Source: Paenarthrobacter sp. Z7-10
GTDB taxonomy: Bacteria > Actinomycetota > Actinomycetes > Actinomycetales > Micrococcaceae
Assembly: GCF_026932795.1 (NCBI RefSeq)
Contig: NZ_JADPVH010000008.1
Location: 1 to 64,000 of the forward strand
Direction of reading: 5' to 3'
Length of the DNA: 64,000 nucleotides
Shown here: positions 1 through 64,000 of the stretch, in pieces
Numbering within the stretch: the first letter of the stretch is position 1
How the letters are laid out: each line of letters begins with the position of its first letter
Position numbers and translations under genes: made by a program
The notes under the pieces: generated by a model
What the model was told of the DNA's origin: nothing
Database searches by the model: none
The model's input: only the letters and a program-made list of their open reading frames with translations

Positions 1-109
1 ACCCGAAGACCTCGAACACGTCGCCCAGGAACTCAACGCCCGCCCCCGCAAAACACTGGGCTGGAATACCCCAGCCGAACAACTACGTGATCTACTAAGA
101 GCCAGCTAA
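1..109 (+). pseudogene. IS30-family transposase, C-terminal end only (cut by window edge)
   Basis: Reading from base 2, the frame gives a 35-residue tail that contains ELNARPRKTLGWNTPAEQL and then stops at 107-109. This is the characteristic C-terminal end of IS30-family DDE transposases (ELN-RPRKTLG-W-TPAE). The catalytic domain would lie to the left of the window, so I cannot tell whether the element is intact. It is the only mobile-element sequence seen here and it lies just upstream of gcvH. Family assignment is fairly safe; the exact IS is not identifiable. Confidence 0.8.
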
Positions 110-111
110 AC

Positions 112-137
112 CCGGGTGTTGCAACAACCCCTAGAAT
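112..137. mobile_element. probable right terminal inverted repeat of the IS30-type element
   Basis: Directly after the transposase stop the sequence runs GGGTGTTGCAACAACCCC and then TAGAATTC. Actinobacterial IS30-type elements often end in a TTGTTGCAACACC-like repeat close behind the transposase stop, and this stretch matches that on the reverse strand. The exact boundary and the target duplication cannot be set without the left end. Confidence 0.45.
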
Positions 138-205
138 TCAAGCTGCCCGCCGAACTCGGCGACGGGTGGGCTGCTTCGGCGGTGCAGGTGGCCGAAACGA
201 ACCGG

Positions 206-222
206 GCGGATGTGCCTATACT
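206..222 (+). promoter_or_regulatory. candidate gcvH promoter (-10 TATACT)
   Basis: TATACT lies at 217-222, preceded by TGTGCC, in the otherwise geneless 138-337 stretch before gcvH. No good -35 element is visible. Transcription would start near 229 and leave a leader of about 110 nt. I looked for a glycine riboswitch in that leader and did not see its conserved core. Confidence 0.35.
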
Positions 223-337
223 TTCTGCGGTGACTTGTGTTGCACGGCACCGCCCTGAAGACTGGACCATATCCGGCGCTGCGCTGGTTTAGTCGGCAAG
301 ACATCTCGTACTCCGTTGGTCCCACGAAAGGCAACTG

Positions 338-724
338 ATGAGCAACATTCCGGCAGATCTCTCCTACACAGCCGAGCACGAGTGGGTCACGGCACCGACT
401 GCGGACGGCGTAATCCGCTTCGGCATTACTGATTTCGCCCAGGATGCCTTGGGTGACGTGGTGTACGTCCAGATGCCGGAGGCCGGCACGAAAATCGTTG
501 CCGCCGATGTCGTGGGCGAGGTGGAGTCCACCAAGAGCGTCAGCGACATCTACGCTCCGCTGGCAGGCGAAGTTGTTGGCCGCAATGAGGCCTTGGACGC
601 CGATCCCTCGCTGATCAACTCTGACCCCTATGGCGAAGGCTGGCTTGTAGAAGTCCGGCTTGAGGATGTCGCGTCCTACGCCACTTTGCTCGGTGCCGGA
701 GAGTACGAACAACAGGTAGGCTAG
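338..724 (+). CDS. gcvH: glycine cleavage system H protein
   Basis: GcvH is the lipoyl-carrying shuttle of the glycine cleavage complex. It passes the aminomethyl group from P protein to T protein, and the reduced lipoate to L protein. The 128-residue product has the family length. It starts with the typical SYTAEHEWV segment and carries the lipoylation motif GEVESTKSVSDIY, with Lys66 as the attachment site. The ATG follows an AAAGG Shine-Dalgarno-like sequence. gcvP lies about 3.8 kb downstream, separated by regulators and an opposing ParA gene. No gcvT is in the window. The IS30 remnant directly upstream suggests the original left neighbour was displaced. Confidence 0.95.
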   Translation: MSNIPADLSYTAEHEWVTAPTADGVIRFGITDFAQDALGDVVYVQMPEAGTKIVAADVVGEVESTKSVSDIYAPLAGEVVGRNEALDADPSLINSDPYGEGWLVEVRLEDVASYATLLGAGEYEQQVG

Positions 725-732
725 TTCCCAGA

Positions 733-758
733 GCCACGCTGGCCTTGGCCAGAGGTGG
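733..758 (+). terminator. stem-loop after gcvH
   Basis: CTGGCC (739-744) and GGCCAG (747-752) pair around a TT loop, and outer GCCAC/GTGGC arms extend the stem. It lies 9 bases past the gcvH stop and has no T-run. It could be a terminator or a 3'-end stabiliser. Confidence 0.4.
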
Positions 759-795
759 CAGGGGCCGCTGGAACGATTTAACTCACCGATGAAAC

Positions 796-821
796 GCCCC
801 GAAACCGTTGCGGTTCGGGGC
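796..821 (+). terminator. stem-loop between gcvH and garA
   Basis: GCCCCGAAACCG (796-807) pairs with CGGTTCGGGGC (811-821) around a 3-nt loop, with one bulged base. It lies 27 bases before the garA start. It could attenuate read-through from gcvH into the regulator genes. No U-tract follows. Confidence 0.45.
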
Positions 822-848
822 TGCTGGGGAATACAAGGAGGAGCACCG

Positions 849-1334
849 ATGGTTGCCGATGGGAACAACGCCGGGTTCAGTGGGCAGGCGGAGTCTCAGG
901 ATCAGCCAGGAGCCTCTGAGACGACGTCGATTAATCTTTCCCCAGTGCGTCGCGAACCGGCGGTTGAGTACAATCTCAGCGCCGAGGAGCGGTCCGCGGT
1001 TGAGGCGCTGCCGGCTGGATCCGCGCTGCTCATCGCCCACAGCGGTCCCAACCGCGGCGCCCGGTTCCTGCTCGACTCCGATTCCACCTCGGCCGGCCGG
1101 CATCCGGATGCCGACGTTTTCCTGGACGACGTCACGGTGTCCCGCCGGCATGTCACCTTCCGCCGGGTGCCCGGGGGCTTCGAGGTCGTTGATTCCAAGA
1201 GCCTGAACGGCACTTACGTCAACGGGGACCGAGTCGACTCGGTTCGACTGCGCAGCGGGAACGAAGTCCAGATTGGCAAGTTCCGGCTGACCTACTACTA
1301 CAGCCCGGCCGCCCCGGTCAGGCCCCGCTCGTAG
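849..1334 (+). CDS. garA: FHA-domain regulator GarA/OdhI
   Basis: GarA (OdhI in corynebacteria) is a small FHA protein. When unphosphorylated it binds and inhibits 2-oxoglutarate dehydrogenase and also acts on glutamate metabolism; phosphorylation by Ser/Thr kinases turns it off. The 161-residue product keeps the N-terminal phospho-acceptor motif ETTS (residues 24-27) and a complete FHA domain at about 55-150, with GRHPDADVFLDD, SRRH (98-101) and SLNGTYVN. The ATG at 849 has an AAGGAGGAG Shine-Dalgarno sequence. An in-frame ATG at 789 would run through the stem-loop and is unlikely. The order gcvH-garA-merR-bfn matches mycobacteria. Confidence 0.95.
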   Translation: MVADGNNAGFSGQAESQDQPGASETTSINLSPVRREPAVEYNLSAEERSAVEALPAGSALLIAHSGPNRGARFLLDSDSTSAGRHPDADVFLDDVTVSRRHVTFRRVPGGFEVVDSKSLNGTYVNGDRVDSVRLRSGNEVQIGKFRLTYYYSPAAPVRPRS

Positions 1335-1345
1335 GGGCCGCCGTT

Positions 1346-2116
1346 GTGAGCATGAATAATGCATCCCAGCGGAAGTTGAGCGCACTGACGGGAGTGCGGG
1401 TGCACAGCGTCCGTCCCGGCACGCCGGTGATCTTCAATATCGGTGAGGTGCTGGCCCAGCTCAGCGAGGACTTCAGCTCCGTTACTGCCTCCAAAATCCG
1501 CTTCTACGAGGAAAAGGGACTGATCACCCCGCAGCGGACCCCGGCCGGTTATCGGCAGTTCCGCGAGGCCGACGTCGAGCGTTTGCGCTTTATCCTGGCG
1601 CTGCAGCGCGACCACTACCTGCCCCTGAAGGTGATCCGGGACTACCTGGATGCCATCGACCGCGGTGAGGGTCCGGAAAATTTGCCCCCTGGCGTTTCAA
1701 TAGCCCCGCGGATGGTTTCCGACGAGTTGGCCGGCGAGTTGAAGAGCCGAACGCGTTCGTTGTCCCCGGACCAGCTCCGTGCCGAGTCCGGCGCCAGTGC
1801 CGAACTGCTCGACGCGCTCCTCAGCTACGGCCTGATCTCCAGCCAGGACGGACGTTTCGACGACGCCGCCCTGCACATTGCCAAAGCCTGCACGGCCTTG
1901 TCCGCTCATGGTTTGGAGCCGCGGCACCTTCGTCCGTTCCAGGCAGCGGCGGAACGCGAATTTGGACTGGTGGAGCGCGTGGTCGCCCCGCTGGTATCCC
2001 GGCGGGATGCCGCCTCCGCGGCCAGGGCTGCGGAAACGGCCCGGGAAATCAGTGACCTCTGCCTCGGTCTGCACAGTGCACTGGTGCAGGGTCAGATTGC
2101 GCGGATGGAACGCTGA
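1346..2116 (+). CDS. ftsR: MerR-family regulator, FtsR/Rv1828 type
   Basis: The product is a 256-residue MerR-type DNA-binding protein. The winged helix-turn-helix spans about residues 30-104 (TASKIRFYEEKGLITPQRT, then the GYRQF wing and an RLRFILALQRD helix), followed by a long C-terminal helical region. Its place directly after garA is that of Rv1828 and of corynebacterial FtsR (next to odhI), which is reported to activate ftsZ. That makes FtsR the best call, although function is inferred from synteny and domain. GTG 1346 is preferred over ATG 1352 because AGGGG lies 8 nt upstream. A GGCCCC/GGGGCC stem overlaps the garA stop and this ribosome-binding site. Confidence 0.82.
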   Translation: MSMNNASQRKLSALTGVRVHSVRPGTPVIFNIGEVLAQLSEDFSSVTASKIRFYEEKGLITPQRTPAGYRQFREADVERLRFILALQRDHYLPLKVIRDYLDAIDRGEGPENLPPGVSIAPRMVSDELAGELKSRTRSLSPDQLRAESGASAELLDALLSYGLISSQDGRFDDAALHIAKACTALSAHGLEPRHLRPFQAAAEREFGLVERVVAPLVSRRDAASAARAAETAREISDLCLGLHSALVQGQIARMER

Positions 2117-2156
2117 TGCCCAGAACCATCCGGACCGGCGGCGGGACGGGTCAGCC

Positions 2157-2660
2157 GTGATCGAGGTCCAGATTGTTGGCGTGCGGGTGGAGATGCCCTC
2201 GAATCAGCCGCTGGTCCTGCTCAAGGAGCTCCTGGGTGAGCGCCATCTGCCCATCTGGATCGGCACGCCGGAAGCCACTGCGATAGCCCTGGCCCAGCAG
2301 GGAGTGGTCCCACCCCGTCCGCTGACCCACGATCTGCTGTGCAATATCGTGACAGCGCTCGGCCGCACCGTCGTCGCGGCGAACATTACAGCGGTTGAGG
2401 ATGGTGTCTTCTACGCTCAGTTGGTGTTCGACGACGGCACCCAAGTCAGTTCGAGGGCATCCGATGCGCTGGCCGTGGCCCTGCGGGTGGACTGCACGAT
2501 CTGGTGTGCCGAAGCCGTGATGGACGAGGCAGGGGTGCGGATTACGGACCACGATGACGTCGAACCGGAGTCGATCAGCTCTCCGGAGGCGGACGAGCGC
2601 GAATTGAACCGCTTCCGGAAATTTCTTAATGACGTTGAGCCCGAGGATTTCGAGAAGTAG
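2157..2660 (+). CDS. bifunctional nuclease-fold protein (DUF151)
   Basis: This 167-residue protein is a DUF151/BFN-family member. Characterised relatives are reported to have DNase and RNase activity, and the actinobacterial copy sits between two MerR genes (Rv1829 position). It shows the family signature LPIWIGTPEATAIALAQQG and then PRPLTHDL near residue 60. The core continues through FDDGTQVSSRASDALAVALR, and the tail is acidic. The GTG at 2157 was chosen because the conserved domain begins at once (IEVQIVGVRVEM). The frame is open upstream but overlaps ftsR. No strong Shine-Dalgarno is seen. The in vivo role is unknown. Confidence 0.85.
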   Translation: MIEVQIVGVRVEMPSNQPLVLLKELLGERHLPIWIGTPEATAIALAQQGVVPPRPLTHDLLCNIVTALGRTVVAANITAVEDGVFYAQLVFDDGTQVSSRASDALAVALRVDCTIWCAEAVMDEAGVRITDHDDVEPESISSPEADERELNRFRKFLNDVEPEDFEK

Positions 2661-2696
2661 CTCGATCCGACACGGGCAGATATTTGCCCCAGATCT

Positions 2697-2725
2697 TTGA
2701 CCAATGGACGGTGCCGCTCTAACGT
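2697..2725 (+). promoter_or_regulatory. candidate promoter for the second MerR gene
   Basis: TTGACC (2697-2702) is separated by 17 nt from TAACGT (2720-2725). The start codon is 102 nt downstream. The leader contains the inverted repeat CCATGC (2741-2746) and GCATGG (2758-2763), a possible operator. Confidence 0.45.
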
Positions 2726-2826
2726 CAATGTATAGAGCTTCCATGCATGACACGATGGCATGGCACCGGCGGCTGCGCAGCAGCGGCCATGCGGCTTCAC
2801 CGGAAGCCACGACAAGGAGGGTTCAC

Positions 2827-3420
2827 GTGAGTCCGAAAGGCGACGCTGGCGGGCTTAAGCCCGCCGCGGTCCCGAGTAAGGTCATAGCGGCCGGCGCCCA
2901 GGGATTGCTCTTTACCGAGGATTTGCCGGTACTGGACGAGGACGCCGGTTACCGTGGCCCGACGGCCTGCAAAGCTGCGGGCATCACCTATCGTCAGCTG
3001 GACTATTGGGCCAGGACCGGACTGGTTGAGCCTGCGGTCCGCGGCGCGGCTGGCTCCGGCTCACAGCGGCTCTATGGCTTCCGGGACATTCTGGTGCTGA
3101 AGGTCGTCAAGCGGCTGCTTGATACCGGGGTTTCACTCCAACAGATCCGCGCCGCAGTGGAACATCTGCGCGAGCGCGGGGTCGAGGACCTGGCGCAGAT
3201 TACGCTGATGAGCGACGGCGCCTCCGTGTATGAGTGCACCTCCGCGGACGAGGTCATAGATCTGGTTCAGGGCGGCCAGGGGGTTTTCGGCATAGCCGTG
3301 GGCCGGGTATGGCGCGAGGTGGAGGGCAGTCTGGCGGCCCTTCCCAGCGAGCATGTTGAGGAACAGGTCTTCCCCGACGACGAACTCAGTAAGCGCCGGA
3401 CCGCCCGCAGGATTTCCTGA
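2827..3420 (+). CDS. MerR-family transcriptional regulator (Rv1830-like)
   Basis: The product is a 197-residue MerR-type regulator. The DNA-binding domain spans about residues 45-120: GPTACKAAGITYRQLDYWARTG, a GSGSQRLYGFRD wing, and DILVLKVVKRLLDTGVSLQQIR. The C-terminal half has no recognisable effector domain. GTG 2827 is chosen because AAGGAGG lies 7 nt upstream; the in-frame ATG at 2704 overlaps the promoter. The position matches Rv1830. The regulated genes are not known from this sequence. Confidence 0.85.
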   Translation: MSPKGDAGGLKPAAVPSKVIAAGAQGLLFTEDLPVLDEDAGYRGPTACKAAGITYRQLDYWARTGLVEPAVRGAAGSGSQRLYGFRDILVLKVVKRLLDTGVSLQQIRAAVEHLRERGVEDLAQITLMSDGASVYECTSADEVIDLVQGGQGVFGIAVGRVWREVEGSLAALPSEHVEEQVFPDDELSKRRTARRIS

Positions 3421-3426
3421 CCGGTC

Positions 3427-3448
3427 TCTCCTGATTCAGTGCAGGAGA
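3427..3448. terminator. stem-loop between convergent merR and parA genes
   Basis: TCTCCTG (3427-3433) pairs with CAGGAGA (3442-3448) around an 8-nt loop, just past the merR stop. A third copy of TCTCCTG follows at 3462-3468. It is placed to end transcription from either side. Confidence 0.45.
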
Positions 3449-3500
3449 CGGCTTCGCAGTGTCTCCTGACCCGGCCGCTGCTGACTCGGCCTCTCCTGCC

Positions 3501-4367
3501 TCAACGCCGGAAACGGTTCCGCAGGGTTCCCTGCCGCAGCAGACCAGCCAGCAGATCATCGAACATGGTCGCCGCAGTCCGGGCAGAATCACCGGGCCAC
3601 GAGTGGATCGGATGCGCCGCCCCTTGGATCTGCTGCCAGTTGGCCTGTTCCGGAATCACTGGAGAGAGCAGCAGCGGGCCGAACATCGATTTCATCTCCG
3701 CCAGCCGGTAGGTGTGTTCGGTGGAGTCGCTGCGGACGCGGTTCGCCACGATTCCGGCTGCGGCCAAGCCGGGAGCGAACTCGCTGCGGAAAAGCTCCAG
3801 GGCGCGCATCGTGCGCTGGGTTCCCGCGACAGAAAACAGTGCGGGTTCGGCCACCAGGAGTACGCGGTTGCTGGCGGTCCACGCCATCCTGGTCAATCCG
3901 TTAAGCGATGGCGGGCAGTCGATCAGCACCAAAGCGTAGTCGCTGGTTTCGGAACCGGACTTCGTCCCGGACGGTCGGGACATTTTGGCGCCCGGACCGT
4001 TCAGCACGACGCCGAGTCGACGCAGGTCGCGGCGGCCAAGGTCCGGACGGTCATAGATGCCTGCGTACGCCGAACCCACGGCGACGTCCAATACCCGCCG
4101 CCTGCCGCCGTCGGCCGGGTTCTTGCCGACCCAGCCGCTGGAGACGACGTTGGCCATGAGGTCTGTCCGGCGGGGGTCTTTGATCATCCGGCCAATATCC
4201 AGCTCACCGTTGGCACGCACCCGCAATCCCGTGGTGACGTCGGCATGCGGATCAAGATCCACCACCAGCGTGGGAATGCCTGCCGCGAGTGCGGCGGAGG
4301 CAAGCCCCATGGTGACGGACGTTTTGCCAACTCCGCCTTTGAGGCTGCTGATGCTCACTACTTGCAC
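3501..4367 (-). CDS. orphan ParA/Soj-family ATPase
   Basis: This 288-residue P-loop ATPase is of the ParA/MinD superfamily. It has the deviant Walker A motif KGGVGKTS (residues 10-17), the switch region DLDPHADVTTGL and the Walker B-like VLIDCPPSLNGLTRMAW. Family members bind DNA or membrane and position chromosomes, plasmids or protein complexes. No parB or parS-like gene is adjacent, so it is an orphan and its cargo is unknown. It lies head to tail against merR and divergent from gcvP, an insertion into an otherwise conserved gcv neighbourhood. The start is GTG 4367; a GTG nine bases downstream is an alternative. Confidence 0.8.
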   Translation of the reverse strand: MQVVSISSLKGGVGKTSVTMGLASAALAAGIPTLVVDLDPHADVTTGLRVRANGELDIGRMIKDPRRTDLMANVVSSGWVGKNPADGGRRRVLDVAVGSAYAGIYDRPDLGRRDLRRLGVVLNGPGAKMSRPSGTKSGSETSDYALVLIDCPPSLNGLTRMAWTASNRVLLVAEPALFSVAGTQRTMRALELFRSEFAPGLAAAGIVANRVRSDSTEHTYRLAEMKSMFGPLLLSPVIPEQANWQQIQGAAHPIHSWPGDSARTAATMFDDLLAGLLRQGTLRNRFRR

Positions 4368-4480
4368 GGCTTAAACCAATACCTTTACATCGAGTACTCC
4401 CGGGTGGTGCTGCCGCGTGTGGACGCAGATCCCGGTTGGGGAGGCCACGCCCGCATGTCCGGGGCATGGTCCATGCCGCC

Positions 4481-4486
4481 TACAAT
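4481..4486 (+). promoter_or_regulatory. candidate gcvP -10 element
   Basis: TACAAT lies 33 nt before the TTG start of gcvP, in the 151-nt divergent space shared with parA. No convincing -35 is visible. Confidence 0.35.
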
Positions 4487-4518
4487 GGCTGTGGAACGTC
4501 TGCGAACTGGAGCCATAA

Positions 4519-7413
4519 TTGACTAAGAGCACTAATCCCAGCGACAAAGCGGCCAGCAGCCCTGCGTCCAGGCGCACCGCACCGGCCACATTCAGTGACC
4601 GGCACATCGGAGTCACAACTGAACCCCACCTTCATTCTCTGTTGGGCGCCCTCGGATACGGTTCTTTGGATGAACTGTGCGAGGTGGCCCTGCCGGAGAG
4701 CATCCAGATCCAGGCGCCGCTGGACCTGCCGGAGGCGATTTCCGAAGAGGCGATGCTGGCTGAGCTGCGTGCGCTGGCCACCAAGAACACCGTGCGGAAA
4801 TCCCTGATCGGCCAAGGTTATTACGGGACTTTCACGCCCGGAGTGATTCAGCGTAATGTCCTGGAGAGCCCGTCCTGGTACACCGCATACACGCCGTACC
4901 AGCCGGAGATTTCCCAGGGCCGGCTGGAGGCGCTGCTGAATTTCCAGACAGTCGTTTCGGACCTGACGGGTATGGGAACGGCAAATGCCTCCATGCTGGA
5001 CGAGGCCACGGCCGCCGCTGAGGCGATGACGCTGCTGCGCCGATCCAACCGCGCAGCTAAGCCCGACGCGGCCTTCGTGGTGGATGCGGATGTGTTCCCG
5101 CAGACGCTGGCAGTCATCAGGACCCGCGCCGAAGCGATGAATATCCCGGTGCTGTTGCACAACTTTGACGATGGGCTGCCGGAGGTCGACTACTTTGCCC
5201 TCCTCCTGCAGTACCCCGGCGACTCCGGCAGTATCCGCGACCTCGCCCCCATCGTCGCGGCCGCCGCTGCACGCAAGGCGCTGGTAGGGGTCGCCGCGGA
5301 TCTGTTGGCCCTGACCCTGCTTGAGGCGCCGGGCACCCTCGGCGCCGATGTGGCGGTCGGAAGCTCGCAGCGCTTCGGCGTCCCGATGGGCTTCGGCGGA
5401 CCGCATGCAGGGTACTTGGCCGTCCGCCCGGGACTGGAACGGGCGCTGCCGGGACGCTTGGTCGGTGTGTCCAAGGACGCCGAAGGAAACCAGGCCTACC
5501 GGTTGGCGCTGCAGACGCGCGAGCAGCACATCCGCCGCGAAAAGGCCACGTCCAACATCTGCACCGCCCAGGTGCTGCTCGCCGTGATGGCCGGCATGTA
5601 TGCCGTTTACCATGGCCCCGGGGGACTGAGGGCCATTGCCTCCCGGGTTGCCTCCCGGGCGGCCAGCGTCGCTGCCGCCGCGAGGACTGCCGGCCACACC
5701 GTGGTGCATCCGAACTTCTTCGACACCGTGAAAATCCACCTCTCGAGCGGAAGCGGACATGCCGCCGCGGAAATCGTTGCCGCCGCACACGAGGCGGGCT
5801 ACCTCCTTCGGTTGGTGGATCACGACCATATCCAGATCGCCGTGGACGAGACCACCACCGAAGCCGACCTGGCCGTCGTCGCCCGGCTGCTCGGCGCAAA
5901 GTCCGACCCGCCAGCAGCCGCGGTGGACATTGTTCCCGCGCGCAGCACGGACTACCTGAGCAACGCTGTTTTCTCGGCGCACAACTCGGAAACTCAAATG
6001 CTGCGGTACCTGCGCCGCCTGTCAGACGCCGATTATGCACTGGACCGCGGCATGATTCCGCTGGGATCGTGCACCATGAAGCTCAATGCGACGGCGGAAA
6101 TGGCCGCCGTGAGCTGGCCAGAATTTTCCAATCTGCATCCGTATGCACCGGCGCAGGACACCGTAGGCATCGTGGAGATGGCGACCCAGCTGGAGAACTG
6201 GCTGGCAGAAATTACCGGCTACGACGCGGTGTCGGTGCAGCCAAACGCGGGCTCGCAGGGTGAACTGGCCGGGCTGCTGGCGATTAGGGCATACCACCGC
6301 GAAAACGGCCAGCCCGAGCGTCGGGTGGTGCTGATCCCGTCCAGCGCGCACGGCACCAATGCCGCATCTGCCGTCATGGCGGGGATGAGGGTGGTGGCCG
6401 TGGCCACCGATGGCTTTGGCAATGTGGACGTCGATGACCTCAAGCGCCAAGTGACCCTGCACGCGGACGACCTGGCCGCCATCATGATCACCTATCCGTC
6501 CACCCATGGGGTGTTCGAAACCGAAATCACCACCATCTGTGCCATGATCCATGACGCCGGGGGCCAGGTTTACGTGGACGGTGCCAATCTGAACGCGCTG
6601 GTGGGTCTGGCCAAGCCGGGCAAATTCGGGGCCGATGTCTCCCATCTGAATCTGCATAAGACGTTCTGCATTCCGCATGGCGGCGGCGGCCCCGGCGTGG
6701 GTCCCGTTGCGGTCCGTGCGCATCTGGCGCCGTACCTGCCAGCCCGCGAGCTGGGCCAGGAATCCGGCGTTGGCCTCGTCTCGGCCGCTCCGTACGGGTC
6801 CGCGTCCATCCTGCCGATCTCCTGGGCCTACATCCGCATGATGGGGCCGGCCGGGCTGCGCCGGGCCACGCAGACGGCCATCCTGTCGGCAAACTACATT
6901 GCCCGCCGGCTGAGCGGCCATTATCCGGTGCTCTACACCGGAGCCCACGATCTGGTGGCGCACGAATGCATTCTGGACCTGCGCGGCATCAGCGCTGACT
7001 CCGGGATATCGGTCGATGACGTGGCCAAACGCCTGATCGATTACGGCTTCCACGCCCCCACGATGTCCTTCCCTGTGGCCGGAACCCTGATGGTGGAACC
7101 GACCGAATCCGAGGACCTGGGCGAAATTGACCGGTTCATTGAGGCCATGATCTCCATTCGGCGGGAGATCGCCGCGGTGCAGGACGGACTGTGGCCAGCC
7201 GATGACAATCCCCTGGTCCATGCTCCGCATACCGCTCGAAGCCTGGTCGGGAACTGGGAGCACGCCTACACCCGTGAGGAGGCCGTATTCCCCGCGGGCG
7301 TTGATCCCCGCTCGAAATACTGGCCACCGGTCCGCCGCGTCGATCAGGCCTACGGAGACCGCAACCTCGTTTGCTCCTGTCCCTCCATCGAGGAGTTGGC
7401 CGAACTCTCCTGA
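4519..7413 (+). CDS. gcvP: glycine dehydrogenase (decarboxylating), P protein
   Basis: GcvP is the PLP-dependent P protein. It decarboxylates glycine and loads the aminomethyl group onto lipoyl-GcvH. At 964 residues it is a full-length fused P protein. The N-terminal half has the FSDRHIGV start and [16 protein letters not shown]. The C-terminal half carries the PLP site [19 protein letters not shown] with Lys714, plus [10 protein letters not shown]. The frame begins with TTG at 4519, preceded by CTGGAG. This is the only open start near the conserved N terminus. It is read as a single gene with its own promoter region, divergent from the ParA gene. Confidence 0.96.
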
Positions 7414-7574
7414 GGTGCACCGATGCCACCGGTGCGCGGACGCGGCAGGGCGCCGGTTTGTCCGCGGCCAGATGACGTCGCCGGGGTGTTCTGGGGCACA
7501 TCGGCTTGTGGTGAGGGACGGTCTTCCTAGAGACTGAGCACGATCATTCTTGACAATACCGATCCAGGAGCACC

Positions 7575-10500
7575 ATGTTTTCAAAGATTTTGGTAGCCAA
7601 CCGCGGTGAAATTGCCATTCGCGCCTTCCGTGCCGGGTACGAGCTGGGGGCCAAGACTGTGGCCGTCTTCCCGCATGAGGACCGGAACTCGATTCACCGG
7701 CAGAAGGCGGACGAGGCGTACCTGATTGGAGCCGAGGGCCACCCCGTCCGGGCCTACCTGGACATCGCGGAGATTATCCGGGTGGCCAAGGAATCCGGGG
7801 CCGAAGCAATCTATCCCGGTTATGGTTTCCTGTCGGAGAATCCCGATCTGGCTCGGGCGGCCGCTGACGCGGGGATCACCTTTGTGGGACCCCCAGCGGA
7901 CGTGCTGGAGCTTGCCGGACATAAGGTGCATGCCCTGAATGCTGCCCGTAAGGCTGGCATTCCGGTGCTCAAATCCAGCCAACCGTCGGCCGACCTGGAC
8001 GAATTGATTGCCGCCGCGGACGAGGTGGGCTTTCCGATCTTCGCCAAAGCTGTGGCGGGCGGCGGCGGGCGCGGCATGCGCCGGGTGGACACCCGGGCGG
8101 AACTGCCCGACGCGCTCCGGGCGGCCATGCGCGAGGCGGACGCTGCCTTCGGCGATGCCACCATGTTCCTGGAGCAGGCCGTGCTGCGGCCGCGCCACAT
8201 CGAGGTCCAGATTCTCGCGGACGCGGCGGGCAACGTGATGCACCTGTTCGAGCGGGATTGTTCGCTGCAGCGCCGCCACCAGAAGGTGGTGGAGATTGCA
8301 CCGGCGCCCAACCTGGACGAATCGATCCGGCAGGCCCTGTACCGCGACGCAGTGAAGTTTGCCAAGGCGCTGAACTACGTCAATGCCGGAACCGTGGAGT
8401 TCCTGGTCGATACCGTAGGCGAGCGGGCAGGTCAGCACGTTTTCATTGAAATGAATCCCAGGATCCAGGTCGAGCACACGGTCACCGAGGAGATCACCGA
8501 CGTTGATCTGGTGCAGGCCCAGTTGCGGATTGCTGCGGGAGAGACCCTGGCGGACTTGGGCTTGAGCCAGGAGAGTGTCACGGTCCGCGGCGCCGCACTT
8601 CAGTGCCGGATCACCACGGAGGATCCGGCCAATGGTTTCAGGCCCGACGTTGGCAAGATCACCGGCTATCGGTCGGCCGGCGGTGCCGGTGTACGGCTCG
8701 ACGGCGGCACGGTCTACTCGGGCGCGGAGATCAGTCCGCACTTTGACTCTCTGCTGGTGAAACTGACCTGCCGCGGGCGTAACTATCCTGCCGCCGTCGC
8801 CCGTGCCCGCCGGGCGCTGGCCGAATTTCGGATCCGCGGTGTCTCCACCAACATTTCCTTCCTGCAGGCGGTCCTGGACGATCCGGACTTCATTGCCGGA
8901 AATGTCGCCACGTCCTTCATCGACGAGCGCCCCGAGCTGCTGAAGGCGCGGGCCTCCGCGGACCGCGGCACCAAGCTGCTGACCTGGCTGGCCGATGTCA
9001 CGGTCAACAAACCCAACGGCGAGCTGACTGTCCACATCGATCCAGCTGACAAGCTTCCGGTGGCGGATGCGGTGGACGCCGCACCGGGTTCCAGACAGCG
9101 GCTAGCGGAGCTGGGGCCGGAAGGATTTGCCGCCGCGCTGCGGGCGCAAACGGCTGTGGCGGTGACCGATACCACCTTCCGCGACGCGCACCAGTCGCTG
9201 CTGGCCACCCGGGTGCGTACCCGGGACCTCGTCGCCGCCGGTCCCGCCGTATCCGTGCTGACCCCGCAATTGCTCTCCGTGGAGGCCTGGGGCGGAGCCA
9301 CCTATGACGTGGCCCTGCGCTTCCTGGGCGAGGATCCCTGGGAACGGCTTACGGCGCTGCGGACGGCACTGCCCAACATTTGTCTGCAGATGCTGCTGCG
9401 CGGACGCAATACGGTGGGCTATACCCCTTATCCCGACGAAGTCACTGACGCTTTCGTCTCGGAGGCTGCCGCTGCCGGCATCGATATTTTCCGGATTTTC
9501 GACGCGCTCAACGATGTCAGTCAAATGGCACCGGCCATCAAGGCCGTCCGGGCAACCGGCACGGCCGTGGCGGAAGTTGCGTTGTGCTACACCGCGGACA
9601 TGCTGGACCCGGCGGAGACGCTCTACACCCTGGACTACTACCTCGAACTGGCACGGAAGATCGTCGGCGCCGGGGCCCATATCCTGGCCATCAAGGACAT
9701 GGCGGGCCTGCTGCGTCCAGCCGCGGCGGCCAAGCTGGTGACGGCGCTGCGGCAGGAATTCGACCTTCCGATCCACCTGCATACCCACGACACGGCCGGT
9801 GGCCAGCTGGCGACCCTGCTGGCAGCCGTGGATGCCGGCGTGGATGCGGTGGATGTTGCCTCCGCCCCGCTCGCCGGCACCACCAGTCAACCCTCCGCCT
9901 CGGCGTTGGTGGCGGCGCTGGCCCACACCGAACGCGATACCGGCATTTCGCTGGCCAACATCAGTGCCCTGGAACCCTACTGGGAAGCGGTGCGGCGCGT
10001 CTACGCGCCGTTTGAATCCGGGCTTCCGGGACCCACCGGACGGGTCTACCGGCACGAGATACCCGGTGGCCAGCTCTCCAACCTCCGGCAGCAGGCTATG
10101 GCCCTGGGCCTGGGGGAGCGGTTTGAGGAAATCGAAGACATGTACACCGCGGCCGACCGGATTCTGGGCCGGCTGGTCAAGGTGACGCCCTCATCCAAAG
10201 TGGTGGGTGATTTAGCCCTGCACCTGGTGGGAATCAAAGCCGATCCCCGGGACTTCGAGGAAAACCCGCAGAACTTTGACATCCCCGACTCCGTCATCGG
10301 TTTCCTCTCGGGGGAACTGGGCGATCCGCCCGGGGGCTGGCCGGAGCCGTTCCGCACCAAGGCGCTGCAGGGCCGGGTCGTCAAGGTACGCGATGTCCAG
10401 CTCAGTGCCGAGGACAGCGCCGCCCTGCGGCAGGACCCGGAAAGCCGGCGCCGGACGCTGAACCGGCTCCTGTTCGCCGGACCCAGTAATGATTTTCTGG

Positions 10501-10991
10501 CCACCCGGGAGACCTATGGTGACATTTCGGTCCTGGATACCCGGGACTACCTCTATGGTCTGCAGCGCGGCGCGGAGCACATCATGGAGCTGGAAAAGGG
10601 TGTGCGGTTGATTGCCTCATTGGAAGCCGTTTCCGAGCCGGATGAGAAGGGCATGCGCGTCGTCATGTGCACCTTGAACGGCCAATCCCGGCCGGTCACG
10701 GTTCGTGACCGCAGCGTGGTCAGCGAGGTGAAGGCCGCCGAAAAGGCCGATCCCGCAGTTTCCGGACAGATAGCGGCTCCCTTTGCGGGCGCGGTCACCC
10801 TGGCGGTTGCCGTGGGAGATGAGGTAGCCGCCGGTGATTCCGTCGCCACCATCGAGGCGATGAAGATGGAGGCTTCCATCACGACGCCTGTCGCCGGGAA
10901 GATCGCACGGCTGGCCGTCGGAGCCATCGAGCAGGTTCAGGGCGGGGACCTGCTGGTCGTCGTGGATGAAGCACAGTCAGCAGACCGGTGA
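7575..10991 (+). CDS. pyc: pyruvate carboxylase
   Basis: Pyc makes oxaloacetate from pyruvate, bicarbonate and ATP (anaplerosis). The 1138-residue chain has the full multidomain order. The N-terminal biotin carboxylase begins FSKILVANRGEIAIRAFRA and includes the GGGGRGMR ATP loop (about 1-460). The carboxyltransferase domain begins near DTTFRDAHQSLLATR (about 525-800). The C-terminal biotinyl domain carries EAMKMEA, with Lys1097 as the biotin site. The ATG has AGGAG 5 nt upstream. Its stop overlaps the mycothione reductase start by 4 bp (GTGA), so the two are very likely co-translated. Confidence 0.97.
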   Translation: MFSKILVANRGEIAIRAFRAGYELGAKTVAVFPHEDRNSIHRQKADEAYLIGAEGHPVRAYLDIAEIIRVAKESGAEAIYPGYGFLSENPDLARAAADAGITFVGPPADVLELAGHKVHALNAARKAGIPVLKSSQPSADLDELIAAADEVGFPIFAKAVAGGGGRGMRRVDTRAELPDALRAAMREADAAFGDATMFLEQAVLRPRHIEVQILADAAGNVMHLFERDCSLQRRHQKVVEIAPAPNLDESIRQALYRDAVKFAKALNYVNAGTVEFLVDTVGERAGQHVFIEMNPRIQVEHTVTEEITDVDLVQAQLRIAAGETLADLGLSQESVTVRGAALQCRITTEDPANGFRPDVGKITGYRSAGGAGVRLDGGTVYSGAEISPHFDSLLVKLTCRGRNYPAAVARARRALAEFRIRGVSTNISFLQAVLDDPDFIAGNVATSFIDERPELLKARASADRGTKLLTWLADVTVNKPNGELTVHIDPADKLPVADAVDAAPGSRQRLAELGPEGFAAALRAQTAVAVTDTTFRDAHQSLLATRVRTRDLVAAGPAVSVLTPQLLSVEAWGGATYDVALRFLGEDPWERLTALRTALPNICLQMLLRGRNTVGYTPYPDEVTDAFVSEAAAAGIDIFRIFDALNDVSQMAPAIKAVRATGTAVAEVALCYTADMLDPAETLYTLDYYLELARKIVGAGAHILAIKDMAGLLRPAAAAKLVTALRQEFDLPIHLHTHDTAGGQLATLLAAVDAGVDAVDVASAPLAGTTSQPSASALVAALAHTERDTGISLANISALEPYWEAVRRVYAPFESGLPGPTGRVYRHEIPGGQLSNLRQQAMALGLGERFEEIEDMYTAADRILGRLVKVTPSSKVVGDLALHLVGIKADPRDFEENPQNFDIPDSVIGFLSGELGDPPGGWPEPFRTKALQGRVVKVRDVQLSAEDSAALRQDPESRRRTLNRLLFAGPSNDFLATRETYGDISVLDTRDYLYGLQRGAEHIMELEKGVRLIASLEAVSEPDEKGMRVVMCTLNGQSRPVTVRDRSVVSEVKAAEKADPAVSGQIAAPFAGAVTLAVAVGDEVAAGDSVATIEAMKMEASITTPVAGKIARLAVGAIEQVQGGDLLVVVDEAQSADR

Positions 10992-12436
10992 CGCATTACG
11001 ATCTGGCAATCATTGGATCCGGTTCTGGAAATTCGCTTCCAGGTCCGGCCTGGGCGGATAAAAAGGTGGCCGTGCTTGATGGCGGCACCTTCGGCGGAAC
11101 CTGCCTGAACGTTGGCTGCATCCCGACCAAAATGTTCGTCTACCCCGCGGACCTGGCGGCAGGCACCCGTGAGGCCGGGCGGCTCGGCGTCGACGCCGAG
11201 GTGCGGAACGTACACTGGCGCGCTATCCGGGACCGAATCTTTGACCGCATTGACCCGATTTCCGCCGGCGGGAAGGAATACCGCCAGCACGGAAACCCCA
11301 ACACGACGCTTTACGCCGAGGACGCCCACTTCACTGGGCCAAATGAGCTCAGCACCACCAGCGGTGCGCGCATCACCGCCGCGGACATCGTCGTCGCCGC
11401 CGGCTCCCGGCCGGTTCTTCCTGACTTTGAAGGCAACGATCTGCCGCAGGTGCATACCTCGGACACGGTGATGCGGATCGACGAACTCCCCGGTCGTGTC
11501 CTGATCGTGGGCGGGGGATTCATCGCCGCTGAATTTGGTCATATCTTCTCCTCCTTTGGCTCGGAAGTGACGGTGGTGACCCGGTCCGGCGGTATGCTCA
11601 AAAGCCAGGATGCGGAGATTTCCCAGCGTTTCGAGGACCAGGTCCGCCGCAATTGGACCGTTCGACACGGCTATCAGGTCGCCTCCGTCCGCCCGCTCGA
11701 TCGCCGGGATCAGCCCGGGCAGCAGGTGAGCTCTTCGGGTCCCGTTACCGTGGAGCTGACCCCTTCGGCCGGATTTCCCTCCGAGGCCACCACCTTGACA
11801 GTGGACCTGGTGCTGCTCGCCACGGGCCGCCGGCCCAACACAGACCGGCTTGGTCTGGAAGCCACCGGGTTTGATGTGCACGCCGATGGCAGGCTCAGCG
11901 TTGACGCTTTCCAGCGCGTGCTGGCCTCGGGGCGTCCGGTGAAAGGCGTTTGGGCGCTGGGCGATATCAGCAGCCCATTCGAACTCAAACATGTCGCGAA
12001 CCATGAGGCCCGGACGGTGGCGCACAACCTGCTCGCCCCGTCGGAGTTGCGGGCCAGCGACCACCGCTTTGTCCCAGCAGCGGTCTTCACCCGTCCGCAG
12101 ATTGCCTCCGTGGGGATGACGGAGCTGCAGGCCCGCCAACATGCGCGCGGGCAGGGCCGCCAAATCGTGACAGCTGTGCAGAATTACGGCACGACGGCGT
12201 ATGGCTGGGCTATGGAGGACACTTCGGGCGTGGTGAAACTGATCGCCGGAAAGGAAGATGGCCAGCTGCTCGGCGCCCATATCATGGGCCACGAGGCGTC
12301 GCTGCTCATCCAGCCGCTGGTCCAGGCCATGAGCTTTGGACTCGATGTCAAAACCATGGCGACGGGCCAATATTGGATACATCCGGCCCTGACCGAGGTA
12401 GTGGAAAACGCATTGCTGGCCCTTGAGGTGGACTAG
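10988..12436 (+). CDS. mtr: mycothione reductase
   Basis: Mtr is the NADPH-dependent flavoenzyme that keeps mycothiol, the main actinobacterial thiol, reduced. The 482-residue protein is a class I pyridine nucleotide-disulphide oxidoreductase. It has the FAD loop IIGSGSGNS, the redox disulphide GTCLNVGCIPTK (Cys39/Cys44), the NAD(P) loop VGGGFIAAEF, and the C-terminal dimer motif HPALTEVVENALL (His465, Glu470). GSGSGNS and the TSDTVMRI segment fit Mtr better than lipoamide dehydrogenase. It starts with GTG inside the pyc stop and ends 11 bp from the convergent acyl-CoA ligase. Confidence 0.93.
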   Translation: MTHYDLAIIGSGSGNSLPGPAWADKKVAVLDGGTFGGTCLNVGCIPTKMFVYPADLAAGTREAGRLGVDAEVRNVHWRAIRDRIFDRIDPISAGGKEYRQHGNPNTTLYAEDAHFTGPNELSTTSGARITAADIVVAAGSRPVLPDFEGNDLPQVHTSDTVMRIDELPGRVLIVGGGFIAAEFGHIFSSFGSEVTVVTRSGGMLKSQDAEISQRFEDQVRRNWTVRHGYQVASVRPLDRRDQPGQQVSSSGPVTVELTPSAGFPSEATTLTVDLVLLATGRRPNTDRLGLEATGFDVHADGRLSVDAFQRVLASGRPVKGVWALGDISSPFELKHVANHEARTVAHNLLAPSELRASDHRFVPAAVFTRPQIASVGMTELQARQHARGQGRQIVTAVQNYGTTAYGWAMEDTSGVVKLIAGKEDGQLLGAHIMGHEASLLIQPLVQAMSFGLDVKTMATGQYWIHPALTEVVENALLALEVD

Positions 12437-12447
12437 CCGCCGCCGTC

Positions 12448-14259
12448 CTAGTCTGGCCGCCGGGCAGAATACAACTCCCGGACCACGTCGTCGTAGTCTT
12501 TGAGCACTTGGCCACGTTTGATCTTCAGCGAGGGGGTCAGGTGGCCGGACGCTTCGGTGAAGTCGGAGGGCACTATCCGGAAGGATTTGATGCCCTCGGC
12601 CTGCGAAACGGAAAGGTTGGCCTTGTCAATGGCATGCTGCACGGCCGCAACGATCACCTCGTTCCGGCCGGCATCCGCGATGCTGAGGGCGGGTGGCAGT
12701 CCGTGGTGTTCGGCCCATTTCGGCAGCGCCTCTTCATCCAAGGTGACCAAGGCGGCAATGAACGGCCTCCCGTCGCCGATCACGATGCACTGCGAAATCA
12801 CCGCATCGGCGCGGATCTGGTCCTCCAGCATCGCCGGGGCAACGTTTTTTCCACCGGCCGTAACAATGATTTCTTTTTTGCGTCCGGTGATCCGAAGGAA
12901 ACCGTCGTCGTCCAATTCGCCGACGTCCCCGGTGCGCAGCCAGCCGTCGCTGAAGGCCTCGGCCGTCAGGTCTGCCCTGCCAAAGTAGCCCCGCATAACG
13001 CAGACACCCTTGGCGAGGACCTCGCCGTCGTCGGCAATCCTGACTGCGTTGCCAGGCAATGGTGTGCCGACGGTGCCGATTTTGATCAGCGTGGGCCGGT
13101 TGACGGTGATCGGGGCCGTGGTTTCCGTGAGCCCGTAGCCCTCCAAAATCTGCAGTCCGATGCCCTGGAAGAAATGCCCAAGCCGCTCACCGAGGGGCCC
13201 CCCGCCGGAAACGGCATGGCGGACCTGACCGCCCATGGCCGCCCGCAGCTTGCCGTACACGAGCTTGTCGAAGAGTGCGTGCTTGGCCCGGAGCAGGATC
13301 GGCACCGAGCCAGCCTGGCGGGCCTTCGAATAGGCGATGGCCACATCCGTGGCGACACTGAAAATTTTCCCCTTGCCCTCCGTCTCCGCCTTGAGGCAGG
13401 CCGAGTTGTAGACCTTCTCGAAGACGCGCGGGACGGCAAGGATAAAGGTTGGCTGGAAACTCTGCAGGTCCTCCAATAAGTGCTTTATGTCCGGGGTGTG
13501 CGCCACTTTGGCCCCGGCGGCCACCGCCAGGACGGAGATGTAGCGGGCGAAAACGTGCGCAAGCGGCAGGAACATGATGGTCTGCGCACCCTCGGGCACC
13601 ACATCGCTCAGGACTGCCAGTGCATTGTCCGCCAGTTCCACGAAATTGCCGTGCGTCAGCTCGCAGCCCTTGGGACGCCCGGTGGTGCCGGAAGTGTAAA
13701 TAATGGTGGCAATGTCGTCGAGGCCGAACGTGGTGCGCCGGTGCTCCAGCTCGGCATCCGGCACGGCCACGCCGCCGCGGCGGAGCTCGTCCAGGCCGGT
13801 GCCCTCCAGTTGCCAGATGTGGGCCAACGCGCCCAGGGCGCCCGATCCGGCCGCTTCCTTAATGACGTTCTCCTGCGACGCACTTTCGGCGAACGCGCCC
13901 ACAGCCCCGGAATCCCCAAGATTCCAGGCGACCTGGCTGGCGGAGGAGGTTTCGTAAATGGGTACCGAGACGGCGCCGGCATACCAGATGGCGAAATCCA
14001 CCAGCGTCCACTCATACCTGGTGCGGGCCATGATGCCGATCCGGTCGCCGGCGGCCACACCTGCCGCCATCAGACCCTTGGCCAAGGACGTGACATCCGC
14101 CCGGAATTCGGTGGCGGAGATGTCCTGCCATTGCCCGTCCGGGCCCCGCCGGGCAAACAATGCAGGATTGGACGGCTTCATTGCCTGCCGGATCACCAGG
14201 TCGGTGATGTTGGATCTGCGCGGAACATCCGCCAACGCCGCTGCGCTGAATTCTCGCAC
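12448..14259 (-). CDS. long-chain fatty-acid--CoA ligase, FadD15 type
   Basis: The gene encodes an AMP-forming acyl-CoA synthetase of 603 residues. It has the adenylation P-loop IIYTSGTTGRPKGCELTHGN, the motif GYGLTETTAPITVN, the hinge region DGWLRTGDVGELDDDGFLRI and the catalytic GRKKEIIVTAGGKNVAP segment. It activates long-chain fatty acids for degradation or lipid synthesis. GTG 14259 was chosen because GAAGGAG lies upstream; longer in-frame starts (to 14322) lack support. The position near glucokinase, plsC, aroG and pknL matches Rv2187 (fadD15) in mycobacteria. The gene is convergent with mtr with only 11 bp between stops. Confidence 0.92.
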   Translation of the reverse strand: MREFSAAALADVPRRSNITDLVIRQAMKPSNPALFARRGPDGQWQDISATEFRADVTSLAKGLMAAGVAAGDRIGIMARTRYEWTLVDFAIWYAGAVSVPIYETSSASQVAWNLGDSGAVGAFAESASQENVIKEAAGSGALGALAHIWQLEGTGLDELRRGGVAVPDAELEHRRTTFGLDDIATIIYTSGTTGRPKGCELTHGNFVELADNALAVLSDVVPEGAQTIMFLPLAHVFARYISVLAVAAGAKVAHTPDIKHLLEDLQSFQPTFILAVPRVFEKVYNSACLKAETEGKGKIFSVATDVAIAYSKARQAGSVPILLRAKHALFDKLVYGKLRAAMGGQVRHAVSGGGPLGERLGHFFQGIGLQILEGYGLTETTAPITVNRPTLIKIGTVGTPLPGNAVRIADDGEVLAKGVCVMRGYFGRADLTAEAFSDGWLRTGDVGELDDDGFLRITGRKKEIIVTAGGKNVAPAMLEDQIRADAVISQCIVIGDGRPFIAALVTLDEEALPKWAEHHGLPPALSIADAGRNEVIVAAVQHAIDKANLSVSQAEGIKSFRIVPSDFTEASGHLTPSLKIKRGQVLKDYDDVVRELYSARRPD

Positions 14260-14437
14260 GATAGCTCCTTCGATCTCCCCGGATGCCCGGACTTGCCAAT
14301 ACTCTATCCGGCACCGCACCATCTCGTCACCGAATATTGCTACTGGCGAGTAACTTTAGGCTGGCGCGGCATTTTTACCAAAAGTCCGTTTGGCCGCGTC
14401 AAGCCCACCGGTATCCGGGAACGCCGCGGGAGGTCAG

Positions 14438-14443
14438 TAGACT
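14438..14443 (+). promoter_or_regulatory. -10 element of probable leaderless glk transcript
   Basis: TAGACT is followed by 7 nt (GACAGGG) and then the ATG at 14451. No Shine-Dalgarno sequence is correctly spaced. Confidence 0.45.
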
Positions 14444-14450
14444 GACAGGG

Positions 14451-15551
14451 ATGTCTGAGAACTTTCCCCGCCCTGCGCCGCGCCCCGCCGGCTACCTTCC
14501 GGCCGCCTGGAGCAACCGTCCCACCGTCGGGCTGCGCCAGCACACGCGGCTGCCGCATCGATTTCCGCGGCGGCTGGCGGGGCGCGGGCTGGCCATTGGC
14601 ATCGACATTGGCGGCACCAAGGTGGCAGCCGGTGTGGTGGATGCTCAAGGCACCGTTTTGGATGAACGACGGCGGCAAACACCGGGCAGTGAGCCGCGGG
14701 CCGTTGAAGCCACCATCCTGGAGCTGGTCCGGGAACTTTCGACCGATCACCGCGTCGCCTCGGTGGGAATAGGCGCTGCCGGCTGGATGGACCTTTCCGC
14801 GAGCACGGTATTGTTCAGTCCGCATTTGGCCTGGCGGAATGAGCCGCTGCGCGCCAACCTGGAAAAACTGCTGCGCCGACGGGTGGTGCTGGCCAACGAC
14901 GCCGATGCCGCCGGATGGGCCGAATGGCGTTTTGGCGCTGGAAAGGGCCAGTCCCGGCTGGTCTGCATCACGCTGGGCACCGGAATAGGCGGGGCCATGG
15001 TTATGGATGGCCGGCTGGAGCGCGGACGGTTCGGTGTGGCGGGCGAATTTGGACATCAGATCATCATGCCGCAGGGACACCGCTGCGAATGCGGCAACCG
15101 GGGCTGCTGGGAACAATACGCATCGGGCAACGCCCTGGGCAGGGAAGCACGCGAACTGGCCCTGGCCAATTCCCCTGTCGCGCAGGAGCTGCTGCGCGCT
15201 GTGGGCGGTAACGCCGCCGCCATCACGGGGGCAGTGGTAACCGAGCTGGCCCAAGCGGGGGATGCCGCCTCCCGCGAGTTGGTGGAGGACGTCGGTGACT
15301 GGCTTGGACTCGGGCTGGCTAATCTCGCTGCCGCCCTGGATCCAGGGAAGTTCGTTGTCGGTGGAGGCCTCTGCGAAGCCGGGGACTTGCTGCTGCTGCC
15401 CGCCAGAAGGTCGTTCGCCCGGAATCTGACCGGCCGTGGGTTTCGCCCGGCCGCGGAAATCTCCATGGCCGCGCTCGGACCCCGGGCGGGGATGATCGGT
15501 GCTGCTGACCTTTCCCGAATCACCGGCCGCGTCCTCGCGAAGGGAAGCTGA
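14451..15551 (+). CDS. glk: glucokinase, ROK family
   Basis: This is a 366-residue ROK-family sugar kinase, most likely the ATP-dependent glucokinase that phosphorylates glucose to glucose 6-phosphate. It has the phosphate-binding loop GIDIGGTK (near residue 50), LANDADAAGWAEW, TLGTGIGGAMV, and the ROK zinc motif CECGNRGC (Cys212, Cys214, Cys219). The N-terminal 45 residues are basic, proline-rich and outside the kinase fold, so a downstream start cannot be excluded. ATG 14451 is supported by a TANNNT element 7 nt upstream. A second, polyphosphate-type glucokinase is at 57021. Sugar specificity is inferred from family. Confidence 0.85.
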   Translation: MSENFPRPAPRPAGYLPAAWSNRPTVGLRQHTRLPHRFPRRLAGRGLAIGIDIGGTKVAAGVVDAQGTVLDERRRQTPGSEPRAVEATILELVRELSTDHRVASVGIGAAGWMDLSASTVLFSPHLAWRNEPLRANLEKLLRRRVVLANDADAAGWAEWRFGAGKGQSRLVCITLGTGIGGAMVMDGRLERGRFGVAGEFGHQIIMPQGHRCECGNRGCWEQYASGNALGREARELALANSPVAQELLRAVGGNAAAITGAVVTELAQAGDAASRELVEDVGDWLGLGLANLAAALDPGKFVVGGGLCEAGDLLLLPARRSFARNLTGRGFRPAAEISMAALGPRAGMIGAADLSRITGRVLAKGS

Positions 15552-15664
15552 CGCCGCCACGCGCCGATGACGGTCCTAACCCGCTTTTGCGGTGTTGGTC
15601 AATACCGCTTTAGAGGCCAAGGACCGCTTGTGCGGGGGCGGGCCGCTCATGTGCCCCGGCGGTC

Positions 15665-16207
15665 TCAGAGAACTGCGCCGTCGTCGCCGTTGTCTTCACG
15701 CTCGGCCGGCAATCGGAACATGAGGTAGCCGGCCGAGATCACGAAGACGGCGATGATTCCGATGATGGCTGTCAGAGGCGCATTGCGCCACAGAATTGCG
15801 GCCATCAGGAGCCCGATGGGACCACCCACCGCACCTATCCAAGCCAGAATCAGGGCCGGCTCGATGTTGGAGAGGGATTCGGGTTCCTGCGGTACGAATC
15901 CGTCGTCGTCGTAATCCGCGGAATGCCCTCGATGATCCCAAAAGGTGCCGCCGTCCTCGGCGGGGGTCTCCCCGGACCATGCGTCTGAGTGTCCCGACCC
16001 CGTTTCCTCTGGCGTGGCAGGAGCTGTTGGGCGCTGTGGTGGCGCCGCGATGCCCAGCGGATCGAAATCCCGGAAGGAATTGGCTACAGGAGCGTCGGGG
16101 TAATCGCTGGAGGTTTCCTCCAATCTGGCCACCAGATCGAGCCAAACGGCCTCATCGTCGCGGTTGGCGCTCGGGTCCGGCGGGTTCTGTTCTGGTTTAT
16201 TGACCAC
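15665..16207 (-). CDS. hypothetical membrane protein
   Basis: The function of this 180-residue protein is not recognised. The N-terminal two-thirds is acidic and rich in Pro, Ser and Thr, with no clear fold. Two hydrophobic segments follow near the C terminus (ALILAWIGAVGGPIGLLMAA and LTAIIGIIAVFVISAGYLMF), then a short charged tail. GTG 16207 is preceded by GGGAG. It overlaps the end of the upstream esterase gene by 11 bp, so translation is probably coupled. A location in the cytoplasmic membrane with the long tail in the cytosol is an inference. Confidence 0.75.
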   Translation of the reverse strand: MVNKPEQNPPDPSANRDDEAVWLDLVARLEETSSDYPDAPVANSFRDFDPLGIAAPPQRPTAPATPEETGSGHSDAWSGETPAEDGGTFWDHRGHSADYDDDGFVPQEPESLSNIEPALILAWIGAVGGPIGLLMAAILWRNAPLTAIIGIIAVFVISAGYLMFRLPAEREDNGDDGAVL

Positions 16208-16952
16208 CGGCGTGCTCCCGGAAGAAGTGGGCGGACCGCTCGAAGATCTGGGCCGCATCGTTGTCCATGGTGGCGACGTGGTAGCTGTTCTCCAACGTCA
16301 GGACCTCGAGATCCTGCGTGCCGATGCCGGACCGCAGGGCCAGCATGCTCGTCTCCGGAACCACCCGATCGATGCTGGAGCGGAAGACGAGCGTAGGTAC
16401 CCGGACTGCGGGCAGGCCGGCAACGGTATCCGAAAACAACTTGGACAGTTGGTGAACGGCGGCCACCGGGGTGCGGCCGTAGGCGCCCTCCGTGACACCG
16501 GCAAGTTTGATGTCATCGCCAATGGCCGGAACACTTTTCAGAACATACTTCAGCAGTCCGGAGTACCGGGCGCGCGGGTCGCTGAACGATAATGCCGGAT
16601 TCACCACCGCCACCCCCGCGACCGGATGGTGCTGAGCCAGGCGCAGGGCCAGCGTCCCGCCCATGGACAGTCCCGCCGCGAACACGACATCGCACTGGGC
16701 AGCCAACTGCGAATAGGAATCTTCGAAAGCGGAATACCACTGCTGCCAGCGGGTCCGGGCAAGATCCTGCCAGCTGGTGCCGTGACCGGGAAGCAGCGGC
16801 AGGCTAACGGAGAATCCCTGCTCCGCCAGGTACTCCGCCCAAGCCTGCATACTGACGGGAGAGCCGGTGAACCCGTGACTGAGGGCTATTCCGATGTGTG
16901 CCAGATCCCCATGGCCGGCACTCGTGAAGGGCCTAGGGGCAGGCATGGCCAT
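16197..16952 (-). CDS. alpha/beta-hydrolase, carboxylesterase/monoacylglycerol lipase type
   Basis: The 251-residue protein has the alpha/beta-hydrolase fold. It shows the oxyanion region LSHGFTGSP, the nucleophile elbow GLSMGG (Ser96), a late acid in SSIDRVVPE, and the catalytic His in ENSYHVATMD. These motifs and the length match the Est30/thermostable monoacylglycerol lipase group. The substrate is probably a short acyl ester or monoglyceride. It is the first gene of a two-gene unit with the overlapping membrane protein, and it is divergent from plsC. The two nearby starts (MAM) differ by two codons. Confidence 0.85.
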   Translation of the reverse strand: MAMPAPRPFTSAGHGDLAHIGIALSHGFTGSPVSMQAWAEYLAEQGFSVSLPLLPGHGTSWQDLARTRWQQWYSAFEDSYSQLAAQCDVVFAAGLSMGGTLALRLAQHHPVAGVAVVNPALSFSDPRARYSGLLKYVLKSVPAIGDDIKLAGVTEGAYGRTPVAAVHQLSKLFSDTVAGLPAVRVPTLVFRSSIDRVVPETSMLALRSGIGTQDLEVLTLENSYHVATMDNDAAQIFERSAHFFREHAGGQ

Positions 16953-17135
16953 CCCGGCTGGCCACAGAAACTCTCATAGCCCTATCGTGTCACTATTCCC
17001 GTGTTTGTCACTAGAGTAAGGTTGCACTGACGTGCCGATCAGATCAGCAGTACCCGGTGGTGCCCATTGTGCAGTCCCGCCAGCAGCCCGGTCAGCGCAG
17101 TTCCGTCGGGAGAGGCACCAGGAGGGAAACGCCGC

Positions 17136-18173
17136 GTGTTCTATTGGGTGATGAAGCGGATATTTATTGGTCCGCTGCTGAAATTGTTGTTCCGACCGTG
17201 GATCAAGGGGCTGGAGAACATCCCGGTGGATGGTCCAGCTGTTCTCGCCAGTAACCACCTGTCCTTTTCGGACTCAATTTTCATGCCACTGATGGTGCCG
17301 CGGCCGGTGGTGTTTCTGGCCAAGTCGGAATATTTCACCGGCAAGGGTCTCAAAGGCAATCTCACTGCGGCATTTTTCCGCTTGACGAATCAGCTGCCGA
17401 TGGACCGCTCCGGCGGCACCGCCTCGGTCACGTCGTTGGATTCCGGAATGCAGATCCTCAAGGATGGCGGGTTGCTGGGGATCTATCCCGAAGGTACGCG
17501 GAGCCCGGACGGGAAGCTGTATCGGGGCAAGGTGGGGGTAGCCAAGTTGGTGCTCAGCACGGGAGTACCAGTCATTCCGGTAGCCATGATCGGGACGGAC
17601 AAGGTGCAGCCGATCGGCCGGCGAATTCCCAATATTCGCCGGATTGGGGTGATCTTCGGTGAACCCATGGATTTCACCCGCTATCAGGGTCTGCAGAACG
17701 ACCGGTTTGTGCAACGCTCCGTGACGGACGAAATCATGTACGAACTGATGCGCCTTTCCGGCCAGGAATACGCCGACGTCTATGCCAGCAGCGTGAAGGA
17801 GCGGCTGGCTGCCCGGAAGTCCGGAAAGCTCGGCGGCGCCAAGGCCGGTAAGGGGACGTCCGCGGCCGGCAAGGACGCGGCGGGCGGCGGGACCGGTGGA
17901 ACAGGCAGTCAGGGTGTCCAACCCGGAACCGTCTCTGTCATCGGCCAACCGAAGAGCCCGGCGGGAACCGGGCCGGGGGCACCGGGTGCTGCTGCGGACG
18001 GCGGTGTCAACGGGGCTTCCGGTGATGCCGCGGACAGCGGTGTCAGCGGGGCTTCCGACAGCGCTGCCAAATTTGGAACGACCCCGCCGGATGGTGGCGC
18101 AAAACCGGACAATGCGGCCGGCGGCCCCGCTGCCGAGGCCGCCCGGTCGGTTCCGCCGAATGCTGCTACATGA
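17136..18173 (+). CDS. 1-acyl-glycerol-3-phosphate acyltransferase (PlsC family)
   Basis: This is a PlsC-type acyltransferase that would acylate lysophosphatidic acid in phospholipid synthesis. The catalytic motif is NHLSFSD (His41, Asp46), and the substrate motif is YPEGTRSPDGKLYRG. The acyltransferase domain ends near residue 230. The remaining 110 or so residues are a low-complexity Ala/Gly/Pro/Ser tail with imperfect repeats (GVNGASGDAADSGVSGASD). GTG 17136 is chosen for the GGAGGG sequence upstream. The location near aroG and pknL matches Rv2182c. The tail is unusual for the family and probably disordered. Confidence 0.88.
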   Translation: MFYWVMKRIFIGPLLKLLFRPWIKGLENIPVDGPAVLASNHLSFSDSIFMPLMVPRPVVFLAKSEYFTGKGLKGNLTAAFFRLTNQLPMDRSGGTASVTSLDSGMQILKDGGLLGIYPEGTRSPDGKLYRGKVGVAKLVLSTGVPVIPVAMIGTDKVQPIGRRIPNIRRIGVIFGEPMDFTRYQGLQNDRFVQRSVTDEIMYELMRLSGQEYADVYASSVKERLAARKSGKLGGAKAGKGTSAAGKDAAGGGTGGTGSQGVQPGTVSVIGQPKSPAGTGPGAPGAAADGGVNGASGDAADSGVSGASDSAAKFGTTPPDGGAKPDNAAGGPAAEAARSVPPNAAT

Positions 18174-18226
18174 CGGGGTGCCGGAATGCGTTACGCTCGC
18201 TGTCTTCCGGAGAGCCCGATAGCAAC

Positions 18227-18232
18227 TAGGCT
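18227..18232 (+). promoter_or_regulatory. -10 element of probable leaderless DAHP synthase transcript
   Basis: TAGGCT is followed by 6 nt (TTAAGG) and GTG 18239. There is no room for a Shine-Dalgarno after this promoter. Confidence 0.5.
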
Positions 18233-18238
18233 TTAAGG

Positions 18239-19636
18239 GTGACCGATATTTCAGCGCCTCCCCGTTCCAGCCAGCCTGCCAGTCCTGCCCAAAGTGGCGC
18301 TGCGGACTATCCGGGCCTGGACGACTGGCGTGCGCTGCCGGTTTCGCAGCAGCCGCAGTGGGCCGATGCGCAGGTCTACCGGGCCTCGGTCCGCGAGCTT
18401 TCGGTGCTGCCGCCCCTGGTCTTTGCCGGAGAGGTTGACGTCCTTCGCGACCGTTTGGCCCAGGCAGCGTTGGGCAAAGCCTTCCTGCTGCAGGGTGGCG
18501 ATTGCGCCGAGACCTTCGGCGGCGCGACGGCGGACAGGATCAGCGCGCGGGTCAAAACCATCCTGCAGATGTCGGTGGTGTTGACCTACGGCGCCTCGCT
18601 CCCGGTGATCAAAATGGGCCGGATGGCCGGTCAGTTCGCCAAGCCACGATCCTCCAACGATGAAACGCGTGATGGCATCACGCTGCCGGCATTCCGCGGG
18701 GATATCGTCAACGGGTACGAGTTCAGCCCGGAGTCCCGTGCTCACGATGCTTCCCGCATGCTCAAGGCGTACCATACGTCCGCCTCGACGCTGAATTTGA
18801 TCAGGGCCTTCACCCAAGGCGGATTCGCGGATCTGCGCTTGGTGCACCAATGGAACAAGGGATTCACCGAAAATCCGGCGCACGCGCTCTACGAATCCCT
18901 GGCCAAAGACATTGACCGGGCCATCAAGTTCATGGCCTCCTGCGGAGCGGACTTTGAGGCTCTCAAACGGGTCGAATTCTTTGCCAGTCACGAGGCCCTG
19001 CTGCTGGACTATGAACGGGCGCTGACGCGGATCGATTCACGCACCGGCCTGCCCTATGACACCTCTGGCCACTTCCTCTGGATCGGCGAACGCACCAGAG
19101 AACTGGATCACGCGCACGTCGACTTCCTCTCCCGGGTTCGGAATCCGATTGGCGTCAAGCTCGGCCCGAACACCTCCGGCGACGACGCTTTGCGGCTGAT
19201 CGACAAGCTGGATCCGGATCGAGAGCCGGGGCGGCTGACGTTCATCACCCGAATGGGCGCAAAAAACATCAGAGAGAAATTGCCGCAGCTGGTTGGCACC
19301 GTCACGGACTCCGGTGCCAAGGTGCTCTGGGTTACGGACCCGATGCACGGTAATACGGTGACATCCCCGAACGGATACAAGACCCGCAATTTCGACGACA
19401 TCATTGATGAGGTTCGCGGCTTCTTTGAGGTGCACCGTGAGTTGGGGACTGTCGCCGGCGGTCTGCATGTGGAGATGACGGGCGACGACGTTGCCGAGTG
19501 CTTGGGCGGCGCGGACCCGATAGACCAGGAGGCGTTCCTGGAGCGCTACGAGTCGGTCTGCGATCCCCGGCTGAACCACATGCAGTCACTGGAGATGGCA
19601 TTCCTGGTCGCCGGCGCGCTGTCCAAGCGCCCGTAA
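18239..19636 (+). CDS. aroG: class II 3-deoxy-7-phosphoheptulonate synthase
   Basis: The enzyme catalyses the first step of aromatic amino-acid synthesis, joining phosphoenolpyruvate and erythrose 4-phosphate. The 465-residue length and the motifs LLQGGDCAETF, KMGRMAGQFAKPRS, RGDIVNGYEF, WVTDPMHGNT and GGLHVEMTGDDVAEC identify the class II (plant/actinobacterial) type, as in Rv2178c. Metal ligands of the class (Cys in GDCAE, His in PMHGNT, Glu in HVEMTG) are present. The GTG start is 6 nt after TAGGCT, which suggests leaderless expression. It is convergent with the PASTA kinase gene. Confidence 0.96.
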   Translation: MTDISAPPRSSQPASPAQSGAADYPGLDDWRALPVSQQPQWADAQVYRASVRELSVLPPLVFAGEVDVLRDRLAQAALGKAFLLQGGDCAETFGGATADRISARVKTILQMSVVLTYGASLPVIKMGRMAGQFAKPRSSNDETRDGITLPAFRGDIVNGYEFSPESRAHDASRMLKAYHTSASTLNLIRAFTQGGFADLRLVHQWNKGFTENPAHALYESLAKDIDRAIKFMASCGADFEALKRVEFFASHEALLLDYERALTRIDSRTGLPYDTSGHFLWIGERTRELDHAHVDFLSRVRNPIGVKLGPNTSGDDALRLIDKLDPDREPGRLTFITRMGAKNIREKLPQLVGTVTDSGAKVLWVTDPMHGNTVTSPNGYKTRNFDDIIDEVRGFFEVHRELGTVAGGLHVEMTGDDVAECLGGADPIDQEAFLERYESVCDPRLNHMQSLEMAFLVAGALSKRP

Positions 19637-19638
19637 GC

Positions 19639-19670
19639 TGCCTCGCCGTGCTCCGGAACCTGGCGGGGCA
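19639..19670. terminator. stem-loop between convergent aroG and pknL-like genes
   Basis: TGCCTCGCC (19639-19647) pairs with GGCGGGGCA (19662-19670), with one G-U pair and a 14-nt loop. It sits in the 42-nt space between two convergent stops. Confidence 0.5.
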
Positions 19671-19678
19671 GGCCGGCG

Positions 19679-21739
19679 CTAGACCACCGTCAGCGTAATG
19701 GTCGATCCCTCGGGGACTTCCTTGCCGACCGGATTCTGTGCCCGAACAGTGCCGAAGAACCCGCCGAGAATGTTGTTGACCTTGACCTCAAAGCCGAGCT
19801 GCTGCAGGTCCCGGATAGCCTTGGACGCCTGCTTGCCGACATAGTTCGGTACTTTCACCAGCTTGGGGCCCTTGGAGATGGTCAGCGTCACCTTGTCCCC
19901 GCGGGTGAGACTGGTATTGCTGGGGTCCTGGGAAACCACGGAGCCGGTCGGCACGTTCGTATCGAAGACCTTCTCCGCTGCGGCCTGGGGGGATAGGCCA
20001 AGATCGCTGAGCTGCTGAATTGCTTCGTCCTGGCTCAGGCCCACCACGCTCGGCACCGGAATCGGTGTGGGTCCCTTTGAGACGACCAGATCCACCGGCG
20101 TGGCGCCGCGGGCTTGCGCATCCGGCGCCGGATCTTGGCTGAGCACCACGGAGGCCGCCTTGTCCTCGTCATACTGCTCCGTCACGGTGCCGACGGCCAA
20201 CTGAGCATTACGCAGGGCGGCGGTTGCCTCCTCCAGCGTCCCGCCCACGAGCTGCGGCACGGAGTACAGCACGGGCCCTTGTGAGACCAGCAGCGTGACG
20301 GGTTGGAACTTGCGCTGTTGAGTGTTCGCACGGGGTTCGCTCCGAACCACCAGCCCCTGCTGCACGCTTTCGTCGTGGACGTCTTTGCTGGTGGAGGTCA
20401 ATCCCTGTTCCTGCAGCAGCGCCTGTGCCTGAGCCACCGTTTGGTTCTGGACATTGGGGATCGTGGCCAGGGCGCCCGGCCCCAGCCCGAAGAACCAGCC
20501 GGCGACGGCCAGGAGCACAGCCAGCAGCAGGGCCACGATCAGCAGGGTGGCGCCCCGTCGCCGCGGATTTCCGCGGCGAAGTTCCTGGACCGGGATGGCG
20601 GCAGCACGGGCGCGTGCCGCGGCGGCGGCACGCGCCTGCCGTTTCTGCTCACGCTGGGATTCGCCGGCGCCGGTAAACTCCAGCGGACCGGTTTCATCCG
20701 GGGGATAAAGTCCGGCGGCATATGGCCGCGCATCGGCGGCGGGGCGGCGGTCGATGGGCAGCACGGAGGTGGGATGGGTACCCCGACTCAGCATTTCGGT
20801 GGGCCGCGCTACATGCGCAGTCATCGCCGTCGTGCTTTCATCCCCGGCTGTCCGGGAGCCTGCGGCTGCTGCGCCGCGGGTATAGTCCAGTTCCTCGTCG
20901 CTTAGCGTGGTGCGGATGTGCCGGAGGTCCTCCAGCAGCGCGAAACCATCCGCGGGGCGGGATTCGGGATCCTTTTCGGTACAGTAGCGCACCAGCTCGT
21001 CCAGATCGGCAGCGAGGCCCGGCAGGGCAGCCGACGGCGCCGGAACGCTGGAAGTCACATGCTGCATGGCCACCCGGACGGGGAGCTCACCGCGGAAAGG
21101 CTGCTCCCCGGTCAACATCTCGTAGGCCATGATGCCGACCGAATAAATGTCGCTGCGGGCGTCCCCCGGCCGGCCGTCCAACAGTTCCGGCGCGAGGTAC
21201 GCCACTGTACCTATCAGCGTGCCCGTGTTCGTCGTCGTCGTAACCGCGCGGGCCAGACCGAAGTCGCCAACCTTGATCCGGCCGTCGTCGGAAACCAGGA
21301 CATTTTCGGGTTTGACGTCGCGATGCACGAGACCGGCTGCGTGGGCCGCGCCGAGGCCTTCGACGACGGCGTCCAGATAGGCCAGCGCAAGCCGGGGCGT
21401 CAGGAACCCTTGGCGGTCCAAAACGTCGCGCAGGGTATGCCCGCGGATGTATTCCATCACCAGGTACGCCAGCGTTCCGTCGTTGCCCTGGTCCAGCACG
21501 CCCACCACGTGTGGATGCGAAAGGCGGGCGGCGGCCTTCGCCTCGCGGCGCAACCGGTCCAAAAAACTGTTGTCTGTGGCCAGGTGTGGATGCAGGACTT
21601 TGAGCGCGACGTTCCTGTCCAGCCGCAGGTCCGTGGCCAGATACACGGTGGCCATACCGCCACGGGCCACCTTGGAATGGACGTGGTAGCGGCCATCGAC
21701 CAAGGTGTCGACGAGGGGATCTGACGGCTGTTCGGACAC
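19679..21739 (-). CDS. pknL: Ser/Thr protein kinase with four PASTA domains (PknL-like)
   Basis: This membrane-spanning eukaryotic-type kinase has 686 residues. The kinase domain (about 17-285) carries the glycine loop, Lys47, the HRDVKPEN loop with Asp141 and DFG Asp159. A cytosolic linker follows, then one membrane segment (ATLLIVALLLAVLLAVAGWF, about 400-420). Four extracellular PASTA repeats of about 67 residues end the protein. PASTA domains sense muropeptides or lipid II, linking wall state to phosphorylation. Position between aroG and the Rv2175c-like gene matches PknL, although mycobacterial PknL lacks this large PASTA region, so a PknB-like role is possible. The GTG is 6 nt after TAGGAT. 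Confidence 0.92.
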   Translation of the reverse strand: MSEQPSDPLVDTLVDGRYHVHSKVARGGMATVYLATDLRLDRNVALKVLHPHLATDNSFLDRLRREAKAAARLSHPHVVGVLDQGNDGTLAYLVMEYIRGHTLRDVLDRQGFLTPRLALAYLDAVVEGLGAAHAAGLVHRDVKPENVLVSDDGRIKVGDFGLARAVTTTTNTGTLIGTVAYLAPELLDGRPGDARSDIYSVGIMAYEMLTGEQPFRGELPVRVAMQHVTSSVPAPSAALPGLAADLDELVRYCTEKDPESRPADGFALLEDLRHIRTTLSDEELDYTRGAAAAGSRTAGDESTTAMTAHVARPTEMLSRGTHPTSVLPIDRRPAADARPYAAGLYPPDETGPLEFTGAGESQREQKRQARAAAAARARAAAIPVQELRRGNPRRRGATLLIVALLLAVLLAVAGWFFGLGPGALATIPNVQNQTVAQAQALLQEQGLTSTSKDVHDESVQQGLVVRSEPRANTQQRKFQPVTLLVSQGPVLYSVPQLVGGTLEEATAALRNAQLAVGTVTEQYDEDKAASVVLSQDPAPDAQARGATPVDLVVSKGPTPIPVPSVVGLSQDEAIQQLSDLGLSPQAAAEKVFDTNVPTGSVVSQDPSNTSLTRGDKVTLTISKGPKLVKVPNYVGKQASKAIRDLQQLGFEVKVNNILGGFFGTVRAQNPVGKEVPEGSTITLTVV

Positions 21740-21745
21740 CCTTCG

Positions 21746-21751
21746 ATCCTA
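21746..21751 (-). promoter_or_regulatory. -10 element of probable leaderless pknL-like transcript
   Basis: On the minus strand TAGGAT is followed by 6 nt (CGAAGG) and the GTG start at 21739. Confidence 0.5.
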
Positions 21752-21767
21752 GAGGCTCAAACGACTT

Positions 21768-21795
21768 GGGCCGGATCCAACACCCGATCCGGCCC
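21768..21795. terminator. strong stem-loop after the LysM gene
   Basis: GGGCCGGATC (21768-21777) pairs perfectly with GATCCGGCCC (21786-21795) around an 8-nt loop. TTTT follows on the plus strand only, while the LysM gene upstream is read on the minus strand. The hairpin is convincing, but its U-tract orientation is opposite to the expected transcript. Confidence 0.6.
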
Positions 21796-21814
21796 TTTTC
21801 GTTATCTTGACGCC

Positions 21815-23191
21815 CTAGCGGAACTGCCGCGCAAGGGCCTTGACGTTGGCCACATACGCCTTGGTGTCGGCGTACATTCCGTTCCGGGCCACCGAGGTTT
21901 GTCCCTGGTAGTAGCCGGCGATTGCGTTGTCCGTGGAGCTGGAGGTCGCAACTAGGGCGCGGATAATCGCCAGGCCGGCAGTCGCGTTGTCCTGCGGATC
22001 CAGCAGGTTCAGGTGCCGTCCCACCAGTTCGGAGGCCCACTGGCCGGACTGCGGAATCACCTGCATGGCGCCGATGGCGTTGGCCGGGGAGACGGACTGG
22101 TGGTTGAAGCCGGATTCCTGCCAGCCGAAGGCCATGGCCAGCGCCGGATCCACACCCATACGCCGGGCGGTGGCGGCAATAATCAGTTTCATTTCATGCG
22201 GAGACGGCACCGGGGCGGCCATCAGCGCCGCCTTGTTGGCGTTCGCCTGGCTGACGACGGCCTCCGGATAGGTGTAATTCAGGAAGGTCCCCGGCACCAG
22301 GGGAATCGGTGCCGCACTGCTGGCCGCCGCCACGCGTCCCGGAATGGTCAGCGTCCGACCGGCATAGATCACGGTCCTGGCCGACATGCTGTTGGCGTGC
22401 ATCAGGGCCGCCAGCGTGAGGCCGTGCCGGGCCGCAATGGAGGTCAGGGTGTCCCCGGACTTGATCGTGTACCGGCCGGCCGACGACGACGGCGCGGCTG
22501 CGGGGGCCGGGGCGGCGTGCTGAACCGGTGCCGCGCGCGGAGCCGGAGCGGCGCCACCGGCGCCACCGAGCCGGATGGACTGGCCCGGGTAGATGATGGA
22601 ACTGGCGCTCAGTCCGTTCAACCGCAGGACCGAGCTGACGCCCAGTCCATGCCGTGTGGCGATGGCGCTGATGGTGTCGCCGGGCTTGACTGTGTAGCTG
22701 GCACCGGCCGACGGTCGGGGAGCGGGCGCGGCGGTATGTGCCGGGGCAGTGGGCGCCGCGCTGTGCCCGTTCAGCCTGATTTTCTGGCCGGGATGGATCA
22801 GGGTGGCCGGACCGAGATTGTTGAGCTGGAGGACCGCAAAGACATTCAGGCCGTAGCGGGCGGCGATCGCGCTGACGGTGTCGCCGGCAACCACCGTGTA
22901 CTGGGAAGGAATGGAGACCCGGGCGTGCGCGAAAGAGGCGGGGAGGGCCGTGGAAACCAACGCCGCGGGTGTATGCGCCGCGCGTGCGGCGATCAGGGCC
23001 ACGGTCTTCTGCCGGGCCGCAGCCAGTGCGGCCGGACTGGCCGTCAGCGGCGCTGTCTGCGGTTGAACGGCCGCGGCGGGCTGCGCCAGCGCCAACGAGG
23101 ACAACATCACAACCGGCAGGGTCGCGGCGGTGACAGCCATCAGCTGTCTCACTGATTTCTGGCGCGGTGGTGACTGGCGTGCGGAAGTCAT
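21815..23191 (-). CDS. secreted LysM / lytic transglycosylase-like wall hydrolase
   Basis: This 458-residue exported protein has a signal peptide (basic start, hydrophobic AVTAATLPVVMLSSLALAQP, AAA cleavage region). Three LysM domains follow at about 97-140, 163-206 and 237-281, each YTV/YTI-x-GDT with a UBC-like core, separated by Ala/Pro-rich linkers. The C-terminal SLT-like domain is at about 330-455, with the catalytic-type Glu in FGWQESGF and NAIGAMQVIPQS. It should bind glycan strands and cleave them, or remodel wall at growth sites. It lies between a PASTA kinase and an Rv2175c-like gene, an attractive regulatory pairing. Confidence 0.9.
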   Translation of the reverse strand: MTSARQSPPRQKSVRQLMAVTAATLPVVMLSSLALAQPAAAVQPQTAPLTASPAALAAARQKTVALIAARAAHTPAALVSTALPASFAHARVSIPSQYTVVAGDTVSAIAARYGLNVFAVLQLNNLGPATLIHPGQKIRLNGHSAAPTAPAHTAAPAPRPSAGASYTVKPGDTISAIATRHGLGVSSVLRLNGLSASSIIYPGQSIRLGGAGGAAPAPRAAPVQHAAPAPAAAPSSSAGRYTIKSGDTLTSIAARHGLTLAALMHANSMSARTVIYAGRTLTIPGRVAAASSAAPIPLVPGTFLNYTYPEAVVSQANANKAALMAAPVPSPHEMKLIIAATARRMGVDPALAMAFGWQESGFNHQSVSPANAIGAMQVIPQSGQWASELVGRHLNLLDPQDNATAGLAIIRALVATSSSTDNAIAGYYQGQTSVARNGMYADTKAYVANVKALARQFR

Positions 23192-23389
23192 GGATGGTCC
23201 TCATCTACGGGGCGGAGGGTGCTTGTGATGCCAATGGTTGTCATGATGCGAAAGTGACTAATGTGAATTTACACGAGTTTCTCCATAGCACAACGTTTTG
23301 CCTGACAGCCGCATCAGCAGCCGCGGAGTGTCGTCGTTGTGCTATGCACGGAAGTAGGCCGCCGACGGCGAATGTGGCACCCTTGTCAG

Positions 23390-23743
23390 GTGAGTACTGT
23401 AGAAAGCCTGGTTGGCGATTGGTTGCCCCTGCCCGATGTGAGTGAACTGCTGAATGTGTCCATCACCAAGGTCCATGGCCTGCTGGATGACCGTTCGCTG
23501 CTGGCGCTGCGCATTGGCGAGCGGAAGATCCGCTCCGTGCCGGCAGGCTTCTTTGTCGGTTCCCAGGTCCTGGACAGCCTTAAGGGAACGATCTCGGTTC
23601 TCGTTGATGCCGGATTCACCGACGAGGAAGCCATCGTGTGGCTCTTTACGGACGATGAATCCCTGCCTGGCCGTCCGGTGGACGCGCTGCGCGAAGGCCG
23701 AAAAACGGAGATCCGCCGCCGGGCGCAGTCACTCGCCTGGTAA
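23390..23743 (+). CDS. Rv2175c-like DNA-binding protein
   Basis: The 117-residue protein has an N-terminal winged-helix domain (LPDVSELLNVSITKVHGLLDD, then LALRIGERKIRSVPAGFF). Its C-terminal region ends GRPVDALREGRKTEIRRRAQ, closely like mycobacterial Rv2175c. Rv2175c binds DNA and is a substrate of PknL, whose homologue is two genes away here. GTG 23390 was chosen because the recognisable domain starts a few residues later; no clear Shine-Dalgarno is present. Targets are unknown. Confidence 0.82.
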   Translation: MSTVESLVGDWLPLPDVSELLNVSITKVHGLLDDRSLLALRIGERKIRSVPAGFFVGSQVLDSLKGTISVLVDAGFTDEEAIVWLFTDDESLPGRPVDALREGRKTEIRRRAQSLAW

Positions 23744-23834
23744 CCGACCTGGATCAGCGGTTCGCCGGGGCTTGAACTCTCGGCGTATCGACATGCTGTG
23801 GCTGGCAGCGCATGCGCTGCAAGGCTGCGGACGG

Positions 23835-24953
23835 TCAGGATTTGCCGATGGCCGCCTCAGCCAGCAGGCGCAGGGATGTTGCCGGAACACCCCCGATGTC
23901 CAGGGCTTCCAACGCCGTGAACGCGGCGGAACTGTAGCTCCCGATCAATATTTCGGTGGAGGCCAAGGCGCCTGAGCCGGAGATGATCTGCCGAATGCGC
24001 CCAATTTCGTCTTCCGTCAGGTCCTGGATGCCTAATCGTTCGTCGACGAATGTGGCCTGCTCCGGGCTGGCCTTTTCGAGCGTGTAGCCCACCAGCACGG
24101 TCCGCTTTCCTTCGCGCAGATCATCGCCGGCCGGCTTGCCCGTATTGGCCGGGTCGCCGAAGACGCCCAGGATGTCGTCGCGTAATTGGAAGGCTTCGCC
24201 CAGCGGCATGGCGAACGCCGCATATCCGGCCAGCAGGCCGGCGCTGCCGCCGGCCATGGCGCCGCCGAGGACCAACGGGTGTTCGGTGGAGTACTTGGCG
24301 CTTTTGTAACGGATAATTGCCTGCGCTCTTTCGACCGCGCCGGCGGGTGGCTTCGAGGGCCCGGAAACCTCTTCCAGGATGTCCAGGTATTGTCCCGCCA
24401 TGACCTCGGCCCGCATCACATTGAAGACCTCGCGGGCATGAGTGCCGGCGGCAGTGGCTTCCCCGATGCCGGCGAACACTTCCTCGCTGAAGGAAAGGCA
24501 GAGGTCACCGGCCAGGATGGCGGCGGCGTGTCCGAAGCGCTCCGCATCCAGCACCCAGCGGTGGCGCTGATGCAGCTGGCTGAAGCGGCGGTGGACGCTG
24601 GGCGCGCCGCGCCGGATGTCCGAACGATCAATTATGTCGTCGTGGATAAGGGCGGCCGCCTGGAAGAGTTCAAGTGCTGCACCGGCGTCGACAATTCCGC
24701 CCGCATCCGCTGAACCCCCGGCGCCCCGCCAGCCCCAGTAGCACATCAGGGCACGCAGCCGTTTTCCGCCCGAGACCAGTTCGCCGATGGAATCGAGAAG
24801 GGCAAGAGTCTCGGGGGATATTCGCCTCAGCATTCCGCGTTTCGAATTCAGGAACTCCGCGAGCCTGGCCGCCACTGCCGCAACATATTGAGCCTGCTCC
24901 GCTTCGGTGCCTTCTTCGTGGCCGTCCGCCCGGCCTAAGGGGGCGGTGCTCAC
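23835..24953 (-). CDS. polyprenyl (geranylgeranyl-type) diphosphate synthase
   Basis: The product is a 372-residue trans-isoprenyl diphosphate synthase that condenses IPP with allylic diphosphates. The first Asp-rich motif is LIHDDIIDRSD (about 103-113) and the second is LRDDILGVFGD; GGKRLRALM is also present. It would supply precursors for menaquinone or carotenoids; the product chain length cannot be read reliably. GTG 24953 is set by the 4-bp GTGA overlap with the upstream lipoprotein gene. The open frame continues to 25760, but that part is antisense to the lipoprotein and dinB region. Position matches idsA2 (Rv2173). Confidence 0.92.
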   Translation of the reverse strand: MSTAPLGRADGHEEGTEAEQAQYVAAVAARLAEFLNSKRGMLRRISPETLALLDSIGELVSGGKRLRALMCYWGWRGAGGSADAGGIVDAGAALELFQAAALIHDDIIDRSDIRRGAPSVHRRFSQLHQRHRWVLDAERFGHAAAILAGDLCLSFSEEVFAGIGEATAAGTHAREVFNVMRAEVMAGQYLDILEEVSGPSKPPAGAVERAQAIIRYKSAKYSTEHPLVLGGAMAGGSAGLLAGYAAFAMPLGEAFQLRDDILGVFGDPANTGKPAGDDLREGKRTVLVGYTLEKASPEQATFVDERLGIQDLTEDEIGRIRQIISGSGALASTEILIGSYSSAAFTALEALDIGGVPATSLRLLAEAAIGKS

Positions 24954-25543
24954 TTCAGCGACGCCGTCAGCACGCTGGCACTGACGCTGACAGTGGCCAG
25001 CCGTCCGGACGTTACTAAGGACACGGTGGCGGTCTCCTGACCGTTGCTGCGGACAAAATCTCTGGACGGGGTCGATCCCACCGTGTTCCCCGGCAGAGCC
25101 TTGAAGCCGTGCCGTTCCAACACCTGAATGTAATAGGTCGCGATGTCGGTATTGCTGGAGCTGCTGGAAGCCACCAGCGAAACGATGCTCAGTTGCCTGC
25201 CGCGCTGGACCGAGGAGGATTCGACAGTGGCCCCGGGCATCACCGGAATCAGCGTGCGGGGAAAGTCGGGGACCAGCGCGCCGACCGTGGCGGCGGCCGT
25301 GCCCGTCGTGGACGCAGGGGACGTTTCTGAGGCCGGCCCCGTGGTGCTGGTGGGCCGGGCGCTGACGGCGGCACCGGCCGCAGCCGAAGCACTGGAAAAG
25401 CTCGCCACTTGCTTGGACGCGACGGGTGGCGTGCTGGCGGATGACGCGCCAGCCGTTCCGCTGCAGCCGGCCAACAAGAGGACCGCAGCGAGGCCGGCGA
25501 TGGAGATCCCGCCGGGGCGGAGGGGTCGGGGTCGGTTCAACAT
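24950..25543 (-). CDS. putative lipoprotein
   Basis: The 197-residue exported protein has a lipoprotein signal: positively charged start, hydrophobic core and lipobox LLAGC at about residues 22-26. The following 60 residues are rich in Ser, Thr and Ala. The C-terminal 110 residues look folded (SNTDIATYYIQVLERHGFKA) but I do not recognise the family. It overlaps the downstream prenyl synthase by 4 bp, so the two are co-translated. A TAGACT element and AAGGA sequence lie upstream of the ATG. In mycobacteria a lipoprotein gene (lppM) is near idsA2, but homology was not tested. Confidence 0.8.
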   Translation of the reverse strand: MLNRPRPLRPGGISIAGLAAVLLLAGCSGTAGASSASTPPVASKQVASFSSASAAAGAAVSARPTSTTGPASETSPASTTGTAAATVGALVPDFPRTLIPVMPGATVESSSVQRGRQLSIVSLVASSSSSNTDIATYYIQVLERHGFKALPGNTVGSTPSRDFVRSNGQETATVSLVTSGRLATVSVSASVLTASLK

Positions 25544-25575
25544 TGCTGGTCCTTAGGCTTGGGAGTCTGTTGGCC

Positions 25576-25581
25576 AGTCTA
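25576..25581 (-). promoter_or_regulatory. candidate -10 of lipoprotein/prenyl synthase operon
   Basis: TAGACT on the minus strand lies 32 nt before the lipoprotein ATG, with AAGGA in the short leader. It is divergent from the dinB promoter. Confidence 0.4.
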
Positions 25582-25642
25582 ACGAGAACCTCCTCCGGCA
25601 CTGAACCTCTGGGGCGGTGCGGACGACGTCGGCTCCTGATTC

Positions 25643-25648
25643 TAGAAT
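25643..25648 (+). promoter_or_regulatory. -10 element of probable leaderless dinB transcript
   Basis: TAGAAT is followed by 7 nt and GTG 25656. The in-frame ATG at 25647 overlaps the hexamer itself and so is an unlikely start. Confidence 0.45.
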
Positions 25649-25655
25649 GGCTGTT

Positions 25656-26975
25656 GTGGAATCGAATCAGTCTGAGCAGGTGGCGGCTGGTCCCCCACCG
25701 CGGGAGGATGTGGGGGCCGCCGCAGCCTCGGCTGAGCACCGCAGCGCTCATATTCTCCATGTTGATATGGACGCGTTCTTTGTCTCGGTTGAATTACTTG
25801 ATGCTCCACACCTGCTGGGCCGACCCGTCATTGTAGGCTTTCCCGCGGGCCGCTCCGTAGTGCTGTCGGCCTCCTATGAAGCGCGGGCAGTGGGCGTCCA
25901 CTCCGCGATGCCGATGGCCGCCGCGATGCGGCTCTGTCCGGCGGCCGCCATTATTGAACCCCGCCACCAGCTCTATTACGAGGTGTCCGGCCAGCTGATG
26001 GAGATTTTTAATTCCATCACAGATCTGGTGGAGCCGCTGAGCGTCGATGAGGCTTTCCTGGATGTCGCGGGTTCGATGCGCCGGCTCGGCCCACCGCTGG
26101 CCATCGGTGCACTGATCCGGCGGCGGGTCGCTGCGGAGCTGGGCATTACCGCTTCCGTAGGTATAGCGTCCACGAAATTCGTCGCGAAGATTGCCTCCAC
26201 CCGGTGCAAACCGGACGGAATGCTGCTGATTCCGCGGGACGAGACAGTGGCGTACCTGCATACTCTGCCGGTGCAGGCACTTTGGGGCGTTGGCCAAAAG
26301 ACAGTCCAACTGCTGGCCAGGCTGGGTATCCATTCGGTGGCCGATGTCGCAGCGACGCCTCTACCGGTGCTGCGTAAGGTGTTGGGCGTCACCGGCGAAC
26401 ACGTGCACCGGCTGTCCTGGGGCATCGATCCCCGTCCCGTGACGCCGGTCCGGGCGGAAAAGAGCATCGGGGCGGAATCAACGTTTGCCACGGACACCTC
26501 CGATGACGCGGCCCTCAAGCGTGAGCTGCTTCGATTGGCTCACCGCAGCGCGGAGCGCCTGCGCCAATCCGGCGTCGTGGCGCGCACCGTGGTGCTCAAG
26601 GTCAAGTACGCGGACTTTTCAGTGCTGAGCCGCTCGCGCACCGTGGGCTCACCCGTGGACAGCGCACAACTGCTCTATGCCACGGCGGTACAGCTGCTGG
26701 AAGCACTGGGGGACAGGCCGATGACGGTGCGTCTGATCGGGCTGCGGGCCGAAGCGCTGGAACCGGCCGGGCAATCGTCGTTCCAGCTCAGTTTGGACCG
26801 GCGTGAGGACAACTGGAGGACGGCGGAGGCTGCCCTCGATGCGGTGGCGGCCAAATTCGGCCCGCGGAAAATCGTTCCGGCCAGACTGCTGGAGACCAGA
26901 ACGGCAGCACGAACTTCAGCGCCGAAAACGGGATCGACAGCGCGAGGCGAAAATACCGGTGGAGCACCGCGCTGA
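25656..26975 (+). CDS. dinB: DNA polymerase IV (Y family)
   Basis: This 439-residue error-prone translesion polymerase has the Y-family palm motifs HVDMDAFFVSVE (Asp37) and SVDEAFLDVAG, the helix-hairpin-helix region LWGVGQKTVQLLARLGI and the little-finger domain. The C-terminal tail is basic and has no clear QLxLF-type clamp-binding motif, although SSFQLSLD near residue 375 could serve. GTG 25656 is chosen because it is 7 nt after a TAGAAT element. No LexA box was seen in the short divergent region. It is divergent from the lipoprotein/prenyl synthase pair. Confidence 0.93.
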   Translation: MESNQSEQVAAGPPPREDVGAAAASAEHRSAHILHVDMDAFFVSVELLDAPHLLGRPVIVGFPAGRSVVLSASYEARAVGVHSAMPMAAAMRLCPAAAIIEPRHQLYYEVSGQLMEIFNSITDLVEPLSVDEAFLDVAGSMRRLGPPLAIGALIRRRVAAELGITASVGIASTKFVAKIASTRCKPDGMLLIPRDETVAYLHTLPVQALWGVGQKTVQLLARLGIHSVADVAATPLPVLRKVLGVTGEHVHRLSWGIDPRPVTPVRAEKSIGAESTFATDTSDDAALKRELLRLAHRSAERLRQSGVVARTVVLKVKYADFSVLSRSRTVGSPVDSAQLLYATAVQLLEALGDRPMTVRLIGLRAEALEPAGQSSFQLSLDRREDNWRTAEAALDAVAAKFGPRKIVPARLLETRTAARTSAPKTGSTARGENTGGAPR

Positions 26976-27113
26976 GGCGACCGGTCACGGGCTGTTGCAC
27001 CGTTGCTGGGACGGGTTTCAGTTCCGTCCAAACAAGCCTATTCTTAGTTCTAGGCAGTGAGCTTGGAAGCGAGGCGTCGGCAGGGAACTAACCTTCCGGC
27101 GTCGTTCGTTACT

Positions 27114-27119
27114 TAGGAT
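27114..27119 (+). promoter_or_regulatory. candidate -10 of DUF3040 gene
   Basis: TAGGAT lies 35 nt before the ATG, leaving a short leader that contains AAGGAGG. Confidence 0.4.
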
Positions 27120-27154
27120 GAAGTCCCCACGGTAATGACCTGAAGGAGGTCGAG

Positions 27155-27520
27155 ATGCCCCTTTCGGAGCACGAGCAGAGGTTGCTGGACCAGCTCGAGC
27201 AGCAGTTGCACGCCGAAGATCCCAAATTCGCCAGTTCATTGGGCTCGGATCCGGCGCGGTTATTGTCAACTCGGCACATTGTCATAGGTGTGCTGGTTGC
27301 AATAGCAGGCGTTCTCATCCTTCTGATGGGAGTGGCTTGGCAGTTCATTCCGCTGGGCGTTGCCGGCTTTGTCGTGATGGGGGCGGGCGTTTACTTCGCC
27401 ACGCTGCGCCGAGGAGCGCTCCGATCGTCCGGCGGCAGTGCCGGGCGTGGCGGAAAATCCAAAAGCTCGTTCATGAGCAGCCTGGAAGAACGATGGGATC
27501 AGCGGCGGCGCGGCGAGTAG
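27155..27520 (+). CDS. DUF3040 membrane protein
   Basis: The 121-residue protein begins MPLSEHEQRLLDQLEQQL, the defining start of DUF3040, and has two adjacent membrane segments (HIVIGVLVAIAGVLILLMGV and IPLGVAGFVVMGAGVYFATL). It ends in a basic, Gly/Ser-rich tail. The AAGGAGG at 27143-27149 sets the start. A DUF3040 gene (Rv2169c) precedes the dcw cluster in mycobacteria too. No biochemical role is known to me; a link to wall synthesis is inferred from conserved position only. Confidence 0.88.
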   Translation: MPLSEHEQRLLDQLEQQLHAEDPKFASSLGSDPARLLSTRHIVIGVLVAIAGVLILLMGVAWQFIPLGVAGFVVMGAGVYFATLRRGALRSSGGSAGRGGKSKSSFMSSLEERWDQRRRGE

Positions 27521-27583
27521 CCCGGGTCCAAGTGACGTAACTTCACCCTCCACATTCCACCACCGGACGAGGCGGTGGCTCGA

Positions 27584-27607
27584 AAAGACCCGCGGTAGCG
27601 GGTCTTT
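27584..27607 (+). terminator. rho-independent-type terminator after DUF3040 gene
   Basis: AAAGACCCGC (27584-27593) pairs perfectly with GCGGGTCTTT (27598-27607) around a GGTA tetraloop. It isolates the dcw cluster promoter from upstream transcription. Confidence 0.75.
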
Positions 27608-27740
27608 CGCATTTAAGCTCGCCCGCAGGTTCGGCGCAACGGCCGTGCCGCTGAAATCCCTCCACCGGCCACCCACCGCCGGTTCGCAGCTCTGGCGCGG
27701 GTCCTCATCGCAACACGCCCAGCCGTTCCCGTATGTGGCG

Positions 27741-27768
27741 TTGACCGTGGGGCATTGTGGAGTAAAGT
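27741..27768 (+). promoter_or_regulatory. candidate mraZ (dcw) promoter
   Basis: TTGACC (27741-27746) is separated by 16 nt from TAAAGT (27763-27768). It lies inside the GTGG repeat array and 65 nt before the mraZ ATG. Confidence 0.55.
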
Positions 27769-27812
27769 GGAGCAAGTAAGAGGGTGGTGGGTATGAGTGG
27801 TTCTGCAGGTGG
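27747..27812 (+). promoter_or_regulatory. MraZ-box: 10-bp-periodic GTGG repeats
   Basis: GTGG occurs at 27747, 27757, 27767, 27787 and 27797, an exact 10-bp spacing with one position missing, and again at 27809. MraZ proteins bind direct repeats of a short G-rich motif (TGGGA in E. coli, AAAGTGG-like in mollicutes) spaced 10 bp apart upstream of their own gene. One copy here reads AAAGTGG. Autoregulation by MraZ is the natural reading. Confidence 0.65.
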
Positions 27813-27832
27813 GTCTCTAAGAGGGAGTGGCG

Positions 27833-28264
27833 ATGTTTCTCGGAACGTATTCGCCGCGTCTCGATGAGAAGGGACGAGTCATTCTTCCGGCCAAATACCG
27901 CGAGGAACTGGCCGAAGGGCTGGTGCTTACGCGTGGGCAGGAGCGCTGCATCTACGTCTTCTCTCGGGCTGAGTTCGAGAAAACCCACGAACAGATGCAG
28001 AGGTCTCCAATCTCCTCCCGGCGGACACGTGATTATCTCCGGGTTTTCCTGTCGGGCGCCTCAGACGAGGTTCCGGACAAGCAGGGACGGGTGACCATTC
28101 CGCCGGCGCTGCGGGACTATGCCGGTCTTGACCGTGAGCTGATCGTAATTGGGGTCGGGGCCCGGGCAGAGATCTGGGATGCCACGGCTTGGGTGGACTA
28201 CCTTGCAGCGTCTGAGGACTCCTTCTCCGATACGGACGAGGAAAACATGCCGGGCATCAACTGA
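27833..28264 (+). CDS. mraZ: transcriptional regulator MraZ
   Basis: MraZ is the AbrB-like DNA-binding protein that heads the dcw cluster and usually represses it. The 143-residue product has two SpoVT/AbrB-type halves: [20 protein letters not shown] at the start and [20 protein letters not shown] near residue 85. ATG 27833 is preferred over GTG 27827 because the family begins MFLGTYSP and GGGAG is 6 nt upstream. Its presumed operator array lies directly upstream. A 300-nt non-coding stretch separates it from rsmH. Confidence 0.96.
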
Positions 28265-28277
28265 CGGCCTTCGCAGC

Positions 28278-28326
28278 GGTACGAATCAACGCAGGTACGA
28301 ATCAACGCAGGTACGAACAATCAGCA
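28278..28326 (+). repeat. 16-bp tandem repeat between mraZ and rsmH
   Basis: Two perfect copies of GGTACGAATCAACGCA (28278-28293, 28294-28309) are followed by a diverged third (GGTACGAACAATCAGCA). They lie in the 301-nt gap between mraZ and rsmH, which otherwise holds a small GGCTCG/CGAGCC hairpin at 28502-28520 and the rsmH ribosome-binding site. No gene was seen there. Confidence 0.75.
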
Positions 28327-28565
28327 GTACAACGGTGAAACTAACCAGCAAAAGATGCCTCACCGGCAGCACCACGACGAAACACGGACAGCAGGGTTCT
28401 TGAACGAGATCTCCAGCCGCCCAGCACTCTCAACCTGGCTCACCTTCCCCGGAGCCAGGCGGAGCAGGGCTCGGCGCGGATGGGGATCTGGCTTAAGAAA
28501 CGGCTCGTCGGCACCGAGCCGGTGCCGGGCGGGCTGCAACTCAGGATTCAACGCAAGGAGACGGC

Positions 28566-29564
28566 ATGACGGGGAACGAGGCAACGCCGCCCACTGCGGA
28601 CCGTCACGTTCCCGTCCTGAAGGAGCGTTGCATTAGTCTCCTCGCACCGGCCATCGAACTGGCCATCGGCGCCGACCGCACCCCTGTCGTCGTCGATGCG
28701 ACATTGGGCATGGGTGGCCACAGCGAAGCGCTCCTGCAGCGCTTTCCACAGCTGCATCTGGTGGCCATCGACCGTGACACCGAAGCGCTGGCGCTGGCGG
28801 CTGAACGGCTCGCCCCATTCCAACAGCGTACCGATTTGGTTCATGCAATCTACGACGAGATCGGCGATGTGCTGGCGGACTTGGGGTTCGACGGCGTCGA
28901 CGGCGTTCTGATGGACCTCGGCGTTTCCTCGCTGCAGTTGGACGAGCGGGAACGCGGCTTTGCCTACTCCTACGACGCTCCGCTCGATATGCGGATGGAC
29001 ACGAGCCGGGGCCGCACCGCCGCTGACGTCGTCAACGGCTACAGCGAAGAGGACCTGGTGCGCATCATCCGCCGTTGGGGTGAAGAAAAGTTCGCCGGTC
29101 GAATTGCGAACCGGATTGTGGCAGCCCGGGCCCAGGCACCTTTGCGCACCACCGGCGAGCTGGTGGAGCAGATCCGTCAGGTCGTGCCTGCCGCGGCCGC
29201 CCGGACCGGTGGACATCCAGCCAAGCGGACCTTCCAGGCCTTACGCATCGAAGTCAACGAGGAACTCGACGTACTGGAGCGCGCTGTCCCGGCCGCAGTG
29301 GACGCGTTGGTTCTGCATGGCCGCTGCGTGGTTATGTCCTACCACTCGCTGGAGGACAAGATCGTCAAGACGGTCTTTGCCGCCGGCTCGAAATCGTCCG
29401 CTCCGTTGGGCTTCCCAGTGGAGTTGGAAGAGCATAAGGCCGTGCTCAAGATGCTGACCAAGGGCACCGAAGTACCCACGGCCGCCGAAACGGCAGAAAA
29501 TCCGCGGGCGGCCTCGGCCCGGCTGCGGGCAGTGGAACGAATCCGAAACAGGAGAGCAGCATGA
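28566..29564 (+). CDS. rsmH: 16S rRNA (cytosine-1402-N4) methyltransferase
   Basis: RsmH (MraW) N4-methylates C1402 in the 16S rRNA decoding centre using S-adenosylmethionine. The 332-residue protein shows [13 protein letters not shown], the SAM loop [14 protein letters not shown], the [18 protein letters not shown] block and the C-terminal [11 protein letters not shown]. An AAGGAG sequence precedes the ATG. Its stop overlaps the ftsL-like start by 4 bp. Its family-standard length and position after mraZ leave little doubt. Confidence 0.97.
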
Positions 29565-30220
29565 GCGCCGCGGCACCCAGTAATTTTCAGTCGATCCTCG
29601 GCAATACGGCGCGTACCCTGCAGGGTTTCGGGCCGGTCCCTGCCCGGCCGGGGACCGATGGCCAGGAGACGGCCAGGGTGCGAACGCCGCTCTCGCTCGT
29701 CGCCGGGACTCCGCGCAGGCGGCGCACACCCTTCGTCGTCTTCTGCTTCCTGACCCTGGTGGCCGCGCTGATGACCGTTTTGGTGCTCAATATCTCGGTT
29801 TCCAGCGGGCAGTACCAGCTGGTGCAACTCACCGGGCAGCAAGCGGACCTGCTCAAGGCCAATCAGGATCTGACACAGCAGGTGCAAAACGCCGAAGCTC
29901 CCCAGAATTTGGTCGCCAAGGCGGCAGAATTGGGAATGGTCAGTTCCAACTCGATGGGTCAGATCAACTTGAAGACAATGGCAATCAGCGGCAGCCCCAA
30001 GCCCGCCACCGCGGCGGATAAGCCTATGACCGTCATGGCACCTCCGGCCGTCGACGGGCAGCAGGCGGCGGCTTCGGCCGCTGCGGATCCGGCGCCGGCT
30101 TCGGCACCGGACCCGGTCATGGTGCCGGATACCGCGGTGCCGGCAGCACACGTCGTGGCCCCTCCGGCGGAGGATCTCCACGGCGGCAGCATTCCGTCGC
30201 CCCAGCAGAAGCACGGCTAG
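29561..30220 (+). CDS. ftsL: FtsL-like divisome protein
   Basis: This 219-residue bitopic membrane protein occupies the ftsL slot between rsmH and pbpB. It has a 65-residue cytosolic part, one membrane helix ([20 protein letters not shown]) and a short heptad-like extracellular region ([20 protein letters not shown]) that would pair with a FtsB-type partner. A long Ala/Pro-rich tail follows. FtsL proteins diverge strongly, so the call rests on topology and position (compare Rv2164c). It overlaps rsmH by an ATGA. Confidence 0.85.
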
Positions 30221-30309
30221 GGCGGCGCTGCCGAATACATGGCAGCCTGGCGGGGTGCTGCCACCAGAAATGCAGCTTGTCTGCGAAGGCTAGGTAATGA
30301 GGAACAGCA

Positions 30310-32112
30310 GTGGCACCCACTAACAGCAGAGGCCGGAATTCCACCCTCCGGTCCCGGACCGCAAAGACCGCTACCCGCCGGTTGAGGATTGGTCTGGGCC
30401 TGATGCTCGCTTTGCTGCTCATCATTACCGGCAAGCTGTTCCTCGTGCAGGGGCTTGATATGGGTGGCATGGCTGAGGCCGCGATCAGCCAGCGCACCGT
30501 GGCGCAGACACTTCCGGCCACCCGCGGGGAGATCGTCGACGCCAATGGCAAAGTCCTTGCGCGCAGCGTGATTCGCTACGACATCACGGTCTCACCGAAG
30601 AACAATACCGACGCCGCATCGTTCAATCGCCGCAACGCCGAGGGAAAAGTAGAGGAGATTTCCCGGGATCAGGGTATTGCGGAGCTGACCTCCGTGCTGG
30701 GGCTCTCCGAGACGAACGTCCGAAAAGCTGTGACAGGGAATTCCAACTTTGCCTACGTCGCCAAGGGCGTCACACCGGAGCTGGAAACCAAAGTGATGGC
30801 GCTGGGGCTGCCGGGCATTTATGCGCAGCCGACCAGCCAGCGCGTGTATCCACAGGGTGCGGTGGCCGGAAGCCTGGTGGGATTCCTTGGCTCCGATGGC
30901 ACGCCGCTGGCCGGGCTGGAACAGACCATGAACCAAAAACTGACCGGTACGGACGGTTCCCGCACCTACCAGCGCGGCGCGAACGGCATCGTCATCCCGA
31001 CGGCACCGGACGAAATCACGCCCGCTGTTGACGGCCAAACGGTGAAGCTGACCATCAACAGCGACATTCAGTATTATGCCCAGCAGGCCATCAACGACCA
31101 GGTCAAGAAATTCAGTGCACAATGGGGCAACATCGTTGTGGTGGAGGCCAAGACCGGCAGGATTGTGGCCATGGCGGACAATAACACCGTGGATCCGAAT
31201 GACCCCGGTGCCACCGCCGCCATTGACCGCGGTGCGCGTTCCGTGACTGCCGCCGTCGAGCCCGGTTCCACCGAGAAAACCGTTACGGCTTCCGCGGCGA
31301 TCAACGAAGGCAAGATCACCCCAATCTCCCATGTGCTGGTGCCGCCGACGTACAGCACCCACGGGCAAACCTTTTCGGACGCCTTCGAGCACGGTTACCA
31401 GCGGCGGACCTTCGCCGGCATCATCGGCGATTCCATGAATACCGGAACCGTGATGGTGGGGGAGCAGTTGAGCAAACAGAAGCGCTACGACTACCTGCAT
31501 AACTTCGGCATCGGGCAACGCACAGGCATTCCCCTGCCGGGGGAGAATAAGGGCATTCTGGCACAGCCGGAGCAGTGGGATGGCAGGCAGGAGTTCACCG
31601 TGCTCTTTGGCCAGGGCGTCTCCCAGACCCCGCTGCAGACCGCCATGGTTTATCAGACCATTGCCAACAACGGTGTCCGGCTCAAGCCGCAACTGATCGA
31701 TTCCTACATTGATCCGGATGGCACCGTGCATAAGGTGGCCCAGCAGCCCGGTACCAAGGTCATTAGCCCCCAAAGCGACCAGCAGGTTAAGGATCTCCTG
31801 GAGAGCGTGGTCACCGCCGGCGACGCCAAGGACGTCAAGGTTGCCGGCTACCGGGTGGGAGGCAAGACCGGCACGGCGGAGGCGCCGAAGGACAATGGTG
31901 TGGGGTTCGAGGGTTACACCGCATCGTTCGTCGGGATGGCTCCAATGGAGGATCCGCAGTACGTGGTGCTGGTGACGGTGCAGCGGCCGCAGGGAAATAT
32001 CTACGGTATTTCACAGGCGCCGGTGTTTAATTCCGTAATGGGACAAGTCCTGCACACCTACAACGTTCCCCCGTCCACCACCAAATCTGTCGCATTGGCG
32101 CAAATGTACTAG
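30310..32112 (+). CDS. ftsI: septal peptidoglycan transpeptidase, class B PBP3
   Basis: FtsI/PbpB cross-links peptidoglycan at the septum. The 600-residue protein has an N-terminal membrane anchor (IGLGLMLALLLIITGKLFLV), a dimerisation domain containing ATRGEIVDANGKVLA, and the transpeptidase domain with SxxK (Ser320-Lys323), SxN (Ser375-Asn377) and KTGT (from Lys519). All three catalytic motifs are intact. The GTG follows a GAGGAA sequence. It is separated from ftsL by 90 nt that show no clear promoter. Confidence 0.96.
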   Translation: MAPTNSRGRNSTLRSRTAKTATRRLRIGLGLMLALLLIITGKLFLVQGLDMGGMAEAAISQRTVAQTLPATRGEIVDANGKVLARSVIRYDITVSPKNNTDAASFNRRNAEGKVEEISRDQGIAELTSVLGLSETNVRKAVTGNSNFAYVAKGVTPELETKVMALGLPGIYAQPTSQRVYPQGAVAGSLVGFLGSDGTPLAGLEQTMNQKLTGTDGSRTYQRGANGIVIPTAPDEITPAVDGQTVKLTINSDIQYYAQQAINDQVKKFSAQWGNIVVVEAKTGRIVAMADNNTVDPNDPGATAAIDRGARSVTAAVEPGSTEKTVTASAAINEGKITPISHVLVPPTYSTHGQTFSDAFEHGYQRRTFAGIIGDSMNTGTVMVGEQLSKQKRYDYLHNFGIGQRTGIPLPGENKGILAQPEQWDGRQEFTVLFGQGVSQTPLQTAMVYQTIANNGVRLKPQLIDSYIDPDGTVHKVAQQPGTKVISPQSDQQVKDLLESVVTAGDAKDVKVAGYRVGGKTGTAEAPKDNGVGFEGYTASFVGMAPMEDPQYVVLVTVQRPQGNIYGISQAPVFNSVMGQVLHTYNVPPSTTKSVALAQMY

Positions 32113-32210
32113 CGCATGGTCCTGATGCATCGCGCTGATGCGCCCAGTTGTACGGCCCAATCCACCCGACCGGACGCCTGAATCCGGGCAGAAGCCAGCG
32201 GAGCATTATC

Positions 32211-33965
32211 GTGACTGAAAATCAGAACTCCACGCCCGAGGGCGAACCATCCCTGCGGCCGAACCAGGTCCGTCCGCGGGAGTTGGCGGAGATCGCGCGG
32301 CACTGCGCAGCGGCTCTTCAGGGCGGGGGCGGCATCACAGTCACGGGACTGACCTTGGATTCGCGCATGGTTCGCCCGGGCGACCTGTACCTGGCCTTGC
32401 CTGGCGCGAAGGCGCACGGCGCCGACTTTGGCGTGCAGGCGGTGGAGGCGGGTGCGGCGGCAATCCTGACCGATGCCGACGGCGCCCGCCGGCTCAGCAG
32501 GCTTCGTCCTTTTGCCGAGGCCGGGCAGGCGGAGCAGGCGGAGCAGGCCGAGCATAACTCCGGCGTCGGTCTGCAGGTCCCGGTGCTGACTGTGGACTCT
32601 CCGCGCAGCGTCATAGGCAGCCTCGCGGCCCTCATCTATGGTCCAGCGGACCGGGAGCCGGCCATGCCGCTGCTGGGGGTCACGGGGACGAACGGCAAGA
32701 CCACCACCACCTACCTGATCAATTCCCTGCTGCGGGCTTTGGGCCGGACCACCGGTTTGATCGGCACCATTGAAATCCTGGCCGGATCGGCCGCCATCCC
32801 CAGTCAGCTCACGACTCCGGAGGCGCCGGACGTACATGCGCTGCTGGCGCTGATGCGGGAGCGAAAGCTGGACGCCGCTTCGATGGAAGTTTCCTCGCAC
32901 GCGCTCTCCTTCGGTCGGGTGGACAGTGTGGTTTTCGACGCCGCCGGCTTCACGAACTTGACCCAGGATCATCTGGACCTGCACGGCACGATGGAGGAGT
33001 ATTTCGGCACGAAAGCGGAGCTGTTCACGCCCGAGCGGGCCCGGCATGCGGTCATAACGGTCGACGACGAGTGGGGACGGCAGATGGCAGCGGCCAGCCG
33101 CATTCCGACGACGACGCTGCTCACCACCGGAGACGATTACCCGGGTGGCGCCGGATCCGCCGTACCCGGGTCTGGGAACGTCTGGCGGGTCACCGACGTG
33201 CGCGCCCAGGGACTTGGCAGTTCATTCGTGCTGCGCTGCGGCGATGGCCGGGAGCTGCGTGCCGCCACCGGATTGCCGGGCCGCTTCAATGTTTCCAACG
33301 CCGCACTGGCGGCGCTGATGGTGCTGGCCAGCGGAGTGCCGCTGGAATCGGTGCAGGCAGCGCTGGATGACCATGACCCGTTCACGGTCCAGGTCCCGGG
33401 CCGGATGCAGCTGGTGGGCCGGAAGCCGGCAGCCCTCGTGGATTTTGCCCACAACCCCGATGCGCTGGAGCTGGTGCTGCGGGCCGTCAGGCCAACGGTT
33501 GCACCCACCTCCGGTGCAACTGCCGCACCGACCTCCGAAAGCGAAGCGGCGGATGCCAAAGTAATCGTGGTTTTCGGCGCAACAGGGGCGCGGGACGCCA
33601 CGAAGCGCCCCACCATGGGAGCCATCGCCGTCCGGCTTGCCGATGTGGTGATTATCACCGACGATGACCCGCATGATGAGGACGCGGCCAGCATCCGCCG
33701 GGACGTGCTCGCCGGCGCCCGGATGGCCAACGCCGACGAAGCGCTGAACCGGGAGATCCTGGAGGTGTTTCCCCGGGCGGACGCCATTTTCAAGGCCGTC
33801 GAACAGTCCCGTGAACAGGACATCATCGTGGTCGCCGGGCGCGGACATGAGGTGTGGCAGGAGGTCCAGGGCGTGATGCTGCCGTTGGACGACAGGGTGG
33901 AACTGCGCCGGGCGCTGACGCACTTCGGATTCACCCCGGAACCCTTTTCCAAGATAGAGTCCTAG
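32211..33965 (+). CDS. murE: UDP-MurNAc-tripeptide synthetase, probably L-lysine adding
   Basis: MurE adds the third stem-peptide residue to UDP-MurNAc-L-Ala-D-Glu. The 584-residue protein has the ATP loop [14 protein letters not shown] and the Mur-ligase C-terminal domain. In place of the DNPR motif that reads meso-diaminopimelate it has DDPH (485-488), so the Arg that contacts DAP is missing. That fits an L-Lys enzyme, as expected for Arthrobacter peptidoglycan. Two low-complexity insertions are present: AEAGQAEQAEQAE (about residue 105) and an APTSGATAAPTSE stretch (about residues 430-445). GTG 32211 is chosen for its GGAG. Confidence 0.94.
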   Translation: MTENQNSTPEGEPSLRPNQVRPRELAEIARHCAAALQGGGGITVTGLTLDSRMVRPGDLYLALPGAKAHGADFGVQAVEAGAAAILTDADGARRLSRLRPFAEAGQAEQAEQAEHNSGVGLQVPVLTVDSPRSVIGSLAALIYGPADREPAMPLLGVTGTNGKTTTTYLINSLLRALGRTTGLIGTIEILAGSAAIPSQLTTPEAPDVHALLALMRERKLDAASMEVSSHALSFGRVDSVVFDAAGFTNLTQDHLDLHGTMEEYFGTKAELFTPERARHAVITVDDEWGRQMAAASRIPTTTLLTTGDDYPGGAGSAVPGSGNVWRVTDVRAQGLGSSFVLRCGDGRELRAATGLPGRFNVSNAALAALMVLASGVPLESVQAALDDHDPFTVQVPGRMQLVGRKPAALVDFAHNPDALELVLRAVRPTVAPTSGATAAPTSESEAADAKVIVVFGATGARDATKRPTMGAIAVRLADVVIITDDDPHDEDAASIRRDVLAGARMANADEALNREILEVFPRADAIFKAVEQSREQDIIVVAGRGHEVWQEVQGVMLPLDDRVELRRALTHFGFTPEPFSKIES

Positions 33966-33971
33966 ATCGAG

Positions 33972-35480
33972 ATGATTGAACTGAGCGCGGCGGACATCGC
34001 CGCAATAACCCATGGACGACTGAGCGCAACCGCGGTGCCCGAACTGCGGATTGCGGTTTCGGCGATCGTTCCGGACTCCCGCGAGGTTCGTTCCGGCTCG
34101 CTTTATGTCGCCAAGCCCGGGGAGTTCTCCGACGGCCATGACTTCCTTCCGGCCGCCTTCGCTGCCGGTGCCGTCTTGGCGCTTTCGGAGCGCGATGTCG
34201 CGGACGACGGCGGTGCAGCCTTTCCGGCGGTGATCGTCCAGGACGCGGTGTTGGCGATGGGTGCCCTCGCCGCCGAGGTGGTGCGCCGGATCCGCGCCGC
34301 GGGTCAGCTGACGGTCATCGGCATTACCGGTTCGGCGGGAAAGACCACGACAAAGGACCTGCTGGCCGGCGTCCTGTCCCGGCTGGGCCCGACGGTGGCG
34401 CCGCAGGGTTCCTACAATGGCGAGGTGGGCGTTCCACTGACGGTGTTCGGAGCCGACCTCTCAACCCGGTTCCTGGTGATCGAAATGGGTGCCACGAAGA
34501 TTGGCCATGTGGGTTACCTGGCATCGCTGGTGCACCCGGACATTGGTGTGGTGCTGGGGGTGGGCACCGCGCATGCCGGGGAGTTTGGCGGGGTGGAAAA
34601 CATTGCCCGGGCCAAGGGTGAACTGGTCGAATCGCTGTCCCCGTCCGGGTTCGCTGTACTCAATGGCGATGACAACCGGGTGCGTGCCATGGCATCCCGG
34701 ACGTCGGCCCGCGTTGCGCTCTTTGGCACCGGCAGCCAGGTAGGCAGCGGCGCCGCAGCGCGCCTCGGACCGGCTGCAGTGGCGCTGGACGCGACCACGG
34801 ACCGGCACGGACACCCGGTTTTCGACCTGCGGTTTACGGATGAGCCGGAGGGTGTTCGCCATGCCCTCTCCAGCAAGCTGCTTGGCCTGCACCATGTGAC
34901 GAATCTGCTGGCCGCAGCCACCGCGGCGCATCTGGCGGGAGCGTCCCCGGAACTGATCGCGGAGTCGCTGAGCGGGCAAAAAGCCGCCAGCCGCTGGCGG
35001 ATGGAACGCACCGAGCGCGATGACGGCGTGAGCGTCATTAACGATGCCTACAACGCCAACCCGGAGTCCATGCGGGCCGCGCTGCGGACGCTGGCCGAAC
35101 TCGGCCGCACCGACGGCAGCGCCGAACGGCGCACCTGGGCCGTGCTCGGACCGATGCTGGAGCTAGGCGAGGACTCCATCAACGCCCACGACGCGATCGG
35201 CAGGGTTGCTGTTCGTTTGAACATCTCCCGTCTGGTGGTGGTGGGAACACCGGCCCGTGCCATGCATGTTGCGGCGGTGATGGAAGGGTCCTGGGGGGAC
35301 GAGTCGGTCTTTGTTGAGGACGCCGAGGCAGCCTATGAATTGCTGGCCCGCGAACTTCGTCCCGGGGACATCGTTCTGTTCAAGTCCTCCAACGGTGCCG
35401 GGCTGCGATTCCTGGGGGATCGGATAGCATTGCCAACAACCGGCCAACCCGCCGACCCCGAAGGGACGAGGACGCCATGA
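33972..35480 (+). CDS. murF: UDP-MurNAc-tripeptide--D-Ala-D-Ala ligase
   Basis: MurF attaches D-Ala-D-Ala to complete the UDP-MurNAc-pentapeptide. The 502-residue protein has VVPDSREV in the N-terminal domain, the ATP loop [16 protein letters not shown], the substrate motif [10 protein letters not shown] and [15 protein letters not shown] near the C-terminal domain. It begins 6 nt after the murE stop. Its end overlaps mraY by 4 bp, starting a run of overlapping genes that extends to ftsQ. Confidence 0.97.
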
Positions 35481-36589
35481 TTGCTTTGCTCATCGGCGCC
35501 GGTCTGGGACTATCCCTGGCCATGATCGGCACCCCGCTCTTCATTCGTCTGCTCGTCAACAAAGGCTACGGCCAGTTCATCCGTGACGACGGACCTACCT
35601 CGCACCACACCAAACGGGGCACGCCCACAATGGGCGGCGCCGTCGTCGTCGGCTCGGTGGTCTTCGCCTACCTGATCACGCATCTGGTGCTGTGGATGAT
35701 CAATCCCACGTCCTCCGGTCCCAGCGTCTCCGGCTGGCTGCTGCTGTTCCTGATGGTGGGAATGGGCATGGTGGGTTTCCTGGATGACTTCATTAAGATC
35801 AGGAAACAGCGCAGTCTGGGACTGAACGCCAAAGCGAAACTGATCCTGCAGGCCGCCGTCGGCATCACCTTCGCGGTGTTGGCACTGAACTTTCCAAACG
35901 AACTGGGCCAGACGCCGGCCACCACCAAAATCTCCTTTGCCCGAGACATTCCGGGCCTGGACCTTGCTTTCGGCGGCGCGGCCCTTGGCGTGGTGCTGTT
36001 CGTGATCTGGTCCAACCTGATTGTCACAGCCGCCACGAATGGGGTGAACCTGACGGACGGCCTGGACGGGCTGGCCGCGGGCGCATCGGTGATGGTCTTC
36101 GGGGCATACACCCTGATGGGCATCTGGCAGAGCAACCAAGGCTGCGGATCCGTCCGTGCCAGCACACACAACGTCTGCTACGACGTGCGTGACCCGCTGG
36201 ACCTTGCGCTGCTGGCGGTGATCATCTTCGGGGCGCTGATCGGCTTCCTGTGGTGGAACACCTCGCCCGCCAAAATCTTCATGGGCGACACCGGCTCGCT
36301 GGCCATTGGTGGTGCCGTGGCCGGCTTTGCCATCCTGTCCCGGACCGAAATCCTGCTGGCGATCATCGGCGGACTGTTTGTGCTGATCACGCTCTCGGTG
36401 ATCATCCAGGTGGGGTTCTTTAAGCTCACCAAAGGACGGCGCGTGTTCAAAATGGCGCCGCTGCAGCATCACTTTGAGCTCAAGGGCTGGGCCGAGGTCA
36501 CAGTGGTGGTGCGGTTCTGGATCCTCTGCGGCCTGATGGTGGCCGTCGGCCTGGGGGCCTTCTATGCCGAATGGATTGTGCAAATATGA
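35477..36589 (+). CDS. mraY: phospho-MurNAc-pentapeptide translocase
   Basis: MraY transfers phospho-MurNAc-pentapeptide to undecaprenyl phosphate, making lipid I. The 370-residue protein has about ten membrane helices. The signature loops are [28 protein letters not shown] (catalytic Asp pair), [28 protein letters not shown] and [12 protein letters not shown]. It overlaps murF and murD by ATGA on both sides. Confidence 0.98.
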
Positions 36590-38130
36590 CTGCCGCCAGC
36601 CGGCTCGATGCGCTGCAGAGCTGGGATGACGACTGGTCCGGCCTGCGGGTAGTGGTCACCGGAATCACCAAAACGGGATTCTCCGCCGCTGATACGCTCG
36701 CCGAGCTCGGCGCCAAGGTGGTGGTGGTGGCCGCCTCGGACGACGACGACGCAGTACGGAAGGCGGAAACGCTGCGGATTGTGGGTGTTAAGGACGTTCT
36801 GCTGGGTACCGCGACGTCCACCGTGCTGCCTTTGGTGGATGGTCGACCTGCCGACTTGGTGGTGACCAGCCCCGGACTGCGGCCCTCGCACCCACTGCTG
36901 CAGCGCGCGGCCGGGGAGGGTATCCCCATCTGGGGCGACGTCGAGCTGGCCTGGCGGCTGCGGACCCGGGCCGGGCGGAAGACGGCCGAGTGGATCACCA
37001 TCACCGGCACCAACGGCAAAACCACGACCACCTCGATGGTCGAGTCGATGCTGCAGGCCGGTGGCCTGCGCGCCATCGCGGCCGGCAACATTGGAACCCC
37101 CATTCTGGATGCCATCCGGGACCCGGTTGGCTATGACGCCCTGGCCGTCGAACTGTCCACCTTCCAGCTGCACTGGACTTCCTCGGTGTCGCCGGTGGCC
37201 AGCGTCTGCCTCAATATTGCCGAAGATCATGTGGACTGGCACGGCTCCTTTGAGGATTACGCCGCGGACAAGGCCAGGATCTACGCCAATACCAGGACTG
37301 CCTGCGTCTACAACGCTGACCAGATTGAGACCGAGCGGATGGTGGAAGAAGCCAACGTTGTTGAGGGCTGCCGTGCCGTGGGATTCACCACCGGTGTGCC
37401 GGCCATCAGCATGGTTGGGGTGGTCGAAGGACTGCTGGTGGACCGGGCCTTTATCGCCGAACGCAAGGATTCCGCCGTCGAACTGGCCTCCGTTGCGGAC
37501 ATTGGAGAGCTGGTGCCCCGACATCTGGTTGCGAACGCCTTGGCCGCCGCCGCGCTGGTGCGGGCGTATGGGTTGGAACCGGACGCCGTGCGTGAGGGCC
37601 TGCGCCGCTACGAACCCGGCGAGCACCGGATCCAGCCGGTGGCCACGCGGGATGGCGTGCTCTGGGTCAATGATTCCAAGGCCACCAACCCGCACGCCGC
37701 GGGCGCATCGCTGGCGGCTTTTTCGCCGGTGATCTGGATTGCCGGCGGCCTCTCCAAAGGGGTGGATTACGGCCCGCTGGTCTCCAGCCACGCCGCCAGG
37801 CTGAAGGCAGTCGTGCTGATCGGAACGGACACCGCGGCGCTGCGGGTGGCATTGGCGCGACACGCACCGGATGTCCCCGTGATCGAGGCGGGCAGCCCGC
37901 AAACTGAAATGGTGCAGACAGTTTCGGCACCGCCCGACCTGGGGCGGGCTGTCATGGCCGGGGCCGTGGCAGCAGCAGCCCGGCTTGCCGCGGCCGGGGA
38001 CACCGTGCTGATGGCACCGGCCGCTGCATCAATGGATCAGTTCTCTTCCTATGCTCATCGGGGCGACGCGTTCATCGACGCCGTCCGGAAGCTGCTGGAA
38101 GGGCAGGCGACGACCAGCAAGGAGCTTTAA
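36586..38130 (+). CDS. murD: UDP-MurNAc-L-alanine--D-glutamate ligase
   Basis: MurD adds D-Glu to UDP-MurNAc-L-Ala. The 514-residue protein has the N-terminal nucleotide-sugar domain ([17 protein letters not shown]), the ATP loop [16 protein letters not shown], the Mur-ligase motif [20 protein letters not shown] and the C-terminal domain with [15 protein letters not shown]. It is somewhat longer than typical MurD because of an extended N-terminal segment. ATG 36586 overlaps the mraY stop. The stop codon directly abuts the ftsW ATG. Confidence 0.96.
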
Positions 38131-39531
38131 ATGGTCACCACGCCCGTTAGGCCAAACCTTCGCGGCGGGACCCCGTCCACCGCACGGGCGGCATCGACCG
38201 CCGCATCCGCTTCGAAACGGTCCGTTCCTGCGGCGCTGCGCGCGCTCAAGCCCGCGCCCCGTCCGGGTGCCGGCCGGGATGGCCGTTCCGGTGCAGCCGG
38301 CAAACGCACCGGAGCCACCGCGCGTCCCGGATCCCAAACCGCCGCGCGGACCAAAGGCAATTCCAGTCTGCGTCGGTTCTTCCGCGAGTTCTGGCCCCGG
38401 GTGGAGGGCAGTAACCGGCCCAGCAACGGCTCCAGCTATTACCTGATTCTGGGCGCAACCCTGGCGCTGACATGCGTCGGCCTGATGATGGTGCTGTCCT
38501 CCTCCGCTGTTGAAGTGATTTCGCAGGGCAAGGACCCCTACAACCTGTTCCTGCGCGAGAGCGCCTTTGGTGCCTTTGGCGTAGTGCTGATGTTTGTGCT
38601 GTCCCGCACCAGCATCAGGCGGCTGAAGAAACTGGCGTGGCCGGCCCTGCTGTTGGCGATCGTGCTGCTTGCCATGGTGATCTTTACTCCACTGGGCGAG
38701 AGCGTTGGCGGAAACCGCAACTGGCTGCGCATCGGCGGCTTCAGCGCGCAGCCTTCGGAAGCGGCGAAGCTTGCACTTGCCCTGTGGATGGCCGCAGTGC
38801 TGGCACGCAAGGGGACGTTGATCCTGCAATGGAAGCACGCCATTATCCCGGTGGTCCCCGCGGCCGCTGTCGTGATCGGACTGGTGCTGCTGGGCCATGA
38901 CCTGGGGACCAGCGTGATCCTGATGGGCATTGTGGCGGCTGGCCTGTACTTTGGCGGCGCCCGGGCCCGTTTGTTCATTCCGGCCGGCGTGTTCGGCGTG
39001 CTGGCCGCCGTCGTGCTGGCTCTGACCAGCTCCAACCGGACGTCGCGGATTTCCGGCTGGATGGGCAACTGTGATGACGGCAATGACCTCTGCCTGCAGG
39101 CCCGGAATGGCCTCTACGCGCTGGCATCCGGCGGCTGGTGGGGCGTTGGCCTGGGCCAGAGCCGGCAAAAGTGGAACTGGATTCCGGAGGCGCACAACGA
39201 CTTTATTTTTGCCATTATTGGCGAGGAGCTGGGGCTGCTGGGGACCCTGGTCGTAGTCCTGCTCTATGGCATTCTGGCCGTCGCGATCTTCCGTGTGATC
39301 GTCCGGCACCGCGACCCGTTCATTCGGATAGTCTGCGGCTGCATCATGGCCTGGATCATCGGCCAGGCCTTCGTGAACATTGCCATGGTCACCGGGCTGC
39401 TGCCGGTGATTGGAGTTCCGCTGCCGCTGATCTCCAACGGCGGCAGTGCCCTGACTCTGGTCCTTGCCGCGGTCGGCGTCGTGCTGTCCTTTGCCCGTTC
39501 CCGTCCGGAAAGCGAAAAAATCCCTTCATGA
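38131..39531 (+). CDS. ftsW: septal peptidoglycan glycosyltransferase (SEDS)
   Basis: FtsW polymerises lipid II into glycan strands with FtsI. The 466-residue SEDS protein has about ten membrane helices, the [11 protein letters not shown] region, [19 protein letters not shown] and the C-terminal [15 protein letters not shown] motif. The first 95 residues or so are a basic, Ala/Gly/Arg-rich cytosolic tail, much longer than in proteobacteria. Actinobacterial FtsW tails can contact FtsZ, whose terminal peptide is conserved here, but that link is inferred. AAGGAG lies at the end of murD. Confidence 0.96.
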
Positions 39532-40658
39532 CCACCCCCTTCCCTTCCGCTTCCGGTGCCACTGAAGGCAGCCTTTCGGTTGTGCTGGCCGGCGGTGGCT
39601 CCGCCGGCCACGTCAGTCCGCTGCTGGCCATCGCGAAGGCACTCCGCCGCGCCCGTCCGGATGCCTCCGTTCTGGCCGTCGGAACAACATCAGGGCTGGA
39701 AACCCGGCTTGTCCCCGCGGCCGGCTTCGAGCTGGTCACCATTGACAGGGTTCCGTTCCCGCGCCGGCCCTCGGCGGATCTGCTCCGGCTGCCCGCACGA
39801 CTGCGCGCGGCAATCCGGCAGTCGGGCGCCATTCTGGAGGACGCCAAGGCGGACGTGCTGGTGGGGGTGGGCGGCTATGTCTGCACCCCGATGTACCTGG
39901 CGGCCCGAAAGCGCGGCATCCCAATCGTGATCCATGAGGCGAACAGTAAAGCGGGGCTGGCCAACCGGCTCGGCGCGCGCTTCGCAAGCGCCGTGGGGAC
40001 CGCTTTCGAGGCGGTCGAAATCAAGGACGGCCAGCTCGTAGGTATGCCCATGCGCCCGGAAATTTCCGGACTGGACCGGGCCGGTGCCCGCCAACAGGCC
40101 CGGGCCATGCTGGGACTTGAGCCGCAACGTGCCACGCTGATCATTACGGGCGGATCGCTGGGTGCCCAACAGATTAATCGCACGATCGCCGGTTCCCTAC
40201 CGGCGCTCGAAGCTGCGGGTGTGCAGATGCTGCACATCACCGGTGCGGGCAAACAAGTGCTGGCCGCCGACGGATCCCCGCTGGCCGGTCCGCACTACCG
40301 TCAAGTGGAATACATCGACTCGATGGAACTCGCGTACGCCGCCGCCGATGTTCTGCTGTGCCGCTCGGGTGCCGGCACCGTCTGTGAGGTTGCCGCCGTC
40401 GGGCTGCCAGCGGTATTTGTGCCGCTGCCGGTGGGTAACGGCGAGCAGGCCCTGAATGCCTCCGCCCTGGTGGCAGCGGGTGCGGCCCTGCTGGTCAGGG
40501 ACGCTCACTTCAACCCGGCCTGGGTCAGCGCCGAACTGCTGCCGCTGCTCGCGGACGACGCGCGGCTGGAGTCCATGGCGGAACACGGACGCAAACTAGG
40601 CATCCGGGATGCGGATGAGAGAATGGCACGGATGGTCTTGGAGGCAGCACAGCGATGA
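39528..40658 (+). CDS. murG: UDP-GlcNAc--undecaprenyl-PP-MurNAc-pentapeptide GlcNAc transferase
   Basis: MurG adds GlcNAc to lipid I to make lipid II on the inner membrane face. The 376-residue GT28 enzyme has [59 protein letters not shown], and the UDP-GlcNAc site [20 protein letters not shown]. The ATG at 39528 overlaps the ftsW stop (ATGA). The open frame before it is antisense or ftsW coding in another frame. It overlaps murC in the same way. Confidence 0.97.
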
Positions 40659-42292
40659 CGGCAGATACCGGAAGCGACGGCAATCGAGGCGGCGGGACTT
40701 CCCCCAGCCAGCCCGGCAGCACCGGCATCGACCCGCTGGACCGGCTCGGGCGGGTGCACTTCATCGGCATCGGCGGCGCTGGAATGTCGGCGGTGGCCCG
40801 GATCCTGCTGGCGCGCGGCGTTGCGGTGAGCGGCTCCGATGCAAAGGACTCGTCCGCGCTGCAGGAGCTCGCCGCCCTCGGCGCGACCGTGCACGTGGGA
40901 CATTCCGCGGCTGCGGCAGGGGGTGCGGATACCGTAGTCGTCTCCTCTGCCATCCGCGCGGACAATCCGGAGTTGGTCGCGGCCCGTGCGGCCGGTGGAA
41001 GGGTGCTGCACCGGTCGGAGGCGCTGGCGGCCGCGATGGCCGGGCAGCGGGTGGTGGCTGTGGCGGGAACGCATGGCAAAACAACCACAACGTCCATGAT
41101 CACGGTCCTGCTGCGCGGTGCCGGAATGGACCCATCCTTCGCGATCGGGGGCACGGTGCCTGCCCTCGGCGTGAATGCCGCCCATGGCGGGTCGGGGATC
41201 TTCGTCGCCGAGGCTGATGAATCGGATGGCTCTTTTTTGAACTATTCGCCGCAGATCGCTGTCGTGACCAATGTCGAACCGGACCACCTGGATCACTACG
41301 GCACGGCCGAGGCGTTCTACCGGTCCTTTGACGATTTCGCGGCGCTGCTTCCGGCCGGGGGCCTGCTGGTGGCCTGCGCCGACGACGACGGCGCCCTGGC
41401 TTTGGCACGGCGGGCGGCGGATGCGGGAACCAGGGTGGTGCTCTACGGCCGTAATGAGCGTGCCGATCTGGTGCTCTCCGCCGCCATGGACAGCGCGGGG
41501 ATAGGCACCCGCAGCACGGTAACCCTGCGCACGCCGGTGTCGGCACCGGCCGATGGAGCGGTGCCAGCCGAAGCCGACGCGGGCCAGCTGACCGCGTATC
41601 CACTTCAGCTGCAGGTTCCGGGCGTCCATAATGCCCTGAATGCGGTGGCAGCCCTGGCCGTCGCGCTGGAGCTGGGCGTCCAGCCCGATACCGCGGTGGC
41701 GGCCCTGCAGGAATTCAGTGGCGCTGCCCGGCGATTCGAGCAGCGCGGTGAAATAGCAGGCGTGCGGGTCTTCGACGACTATGCCCACCATCCCACCGAG
41801 GTGGAAGCCGCCCTGCGGGCAGCGCGCACGGTTGCCGGCGGACACCGGGTGCACGTGCTGTTCCAGCCGCACCTGTTTTCCCGGACGCGGGAGTTCGCGC
41901 CGGAGTTCGCCCGGGCCCTGAGGCTGGCCAATTCGGTGGCCGTACTGGACATCTATCCGGCCCGCGAGGACCCGATCCCCGGCGTCAGCAGCGAACTGAT
42001 CACTGCTGTCCCGGCCAGCCCGGTGGCGCCAGCAGCGCAGGCGCCGTCCACGCGGGCGCCGTCCACGCGGGCGCCATCCGCGATGGCGCCGTCCACGCAG
42101 GCGGCGTCGATGCCGCCCGGGGAGCTGACGTACCAGCCCGATGCCCGGGCAGCGGTCGCCGCCCTGGCCGGTGCGGCCGAGCCCGGAGACATTATCCTGA
42201 CGATTGGCGCCGGGGATGTGACCCAATACGGGCCTTGGATTCTCGACGCCCTAAGCTCACTCACCTCCGCAAGGACCGATCATGGCACCTAG
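40655..42292 (+). CDS. murC: UDP-MurNAc--L-alanine ligase
   Basis: MurC starts stem-peptide synthesis by adding L-Ala to UDP-MurNAc. The 545-residue protein has [19 protein letters not shown], the ATP loop [14 protein letters not shown], the [10 protein letters not shown] and DHLDHYG motifs, and [16 protein letters not shown]. In the C-terminal domain, just after [13 protein letters not shown], there is a low-complexity insertion. Its core is five 15-bp units coding [20 protein letters not shown] and AASMP (residues 463-487). The domain then resumes with [14 protein letters not shown]. The insertion follows the usual fold boundary closely enough that the enzyme should still be active. Confidence 0.95.
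42041..42115 (+). repeat. 15-bp in-frame tandem repeat in murC
   Basis: Two identical units GCGCCGTCCACGCGG (42041-42055, 42056-42070) are followed by three diverged units to 42115. The unit is a multiple of three, so copy-number change keeps the frame. Confidence 0.85.
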
Positions 42293-43703
42293 GCGCAAGC
42301 CACCGGTAATCCGGACCAATCCGACCTTGCCGGCGGCTCCAGTCAGGCATGTTCCGGCTCCGCGGGCGGCTGATAATACCCGGTCCCGCCAGCCACAGCC
42401 TGGACATGGGGGACCGGCAGGGGTGCGCAGCGTTACGGTGGTGCCGCAGAGTTCCAAAGTCTCGGTCCTGCCGATGCCCGACCCTGCTTCCGGAACGGTC
42501 CGGGCGGCCGCCGCCCAGTCGCTGGATCCCGCCCAGCCGATGGACGCTGTAGGGACGGAGGAGGTGACCGACGCGTGCAACGAGACGGGTAGGGCCGCCG
42601 TGACCGAGGCTTCCGGCGCGAGGAGTGGGGCCGCCGTGACCGAGGCTTCCGGCGCGACCGGCGGGGTCGCTGCCACACATGAACACCAAGCGCCGGACCA
42701 GACTGCGGCTGGCGCCGTCGCAGGGACACGCGGCGGCTTCAGAATTGGGCGTCGGTTTTGGACCGGTGGCCGGTTTCGGATCGGTGCTGCGCCGAAGACG
42801 GGGTCATCGATGCCGGAATTGTCGACGTCAGAATTTTCGGCGTCAGACTTGGCCGCGTCAGAATTGTCGGCGCCGGAATTGCCGGTGCCGGACCCACAGA
42901 CAGCGACTATGAAAACACCTCGGACGGCGGGGAGCTCTGGAAGCTCGGCCAAGGTTATCGATTTCCCGCAGCGCCACGGCCGGCGGCTGCGCCGCACCGT
43001 CTGGATCACCGCGGCTGCCGTGGTGGTGACGCTGGCGGTGATTACCGCCGTCGTGCTCTTTTCACCGCTGCTGGCGCTGAAGAGCATGACCATCGACGGC
43101 AATAAAATGGTGTCCACAGCCAGCATTGTCAGGGCTTTGGCTCCGCTGAAAAACAAGCCGCTTCCGCAGGTCAACCAGGACCAGGTGCAGAAGCTGCTGG
43201 TACCGCTGCAGCAGATCCGGTCCGTTTCCGTAGAGGCGCGGCCGCCTTCCACCCTGCTGGTGCATGTGGTGGAACGGGTACCGGTGGCTGTGGTCAAAAA
43301 CCAAAGCAAGAGCGGCAAAGGGTACGTCCTGGTGGATCAGGACGGCGTTCCGCTGGGAACGGTGCCGGATCCGGCCAAGGTTTCACTCCCGCTGATAGAC
43401 GGTGGGATTGCCACCACGGGAAGCAGCACGTTCACGGCGATCACCACGGTGCTTTCGGCGCTGCCGGCGCAGGTACTTTCGCGGCTGCAGCACGCGTCCG
43501 CCAGTTCGCCGGATGCAGTGACGCTGACGCTGACCGACGGTAAAACGGTGGTGTGGGGTAATGCCAGTGACAAGGAGCTTAAGGCCAAGGTGCTGCAGGC
43601 GCTGTTGAAGGCTCCCGCTCCCGTTCAGCAGCCCGGCCAACCCGCGCCGGCTCCGATAAAGGTTTACGATGTCAGCGCACCCCGGCATCCGGTGACCCGA
43701 TGA
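42282..43703 (+). CDS. ftsQ: divisome protein FtsQ with a very long cytosolic N-terminus
   Basis: FtsQ is a bitopic divisome scaffold protein. The single membrane helix (VWITAAAVVVTLAVITAVVL) starts near residue 237. It is followed by the POTRA domain (LALKSMTIDGNKMVSTASIVR) and the FtsQ beta domain to residue 473. The N-terminal part of about 235 residues is far longer than usual. It is rich in Ala, Ser, Thr, Glu and Pro, with tandem AAVTEASGA units and ELSTSEFSASDLAASELSAP-type runs, and a basic patch before the helix. It overlaps murC by 11 bp. Internal starts were considered, but the ATG at 42282 is the only clear one near murC. Confidence 0.88.
   Translation: MAPRRKPPVIRTNPTLPAAPVRHVPAPRAADNTRSRQPQPGHGGPAGVRSVTVVPQSSKVSVLPMPDPASGTVRAAAAQSLDPAQPMDAVGTEEVTDACNETGRAAVTEASGARSGAAVTEASGATGGVAATHEHQAPDQTAAGAVAGTRGGFRIGRRFWTGGRFRIGAAPKTGSSMPELSTSEFSASDLAASELSAPELPVPDPQTATMKTPRTAGSSGSSAKVIDFPQRHGRRLRRTVWITAAAVVVTLAVITAVVLFSPLLALKSMTIDGNKMVSTASIVRALAPLKNKPLPQVNQDQVQKLLVPLQQIRSVSVEARPPSTLLVHVVERVPVAVVKNQSKSGKGYVLVDQDGVPLGTVPDPAKVSLPLIDGGIATTGSSTFTAITTVLSALPAQVLSRLQHASASSPDAVTLTLTDGKTVVWGNASDKELKAKVLQALLKAPAPVQQPGQPAPAPIKVYDVSAPRHPVTR
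42592..42657 (+). repeat. 36-bp-period duplication in ftsQ
   Basis: A 30-bp sequence beginning GGGCCGCCGTGACCGAGGCT occurs identically at 42592-42621 and 42628-42657. It encodes two AAVTEASGA units in the cytosolic tail. Confidence 0.85.
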
Positions 43704-43831
43704 CGGGCCGCCCGTTCAGTCAATTCCAGGCACAAGGTCGCGGCGAATATTTCCACCCGATTAAGACGACACGCGGGCGGCGGTAATTGCATGCGGGCAG
43801 GAACCCCTTTAGCGTTCCAAGCAGGAGTTAC

Positions 43832-43882
43832 TTGACATAACTATAACCTTCGACTTGAGGGTTAAGCTCTAAAAGCTTCAAG
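43832..43882 (+). promoter_or_regulatory. ftsZ upstream regulatory region with nested dyads
   Basis: The 273-nt gap between ftsQ and ftsZ contains an AT-rich island. It holds TTGACA (43832-43837), the imperfect dyad TAACCTT/AGGGTTA (43844-43864, 7-nt spacer) and the stem AAGCT/AGCTT (43864-43878), flanked by CTTGA/TCAAG arms (43854-43882). TAAGCT at 43863-43868 fits a -10. Its distance to TTGACA is 25 nt, too long for a standard promoter. A dyad inside an over-long spacer is the architecture MerR-type activators use, and an FtsR-like MerR gene is at 1346. Binding is not demonstrated. Confidence 0.45.
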
Positions 43883-43976
43883 CGGCAGTGGAGAGTTACG
43901 GGGAAAGTTCACCGGAACGCGGCACGCGGCGGAGCACTGAAGATTCTCACCAGTACACGAACAAGGGACACGTAAC

Positions 43977-45182
43977 GTGGCAGCACCCCAGAATTACCTG
44001 GCCGTCATCAAGGTCGTCGGCATCGGCGGCGGTGGCGTCAACGCAATCAACCGGATGATCGACGTGGGACTGCGCGGCGTTGAGTTCATTGCGGTCAATA
44101 CCGATGCCCAGGCATTGTTGATGAGCGATGCGGACGTCAAACTCGACATCGGCCGTGAGTTGACGCGTGGGCTCGGTGCCGGTGCCAATCCCGATGTTGG
44201 ACGGCAGGCGGCGGAGGACCATTCGGACGAACTCGAAGAGGTGCTGCGCGGGGCCGACATGGTCTTCGTTACGGCTGGCGAGGGTGGCGGCACCGGAACC
44301 GGTGGAGCACCCGTGGTGGCCCGTATTGCCCGATCACTGGGCGCGCTGACCATTGGCGTGGTCACCCGGCCTTTCACCTTTGAGGGACGCCGCCGGGCCA
44401 CCTCGGCCGAAAACGGCATCGATGCCCTGCGCGGCGAGGTGGACACGCTCATCGTGATCCCCAACGACCGGTTGCTTTCCATCAGTGACCGCAACGTCTC
44501 GGTCCTGGATGCCTTCCGTTCGGCGGACCAGGTGCTGCTCTCCGGTGTGCAGGGAATCACGGACCTGATCACTACCCCGGGCCTGATCAACCTGGACTTT
44601 GCCGATGTGAAGTCGGTTATGCAGGGCGCTGGCTCGGCATTGATGGGTATTGGTTCCGCACGTGGCGAGGACCGGGCCGTCAAGGCTGCGGAACTGGCGA
44701 TCGCCTCACCACTGCTGGAAGCCTCGATCGACGGCGCACACGGTGTGCTGCTCTCGATCCAGGGCGGCTCCGACCTCGGCCTGTTTGAAATCAACGAAGC
44801 GGCCCGGCTGGTGCAGGAAGTGGCGCACCCGGAGGCCAACATCATCTTCGGCGCCGTGATCGACGACGCCCTGGGCGACGAGGCACGCGTCACGGTGATT
44901 GCAGCCGGCTTTGACAACGTCGACGTCACCTCGGCCCCGGCGATGCCAACCGAGGCTTCCCGCCGGACACTGCCGGCCGCAGCCCCAGCGGCGCCGCAGT
45001 CGGCACCGCACTTGGCACCGGCCACCGTGCCGGCCGCAGGCCTGAACCACTGGGGTCAGCAGTCCAACAACAACCACATTCCGGCCGACGCCGGCTTCGA
45101 TGTGGATCTGCCCGCCGTGGTGGAGCCGGACCTGTCCGGGCATCGTTCCGATGAGCTGGACGTGCCCGACTTCCTGAAGTAA
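43977..45182 (+). CDS. ftsZ: cell division protein FtsZ
   Basis: FtsZ is the tubulin-like GTPase that forms the Z ring and organises septation. The 401-residue protein has the N-terminal [12 protein letters not shown], the tubulin signature [10 protein letters not shown] (from residue 103), the synergy loop [15 protein letters not shown], a disordered Ala/Pro linker and the conserved C-terminal peptide DVPDFLK that partners such as SepF and FtsW bind. It starts with GTG and is preceded by AAGGGA and a 273-nt regulatory gap, suggesting control separate from the mur genes. Confidence 0.98.
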
Positions 45183-45200
45183 TTTCCTGCGGGACATCCA

Positions 45201-45241
45201 TGCCGGCCCAACGCTCTCCGCAGGGGCACATTGGGCCGGCA
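45201..45241 (+). terminator. strong stem-loop after ftsZ
   Basis: TGCCGGCCCAA (45201-45211) pairs perfectly with TTGGGCCGGCA (45231-45241) across a 19-nt loop. There is no U-tract. It could terminate, or partly terminate, ftsZ transcription or stabilise the ftsZ 3' end. Confidence 0.6.
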
Positions 45242-45263
45242 CCCTAGAGAAGGCCAGGTAGCT

Positions 45264-46052
45264 GTGTTTTGGTGGCGCCGTGAAGTTTCCCCGGGAATCT
45301 GGGTGGCATTCACCGACACCCGGGCCGGCAACCTGGCCTTTTCCGTCGGCGATGCGGCGCAGACGGCACAAAACCGGAACAGGCTGGCAGCCGGGCTGGG
45401 CCTTGGCCGCGCCGGGATTGCCTTCATGACCCAAGTCCACGGCAATGAAGTGGCGGAAATTGGCAACCCGGTCGCCGACGGCGGTGACGGCTCCGCAGTG
45501 GCCGAACGGAACGGCTCTGCTGGAGTTGGCCGCTCTGAAGGTGTCGGTACCGCGGGGCACGGCGCTGCCCCGACGGCGGATGGCATGGTTTCCGGGGGAA
45601 CACCGCTGGCCGTGCTGGTGGCCGATTGTGTTCCTGTGGTCTTGGTGGGCACGGCCAGGGACGGGCAACCGGTACTGGCCGTCGCCCATGCCGGGAGGGC
45701 CGGAGTTGCCAACGCGGTGGTGCCCCGGACCGTGGACGTGATGCGGCGCCGTGGCGCCGGCGAAATACGCGCATGGCTGGGCCCTTCGGTCTGCGGAGAG
45801 TGCTACGAAGTCCCGGACAGCATGCGGGCCGGGCTGGCGGCGGTGGAACCTGCCACCCATTCGAACACCCGCTGGGGCACTCCGGCGCTGGATCTGCCAG
45901 CCGGTGTGCTGAGCCAGTTGGCTCGGGCCGGGGTTGCCGCGGAGCGGATTGCCGCCTGCACCATGGAGGAGCCGGAGTTGTTTTCGCACCGCAGGGACGG
46001 AGCCGGTGAGTGGCCGGGACGATTTGCCGGAGTGGTGTATGCCAGGTCCTGA
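45264..46052 (+). CDS. pgeF: YfiH/PgeF family protein (purine nucleoside phosphorylase or cyto-editing enzyme)
   Basis: The protein is a member of the laccase-domain (DUF152) family. Relatives act as peptidoglycan editing factor or as purine nucleoside phosphorylases. The 262-residue protein keeps the zinc/active-site blocks: QVHGNEV, VADCVPVVLVG, VAHAGRAGVANAVVPRTV and GPSVCGECYEVP. It lies after ftsZ as in most actinobacteria (Rv2149c). Start GTG 45264 gives VFWWRREV, the usual N terminus; an upstream in-frame start at 45231 overlaps the ftsZ stem-loop. It overlaps the next gene by 14 bp. Confidence 0.9.
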   Translation: MFWWRREVSPGIWVAFTDTRAGNLAFSVGDAAQTAQNRNRLAAGLGLGRAGIAFMTQVHGNEVAEIGNPVADGGDGSAVAERNGSAGVGRSEGVGTAGHGAAPTADGMVSGGTPLAVLVADCVPVVLVGTARDGQPVLAVAHAGRAGVANAVVPRTVDVMRRRGAGEIRAWLGPSVCGECYEVPDSMRAGLAAVEPATHSNTRWGTPALDLPAGVLSQLARAGVAAERIAACTMEEPELFSHRRDGAGEWPGRFAGVVYARS

Positions 46053-46860
46053 AGCTGCCGGCCCGGGAACGGACAGGCTTGCCCAGTTGCGCGAGAGTTT
46101 GGCAGCGGTCCGTGCCCGCATCAGCTCGGTGTCCCGGGAACGCCCCGCCGGGGCACCGGAGCCGGAGCTGATTGTCGTCAGTAAGTTTCATCCGGCGTCC
46201 GACATTCGGCTGCTGATGGAGCTCGGAGCGGGCGATTTTGGCGAGAACCGGGATCAGGAGGCCAGTGCCAAGGCATTCGAGCTGGGCAACGGGTGGAACC
46301 ACCGACGGCAGCGCTCGGTGCACGATTCCAGTTCCACGCAGCTGCCGCTGCGCTGGCATTTTGTCGGCCAACTGCAGACGAACAAGGCCAAGTCCGTGGC
46401 GGCCTACGCCGCTGCGGTTCACTCCGTCGACCGGCCGGCCCTGGTCCGGGAACTCAGTAAAGCGATCGCTGCCGAGCAGGAACGCACAGGACGACCCGAT
46501 TTGCTGTGCTTTATCCAAGTCAATTTGGATCCAGCCGCCGGGCACCCGGCACCGGGCAGTGCCGGCGCCCCCCATCGGGGCGGCGCGCATCCGCACGAGG
46601 TTGTCGACCTTGCCGCGCTGGTGGACGCGGCGCCCGGACTGGTACTAGCGGGTGTGATGGCGGTGGCGCCGCAGGCAACGGACCCCGATGAAGCCTTTGC
46701 CAGGCTGGCGCAAATTTCCGCCGCGGTCCTCGAACGCTTTCCGGACGCAACGTCGATCTCAGCGGGCATGAGCCACGATCTGGAGCAGGCAATTCGCCAC
46801 GGCGCGACACACCTGCGTGTCGGATCGGATGTTCTCGGTGCGCGCCCGGCGCTGAGGTAG
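46039..46860 (+). CDS. PLP homeostasis protein, YggS/PROSC family
   Basis: This cytosolic PLP-binding protein of the YggS (PLPBP) family buffers pyridoxal phosphate and affects amino-acid metabolism. The 273-residue protein has the PLP lysine in LIVVSKFHPA, GENRDQEA, the WHFVGQLQTNKAK block and SAGMSHDLEQAIRHGATHLRVGS. Two insertions lengthen it: a polar stretch NGWNHRRQRSVHDSSSTQLP before WHF, and a Gly/Pro/His-rich stretch after LDPAAGH. The ATG overlaps the pgeF end by 14 bp. It is the conserved neighbour of sepF. Confidence 0.92.
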   Translation: MPGPEAAGPGTDRLAQLRESLAAVRARISSVSRERPAGAPEPELIVVSKFHPASDIRLLMELGAGDFGENRDQEASAKAFELGNGWNHRRQRSVHDSSSTQLPLRWHFVGQLQTNKAKSVAAYAAAVHSVDRPALVRELSKAIAAEQERTGRPDLLCFIQVNLDPAAGHPAPGSAGAPHRGGAHPHEVVDLAALVDAAPGLVLAGVMAVAPQATDPDEAFARLAQISAAVLERFPDATSISAGMSHDLEQAIRHGATHLRVGSDVLGARPALR

Positions 46861-46920
46861 CCTCGATGCTGTTGGCAACAACACTTTGACCCGAAGCTAA
46901 AAGGAATATGAGGAGCTACC

Positions 46921-47448
46921 ATGGCTGGCGCTCTGCGCAAGACAATGATCTATCTTGGGCTCGCCGATGGTGAGGAGCACTACGAGGCTGAGCACCCTCA
47001 GTCCGGACATAAGAACGAGGATTATTCAGTGGACTACGACCGGGATGCCCCGCACCGTGCAGAAGCCGCTTCCGAGCCGGCCACGCTGAAGGTGGCGGAC
47101 GATGAGTACCGGGCTCCGGTGACCCCGATCAAGCGGGCCGCGTCCGCCCGCGACGACGCGCACGGACTGCGCCAGATCACCACAGTCCACCCGCGCTCCT
47201 ACAACGACGCCAAGATCATTGGTGAAAGCTTCCGGGATGGAATCCCGGTCATCATGAACGTCACGGACATGGGGGAGTCGGACGCAAAGCGCCTGGTTGA
47301 TTTCTCCGCCGGCTTGGTGTTTGGCCTGCATGGAAGCATTGAGCGGGTCACCAACAAGGTTTTCCTGCTCTCCCCGTCCTACATCGAGGTTCTTGGCGAT
47401 GACAAGAAGGCCTCCGACACACAGGCGAGCTTCTTCAACCAGAGCTGA
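46921..47448 (+). CDS. sepF: cell division protein SepF
   Basis: SepF tethers FtsZ to the membrane in Gram-positives that lack FtsA, as in this cluster. The 175-residue protein has an N-terminal amphipathic segment ([18 protein letters not shown]), an acidic linker, and the globular SepF domain ([20 protein letters not shown], then [20 protein letters not shown]). It starts after GAGGAG and ends before an 8-bp GC stem-loop. No ftsA is present in the window, consistent with SepF being the membrane anchor. Confidence 0.96.
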
Positions 47449-47454
47449 CGGCGA

Positions 47455-47481
47455 AGGCCCGGCCGCATCCCGACCGGGCCT
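47455..47481 (+). terminator. stem-loop after sepF
   Basis: AGGCCCGG (47455-47462) pairs with CCGGGCCT (47474-47481) around an 11-nt loop, 6 nt after the sepF stop. No U-tract follows. Confidence 0.5.
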
Positions 47482-47557
47482 GCGCAGGGGTTCACATTCT
47501 TTCCCGCAGCATTGCGGAGTATTGTGGGATTCCCTTGATGGATAACTTCTAAGGATT

Positions 47558-47860
47558 GTGTCTGCCGGCGTGTCAATCGTATTTTCTTTGCTGTACCTGC
47601 TGCTGCTGCTCTTTTTCCTTGCCCTGATGGTTCGGCTGGTCTTTGACTGGGTCCAGGTGTTTGCCCGTGAATGGCGTCCCCGCGGACCGGCCCTTGTTGC
47701 GGCCTCAGGCATCTATTCGGTGACGGATCCGCCGCTGCGGCTGCTGCGCCGGCTGATTCCACCTCTCCAGCTGGGCGGCATGTCACTGGACCTTGGGTTC
47801 ATGCTGCTGCTGATCGTTGTAGGGATCGGGATGGCCGTTTTCCAGGGACTTGGACTCTAA
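47558..47860 (+). CDS. YggT family membrane protein
   Basis: This 100-residue protein has two YggT-type membrane hairpins. The first segment is very hydrophobic (IVFSLLYLLLLLFFLALMVR), followed by the family motif SVTDPPLRLLRRLIPP and a second segment (LDLGFMLLLIVVGIGMAVFQ). YggT proteins lie next to sepF and divIVA in Gram-positives and are thought to affect division-site or ion homeostasis functions. The start is uncertain: GTG 47558 has AAGG too close, and GTG 47570 is an alternative. Confidence 0.9.
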   Translation: MSAGVSIVFSLLYLLLLLFFLALMVRLVFDWVQVFAREWRPRGPALVAASGIYSVTDPPLRLLRRLIPPLQLGGMSLDLGFMLLLIVVGIGMAVFQGLGL

Positions 47861-47902
47861 GTCCGGAGCTGCACGAACGTCGGCATGTCGGCGCCGCAAA
47901 GG

Positions 47903-47930
47903 TTCGTTTTCGGAACCGAAACGATATAGT
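47903..47930 (+). promoter_or_regulatory. candidate divIVA promoter
   Basis: TTCGTT (47903-47908) and TATAGT (47925-47930) are spaced 16 nt apart. A TTTCGG/CCGAAA dyad lies between them. The 100-nt leader ends in GAGGTGA before the ATG. Confidence 0.5.
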
Positions 47931-48038
47931 CTGATTTCGATACAGCCTTTTTATGCCGATCCCGGATCTGTGTGAGAGGGACCGTAGTTGAGATGGCCGC
48001 AGGCGGTCTGAACTTTCTAAAACCAACGAGGTGACTGG

Positions 48039-48857
48039 ATGGCTCTCACGCCAGAAGATGTTGTCAACAAGCGGTTTCAGCCGACGAAATTCCGTGAAGG
48101 CTACGACCAGGATGAAGTCGACGACTTTCTCGACGAAATTGTTGTTGAATTCCGCAGGCTCAACCAGGAAAATGACGAGCTGCGCAAGAAGGTAGCCGAT
48201 CTGCAGTCGAATCCGCAGGCCGCCGGTTCTTCGGCCGCGCCCGTGGTTTCAAAGGTCCCGCCCGCGGAGCAGCACGACGCCACCACCGCCTCGAAAGACA
48301 GCTCGTCCAAGAGCGCCAGCACCGCCAAGGATGCAGGCACGGCCAAGGATGCTGGCACAGCCAAGGATGCCGGTTCAACCAAGGACGACCAGGCGAAGGC
48401 GGACAAGACAGCTGCCAAGGACACCGCGGCGGCCAAGACCGAAGCGGGCAAGGACGACGCCGCTTCCGTTCCCTCCGCTGCGGCGACTGCGGCCGTTGCC
48501 GCACCGGCCACCAGCTCTGTTCCTGCGCACGAGTCCGCGGCCGGGGTATTGGCCATGGCCCAGCGGCTGCATGACGAATATGTTACCGCCGGCGTTGAGC
48601 AGCGGGACAAAATCATTGCGGAGGCCCAGATCGAGGCCAGCACGCTGGTCAATGACGCCCAGGAGAAGAGCCGGAAGACCCTTGGCGCCTTGGAGCAGCA
48701 GAGGTCGGTGCTGGAACGCAAGGTCGAACAGCTGCGCGGGTTCGAGCGTGACTACAGGTCCCGGCTCAAGGCCTACATTGAAGGCCAGCTGCGTGACTTG
48801 GACACCCGGGGATCTGTGGCGGCCTCGGACGCACCGGAAGCGTCTACCGCGTCCTAA
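48039..48857 (+). CDS. divIVA: polar growth / septum-site protein DivIVA (Wag31)
   Basis: DivIVA is a coiled-coil protein that recognises curved membrane at poles and septa and directs wall growth in actinobacteria. The 272-residue protein has the membrane-binding N terminus (LTPEDVVNKRFQPTKFREGYDQDEVDDFLDE, residues 3-33, given here in two parts: LTPEDVVNKRFQPTKF and REGYDQDEVDDFLDE), a first coiled coil, a Lys/Ala/Asp-rich linker with AKDAGT repeats (from residue 96), and a second coiled coil (about 165-265). The linker is the phospho-regulated region in mycobacterial Wag31. A strong terminator follows. Confidence 0.96.
   Translation: MALTPEDVVNKRFQPTKFREGYDQDEVDDFLDEIVVEFRRLNQENDELRKKVADLQSNPQAAGSSAAPVVSKVPPAEQHDATTASKDSSSKSASTAKDAGTAKDAGTAKDAGSTKDDQAKADKTAAKDTAAAKTEAGKDDAASVPSAAATAAVAAPATSSVPAHESAAGVLAMAQRLHDEYVTAGVEQRDKIIAEAQIEASTLVNDAQEKSRKTLGALEQQRSVLERKVEQLRGFERDYRSRLKAYIEGQLRDLDTRGSVAASDAPEASTAS
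48324..48377 (+). repeat. 18-bp in-frame tandem repeat in divIVA
   Basis: Three units of GCCAAGGATGCNGGCACG type (48324-48341, 48342-48359, 48360-48377) encode AKDAGT, AKDAGT and AKDAGS, followed by a diverged TKDDQA. Confidence 0.85.
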
Positions 48858-48874
48858 GCAGAATGTACGTCAGA

Positions 48875-48909
48875 GCCGGCGGCTGGGGATCTCCACAGCC
48901 GCCGGCTTT
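48875..48909 (+). terminator. terminator after divIVA
   Basis: GCCGGCGGCTG (48875-48885) pairs perfectly with CAGCCGCCGGC (48896-48906) and is followed by TTT. This is the clearest terminator in the window and marks the end of the dcw cluster. Confidence 0.85.
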
Positions 48910-48922
48910 CACTGTTAACACA

Positions 48923-48992
48923 AGTGCGGAGGCTAACTCGGGTGCGGAGGCTAACTCGGGTGCGGCGGCTACCACAAGTGCGGCGGCATCGG
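48923..48992 (+). repeat. 18-bp tandem repeat upstream of lspA
   Basis: Nearly four units of GGTGCGGAGGCTAACTCG type lie at 48923-48940, 48941-48958, 48959-48976 and 48977-48992. Units 1 and 2 differ at one base; units 3 and 4 have diverged more. The array is within the 198-nt divIVA-lspA gap, between the terminator and the lspA start. It could be read as peptide in the lspA frame, but the ATG at 49056 lies downstream. Confidence 0.8.
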
Positions 48993-49055
48993 ACCGCTGA
49001 CCTGCAGCAGCCGCCCGACCGCACCCGGAAACCCGCACCAACGAACGAAAGCATC

Positions 49056-49661
49056 ATGAACGACGAATCGACTCCCGGCCTCAGCGCGTCCGTCCCCAGC
49101 GGGGAGGGCACGGTGGGCGTGCGCCGGCGGGGACCGCTGCTGCTGATCCTGGCCGGCTTCGCGCTCCTGGCCTATGCCTTGGACCAGCTCACCAAATGGT
49201 GGGTCACCAGCACCATGGTGGACGGCCAGGTTACCCCTGTATTGGGCTCGGTGCTGTCATGGCACTACATCCGTAACTCCGGCGCCGCCTTTTCCATAGG
49301 CGAAAATATTACCTGGGTTTTCACCCTGGTGATGGCGGCGGTGGTGGTCGGCATCCTGATCCAAGCCCGTAGGCTGGGCTCCATCTGGTGGTCCATTGCC
49401 CTCGGGATGCTGCTGGGCGGGGCCTTGGGCAATCTGACCGACCGGCTGTTCCGCGAGCCGTCCTTCGGAATGGGCCACGTGGTGGACTTTATTGCCCTGC
49501 CGCATTTTGCTATCTTCAACGTTGCCGACTCGTCCGTTGTCGGCTCGGTGATTCTGATCTGCATCCTGACGCTGAAGGGTGTCCCGCTGGCCGGCCGCCG
49601 GGCCGTGGCCGCCGACGGAACCGGCACGAAGAAGCCCGAGCCCGAGGACAGAGATGTCTAA
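49056..49661 (+). CDS. lspA: lipoprotein signal peptidase II
   Basis: LspA cleaves the signal peptide of prolipoproteins after diacylglycerol transfer. The 201-residue protein has four membrane segments, [10 protein letters not shown], and the catalytic aspartates in [10 protein letters not shown] (Asp129) and [11 protein letters not shown] (Asp158). ATG 49056 starts just before the first helix. The longer open frame to 48924 is encoded by the upstream tandem repeat and is basic, so it is unlikely. The end overlaps rluD by 8 bp. Confidence 0.95.
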
Positions 49662-50595
49662 AACTGTTGCCGTTCCGCCGGAACTGGCAGGGGAGCGGGC
49701 GGACTCCGCCCTGGCCCAGCTGCTGGGAATTTCCCGTTCCGCGGCGGCTCTGCTGTGCGCGGAGGGCAACGTCGTGCTCGAGCGGCCTGGTCGGGAGGGC
49801 ACCGCACTGGCCAAGGCCGACAGGCTCCAGTCCGGAGCACTGCTGGAGGTGACGATCCCGCAGCGCCGCGACCCGCTGGCCATCGTCGTCGAGCCGGTTA
49901 AAGACCTGAAGGTACTGCTCGACGACGACGCTTTCGTGGTGATCGACAAGCCCGTCGGTGTTGCTGCCCATCCGTCACCGGGCTGGGTGGGCCCAACCGT
50001 GGTCGGTGCGTTGGCGGCAGCGGGCTACCGCATCTCCACCTCCGGCGCCGCCGAACGTGTCGGAATCGTGCACCGGCTCGACGTGGGAACCTCGGGCGTG
50101 ATGGTGGTGGCCAAAACGGAACTAGCTTACACCGTGCTCAAACGTGCCTTCAAGGATCGCACCGTGGAGAAGGTCTACCACGCCGTGATCCAGGGCCTGC
50201 CGGACCCGCTGCAGGGAACCATTGACGCACCCATCGGCCGGCATCCTGGCCATGACTGGCGCTTCGCCGTGCTCGAAGACGGCAGGGACTCGGTGACACA
50301 TTACGAGGTGTTGGAGGCATTCGGCCGGGCTTCGCTGGTGGAGGTGCATCTCGAGACGGGGCGCACGCACCAGATCCGGGTGCACTTTTCGGCCCTGCAC
50401 CATCCCTGCGCGGGTGATCTCACCTATGGTGCGGATCCGCGGCTGGCGGCCGAGCTGGGGCTGACGCGGCAGTGGCTGCATGCCCGCAAGCTGGGCTTCA
50501 CACACCCGCAGACCGGGGCGTGGGTGGAGGTCTTCAGCGACTATCCGCAGGATCTGCAGTACGCCCTGACGGCGTTGGGGTCGGGAGCGCACTGA
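49654..50595 (+). CDS. RluA-family pseudouridine synthase (RluD-like)
   Basis: The 313-residue protein isomerises uridines in 23S rRNA. It has an N-terminal S4 domain ([21 protein letters not shown]) and the RluA catalytic motif [14 protein letters not shown] with Asp143. [20 protein letters not shown] follows. The start overlaps the lspA stop by 8 bp, as is common for lspA-rluD pairs. The exact target uridine cannot be read from sequence. Confidence 0.94.
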
Positions 50596-50650
50596 ATTGG
50601 GCGTCCCCGGAACGCTCGGTGCGCCTGCGTCGGTGCCGTCCCCGACGGCC

Positions 50651-50656
50651 TAGAAT
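50651..50656 (+). promoter_or_regulatory. -10 element of probable leaderless dnaE transcript
   Basis: TAGAAT is followed by 6 nt (GTACAA) and GTG 50663. No Shine-Dalgarno sequence is present. Confidence 0.5.
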
Positions 50657-50662
50657 GTACAA

Positions 50663-54196
<3,534 letters not shown>

Positions 54197-54237
54197 CGGG
54201 GCCGGTGCTGCCGGCGGCCGGGAGCTGTTTCGTTTGC

Positions 54238-54243
54238 TAGCGT
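54238..54243 (+). promoter_or_regulatory. -10 element of probable leaderless membrane-protein transcript
   Basis: TAGCGT is followed by 6 nt (AGAAGC) and ATG 54250. Confidence 0.45.
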
Positions 54244-54249
54244 AGAAGC

Positions 54250-54792
54250 ATGACACAACCGCCGCTTTCCGGTGCTCAGCAGTATCCGCCGGCCGTTTAT
54301 GCTCCTGCGGTTCCCGGTGACCTGACCAGTGCCCCGCCGGCGTCGCTGCTGCGCTGGTTTTCCTCAACAGCTGCCGCCGGCATTGTCGTCGGAGCACTGT
54401 GGTGGTGCCTTGCTCCCGGCGGAGCATTTTACGGCTCAGGGTCGGACACCGCCGTCTGGCTGCCGCGGGACCTGGTGCTGGGGTTGATCGGGCTGGTTGC
54501 CGGCATCGTCACGGCGGCACTGCTGCTGCCGCAGCGGCGCAATGCCGGCTCATATACCAAGATTCTCGCCGCCGTCGCCGGCTCTGCCGCCGGTTCCGTG
54601 ATCGCCTGGCGGCTGGGAACACTCGCGGGTGATCTGTGGGGACACGTCCCGGCCAATCCGGCCAGTGACAGCATCGCTTTTTCGCTCCGCTCCGTGAGCG
54701 TCCTCACCCTCTGGCCCGGCATCTGCGCGCTGATCATTTTCGCCGTCACACTGGTCAGCCTGCTGCGCTCGGGCCCCTCCGATCAGAAGTAA
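54250..54792 (+). CDS. hypothetical membrane protein
   Basis: The family of this 180-residue protein is not recognised. It has a proline-rich 30-residue cytosolic start and four hydrophobic segments (AAGIVVGALWWCLAPG, LVLGLIGLVAGIVTAALLLP, ILAAVAGSAAGSVIAWRLG and LWPGICALIIFAVTLVSLL), which suggests a four-helix membrane protein. It is a short unit between dnaE and hisD; 9 nt separate it from the hisD start. A TANNNT element 6 nt before the ATG suggests leaderless expression. A role in osmotic or wall function would be a guess. Confidence 0.75.
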   Translation: MTQPPLSGAQQYPPAVYAPAVPGDLTSAPPASLLRWFSSTAAAGIVVGALWWCLAPGGAFYGSGSDTAVWLPRDLVLGLIGLVAGIVTAALLLPQRRNAGSYTKILAAVAGSAAGSVIAWRLGTLAGDLWGHVPANPASDSIAFSLRSVSVLTLWPGICALIIFAVTLVSLLRSGPSDQK

Positions 54793-54795
54793 ACT
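54790..54795 (+). promoter_or_regulatory. -10 element of probable leaderless hisD transcript
   Basis: TAAACT, overlapping the stop codon of the preceding gene, is followed by 6 nt (GGGGCA) and GTG 54802. Confidence 0.45.
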
Positions 54796-54801
54796 GGGGC
54801 A

Positions 54802-56187
54802 GTGATCAGGCAGCTTCAGGACGTGGGACGAACGCTACGCACCATCGATTTGCGGGGCCGGCGGCTCTCCCTCGCCGAACTGCGCGGCGCAGTTCCCCGG
54901 GCCGGGCGCACAGCGGCCGCGGATGCCGAACACAAGGTCCAGCAGATTATCGACGATGTGCGGCATTCCGGTTTTGCCGCGCTCAGCGAGCTGGCTGCCC
55001 GGTTCGACGGCGTCGAGCAGCGTCATCCCCGGGTTCCCACCGAGGCGCTGGCGAAGGCGTTGGCGGAGTTGGACCCGGTGGTGCGGGCTGCCCTTGAGGA
55101 GTCCATCCGCCGCGTTCGGAGCTTTGCCGAGTCCCAGCGCCCCGCCGATGTCGACCTCACAGTCGCCGCGGGCGCCGCGTTGGGTCAGCGCTGGGTGCCG
55201 GTGGGCCGGGTGGGGCTGTACGTTCCCGGCGGCCTGGCCGTCTATCCCTCCTCCGTGGTGATGAATGTGGTTCCCGCCCAGGTGGCGGGCGTGGAATCCA
55301 TCGCCCTGGCCTCGCCGCCGCAGAAGGAGTTCGGTTCGCTGCCGCATCCGACGATTTTGGCCGCGGCAGCCCTGCTCGGAATTGAGGAGGTCTATGCCAT
55401 CGGCGGTGCCCAGGCGATCGCGGCATTTGCCTACGGCATCGCCGCGGACAGCGTTGCTGGGGAAGCTGGCCACGAAGCAGACGTGAGTGCAGGGGCACTG
55501 GAACCTGTCGATGTGATTACGGGCCCGGGTAACATCTTCGTCGCCACCGCCAAACGCCTGGTCAAGGGCGCCGTCGGAATCGATTCCGAGGCCGGTGCCA
55601 CCGAAATAGCAGTGCTTGCCGACGCCACGGCGGTGCCGGCGCTGGTGGCCGCCGATCTGATCAGCCAGGCGGAGCATGATCCGCAGGCCGCGTCGGTGCT
55701 GGTCACGGACTCCCCGGAACTCGCCGATGCCGTGCGTGCCCAGCTGGGCGTCCAGACCGTTGCGACCAAACATGCGGACCGCGTTGCGGAGGCACTCGGC
55801 GGCCCGCAGTCCGCCGTCGTGCTGGTGGACGACATGGTGCAGGGGATCGCTGTCTGCAACGCCTATGCCGCCGAACACCTGGAAATTATGACAGCCGACG
55901 CTGCGGGCGTCGCGGGCCGCATCCGGAACGCCGGAGCCATCTTCGTGGGCGACTATAGTCCGGTCAGCCTGGGCGACTACTGTGCGGGGTCCAACCATGT
56001 GCTGCCCACCCGCGGTACGGCCGCCTTCTCATCGGGCCTGAATGTGACGACCTTCCTGCGGGCCATCCAGGTCGTCCACTACGACCGCGATGCCCTGCAG
56101 GAGGTCAGCGCCCATATTGTGGCTCTGTCGGCGGCCGAAAATCTTCCGGCGCATGGCGACGCCGTGAAGATCCGCTTTGTGCCCTGA
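54802..56187 (+). CDS. hisD: histidinol dehydrogenase
   Basis: HisD catalyses the last two steps of histidine synthesis, oxidising histidinol to histidine with NAD and zinc. The 461-residue protein has the family signatures [59 protein letters not shown] and [11 protein letters not shown], plus YAAEHLEIM. No other his gene is in the window, so the his operon is split, or its remainder lies elsewhere. The GTG start is 6 nt after TAAACT. Confidence 0.96.
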
Positions 56188-56304
56188 CTCCTCGCCGGCT
56201 TCACCCTGATTCGGCTTTGATTTGGGTCATGTACGGGTCAGTTGGAAAGCGGCGGGCGGCGTTCGCCGACGGACCTCCAACCACCACATATGGTAATTAC
56301 CTGT

Positions 56305-56334
56305 TTGTAATTCCCCAACATGTAGTCGTACACT
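56305..56334 (+). promoter_or_regulatory. candidate nrdR promoter
   Basis: TTGTAA (56305-56310) and TACACT (56329-56334) are separated by 18 nt. The nearby CATATG palindrome at 56287-56292 and the AT-rich stretch are noticeable, but I could not match a NrdR box with confidence. Confidence 0.5.
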
Positions 56335-56409
56335 GGCACGAAGGGATAGTTTTGCGGCACGCCACCGAGGATGTTTACGGCGGGCGCTCCATCTGGAGGA
56401 AGGATTGAC

Positions 56410-56913
56410 ATGTACTGTCCGTTCTGCCGCAATCCCGATTCCCGCGTGGTCGACAGCCGGATGGCCGAGGATGGATCCGCGATCCGGCGCCGCCGGCAGT
56501 GCCCGGAGTGCGGACGGCGTTTCAGTACGCTGGAGACCACGAGCCTGTCCGTCATCAAGCGCTCCGGCGTCGCCGAGCCTTTCAGCCGCAGCAAGATCGT
56601 CAACGGCGTCCGCAAGGCTTGCCAGGGCAGGCCTGCCACCGACGACGATCTGGCGCTGCTGGCGCAGGAGGTCGAAGAGACCATCCGAGCCAGCGGCGCA
56701 GCGGAAGTGGACGCCCACCAGGTAGGCCTGGCAATCCTGGGCCCGCTGCAGAAGCTCGACCAGATCGCGTATCTGCGCTTCGCCAGTGTGTACCAGGACT
56801 TTGAGTCGCTGGAAGATTTTGAGTGCGCGATCGCACTGCTGCGCGGACAGGACGCCGGCGGCAACGGCACCCACGGCGGCAGCGCCAATCCGATGGCGCC
56901 CGGCACCGACTAA
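56410..56913 (+). CDS. nrdR: transcriptional repressor NrdR
   Basis: NrdR represses ribonucleotide reductase genes when dATP is high. The 167-residue protein has the N-terminal zinc ribbon (Cys3, Cys6, Cys31, Cys34; MYCPFC and CPECGRRF) and an ATP-cone domain ([20 protein letters not shown]) that binds ATP/dATP. A GGAGGAAGG sequence lies 7 nt before the ATG. The C-terminal tail is short and Gly-rich. No nrd gene lies next to it here, so its targets are elsewhere. Confidence 0.96.
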
Positions 56914-56916
56914 GCT

Positions 56917-56956
56917 CCGGTGGCGGCCGGGGAGGGGAAGCCCTGGCCGCCACCGG
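56917..56956. terminator. bidirectional stem-loop between nrdR and ppgK
   Basis: CCGGTGGCGGCC (56917-56928) pairs perfectly with GGCCGCCACCGG (56945-56956) over a 16-nt loop, between two convergent genes. Confidence 0.6.
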
Positions 56957-57020
56957 CACCACTTCCGTGGGAACCTCCCGAAGGAGGTCTGCAGTTCATC
57001 GTCGGCTCAGGAAGCAACCG

Positions 57021-57815
57021 CTACTTGACGGCCTTGAAATGCACCGCCGCCTGCAGCGCCCCGCCCACGATGCCCGCGTTGTTCTGCAGCAGCGCCGGAA
57101 TGATCGGAGTCTGCAGTTTCAGCTGCGGCAGGTAATCCTCGCTGCGCTTGGAAATTCCGCCGCCGACGATGAACAGTTCGGGGGAGAACAGGAATTCCAG
57201 GTGCGAAAAGTAGCGCTGCAACCGTCCGGTGTACTCTTCCCAGCTCAGGCCATCCCGCTCCCGCGCGCTGGCCGATGCCTTGGTTTCGGCATCGACGCCG
57301 TCCAGTTCCAGGTGTCCAAGCTCCGCGTTCGGAACCAGCTTGCCGTTAAAGATGAAGGCCGAGCCGATGCCGGTGCCCAGCGTGATTACCAGGACGGTGC
57401 CCTTGACACCCTTGCCCGCACCGTAACGGGCCTCCGCCAGGCCGGCCGCATCGGCGTCGTTCATCACTTGGACGTCCCGGCCCAGCTCACTGGTCAGCAG
57501 CGCGTCAACGTCGGTGTTCACCCAGCTCTTGTCCACGTTGGCAGCCGAACGGGCGACTCCGTGGGCAATGATGGCGGGGAAGGTTACACCCACCGGGGCG
57601 TCCGCGTCCGGTGCGCCGTCCCGGGTCATGAGCTCTGCGACGATCTGGCCAACCACTGTCGCAACTGCCTCAGGCCTGGACGGCTGCGGGGTGTCGATGC
57701 GGAACCGCTCGCCCACCAGCTTGCCCTTATCCAGATTGACGATGCCGCCCTTTATGCCTGTTCCGCCGATGTCGATGCCTATCACATGGGACTGGGAGGG
57801 GTGCTTTTTCGACAT
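57021..57815 (-). CDS. ppgK: polyphosphate glucokinase
   Basis: This 264-residue ROK-related kinase phosphorylates glucose using polyphosphate or ATP. It has the phosphate loop VIGIDIGGTGIKGGIV, VGVTFPAIIAHG, NDADAAGLAEARYGAGK and VITLGTGIGSAFIFNG; the actinobacterial PPGK motif in the GTGIGSA region supports the call over ATP-only glucokinases. It lacks the Cys-rich zinc motif of glk at 14451, as PPGKs do. A GGAG sequence precedes the ATG. With glk it gives the organism two glucose-phosphorylating enzymes. Confidence 0.92.
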   Translation of the reverse strand: MSKKHPSQSHVIGIDIGGTGIKGGIVNLDKGKLVGERFRIDTPQPSRPEAVATVVGQIVAELMTRDGAPDADAPVGVTFPAIIAHGVARSAANVDKSWVNTDVDALLTSELGRDVQVMNDADAAGLAEARYGAGKGVKGTVLVITLGTGIGSAFIFNGKLVPNAELGHLELDGVDAETKASASARERDGLSWEEYTGRLQRYFSHLEFLFSPELFIVGGGISKRSEDYLPQLKLQTPIIPALLQNNAGIVGGALQAAVHFKAVK

Positions 57816-57854
57816 GGGGGCTCCGGATCAGGGGTAAATTGCGGGAAGTGCCGG

Positions 57855-58733
57855 CTACGGCAGGGTCAGGATTTCGGCGCCGGTTTCGGTGACCAGCAGG
57901 GTGTGTTCAAATTGCGCCGTGCGTTTCCGGTCGCGGGTGACGACGGTCCAGTCATCGTCCCACATGTCCCAGTCCACGGTGCCAAGCGTGAGCATTGGTT
58001 CGATGGTAAAGGTCATTCCGGTTTGGATCACGGTGTTGTACGCCGGTGCCGCGTCATAATGCGGAATAATCAGCCCGGTGTGGAACGCCTCGCCCACGCC
58101 GTGGCCGGTGAAGTCCCGGACCACGCCGTAGCCGAAGCGTTTGGCGTAGGACTCGATCGCCCTGCCGATGATGTTGATCTCCCGGCCCGGTGCCACCGCA
58201 CGGATGGCACGGTTTAGCGACTCCTGTGTCCGCTCAACCAGCAGCCGGGACTCTTCATCGACGTCCCCCACCAGAAAGGTGTAGTTCGTGTCCCCGTGGA
58301 CGCCGTCCTTGTAGGCCGTGATGTCGATGTTGAGGATGTCGCCATCCTTCAGCACCGTGCTGTCCGGAATACCGTGGCAGATAACCTCATTCAGGGACGA
58401 GCACAGAGACTTGGGAAATCCCCTGTAGCCCAAAGTTGAGGGATAGGCCTGCTGGTCCAGGATGAACTCGTGACCTACCCGGTCCAGCTGGTCGGTGGTC
58501 ACGCCCGGCTGAATGTGCCGTCCGACCTCCACGATGGCCTGGGCGGCGATTTTGGAGGCCAGCCTGATCTTTTCGATCGTTTCGGCCGACTTAACCTCTG
58601 ACCCGGTGAACTTTGACGGACCTGGCCGGCCAACATATTCGGGCCGTGGAATGCCCGCGGGAACGGACAGCAGCGGACTGAGGGAGCCCTGCACCAAGGT
58701 GCCGGTGGGGGCGGTGGACATCTGCGCGGACAT
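57855..58733 (-). CDS. map: methionine aminopeptidase, type I
   Basis: Map removes the N-terminal Met from new proteins. The 292-residue protein has an N-terminal extension of about 45 residues and then the pita-bread domain. The metal ligands lie in [17 protein letters not shown] (two Asp), [10 protein letters not shown] (His) and TIEPM (Glu); the C-terminal Glu is in [13 protein letters not shown]. The N-terminal extension is typical of actinobacterial type I enzymes. The ATG is 6 nt after TAGGAT on the minus strand. Confidence 0.95.
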
Positions 58734-58739
58734 AAAACC

Positions 58740-58745
58740 ATCCTA
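58740..58745 (-). promoter_or_regulatory. -10 element of probable leaderless map transcript
   Basis: On the minus strand TAGGAT is followed by 6 nt (GGTTTT) and the ATG at 58733. Confidence 0.5.
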
Positions 58746-58791
58746 TAAGATCCGCCGCCCCGGAGTCGGGACCTGCCCCCGGGCTGCCGCG

Positions 58792-58797
58792 TAGGAT
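58792..58797 (+). promoter_or_regulatory. candidate -10 of the 53-residue protein gene
   Basis: TAGGAT lies 53 nt before the ATG, divergent from the map promoter. Confidence 0.45.
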
Positions 58798-58850
58798 CGG
58801 TATTGGGCCCTGTATGTCGGCCTGAGGACAAAGAGGTGAAAGGAGCCACC

Positions 58851-59012
58851 ATGCCGCAGTTCTGGTACAACGTCAAAACACACGAGGTCGAAGAGGACGC
58901 GCAGTCCGACTGGCGTGCCCTGATTGGCCCGTACGACAGCCGCGAGGAAGCGCAGCAGGCGCTGGAAAAGGTCAAGAGCCGCAATGCCAGCTGGGAGGCC
59001 GACGACGACTGA
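58851..59012 (+). CDS. small conserved SPOR-like protein
   Basis: This 53-residue protein reads as PQFWYNVKTHEVEEDAQSD followed by WRALIGPYDSREEAQQALEK. The pattern of an aromatic YNVKT start and a GPYDSREEAQQALE segment resembles a minimal SPOR repeat (xxGPYxSxxEAxxA). It has no signal peptide, so if it binds glycan it would need export by other means; a cytosolic role is equally possible. GGAG 7 nt upstream sets the start. It lies between map and panB. Confidence 0.8.
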   Translation: MPQFWYNVKTHEVEEDAQSDWRALIGPYDSREEAQQALEKVKSRNASWEADDD

Positions 59013-59057
59013 GGGCTGGAGCGGGCAGCCCCGGTTGGCGGGTGGCGGCGAAAAGGC

Positions 59058-59912
59058 TCAGAAGGAGTGCTCCGGGCCGGGGAAACTGCCATTGCGGACG
59101 TCCTCCCCATAAGCCTTGGCGGCAGTGGACAGCACGGTGTGCAGATCGGCATACTGCTTGACGAACTTGGCCATCCGCCCGGTGCGCAGGCCCGCCATGT
59201 CCTGCCACACCAGCACCTGCCCGGTGGTGGCATTGCCTGCGCCAATGCCGATGGTGGGCACGGAGACAGCCGCCTCCACGGCCGCGGCCACGCCAGCGGG
59301 AACCATTTCCATCAGCACCGCGAAGGCACCGGCCTCGGCCAGCGCCACTGCGTCGTCAACGAGGGCCTGCCCGGCATCGCCGCGGCCCTGCACCCGGTAG
59401 CCGCCGAGCACGTGCTCACTTTGCGGCGTGAAGCCGATGTGTGCCATCACCGGGATTCCCGCAGCCGTCATGGCACGCACGGTTTCCGCGTAGTAGGCGC
59501 CGCCTTCCATCTTGACGGCGTGCACCCGGCCCTCTTTCATCAGCCGCACCGAGGAGGCAATGGCCTGCGCCGGTGAGGCCTCATAGCTGCCAAAGGGCAG
59601 ATCCGCCACCACAAGCGCCCGGCGCGCAGCGGAGCTGACCGCACGGGAAAAGATAATCAGCTCATCGAGTGTAATCGGCAGCGAGGTTTCATAGCCCAGG
59701 ACATTGTTGGCCGCCGAATCCCCAATCAGCAGCACCTCGATCCCGGCCTCATCGAAGATCTGCGCCGCGTACTGGTCGTATGCGGTAAGCATGGCAAACC
59801 GGGTGCCGCGGTCCTTGGCCTGCTGCAGATGGTGAGTACGGATCCGTTTCGCCGGTTCCGCGGGGGCCGCCGGTCCTGAGCCGTAGGGCGGGGCGCTTTC
59901 TGCATCACTCAT
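59058..59912 (-). CDS. panB: 3-methyl-2-oxobutanoate hydroxymethyltransferase
   Basis: PanB makes ketopantoate, the first step of pantothenate and coenzyme A synthesis. The 284-residue protein has [61 protein letters not shown] and [11 protein letters not shown], plus [18 protein letters not shown]. It is expressed from a probable leaderless start 6 nt after TAGGCT. The map-panB-glnA2-glnE neighbourhood matches mycobacteria. Confidence 0.96.
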
Positions 59913-59918
59913 GCCTCG

Positions 59919-59924
59919 AGCCTA
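59919..59924 (-). promoter_or_regulatory. -10 element of probable leaderless panB transcript
   Basis: On the minus strand TAGGCT is followed by 6 nt (CGAGGC) and the ATG at 59912. Confidence 0.5.
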
Positions 59925-60011
59925 CTGGAGGCGGGCACTGTCCGGGCCGCCCGCAGGGCCGCGCTGTGGCCAGCGCGCCATCGCGGACAGGGAATTCTCC
60001 GATGCCCGACT

Positions 60012-60017
60012 TAGGAT
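60012..60017 (+). promoter_or_regulatory. candidate glnA2 -10 element
   Basis: TAGGAT lies 51 nt before the glnA2 ATG, leaving a leader of about 45 nt that contains GAGGAG. Confidence 0.45.
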
Positions 60018-60068
60018 GGGAACAAAGGCCCGCGGCCAGCGGAAGTGGACCAAAGGAAAAGAGGAGTC

Positions 60069-61409
60069 ATGGACCGTCAGCAGGAGTTCGTCCTACGCAC
60101 CATCGAAGAGCGCGACGTGCGCTTTGTGCGCATGTGGTTCACCGACGTCGTGGGCTCGCTAAAGTCCGTGGCGCTTGCGCCGGCCGAGGTGGAAGGCGCT
60201 TTCGCTGAGGGTCTGGGTTTTGATGGCTCCGCGATTGAGGGTCTGGCCCGTGTCTTCGAATCCGACATGCTGGCCCAACCCGATCCGTCGACCTTCCAGA
60301 TCCTGCCATGGCGGGGCGAGACGGAGCAGACCTCGCGGATGTTCTGCGACATCCTTACCCCGGACGGCCAGCCCTCCGCGGCGGACCCCCGCAACGTGCT
60401 CAAACGGACTCTGGCCAAAGCCGCGGACATGGGTTTCACCTGTTACACGCACCCGGAAATCGAGTTCTACCTGCTGAAGTCCCAGGAACTGGGACCCGAC
60501 GGCATTCCGGTCCCGGTGGACCGTGCCGGGTACTTTGACCACGTTCCGGGCGGAGTGGCGCAGGATTTCCGCCGCACCGCCGTGACGATGCTGGAAAACG
60601 TCGGCATTTCGGTGGAATTCAGCCACCACGAGGGCGGGCCGGGACAGAACGAGATTGATCTGCGGTACGCGGACGCCTTGCAGACCGCGGACAACATCAT
60701 GACCTTCCGCACCGTCATCAAGGAGGTGGCGCTGCAGCAGGGCACCTATGCCACTTTCATGCCCAAGCCCTTTTCGGATCATCCCGGCTCCGGCATGCAC
60801 ACCCACTTCTCACTCTTCGAGGGAGACGCCAACGCGTTCTACGAGGCGGGCGCCGAGTTCCAGCTCTCCGCCACCGCCCGGCACTTCATTGCCGGCATCC
60901 TGCACCATGCGCCGGAGTTCACAGCTGTCACCAATCAGTTCGTGAACTCCTACAAGCGTCTCTGGGGCGGCGGGGAAGCTCCCAGCTATCTCTCCTGGGG
61001 GCACAATAACCGCTCCGCCTTGGTTCGGGTGCCACTGTACAAGCCGGGCAAAGGACAGTCTGCGCGGATTGAATACCGCGGAATTGATTCCGCCGCGAAC
61101 CCGTATCTGGCGTACGCGGTGCTGCTCGGGGCGGGGCTGAAGGGGATCGAGGAGGAGTACGAACTGCCGCCGGCTGCGGAGGACGACGTGTGGTCGCTGA
61201 CCTCCTCGGAGCGCCGCGCCATGGGCCATGACCCGCTGCCATCCAGCCTGCACGACGCGGTCCGCCAGATGGAGGAGTCCGAGCTTATGCCGAAAATCCT
61301 GGGGGAGCAGGTTTTTGAGCATTTCCTGCGCAATAAGCGGGCCGAGTGGCAGGACTACCGGCTGCAGGTGACTCCCTACGAGCTGACGCGCAATCTGGGC
61401 ATTCTTTAG
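60069..61409 (+). CDS. glnA2: glutamine synthetase, GlnA2 type
   Basis: The 446-residue glutamine synthetase I-type enzyme is closest to mycobacterial GlnA2 (Rv2222c). It starts MDRQQEFVLRTIEERDVRFV and has GFDGSAIEGLARV, the beta-grasp/catalytic HPEIEFYLLK, VEFSHHEGGPGQNEIDLRYADAL, FMPKPFSDHPGSGMHTHFSL and NRSALVRVP. The position that holds the adenylylated Tyr in GlnA1 (NLYDLPPEE type) reads EDDVWSLT with Trp375, so the modified residue is absent. The ATG has GAGGAG. It is followed 9 nt later by glnE. Confidence 0.94.
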   Translation: MDRQQEFVLRTIEERDVRFVRMWFTDVVGSLKSVALAPAEVEGAFAEGLGFDGSAIEGLARVFESDMLAQPDPSTFQILPWRGETEQTSRMFCDILTPDGQPSAADPRNVLKRTLAKAADMGFTCYTHPEIEFYLLKSQELGPDGIPVPVDRAGYFDHVPGGVAQDFRRTAVTMLENVGISVEFSHHEGGPGQNEIDLRYADALQTADNIMTFRTVIKEVALQQGTYATFMPKPFSDHPGSGMHTHFSLFEGDANAFYEAGAEFQLSATARHFIAGILHHAPEFTAVTNQFVNSYKRLWGGGEAPSYLSWGHNNRSALVRVPLYKPGKGQSARIEYRGIDSAANPYLAYAVLLGAGLKGIEEEYELPPAAEDDVWSLTSSERRAMGHDPLPSSLHDAVRQMEESELMPKILGEQVFEHFLRNKRAEWQDYRLQVTPYELTRNLGIL

Positions 61410-61418
61410 GGCTCCGCC

Positions 61419-64000
61419 GTGGTCAGCCTGCAGCGCAAACTGATTGCCAATGGCTTTGCCGACCTGGAGAAGAGCGAGCGTTTCCTTCGTGCGCCGGAGC
61501 TGGCGGGCATCGATGAGGTCCGGCTGTTCGACGGGCTGGCGATGGCGGCGGATCCGGACTTGGCGCTGCAGTCCCTGGTCCGGCTGCTGAGTCAAAGTCC
61601 GCAGTTGAAGGAACTGGCCGGTGCCGGCGTCGAGCGCAGTGAGGCGACGTACCGGCTGCTGGGCTCCTCCGAGGCGCTGGCCGAATTCCTGATCAGGCAC
61701 CCGGAACATCTGGATGTGCTCTCCGAACGGGTCGGTCCGGAGCCCAGAGCGCGCAGCGGTGCCGAGCTGCGGTCCTCCCTGCTGGAGGCGGTGGGCGCCG
61801 ATCCGGCAGCCGGAACACCGGTGGCCGCCCTGACGGGGCCGGATGCCTACGTTGCGCTCCGCAGCCGGTACCGCAGGCATCTGGCTCAGCTGGCCATCCG
61901 CGACCTCTGTGCTGCGTCGCCGCAGGACTTTCTGCCGGAGGCCGGGGCGGAGTTGGCGGACCTGGCCGGAGCGGCGCTGGAGGCAGCGCTTGCCGTTTCC
62001 CGGGCGGAGCTGGGCCGCACCGCGGGCGCGGACCGGGTGGCCGCCGTCGCGCTCGCCGTCATCGGGATGGGCAAATGTGGCGCCCGCGAGCTGAACTACA
62101 TCTCCGACGTCGACGTCATTTATGTCCTCGAAGCCACCGGTATCGACGAGAGCGAGGCAGTTCCGCTCGGCACCGCGCTGGCCAGCGGAATCTCCCGGGC
62201 CATCAATGCCCCTGCCCGGGAACCGGGGCTGTGGGAGGTGGACGCCAATCTGCGGCCGGAGGGCAAGGAAGGACCGCTGGTGCGGACGCTGGAATCCCAT
62301 CTGACGTACTACCGGCGTTGGGCGCAAAGCTGGGAGTTCCAGGCCCTGCTCAAGGCGCGCACGGTCGCGGGGAATGCCGCCCTTGGTGCACGCTACGAGG
62401 AAGCCCTGGCGCCGCTGATCTGGACCTCTTCGGAGCGGGAGGGCTTCGTGGATTCGGTGCAGTCCATGCGCCGGCGGGTCACGGACAACATTCCGCAGCG
62501 GGAGGAATCGCGCCAGCTCAAGCTGGGTAAGGGCGGCCTGCGCGACGTGGAATTCACCGTCCAGCTGCTGCAGCTGGTGCATGCCAAGGCGGACCCGTCG
62601 CTGCGCTGCAAGGATACGACGGCGGCCATCGCGGCGTTGTCGGCCGGTGGATACATCGGGCGCACCGATGCCCGCGAGTTCGACAACGCTTATCGCTATC
62701 TGCGGGTGCTTGAACACCGGATCCAGCTCGTGCAGATGCGTCGGACGCATTTGATGCCGGAGTCCGATTCCGCCCTGCGTGCACTCGCCAAATCCGCAGC
62801 CGGACCGCTAAGTACCGCCCGTCCCAGCGGGGCTGCCCTGCTGGCGCATTGGCAACAGGTGAAGCGGCGTGTCCGGGCACTGCATGAGCGCATCTTCGAT
62901 CGGCCGCTGCTCAATACGGCGGCCCACCTCAGCGCCGATGACGTCACCCTCACCTCGGAGGCAGCTCAGGGCCGACTCGCCGCGCTCGGCTACCGGGACG
63001 CGCCCGGTGCGCTGCGCCATATTGAGGCGCTCACGGCAGGCGTCAGCCGGCGGGCGGCGCTGCAGCGTCAGCTGCTGCCGGTACTGCTTGACTGGCTGGC
63101 CGACGGCGTCGATCCGGATGCGGGGCTGCTGGGTTTCCGCCGGCTCAGCGAGGCGCTGGGCACCTCGCACTGGTACCTGGGCATGCTGCGGGATTCGCAG
63201 GCCGCCGCTGAACGGCTGTGCCATCTGCTCTCCAGCTCACGGCTGATCACGGATCTGCTGGAAGTGTCGCCCGAGGCGACCGCCTGGCTGGGTGCGGACA
63301 AGGAACTGGTGCCGCTCAGCTTCGCGGCGCAGTGGCAGGAAATCCGGTCCAAGATGTCCCGCCATGCCGACCCTGGCCAGGCGATGCGGCTGATCAGGCT
63401 GATCCGGCGCCGTGAGGTGCTGCGGATAGCGATTGCGGACTGCTGTTCGATGCTGGAGCAGGACCAGGTGGGCGCGGCCCTGGCGGACGCGGACCGGGCG
63501 GCCGTGCTGGGGGCACTCCATGTTGCCGAAGCCGCCGCGCATGCGGAATCAGGGACACTGACCAATGTTCTGGTCGTTGCCATGGGCCGGCAGGGCGGCC
63601 GGGAGATCGGCTACGGCTCCGACGCGGACGTTATGTATGTGCACAGGGCACTCCCGGGGGTGGCTGAGCAGGACGCCCAGCGGCAGGCGGAGCACATTGT
63701 GAGCAGACTTTCGGCGCTGCTGACGCAGCCGCTGAAACCTGCGATCCTCGCTGAAAGGGTGCTGGTCATCGACGCGGGCCTGCGCCCCGAAGGCAAAAAC
63801 GGACCCCTGGTCCGAAGCCTGGAGTCCTACCGCGGGTACTACGCCCGCTGGTCACTGGTCTGGGAGGCGCAGGCCCTGCTGCGGGCCCGCCCGATGGCAG
63901 GCAACGATGAACTGGCCGCGGAGTTCCTTGCCCTCGTGGATCCGGTGCGTTACCCCCACCAGCTCGCCGACGCTGAGGTACGTGAAATCCGGCGGATCAA
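61419..64000 (+). CDS. glnE: glutamine synthetase adenylyltransferase/removase (partial, runs off the right edge)
   Basis: GlnE adds and removes AMP on glutamine synthetase in response to nitrogen status. The first 860 codons are open without a stop; the family length is about 990. GTG 61419 lies 9 nt after the glnA2 stop. The N-terminal adenylyl-removase domain has IGMGKCGARELNYISDVDVIY (from about residue 214, given in parts: IGMGKCGARELNY and ISDVDVIY). The C-terminal transferase domain begins near residue 720 with AMGRQGGREIGYGSDADVMY. Both nucleotidyltransferase signatures are intact. Confidence 0.95.
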   Translation, partial: MVSLQRKLIANGFADLEKSERFLRAPELAGIDEVRLFDGLAMAADPDLALQSLVRLLSQSPQLKELAGAGVERSEATYRLLGSSEALAEFLIRHPEHLDVLSERVGPEPRARSGAELRSSLLEAVGADPAAGTPVAALTGPDAYVALRSRYRRHLAQLAIRDLCAASPQDFLPEAGAELADLAGAALEAALAVSRAELGRTAGADRVAAVALAVIGMGKCGARELNYISDVDVIYVLEATGIDESEAVPLGTALASGISRAINAPAREPGLWEVDANLRPEGKEGPLVRTLESHLTYYRRWAQSWEFQALLKARTVAGNAALGARYEEALAPLIWTSSEREGFVDSVQSMRRRVTDNIPQREESRQLKLGKGGLRDVEFTVQLLQLVHAKADPSLRCKDTTAAIAALSAGGYIGRTDAREFDNAYRYLRVLEHRIQLVQMRRTHLMPESDSALRALAKSAAGPLSTARPSGAALLAHWQQVKRRVRALHERIFDRPLLNTAAHLSADDVTLTSEAAQGRLAALGYRDAPGALRHIEALTAGVSRRAALQRQLLPVLLDWLADGVDPDAGLLGFRRLSEALGTSHWYLGMLRDSQAAAERLCHLLSSSRLITDLLEVSPEATAWLGADKELVPLSFAAQWQEIRSKMSRHADPGQAMRLIRLIRRREVLRIAIADCCSMLEQDQVGAALADADRAAVLGALHVAEAAAHAESGTLTNVLVVAMGRQGGREIGYGSDADVMYVHRALPGVAEQDAQRQAEHIVSRLSALLTQPLKPAILAERVLVIDAGLRPEGKNGPLVRSLESYRGYYARWSLVWEAQALLRARPMAGNDELAAEFLALVDPVRYPHQLADAEVREIRRI

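Follow-up and report, generated by a model that had tools for sequence, protein, structure and literature searches.

Genes and Features of the ftsQ-ftsZ Region

The window is a stretch of 64,000 nucleotides from Paenarthrobacter sp. Z7-10, which contains ftsZ, separated from the ftsQ stop codon by a short gap, and a gene of the FtsR/Rv1828 type near its beginning. The coordinates of these genes, and of the control features proposed between ftsQ and ftsZ, are collected in Table 1.

Table 1. Genes and candidate control features of the window.
Feature	Position	Strand	Basis or remark
FHA gene, directly ahead of FtsR	789-1334		odhI/garA by position
FtsR/Rv1828 homologue	1346..2116	+	MerR_1; Rv1828 C-domain; structure match
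ORF	1878-2660		nuclease gene of the published cluster, by position
Second MerR-type gene	2704-3420		McdR by position
ftsQ-ftsZ gap	ftsQ stop 43703, ftsZ GTG 43977		273 bp
CGACACGC box, WhiA GACAC/WhiB2 cGACACGc type	43767..43774	+	word counts
P2, promoter-like pair TTGCAT-N17-TAGCGT	43787..43815	+	sequence, alignments of relatives
38-bp conserved composite element (-35-like hexamer, FtsR-type operator, -10-like hexamer)	43832..43869	+	conservation, sharp borders
TTGACA, candidate -35 of proximal promoter P1	43832..43837	+	constant offset from operator
25-bp register matching the published FtsR site	43839..43863	+	identity to C. glutamicum and M. tuberculosis sites
Outer-left operator hexamer AACTAT (consensus AACYCT)	43839..43844	+	profile and sequence reading
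Inner-left operator hexamer AACCTT (consensus AACCCT)	43845..43850	+	profile and sequence reading
Inner-right operator hexamer AGGGTT	43858..43863	+	dyad centre 43854
TAAGCT, candidate -10 of P1, 25-bp spacer	43863..43868	+	TANNNT kept in the home family
ftsZ, GTG start	43977..45182	+	Tubulin and FtsZ_C domains

Read directly from the window letters, the 38-bp element is TTGACATAACTATAACCTTCGACTTGAGGGTTAAGCTC, and it is numbered here with TTGACA at positions 0-5, TAAGCT at 31-36 and the dyad centre at 22. The original prediction had pointed to three features of this island, and all are in place: the hexamer TTGACA; an imperfect 7-7-7 dyad, formed by TAACCTT (43844-43850) and AGGGTTA (43858-43864) around CGACTTG (43851-43857) and pairing at six of seven positions; and a distance of 25 nt from TTGACA to TAAGCT, which is constant among the genomes with TTGACA. 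The consensus over relatives is TTGACAT-AACYCT-AACCCT-N7-AGGGTT-AGGGTT, having two hexamers on each side of a 7-bp centre. The dyad lies between the candidate -35 and the candidate -10, and its outer-right arm (43864-43869) overlaps the latter.

Regarding the gene at 1346, its assignment as the homologue of corynebacterial FtsR is supported by its domains and by structure. The C-terminal part resembles Rv1828 (phmmer E 1.2e-18), and the comparison with 5ydc, in a search whose coverage was for the most part residues 26-119 plus the C-domain of Rv1828, gives a Z of 13.8 with 35% identity over 117 residues. The predicted structure comprises a wHTH (32-105), a low-confidence linker (117-135, under pLDDT 50) and a helical C-terminal domain, with a mean pLDDT of 77.7 and a pTM of 0.45, the latter making the domain arrangement unreliable in the model. 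The monomer model has a short helix at 94-105; in classical MerR proteins, a long coiled-coil dimerisation helix comes after the wHTH.

The FHA, FtsR, ORF and second MerR-type genes (789-3420) are ordered as in the cluster of PMC6683498. According to the same work, FtsR of C. glutamicum is a dimer that binds this type of site and activates ftsZ, as the original prediction had stated for corynebacteria, and all ftsZ promoters analysed in it contain a similar motif. Consequently, the FtsR-ftsZ link, which was offered as inference from the letters, has already been published for related species. A MerR review gives the target of Rv1828 as unknown (PMC9909328).

Conservation of the Element across Actinomycetes

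The dyad alone means nothing, because a 7-7-7 dyad with at least six of seven pairs appeared in 549 of 2000 dinucleotide shuffles of the 273-bp gap. TTGACA with such a dyad starting at most 12 nt away was seen in 3/2000 shuffles, and TTGACA-N24..26-TANNNT in 2/2000, all of these patterns having been picked after inspection of the data. The strong evidence for the element is its conservation, rather than these shuffle statistics of one copy.

The same dyad was sought upstream of ftsZ in relatives, and it was found. Using a cross-validated profile, the element outscored every one of 3160 shuffled sequences in 127 of 158 Actinomycetes genomes, belonging to 41 of 48 families, and in 27 of the 37 genomes of the home family. 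The profiles were trained on other families only, with seed consensus strings typed by hand. The 158 upstream regions are those of the window, of 57 relatives (one more, G041, was dropped because its ftsZ start was not recognised) and of 100 of 197 class-level genomes, picked by choice and spread over families with a listed ftsZ position; the mycobacterial family f22 lies outside the 158 because of that choice. A chance arrangement in an AT-rich gap could appeal to the frequency of the dyad in shuffles and to the similarity with the C. glutamicum site, since other places in the window match that site at 15/25 or better; however, conservation in 41 of 48 families already refutes this reading, whose probability is negligible.

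The borders of the element are sharp, as the family-weighted information averages 1.32 bits over the 38 columns of the element (0-37), compared to 0.107 in the flanks. The family-weighted base conservation of T18, A26 and A32 is 100% after rounding, and that of T12 is 97%. When 59 genomes (its own and 58 relatives) were searched at the DNA level, ftsZ was matched in all 59, and in 15 of them the gap stretch was matched as a separate short piece at 86-93% identity, because the block is nearly fixed and its surroundings are variable in the alignments. In addition, a related pattern (at most 3 mismatches) has exactly one match in 122 of 148 genomes of the genus of G060, whose matches correspond to those of named mycobacteria, the reversed pattern having no match in these 148, and within the genome studied here no further copy was found at up to 3 mismatches with the two patterns searched. 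The control element is real and very conserved.

FtsR as the Probable Reader

FtsR was counted as present when matched at E <= 1e-10 in 172 genomes, i.e., the 158 and 14 more. The element occurs in 132 of 155 FtsR-bearing genomes versus 4 of 17 without detected FtsR (Fisher p 2.6e-7, shared ancestry not corrected). Family f32 is divided in the same manner, with the element in 8/8 genomes with FtsR and 0/11 without it, a split that probably reflects few loss events. Those lacking FtsR and keeping the element (G045, G064, G069 and G097) are draft assemblies in 150-970 contigs, so FtsR may be missed there; the sites of G069 and G097 are weak and devoid of TTGACA. From these sequence comparisons, the reader of the element is very probably FtsR.

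Another regulator, such as the second MerR-type protein encoded in the same cluster at the McdR position (2704-3420), is very unlikely to read the element instead, as the mycobacterial McdR (Rv1830) reads AATnACAnnnnTGTnATT (PMC9040748), a motif which by inspection is absent from the 38 bp, and as the f32 genomes without FtsR lack the element, in a comparison that followed FtsR only.

Among the 23 FtsR-bearing genomes without the element, ten belong to the home family of 37 (G005, G006, G009, G015-G018, G020, G025 and G036, none above the shuffle maximum). Some of these ten show other dyads, e.g., at L022 and L036, perhaps due to a changed FtsR specificity. Five of the 11 FtsR-less f32 genomes keep TTGACATAA with no recognisable operator (L251, L264, L259, L257 and L256, of G137, G190, G225, G146 and G199, respectively), and no TANNNT follows it in these five at any spacer from 13 to 29.

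The original reading of the ftsZ island is partly supported, by the FtsR homologue, the FtsR-type dyad, its class-wide conservation and the joint absence in f32; its second stem is not supported. The arms AAGCT and AGCTT are present (43864-43868 and 43874-43878); as a functional dyad they were rejected, being found in only 4 of the 127 element matches, all in the home family. Likewise, CTTGA (43854-43858) and TCAAG (43878-43882) do not continue this stem as outer arms, for CTTGA is separated from AAGCT by five unpaired bases on the left side and TCAAG shares one base with AGCTT on the right. Meanwhile, AAGCTTCAAGC or a near-identical sequence lies a few nt past the -10 at 43873-43883 and in the close relatives L002, L007, L010 and L024, where it is perhaps a conserved transcript start region. 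Because it recurs after the -10, the stem looks like an overlap of the -10 with this region, and thus incidental.

Symmetry and Half-Sites of the Operator

Over 108 distinct sites, bases pair at 68.3% about centre 22 (43854), compared to 59.3% about centre 25 and 47.1% about centre 19, in a test that, like the operator-only profile used below, reuses the same matches without cross-validation. In families f28 and f33, the C-G at 17/27 about centre 22 becomes G-C; likewise, the C-G at 15/29 becomes A-T in nine families, e.g., f30 and f21, with one or two members concerned in each. Both pairs are often broken, the states of 17/27 being G-C in 5 distinct sites, G-G in 5 and C-C in 5, and those of 15/29 being A-T in 11, A-G in 8 and C-T in 13. 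By corrected mutual information, 17/27 and 19/25 (sum 44) are among the top pairs, most of which are non-dyad.

In f28 and f33, the changed base is taken up by the inner-left and inner-right hexamers, and by the outer-left one in 3 of 5 distinct sites; the outer-right hexamer is without it. This linked 17/27 change fits the demand of a protein that reads the dyad. A residue of FtsR tracking the operator class (CCGTC in f28 and f33 versus CCCTC) was also sought among 51 proteins, with no simple code emerging: the wing is changed in the FtsR of f33 (ANY for SGY) and unchanged in that of f28.

The four hexamers are not retained alike everywhere. The Streptomyces locus L172 and G192 have an AACCCT-N13-AGGGTT pair corresponding to the inner-left and outer-right hexamers, which in L172 is the N13 pair of Corynebacterium in the other register; in Streptomyces, the -10/outer-right side is kept and the outer-left hexamer is lost, whereas Corynebacterium has lost the outer-right hexamer together with TTGACA. 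It can be conceived that the operator is an array of 2+2 hexamers with a 6-bp period, i.e., two interleaved AACCCT-N13-AGGGTT sites, in which one FtsR dimer could occupy two registers. With the outer-left and inner-right hexamers (centre 43851, the Corynebacterium pair), the -10 would be left free and the promoter activated; with the inner-left and outer-right ones (centre 43857, the Streptomyces N13 pair), the -10 would be covered and the promoter repressed, the switch being a shift of 6 bp. In this model, the P1 of Actinomycetes is taken as a promoter of the MerR type whose rigid spacer of 25 bp would be beyond repair by the ordinary undertwisting over 2 bp. This extended model is doubtful as a whole, and its assignment of the two registers to activation and repression is speculation.

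A Candidate Upstream Promoter and the GACAC Box

An additional promoter had been suspected, and a candidate is visible in the letters upstream of the element as the pair TTGCAT-N17-TAGCGT. It is kept in the alignments of relatives and recognisable as TACTGT in family f32, a conservation that makes two or more ftsZ starts probable. Of the 127 matches, 104 have a TANN[GC]T whose end is 13-20 nt ahead of TTGACA, a count made without shuffle control.

The word CGACACGC occurs in 77 of the 158 upstream regions versus 1/158 for the reversed word. With four exceptions among the distances listed, it stands 61-79 nt ahead of TTGACA; in the Corynebacterium loci L093, L145, L154 and L189, it directly follows the FtsR site instead. 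GACAC is the motif of WhiA, a direct activator of ftsZ in S. venezuelae (PMC3781837), and the mycobacterial WhiB2 reads cGACACGc (PMC9040748). Judged from these motifs, a layout of two promoters and two regulators may be conserved in the ftsZ gap.

Geometry of the Proposed Proximal Promoter

When the operator alone was used as query, with the maximum of the reversed sequences as threshold, 133 of the 158 genomes matched. TTGACA (at least 5/6) is at exactly position 0 in 99 of these, at another nearby offset in one and not near in 33, some of which are probably chance palindromes. In the named genomes, the operator-only pattern gave at least 118 stretches, and TGACATAAC is at the same offset in at least 106 among the matches listed; the 12 without it, again among the matches listed, are four from Corynebacterium, one from Streptomyces and seven non-actinobacterial.

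Two hexamers compete for the role of -10. In the 99 genomes with TTGACA in place, A and T are at the key positions of the 25-bp candidate in 93 and of the 19-bp candidate in 96, TANNNT being found in 34 and 0, respectively; NANNNT is found in 7 at 20 bp and in 22 at 26 bp. The home family has TANNNT at 25 bp in 23/27 and at 19 bp in 0/27, the weaker NANNNT at 19 bp in 26/27, and an exact AGGGTT as the outer-right hexamer in only 3/27. In addition, T36 is kept there in 25/27, compared to 18/27 for its neighbour 35 and 16/27 for 37. TANNNT at 25 bp reaches only 39/127 overall and T31 46/127; outside the home family, TANNNT is seen in 16/100 and A32 with T36 in 93/100, most hexamers there having another base in place of the first T, as in GAGGGT or GAGAGT. 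Both A32 and T36 are present in 131/131 composite loci with a located ftsZ start, mostly mycobacterial, from a set of 136 loci (126 distinct stretches) in which five have no located start.

The TANNNT of the home family, its T36, the changes of f28 and f33, and the Streptomyces and Corynebacterium patterns favour a -10 at 43863-43868, which is not proven because A32 and T36 mirror T12 and A8 of the dyad. It could be argued that this is instead a classical MerR promoter, whose true -10 would be GAGGGT (43857-43862), 19 bp after TTGACA, with FtsR acting by the standard distortion of a 19-bp spacer. The A at the second and T at the sixth position of this hexamer in 96/99 TTGACA-bearing genomes would agree, as would the known MerR spacing of 19-20 bp (PMC9909328); however, TANNNT is never found at this distance (0/99), and the conserved bases are explained by the dyad because the hexamer is inside the inner-right half-site, where bound FtsR would cover it. 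Moreover, the M. tuberculosis site is placed exactly between the -35 and -10 of P1, whose start was mapped (PMC6683498), fitting 25 rather than 19 bp, and we consider the 19-bp reading improbable.

RNA polymerase has its spacer optimum at 17 +/- 1, compared to 19-20 in MerR promoters (PMC9909328). A strong -35 and a -10 at 25 bp, 8 bp more than that optimum, should therefore be poorly used by RNA polymerase alone. The reading we prefer, with a probability of roughly two in three, is that the island is an FtsR-controlled proximal promoter P1 of ftsZ, both hexamers of which would be used at 25 bp, on top of the upstream P2. On the basis of the sequence, we infer that an FtsR dimer would occupy the array of inverted hexamers around 43854 and that RNA polymerase would use TTGACA (43832) and TAAGCT (43863), with FtsR filling the 25-bp spacer, so that P1 would depend on FtsR and be weak where the spacer is neither reshaped nor bridged by it. 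The output of ftsZ would follow FtsR activity, added to that of P2 acting as a promoter. Several points count against this reading: the low overall share of TANNNT at 25 bp, a spacer beyond the MerR range, the operator matches with no TTGACA close by, the genomes in which FtsR and the element do not go together, the broken 17/27 and 15/29 pairs, and the position of the C. glutamicum site outside a spacer.

The element could also serve without any P1, with FtsR sitting at about +10 to +47 of the P2 transcript as a downstream operator (roadblock or modulator) and TTGACA being part of a protein site rather than a -35. P2-like hexamers and the GACAC box do recur upstream at a near-constant distance, and few sites beyond the home family have T31. 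The survival of TTGACATAA in the five FtsR-less f32 genomes, with the P2-like TACTGT and no TANNNT after it, speaks in the same direction and against the P1 reading, as TTGACA may have another role. However, TTGACA is an exact sigma-70 -35 that does not follow the operator changes of f28 and f33, and a site without P1 is opposed both by the finding that FtsR activates ftsZ in C. glutamicum and by the mapping of P1 in M. tuberculosis (PMC6683498), which leaves this reading a minor possibility.

The FtsR-ftsZ link is well supported and largely known; PMC6683498 was the only paper that the literature search on FtsR and ftsZ returned, subscription papers being outside its reach. The class of FtsR site is also known, and the new part, as far as this search shows, is the rigid 25-bp promoter-operator composite, since a rigid long-spacer geometry of an FtsR promoter was not found in print within the same reach.

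Comparison with Known Systems

Besides the Rv1828 C-domain, the closest structures include the GlnR/TnrA-type regulators 4r24, 4r22 and 4r4e, with Z of 11.6 to 11.8 to the wHTH. The entries for CadR, NmlR and Mta differ from these matches by no more than 1 Z and so count as ties, and GlnR/TnrA-type regulators have other targets and C-terminal parts than FtsR.

The FtsR site of C. glutamicum shares with the element its target gene, a homologous regulator and the half-site sequence (PMC6683498). The window at 43839-43863 is identical to it at 15 of 25 positions, a similarity that alone is within chance. In the published 25-bp register, AACCCTAAAGTAAAGGTTGAGGGTA, the half-sites are the outer-left and inner-right hexamers; its centre is at 19, 3 bp to the left of the centre found here, and it is located at -61 to -85 of the start (centre -73), not in a spacer (PMC6683498). 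The four Corynebacterium loci named above keep the outer-left and inner-right hexamers, without TTGACA before them and without the A and T of a -10 after them. This suggests that Corynebacterium is the exception, most sampled families keeping a fixed operator and most of those the fixed 25-bp composite. In C. glutamicum, for which the activation of ftsZ by FtsR has been published, the site is far upstream of the start (PMC6683498).

In M. tuberculosis, the Rv1828 site of ftsZ P1 occupies precisely the interval from the -35 to the -10 of a promoter that has been mapped, and the window is identical at 17 of 25 positions to the site as printed in PMC6683498. This spacing rests on the description in that paper, as M. 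tuberculosis was neither named among the stretches listed above nor recognised in the genus of G060. Related mycobacteria have TTGACA-N25-[GT]AG[GA]GT in nearly all loci examined, and the mycobacterial loci have GAGGTT at positions 25-30.

In the spacer-distortion promoters of MerR, CueR and BmrR, a wHTH of the same fold also meets a dyad between -35 and -10 (PMC9909328). They differ from the arrangement described here in their spacer, which is 19-20 bp rather than 25 (PMC9909328), and in their regulators, as FtsR is predicted to have a short helix (94-105), a linker (117-135) and a separate C-terminal domain. If FtsR acts through the 25-bp spacer, either distortion of the MerR type exceeds the 19-20 bp rule or another kind of bridging exists. 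The comparison points to the bases for mutation, with the FtsR-less lineages as natural controls.
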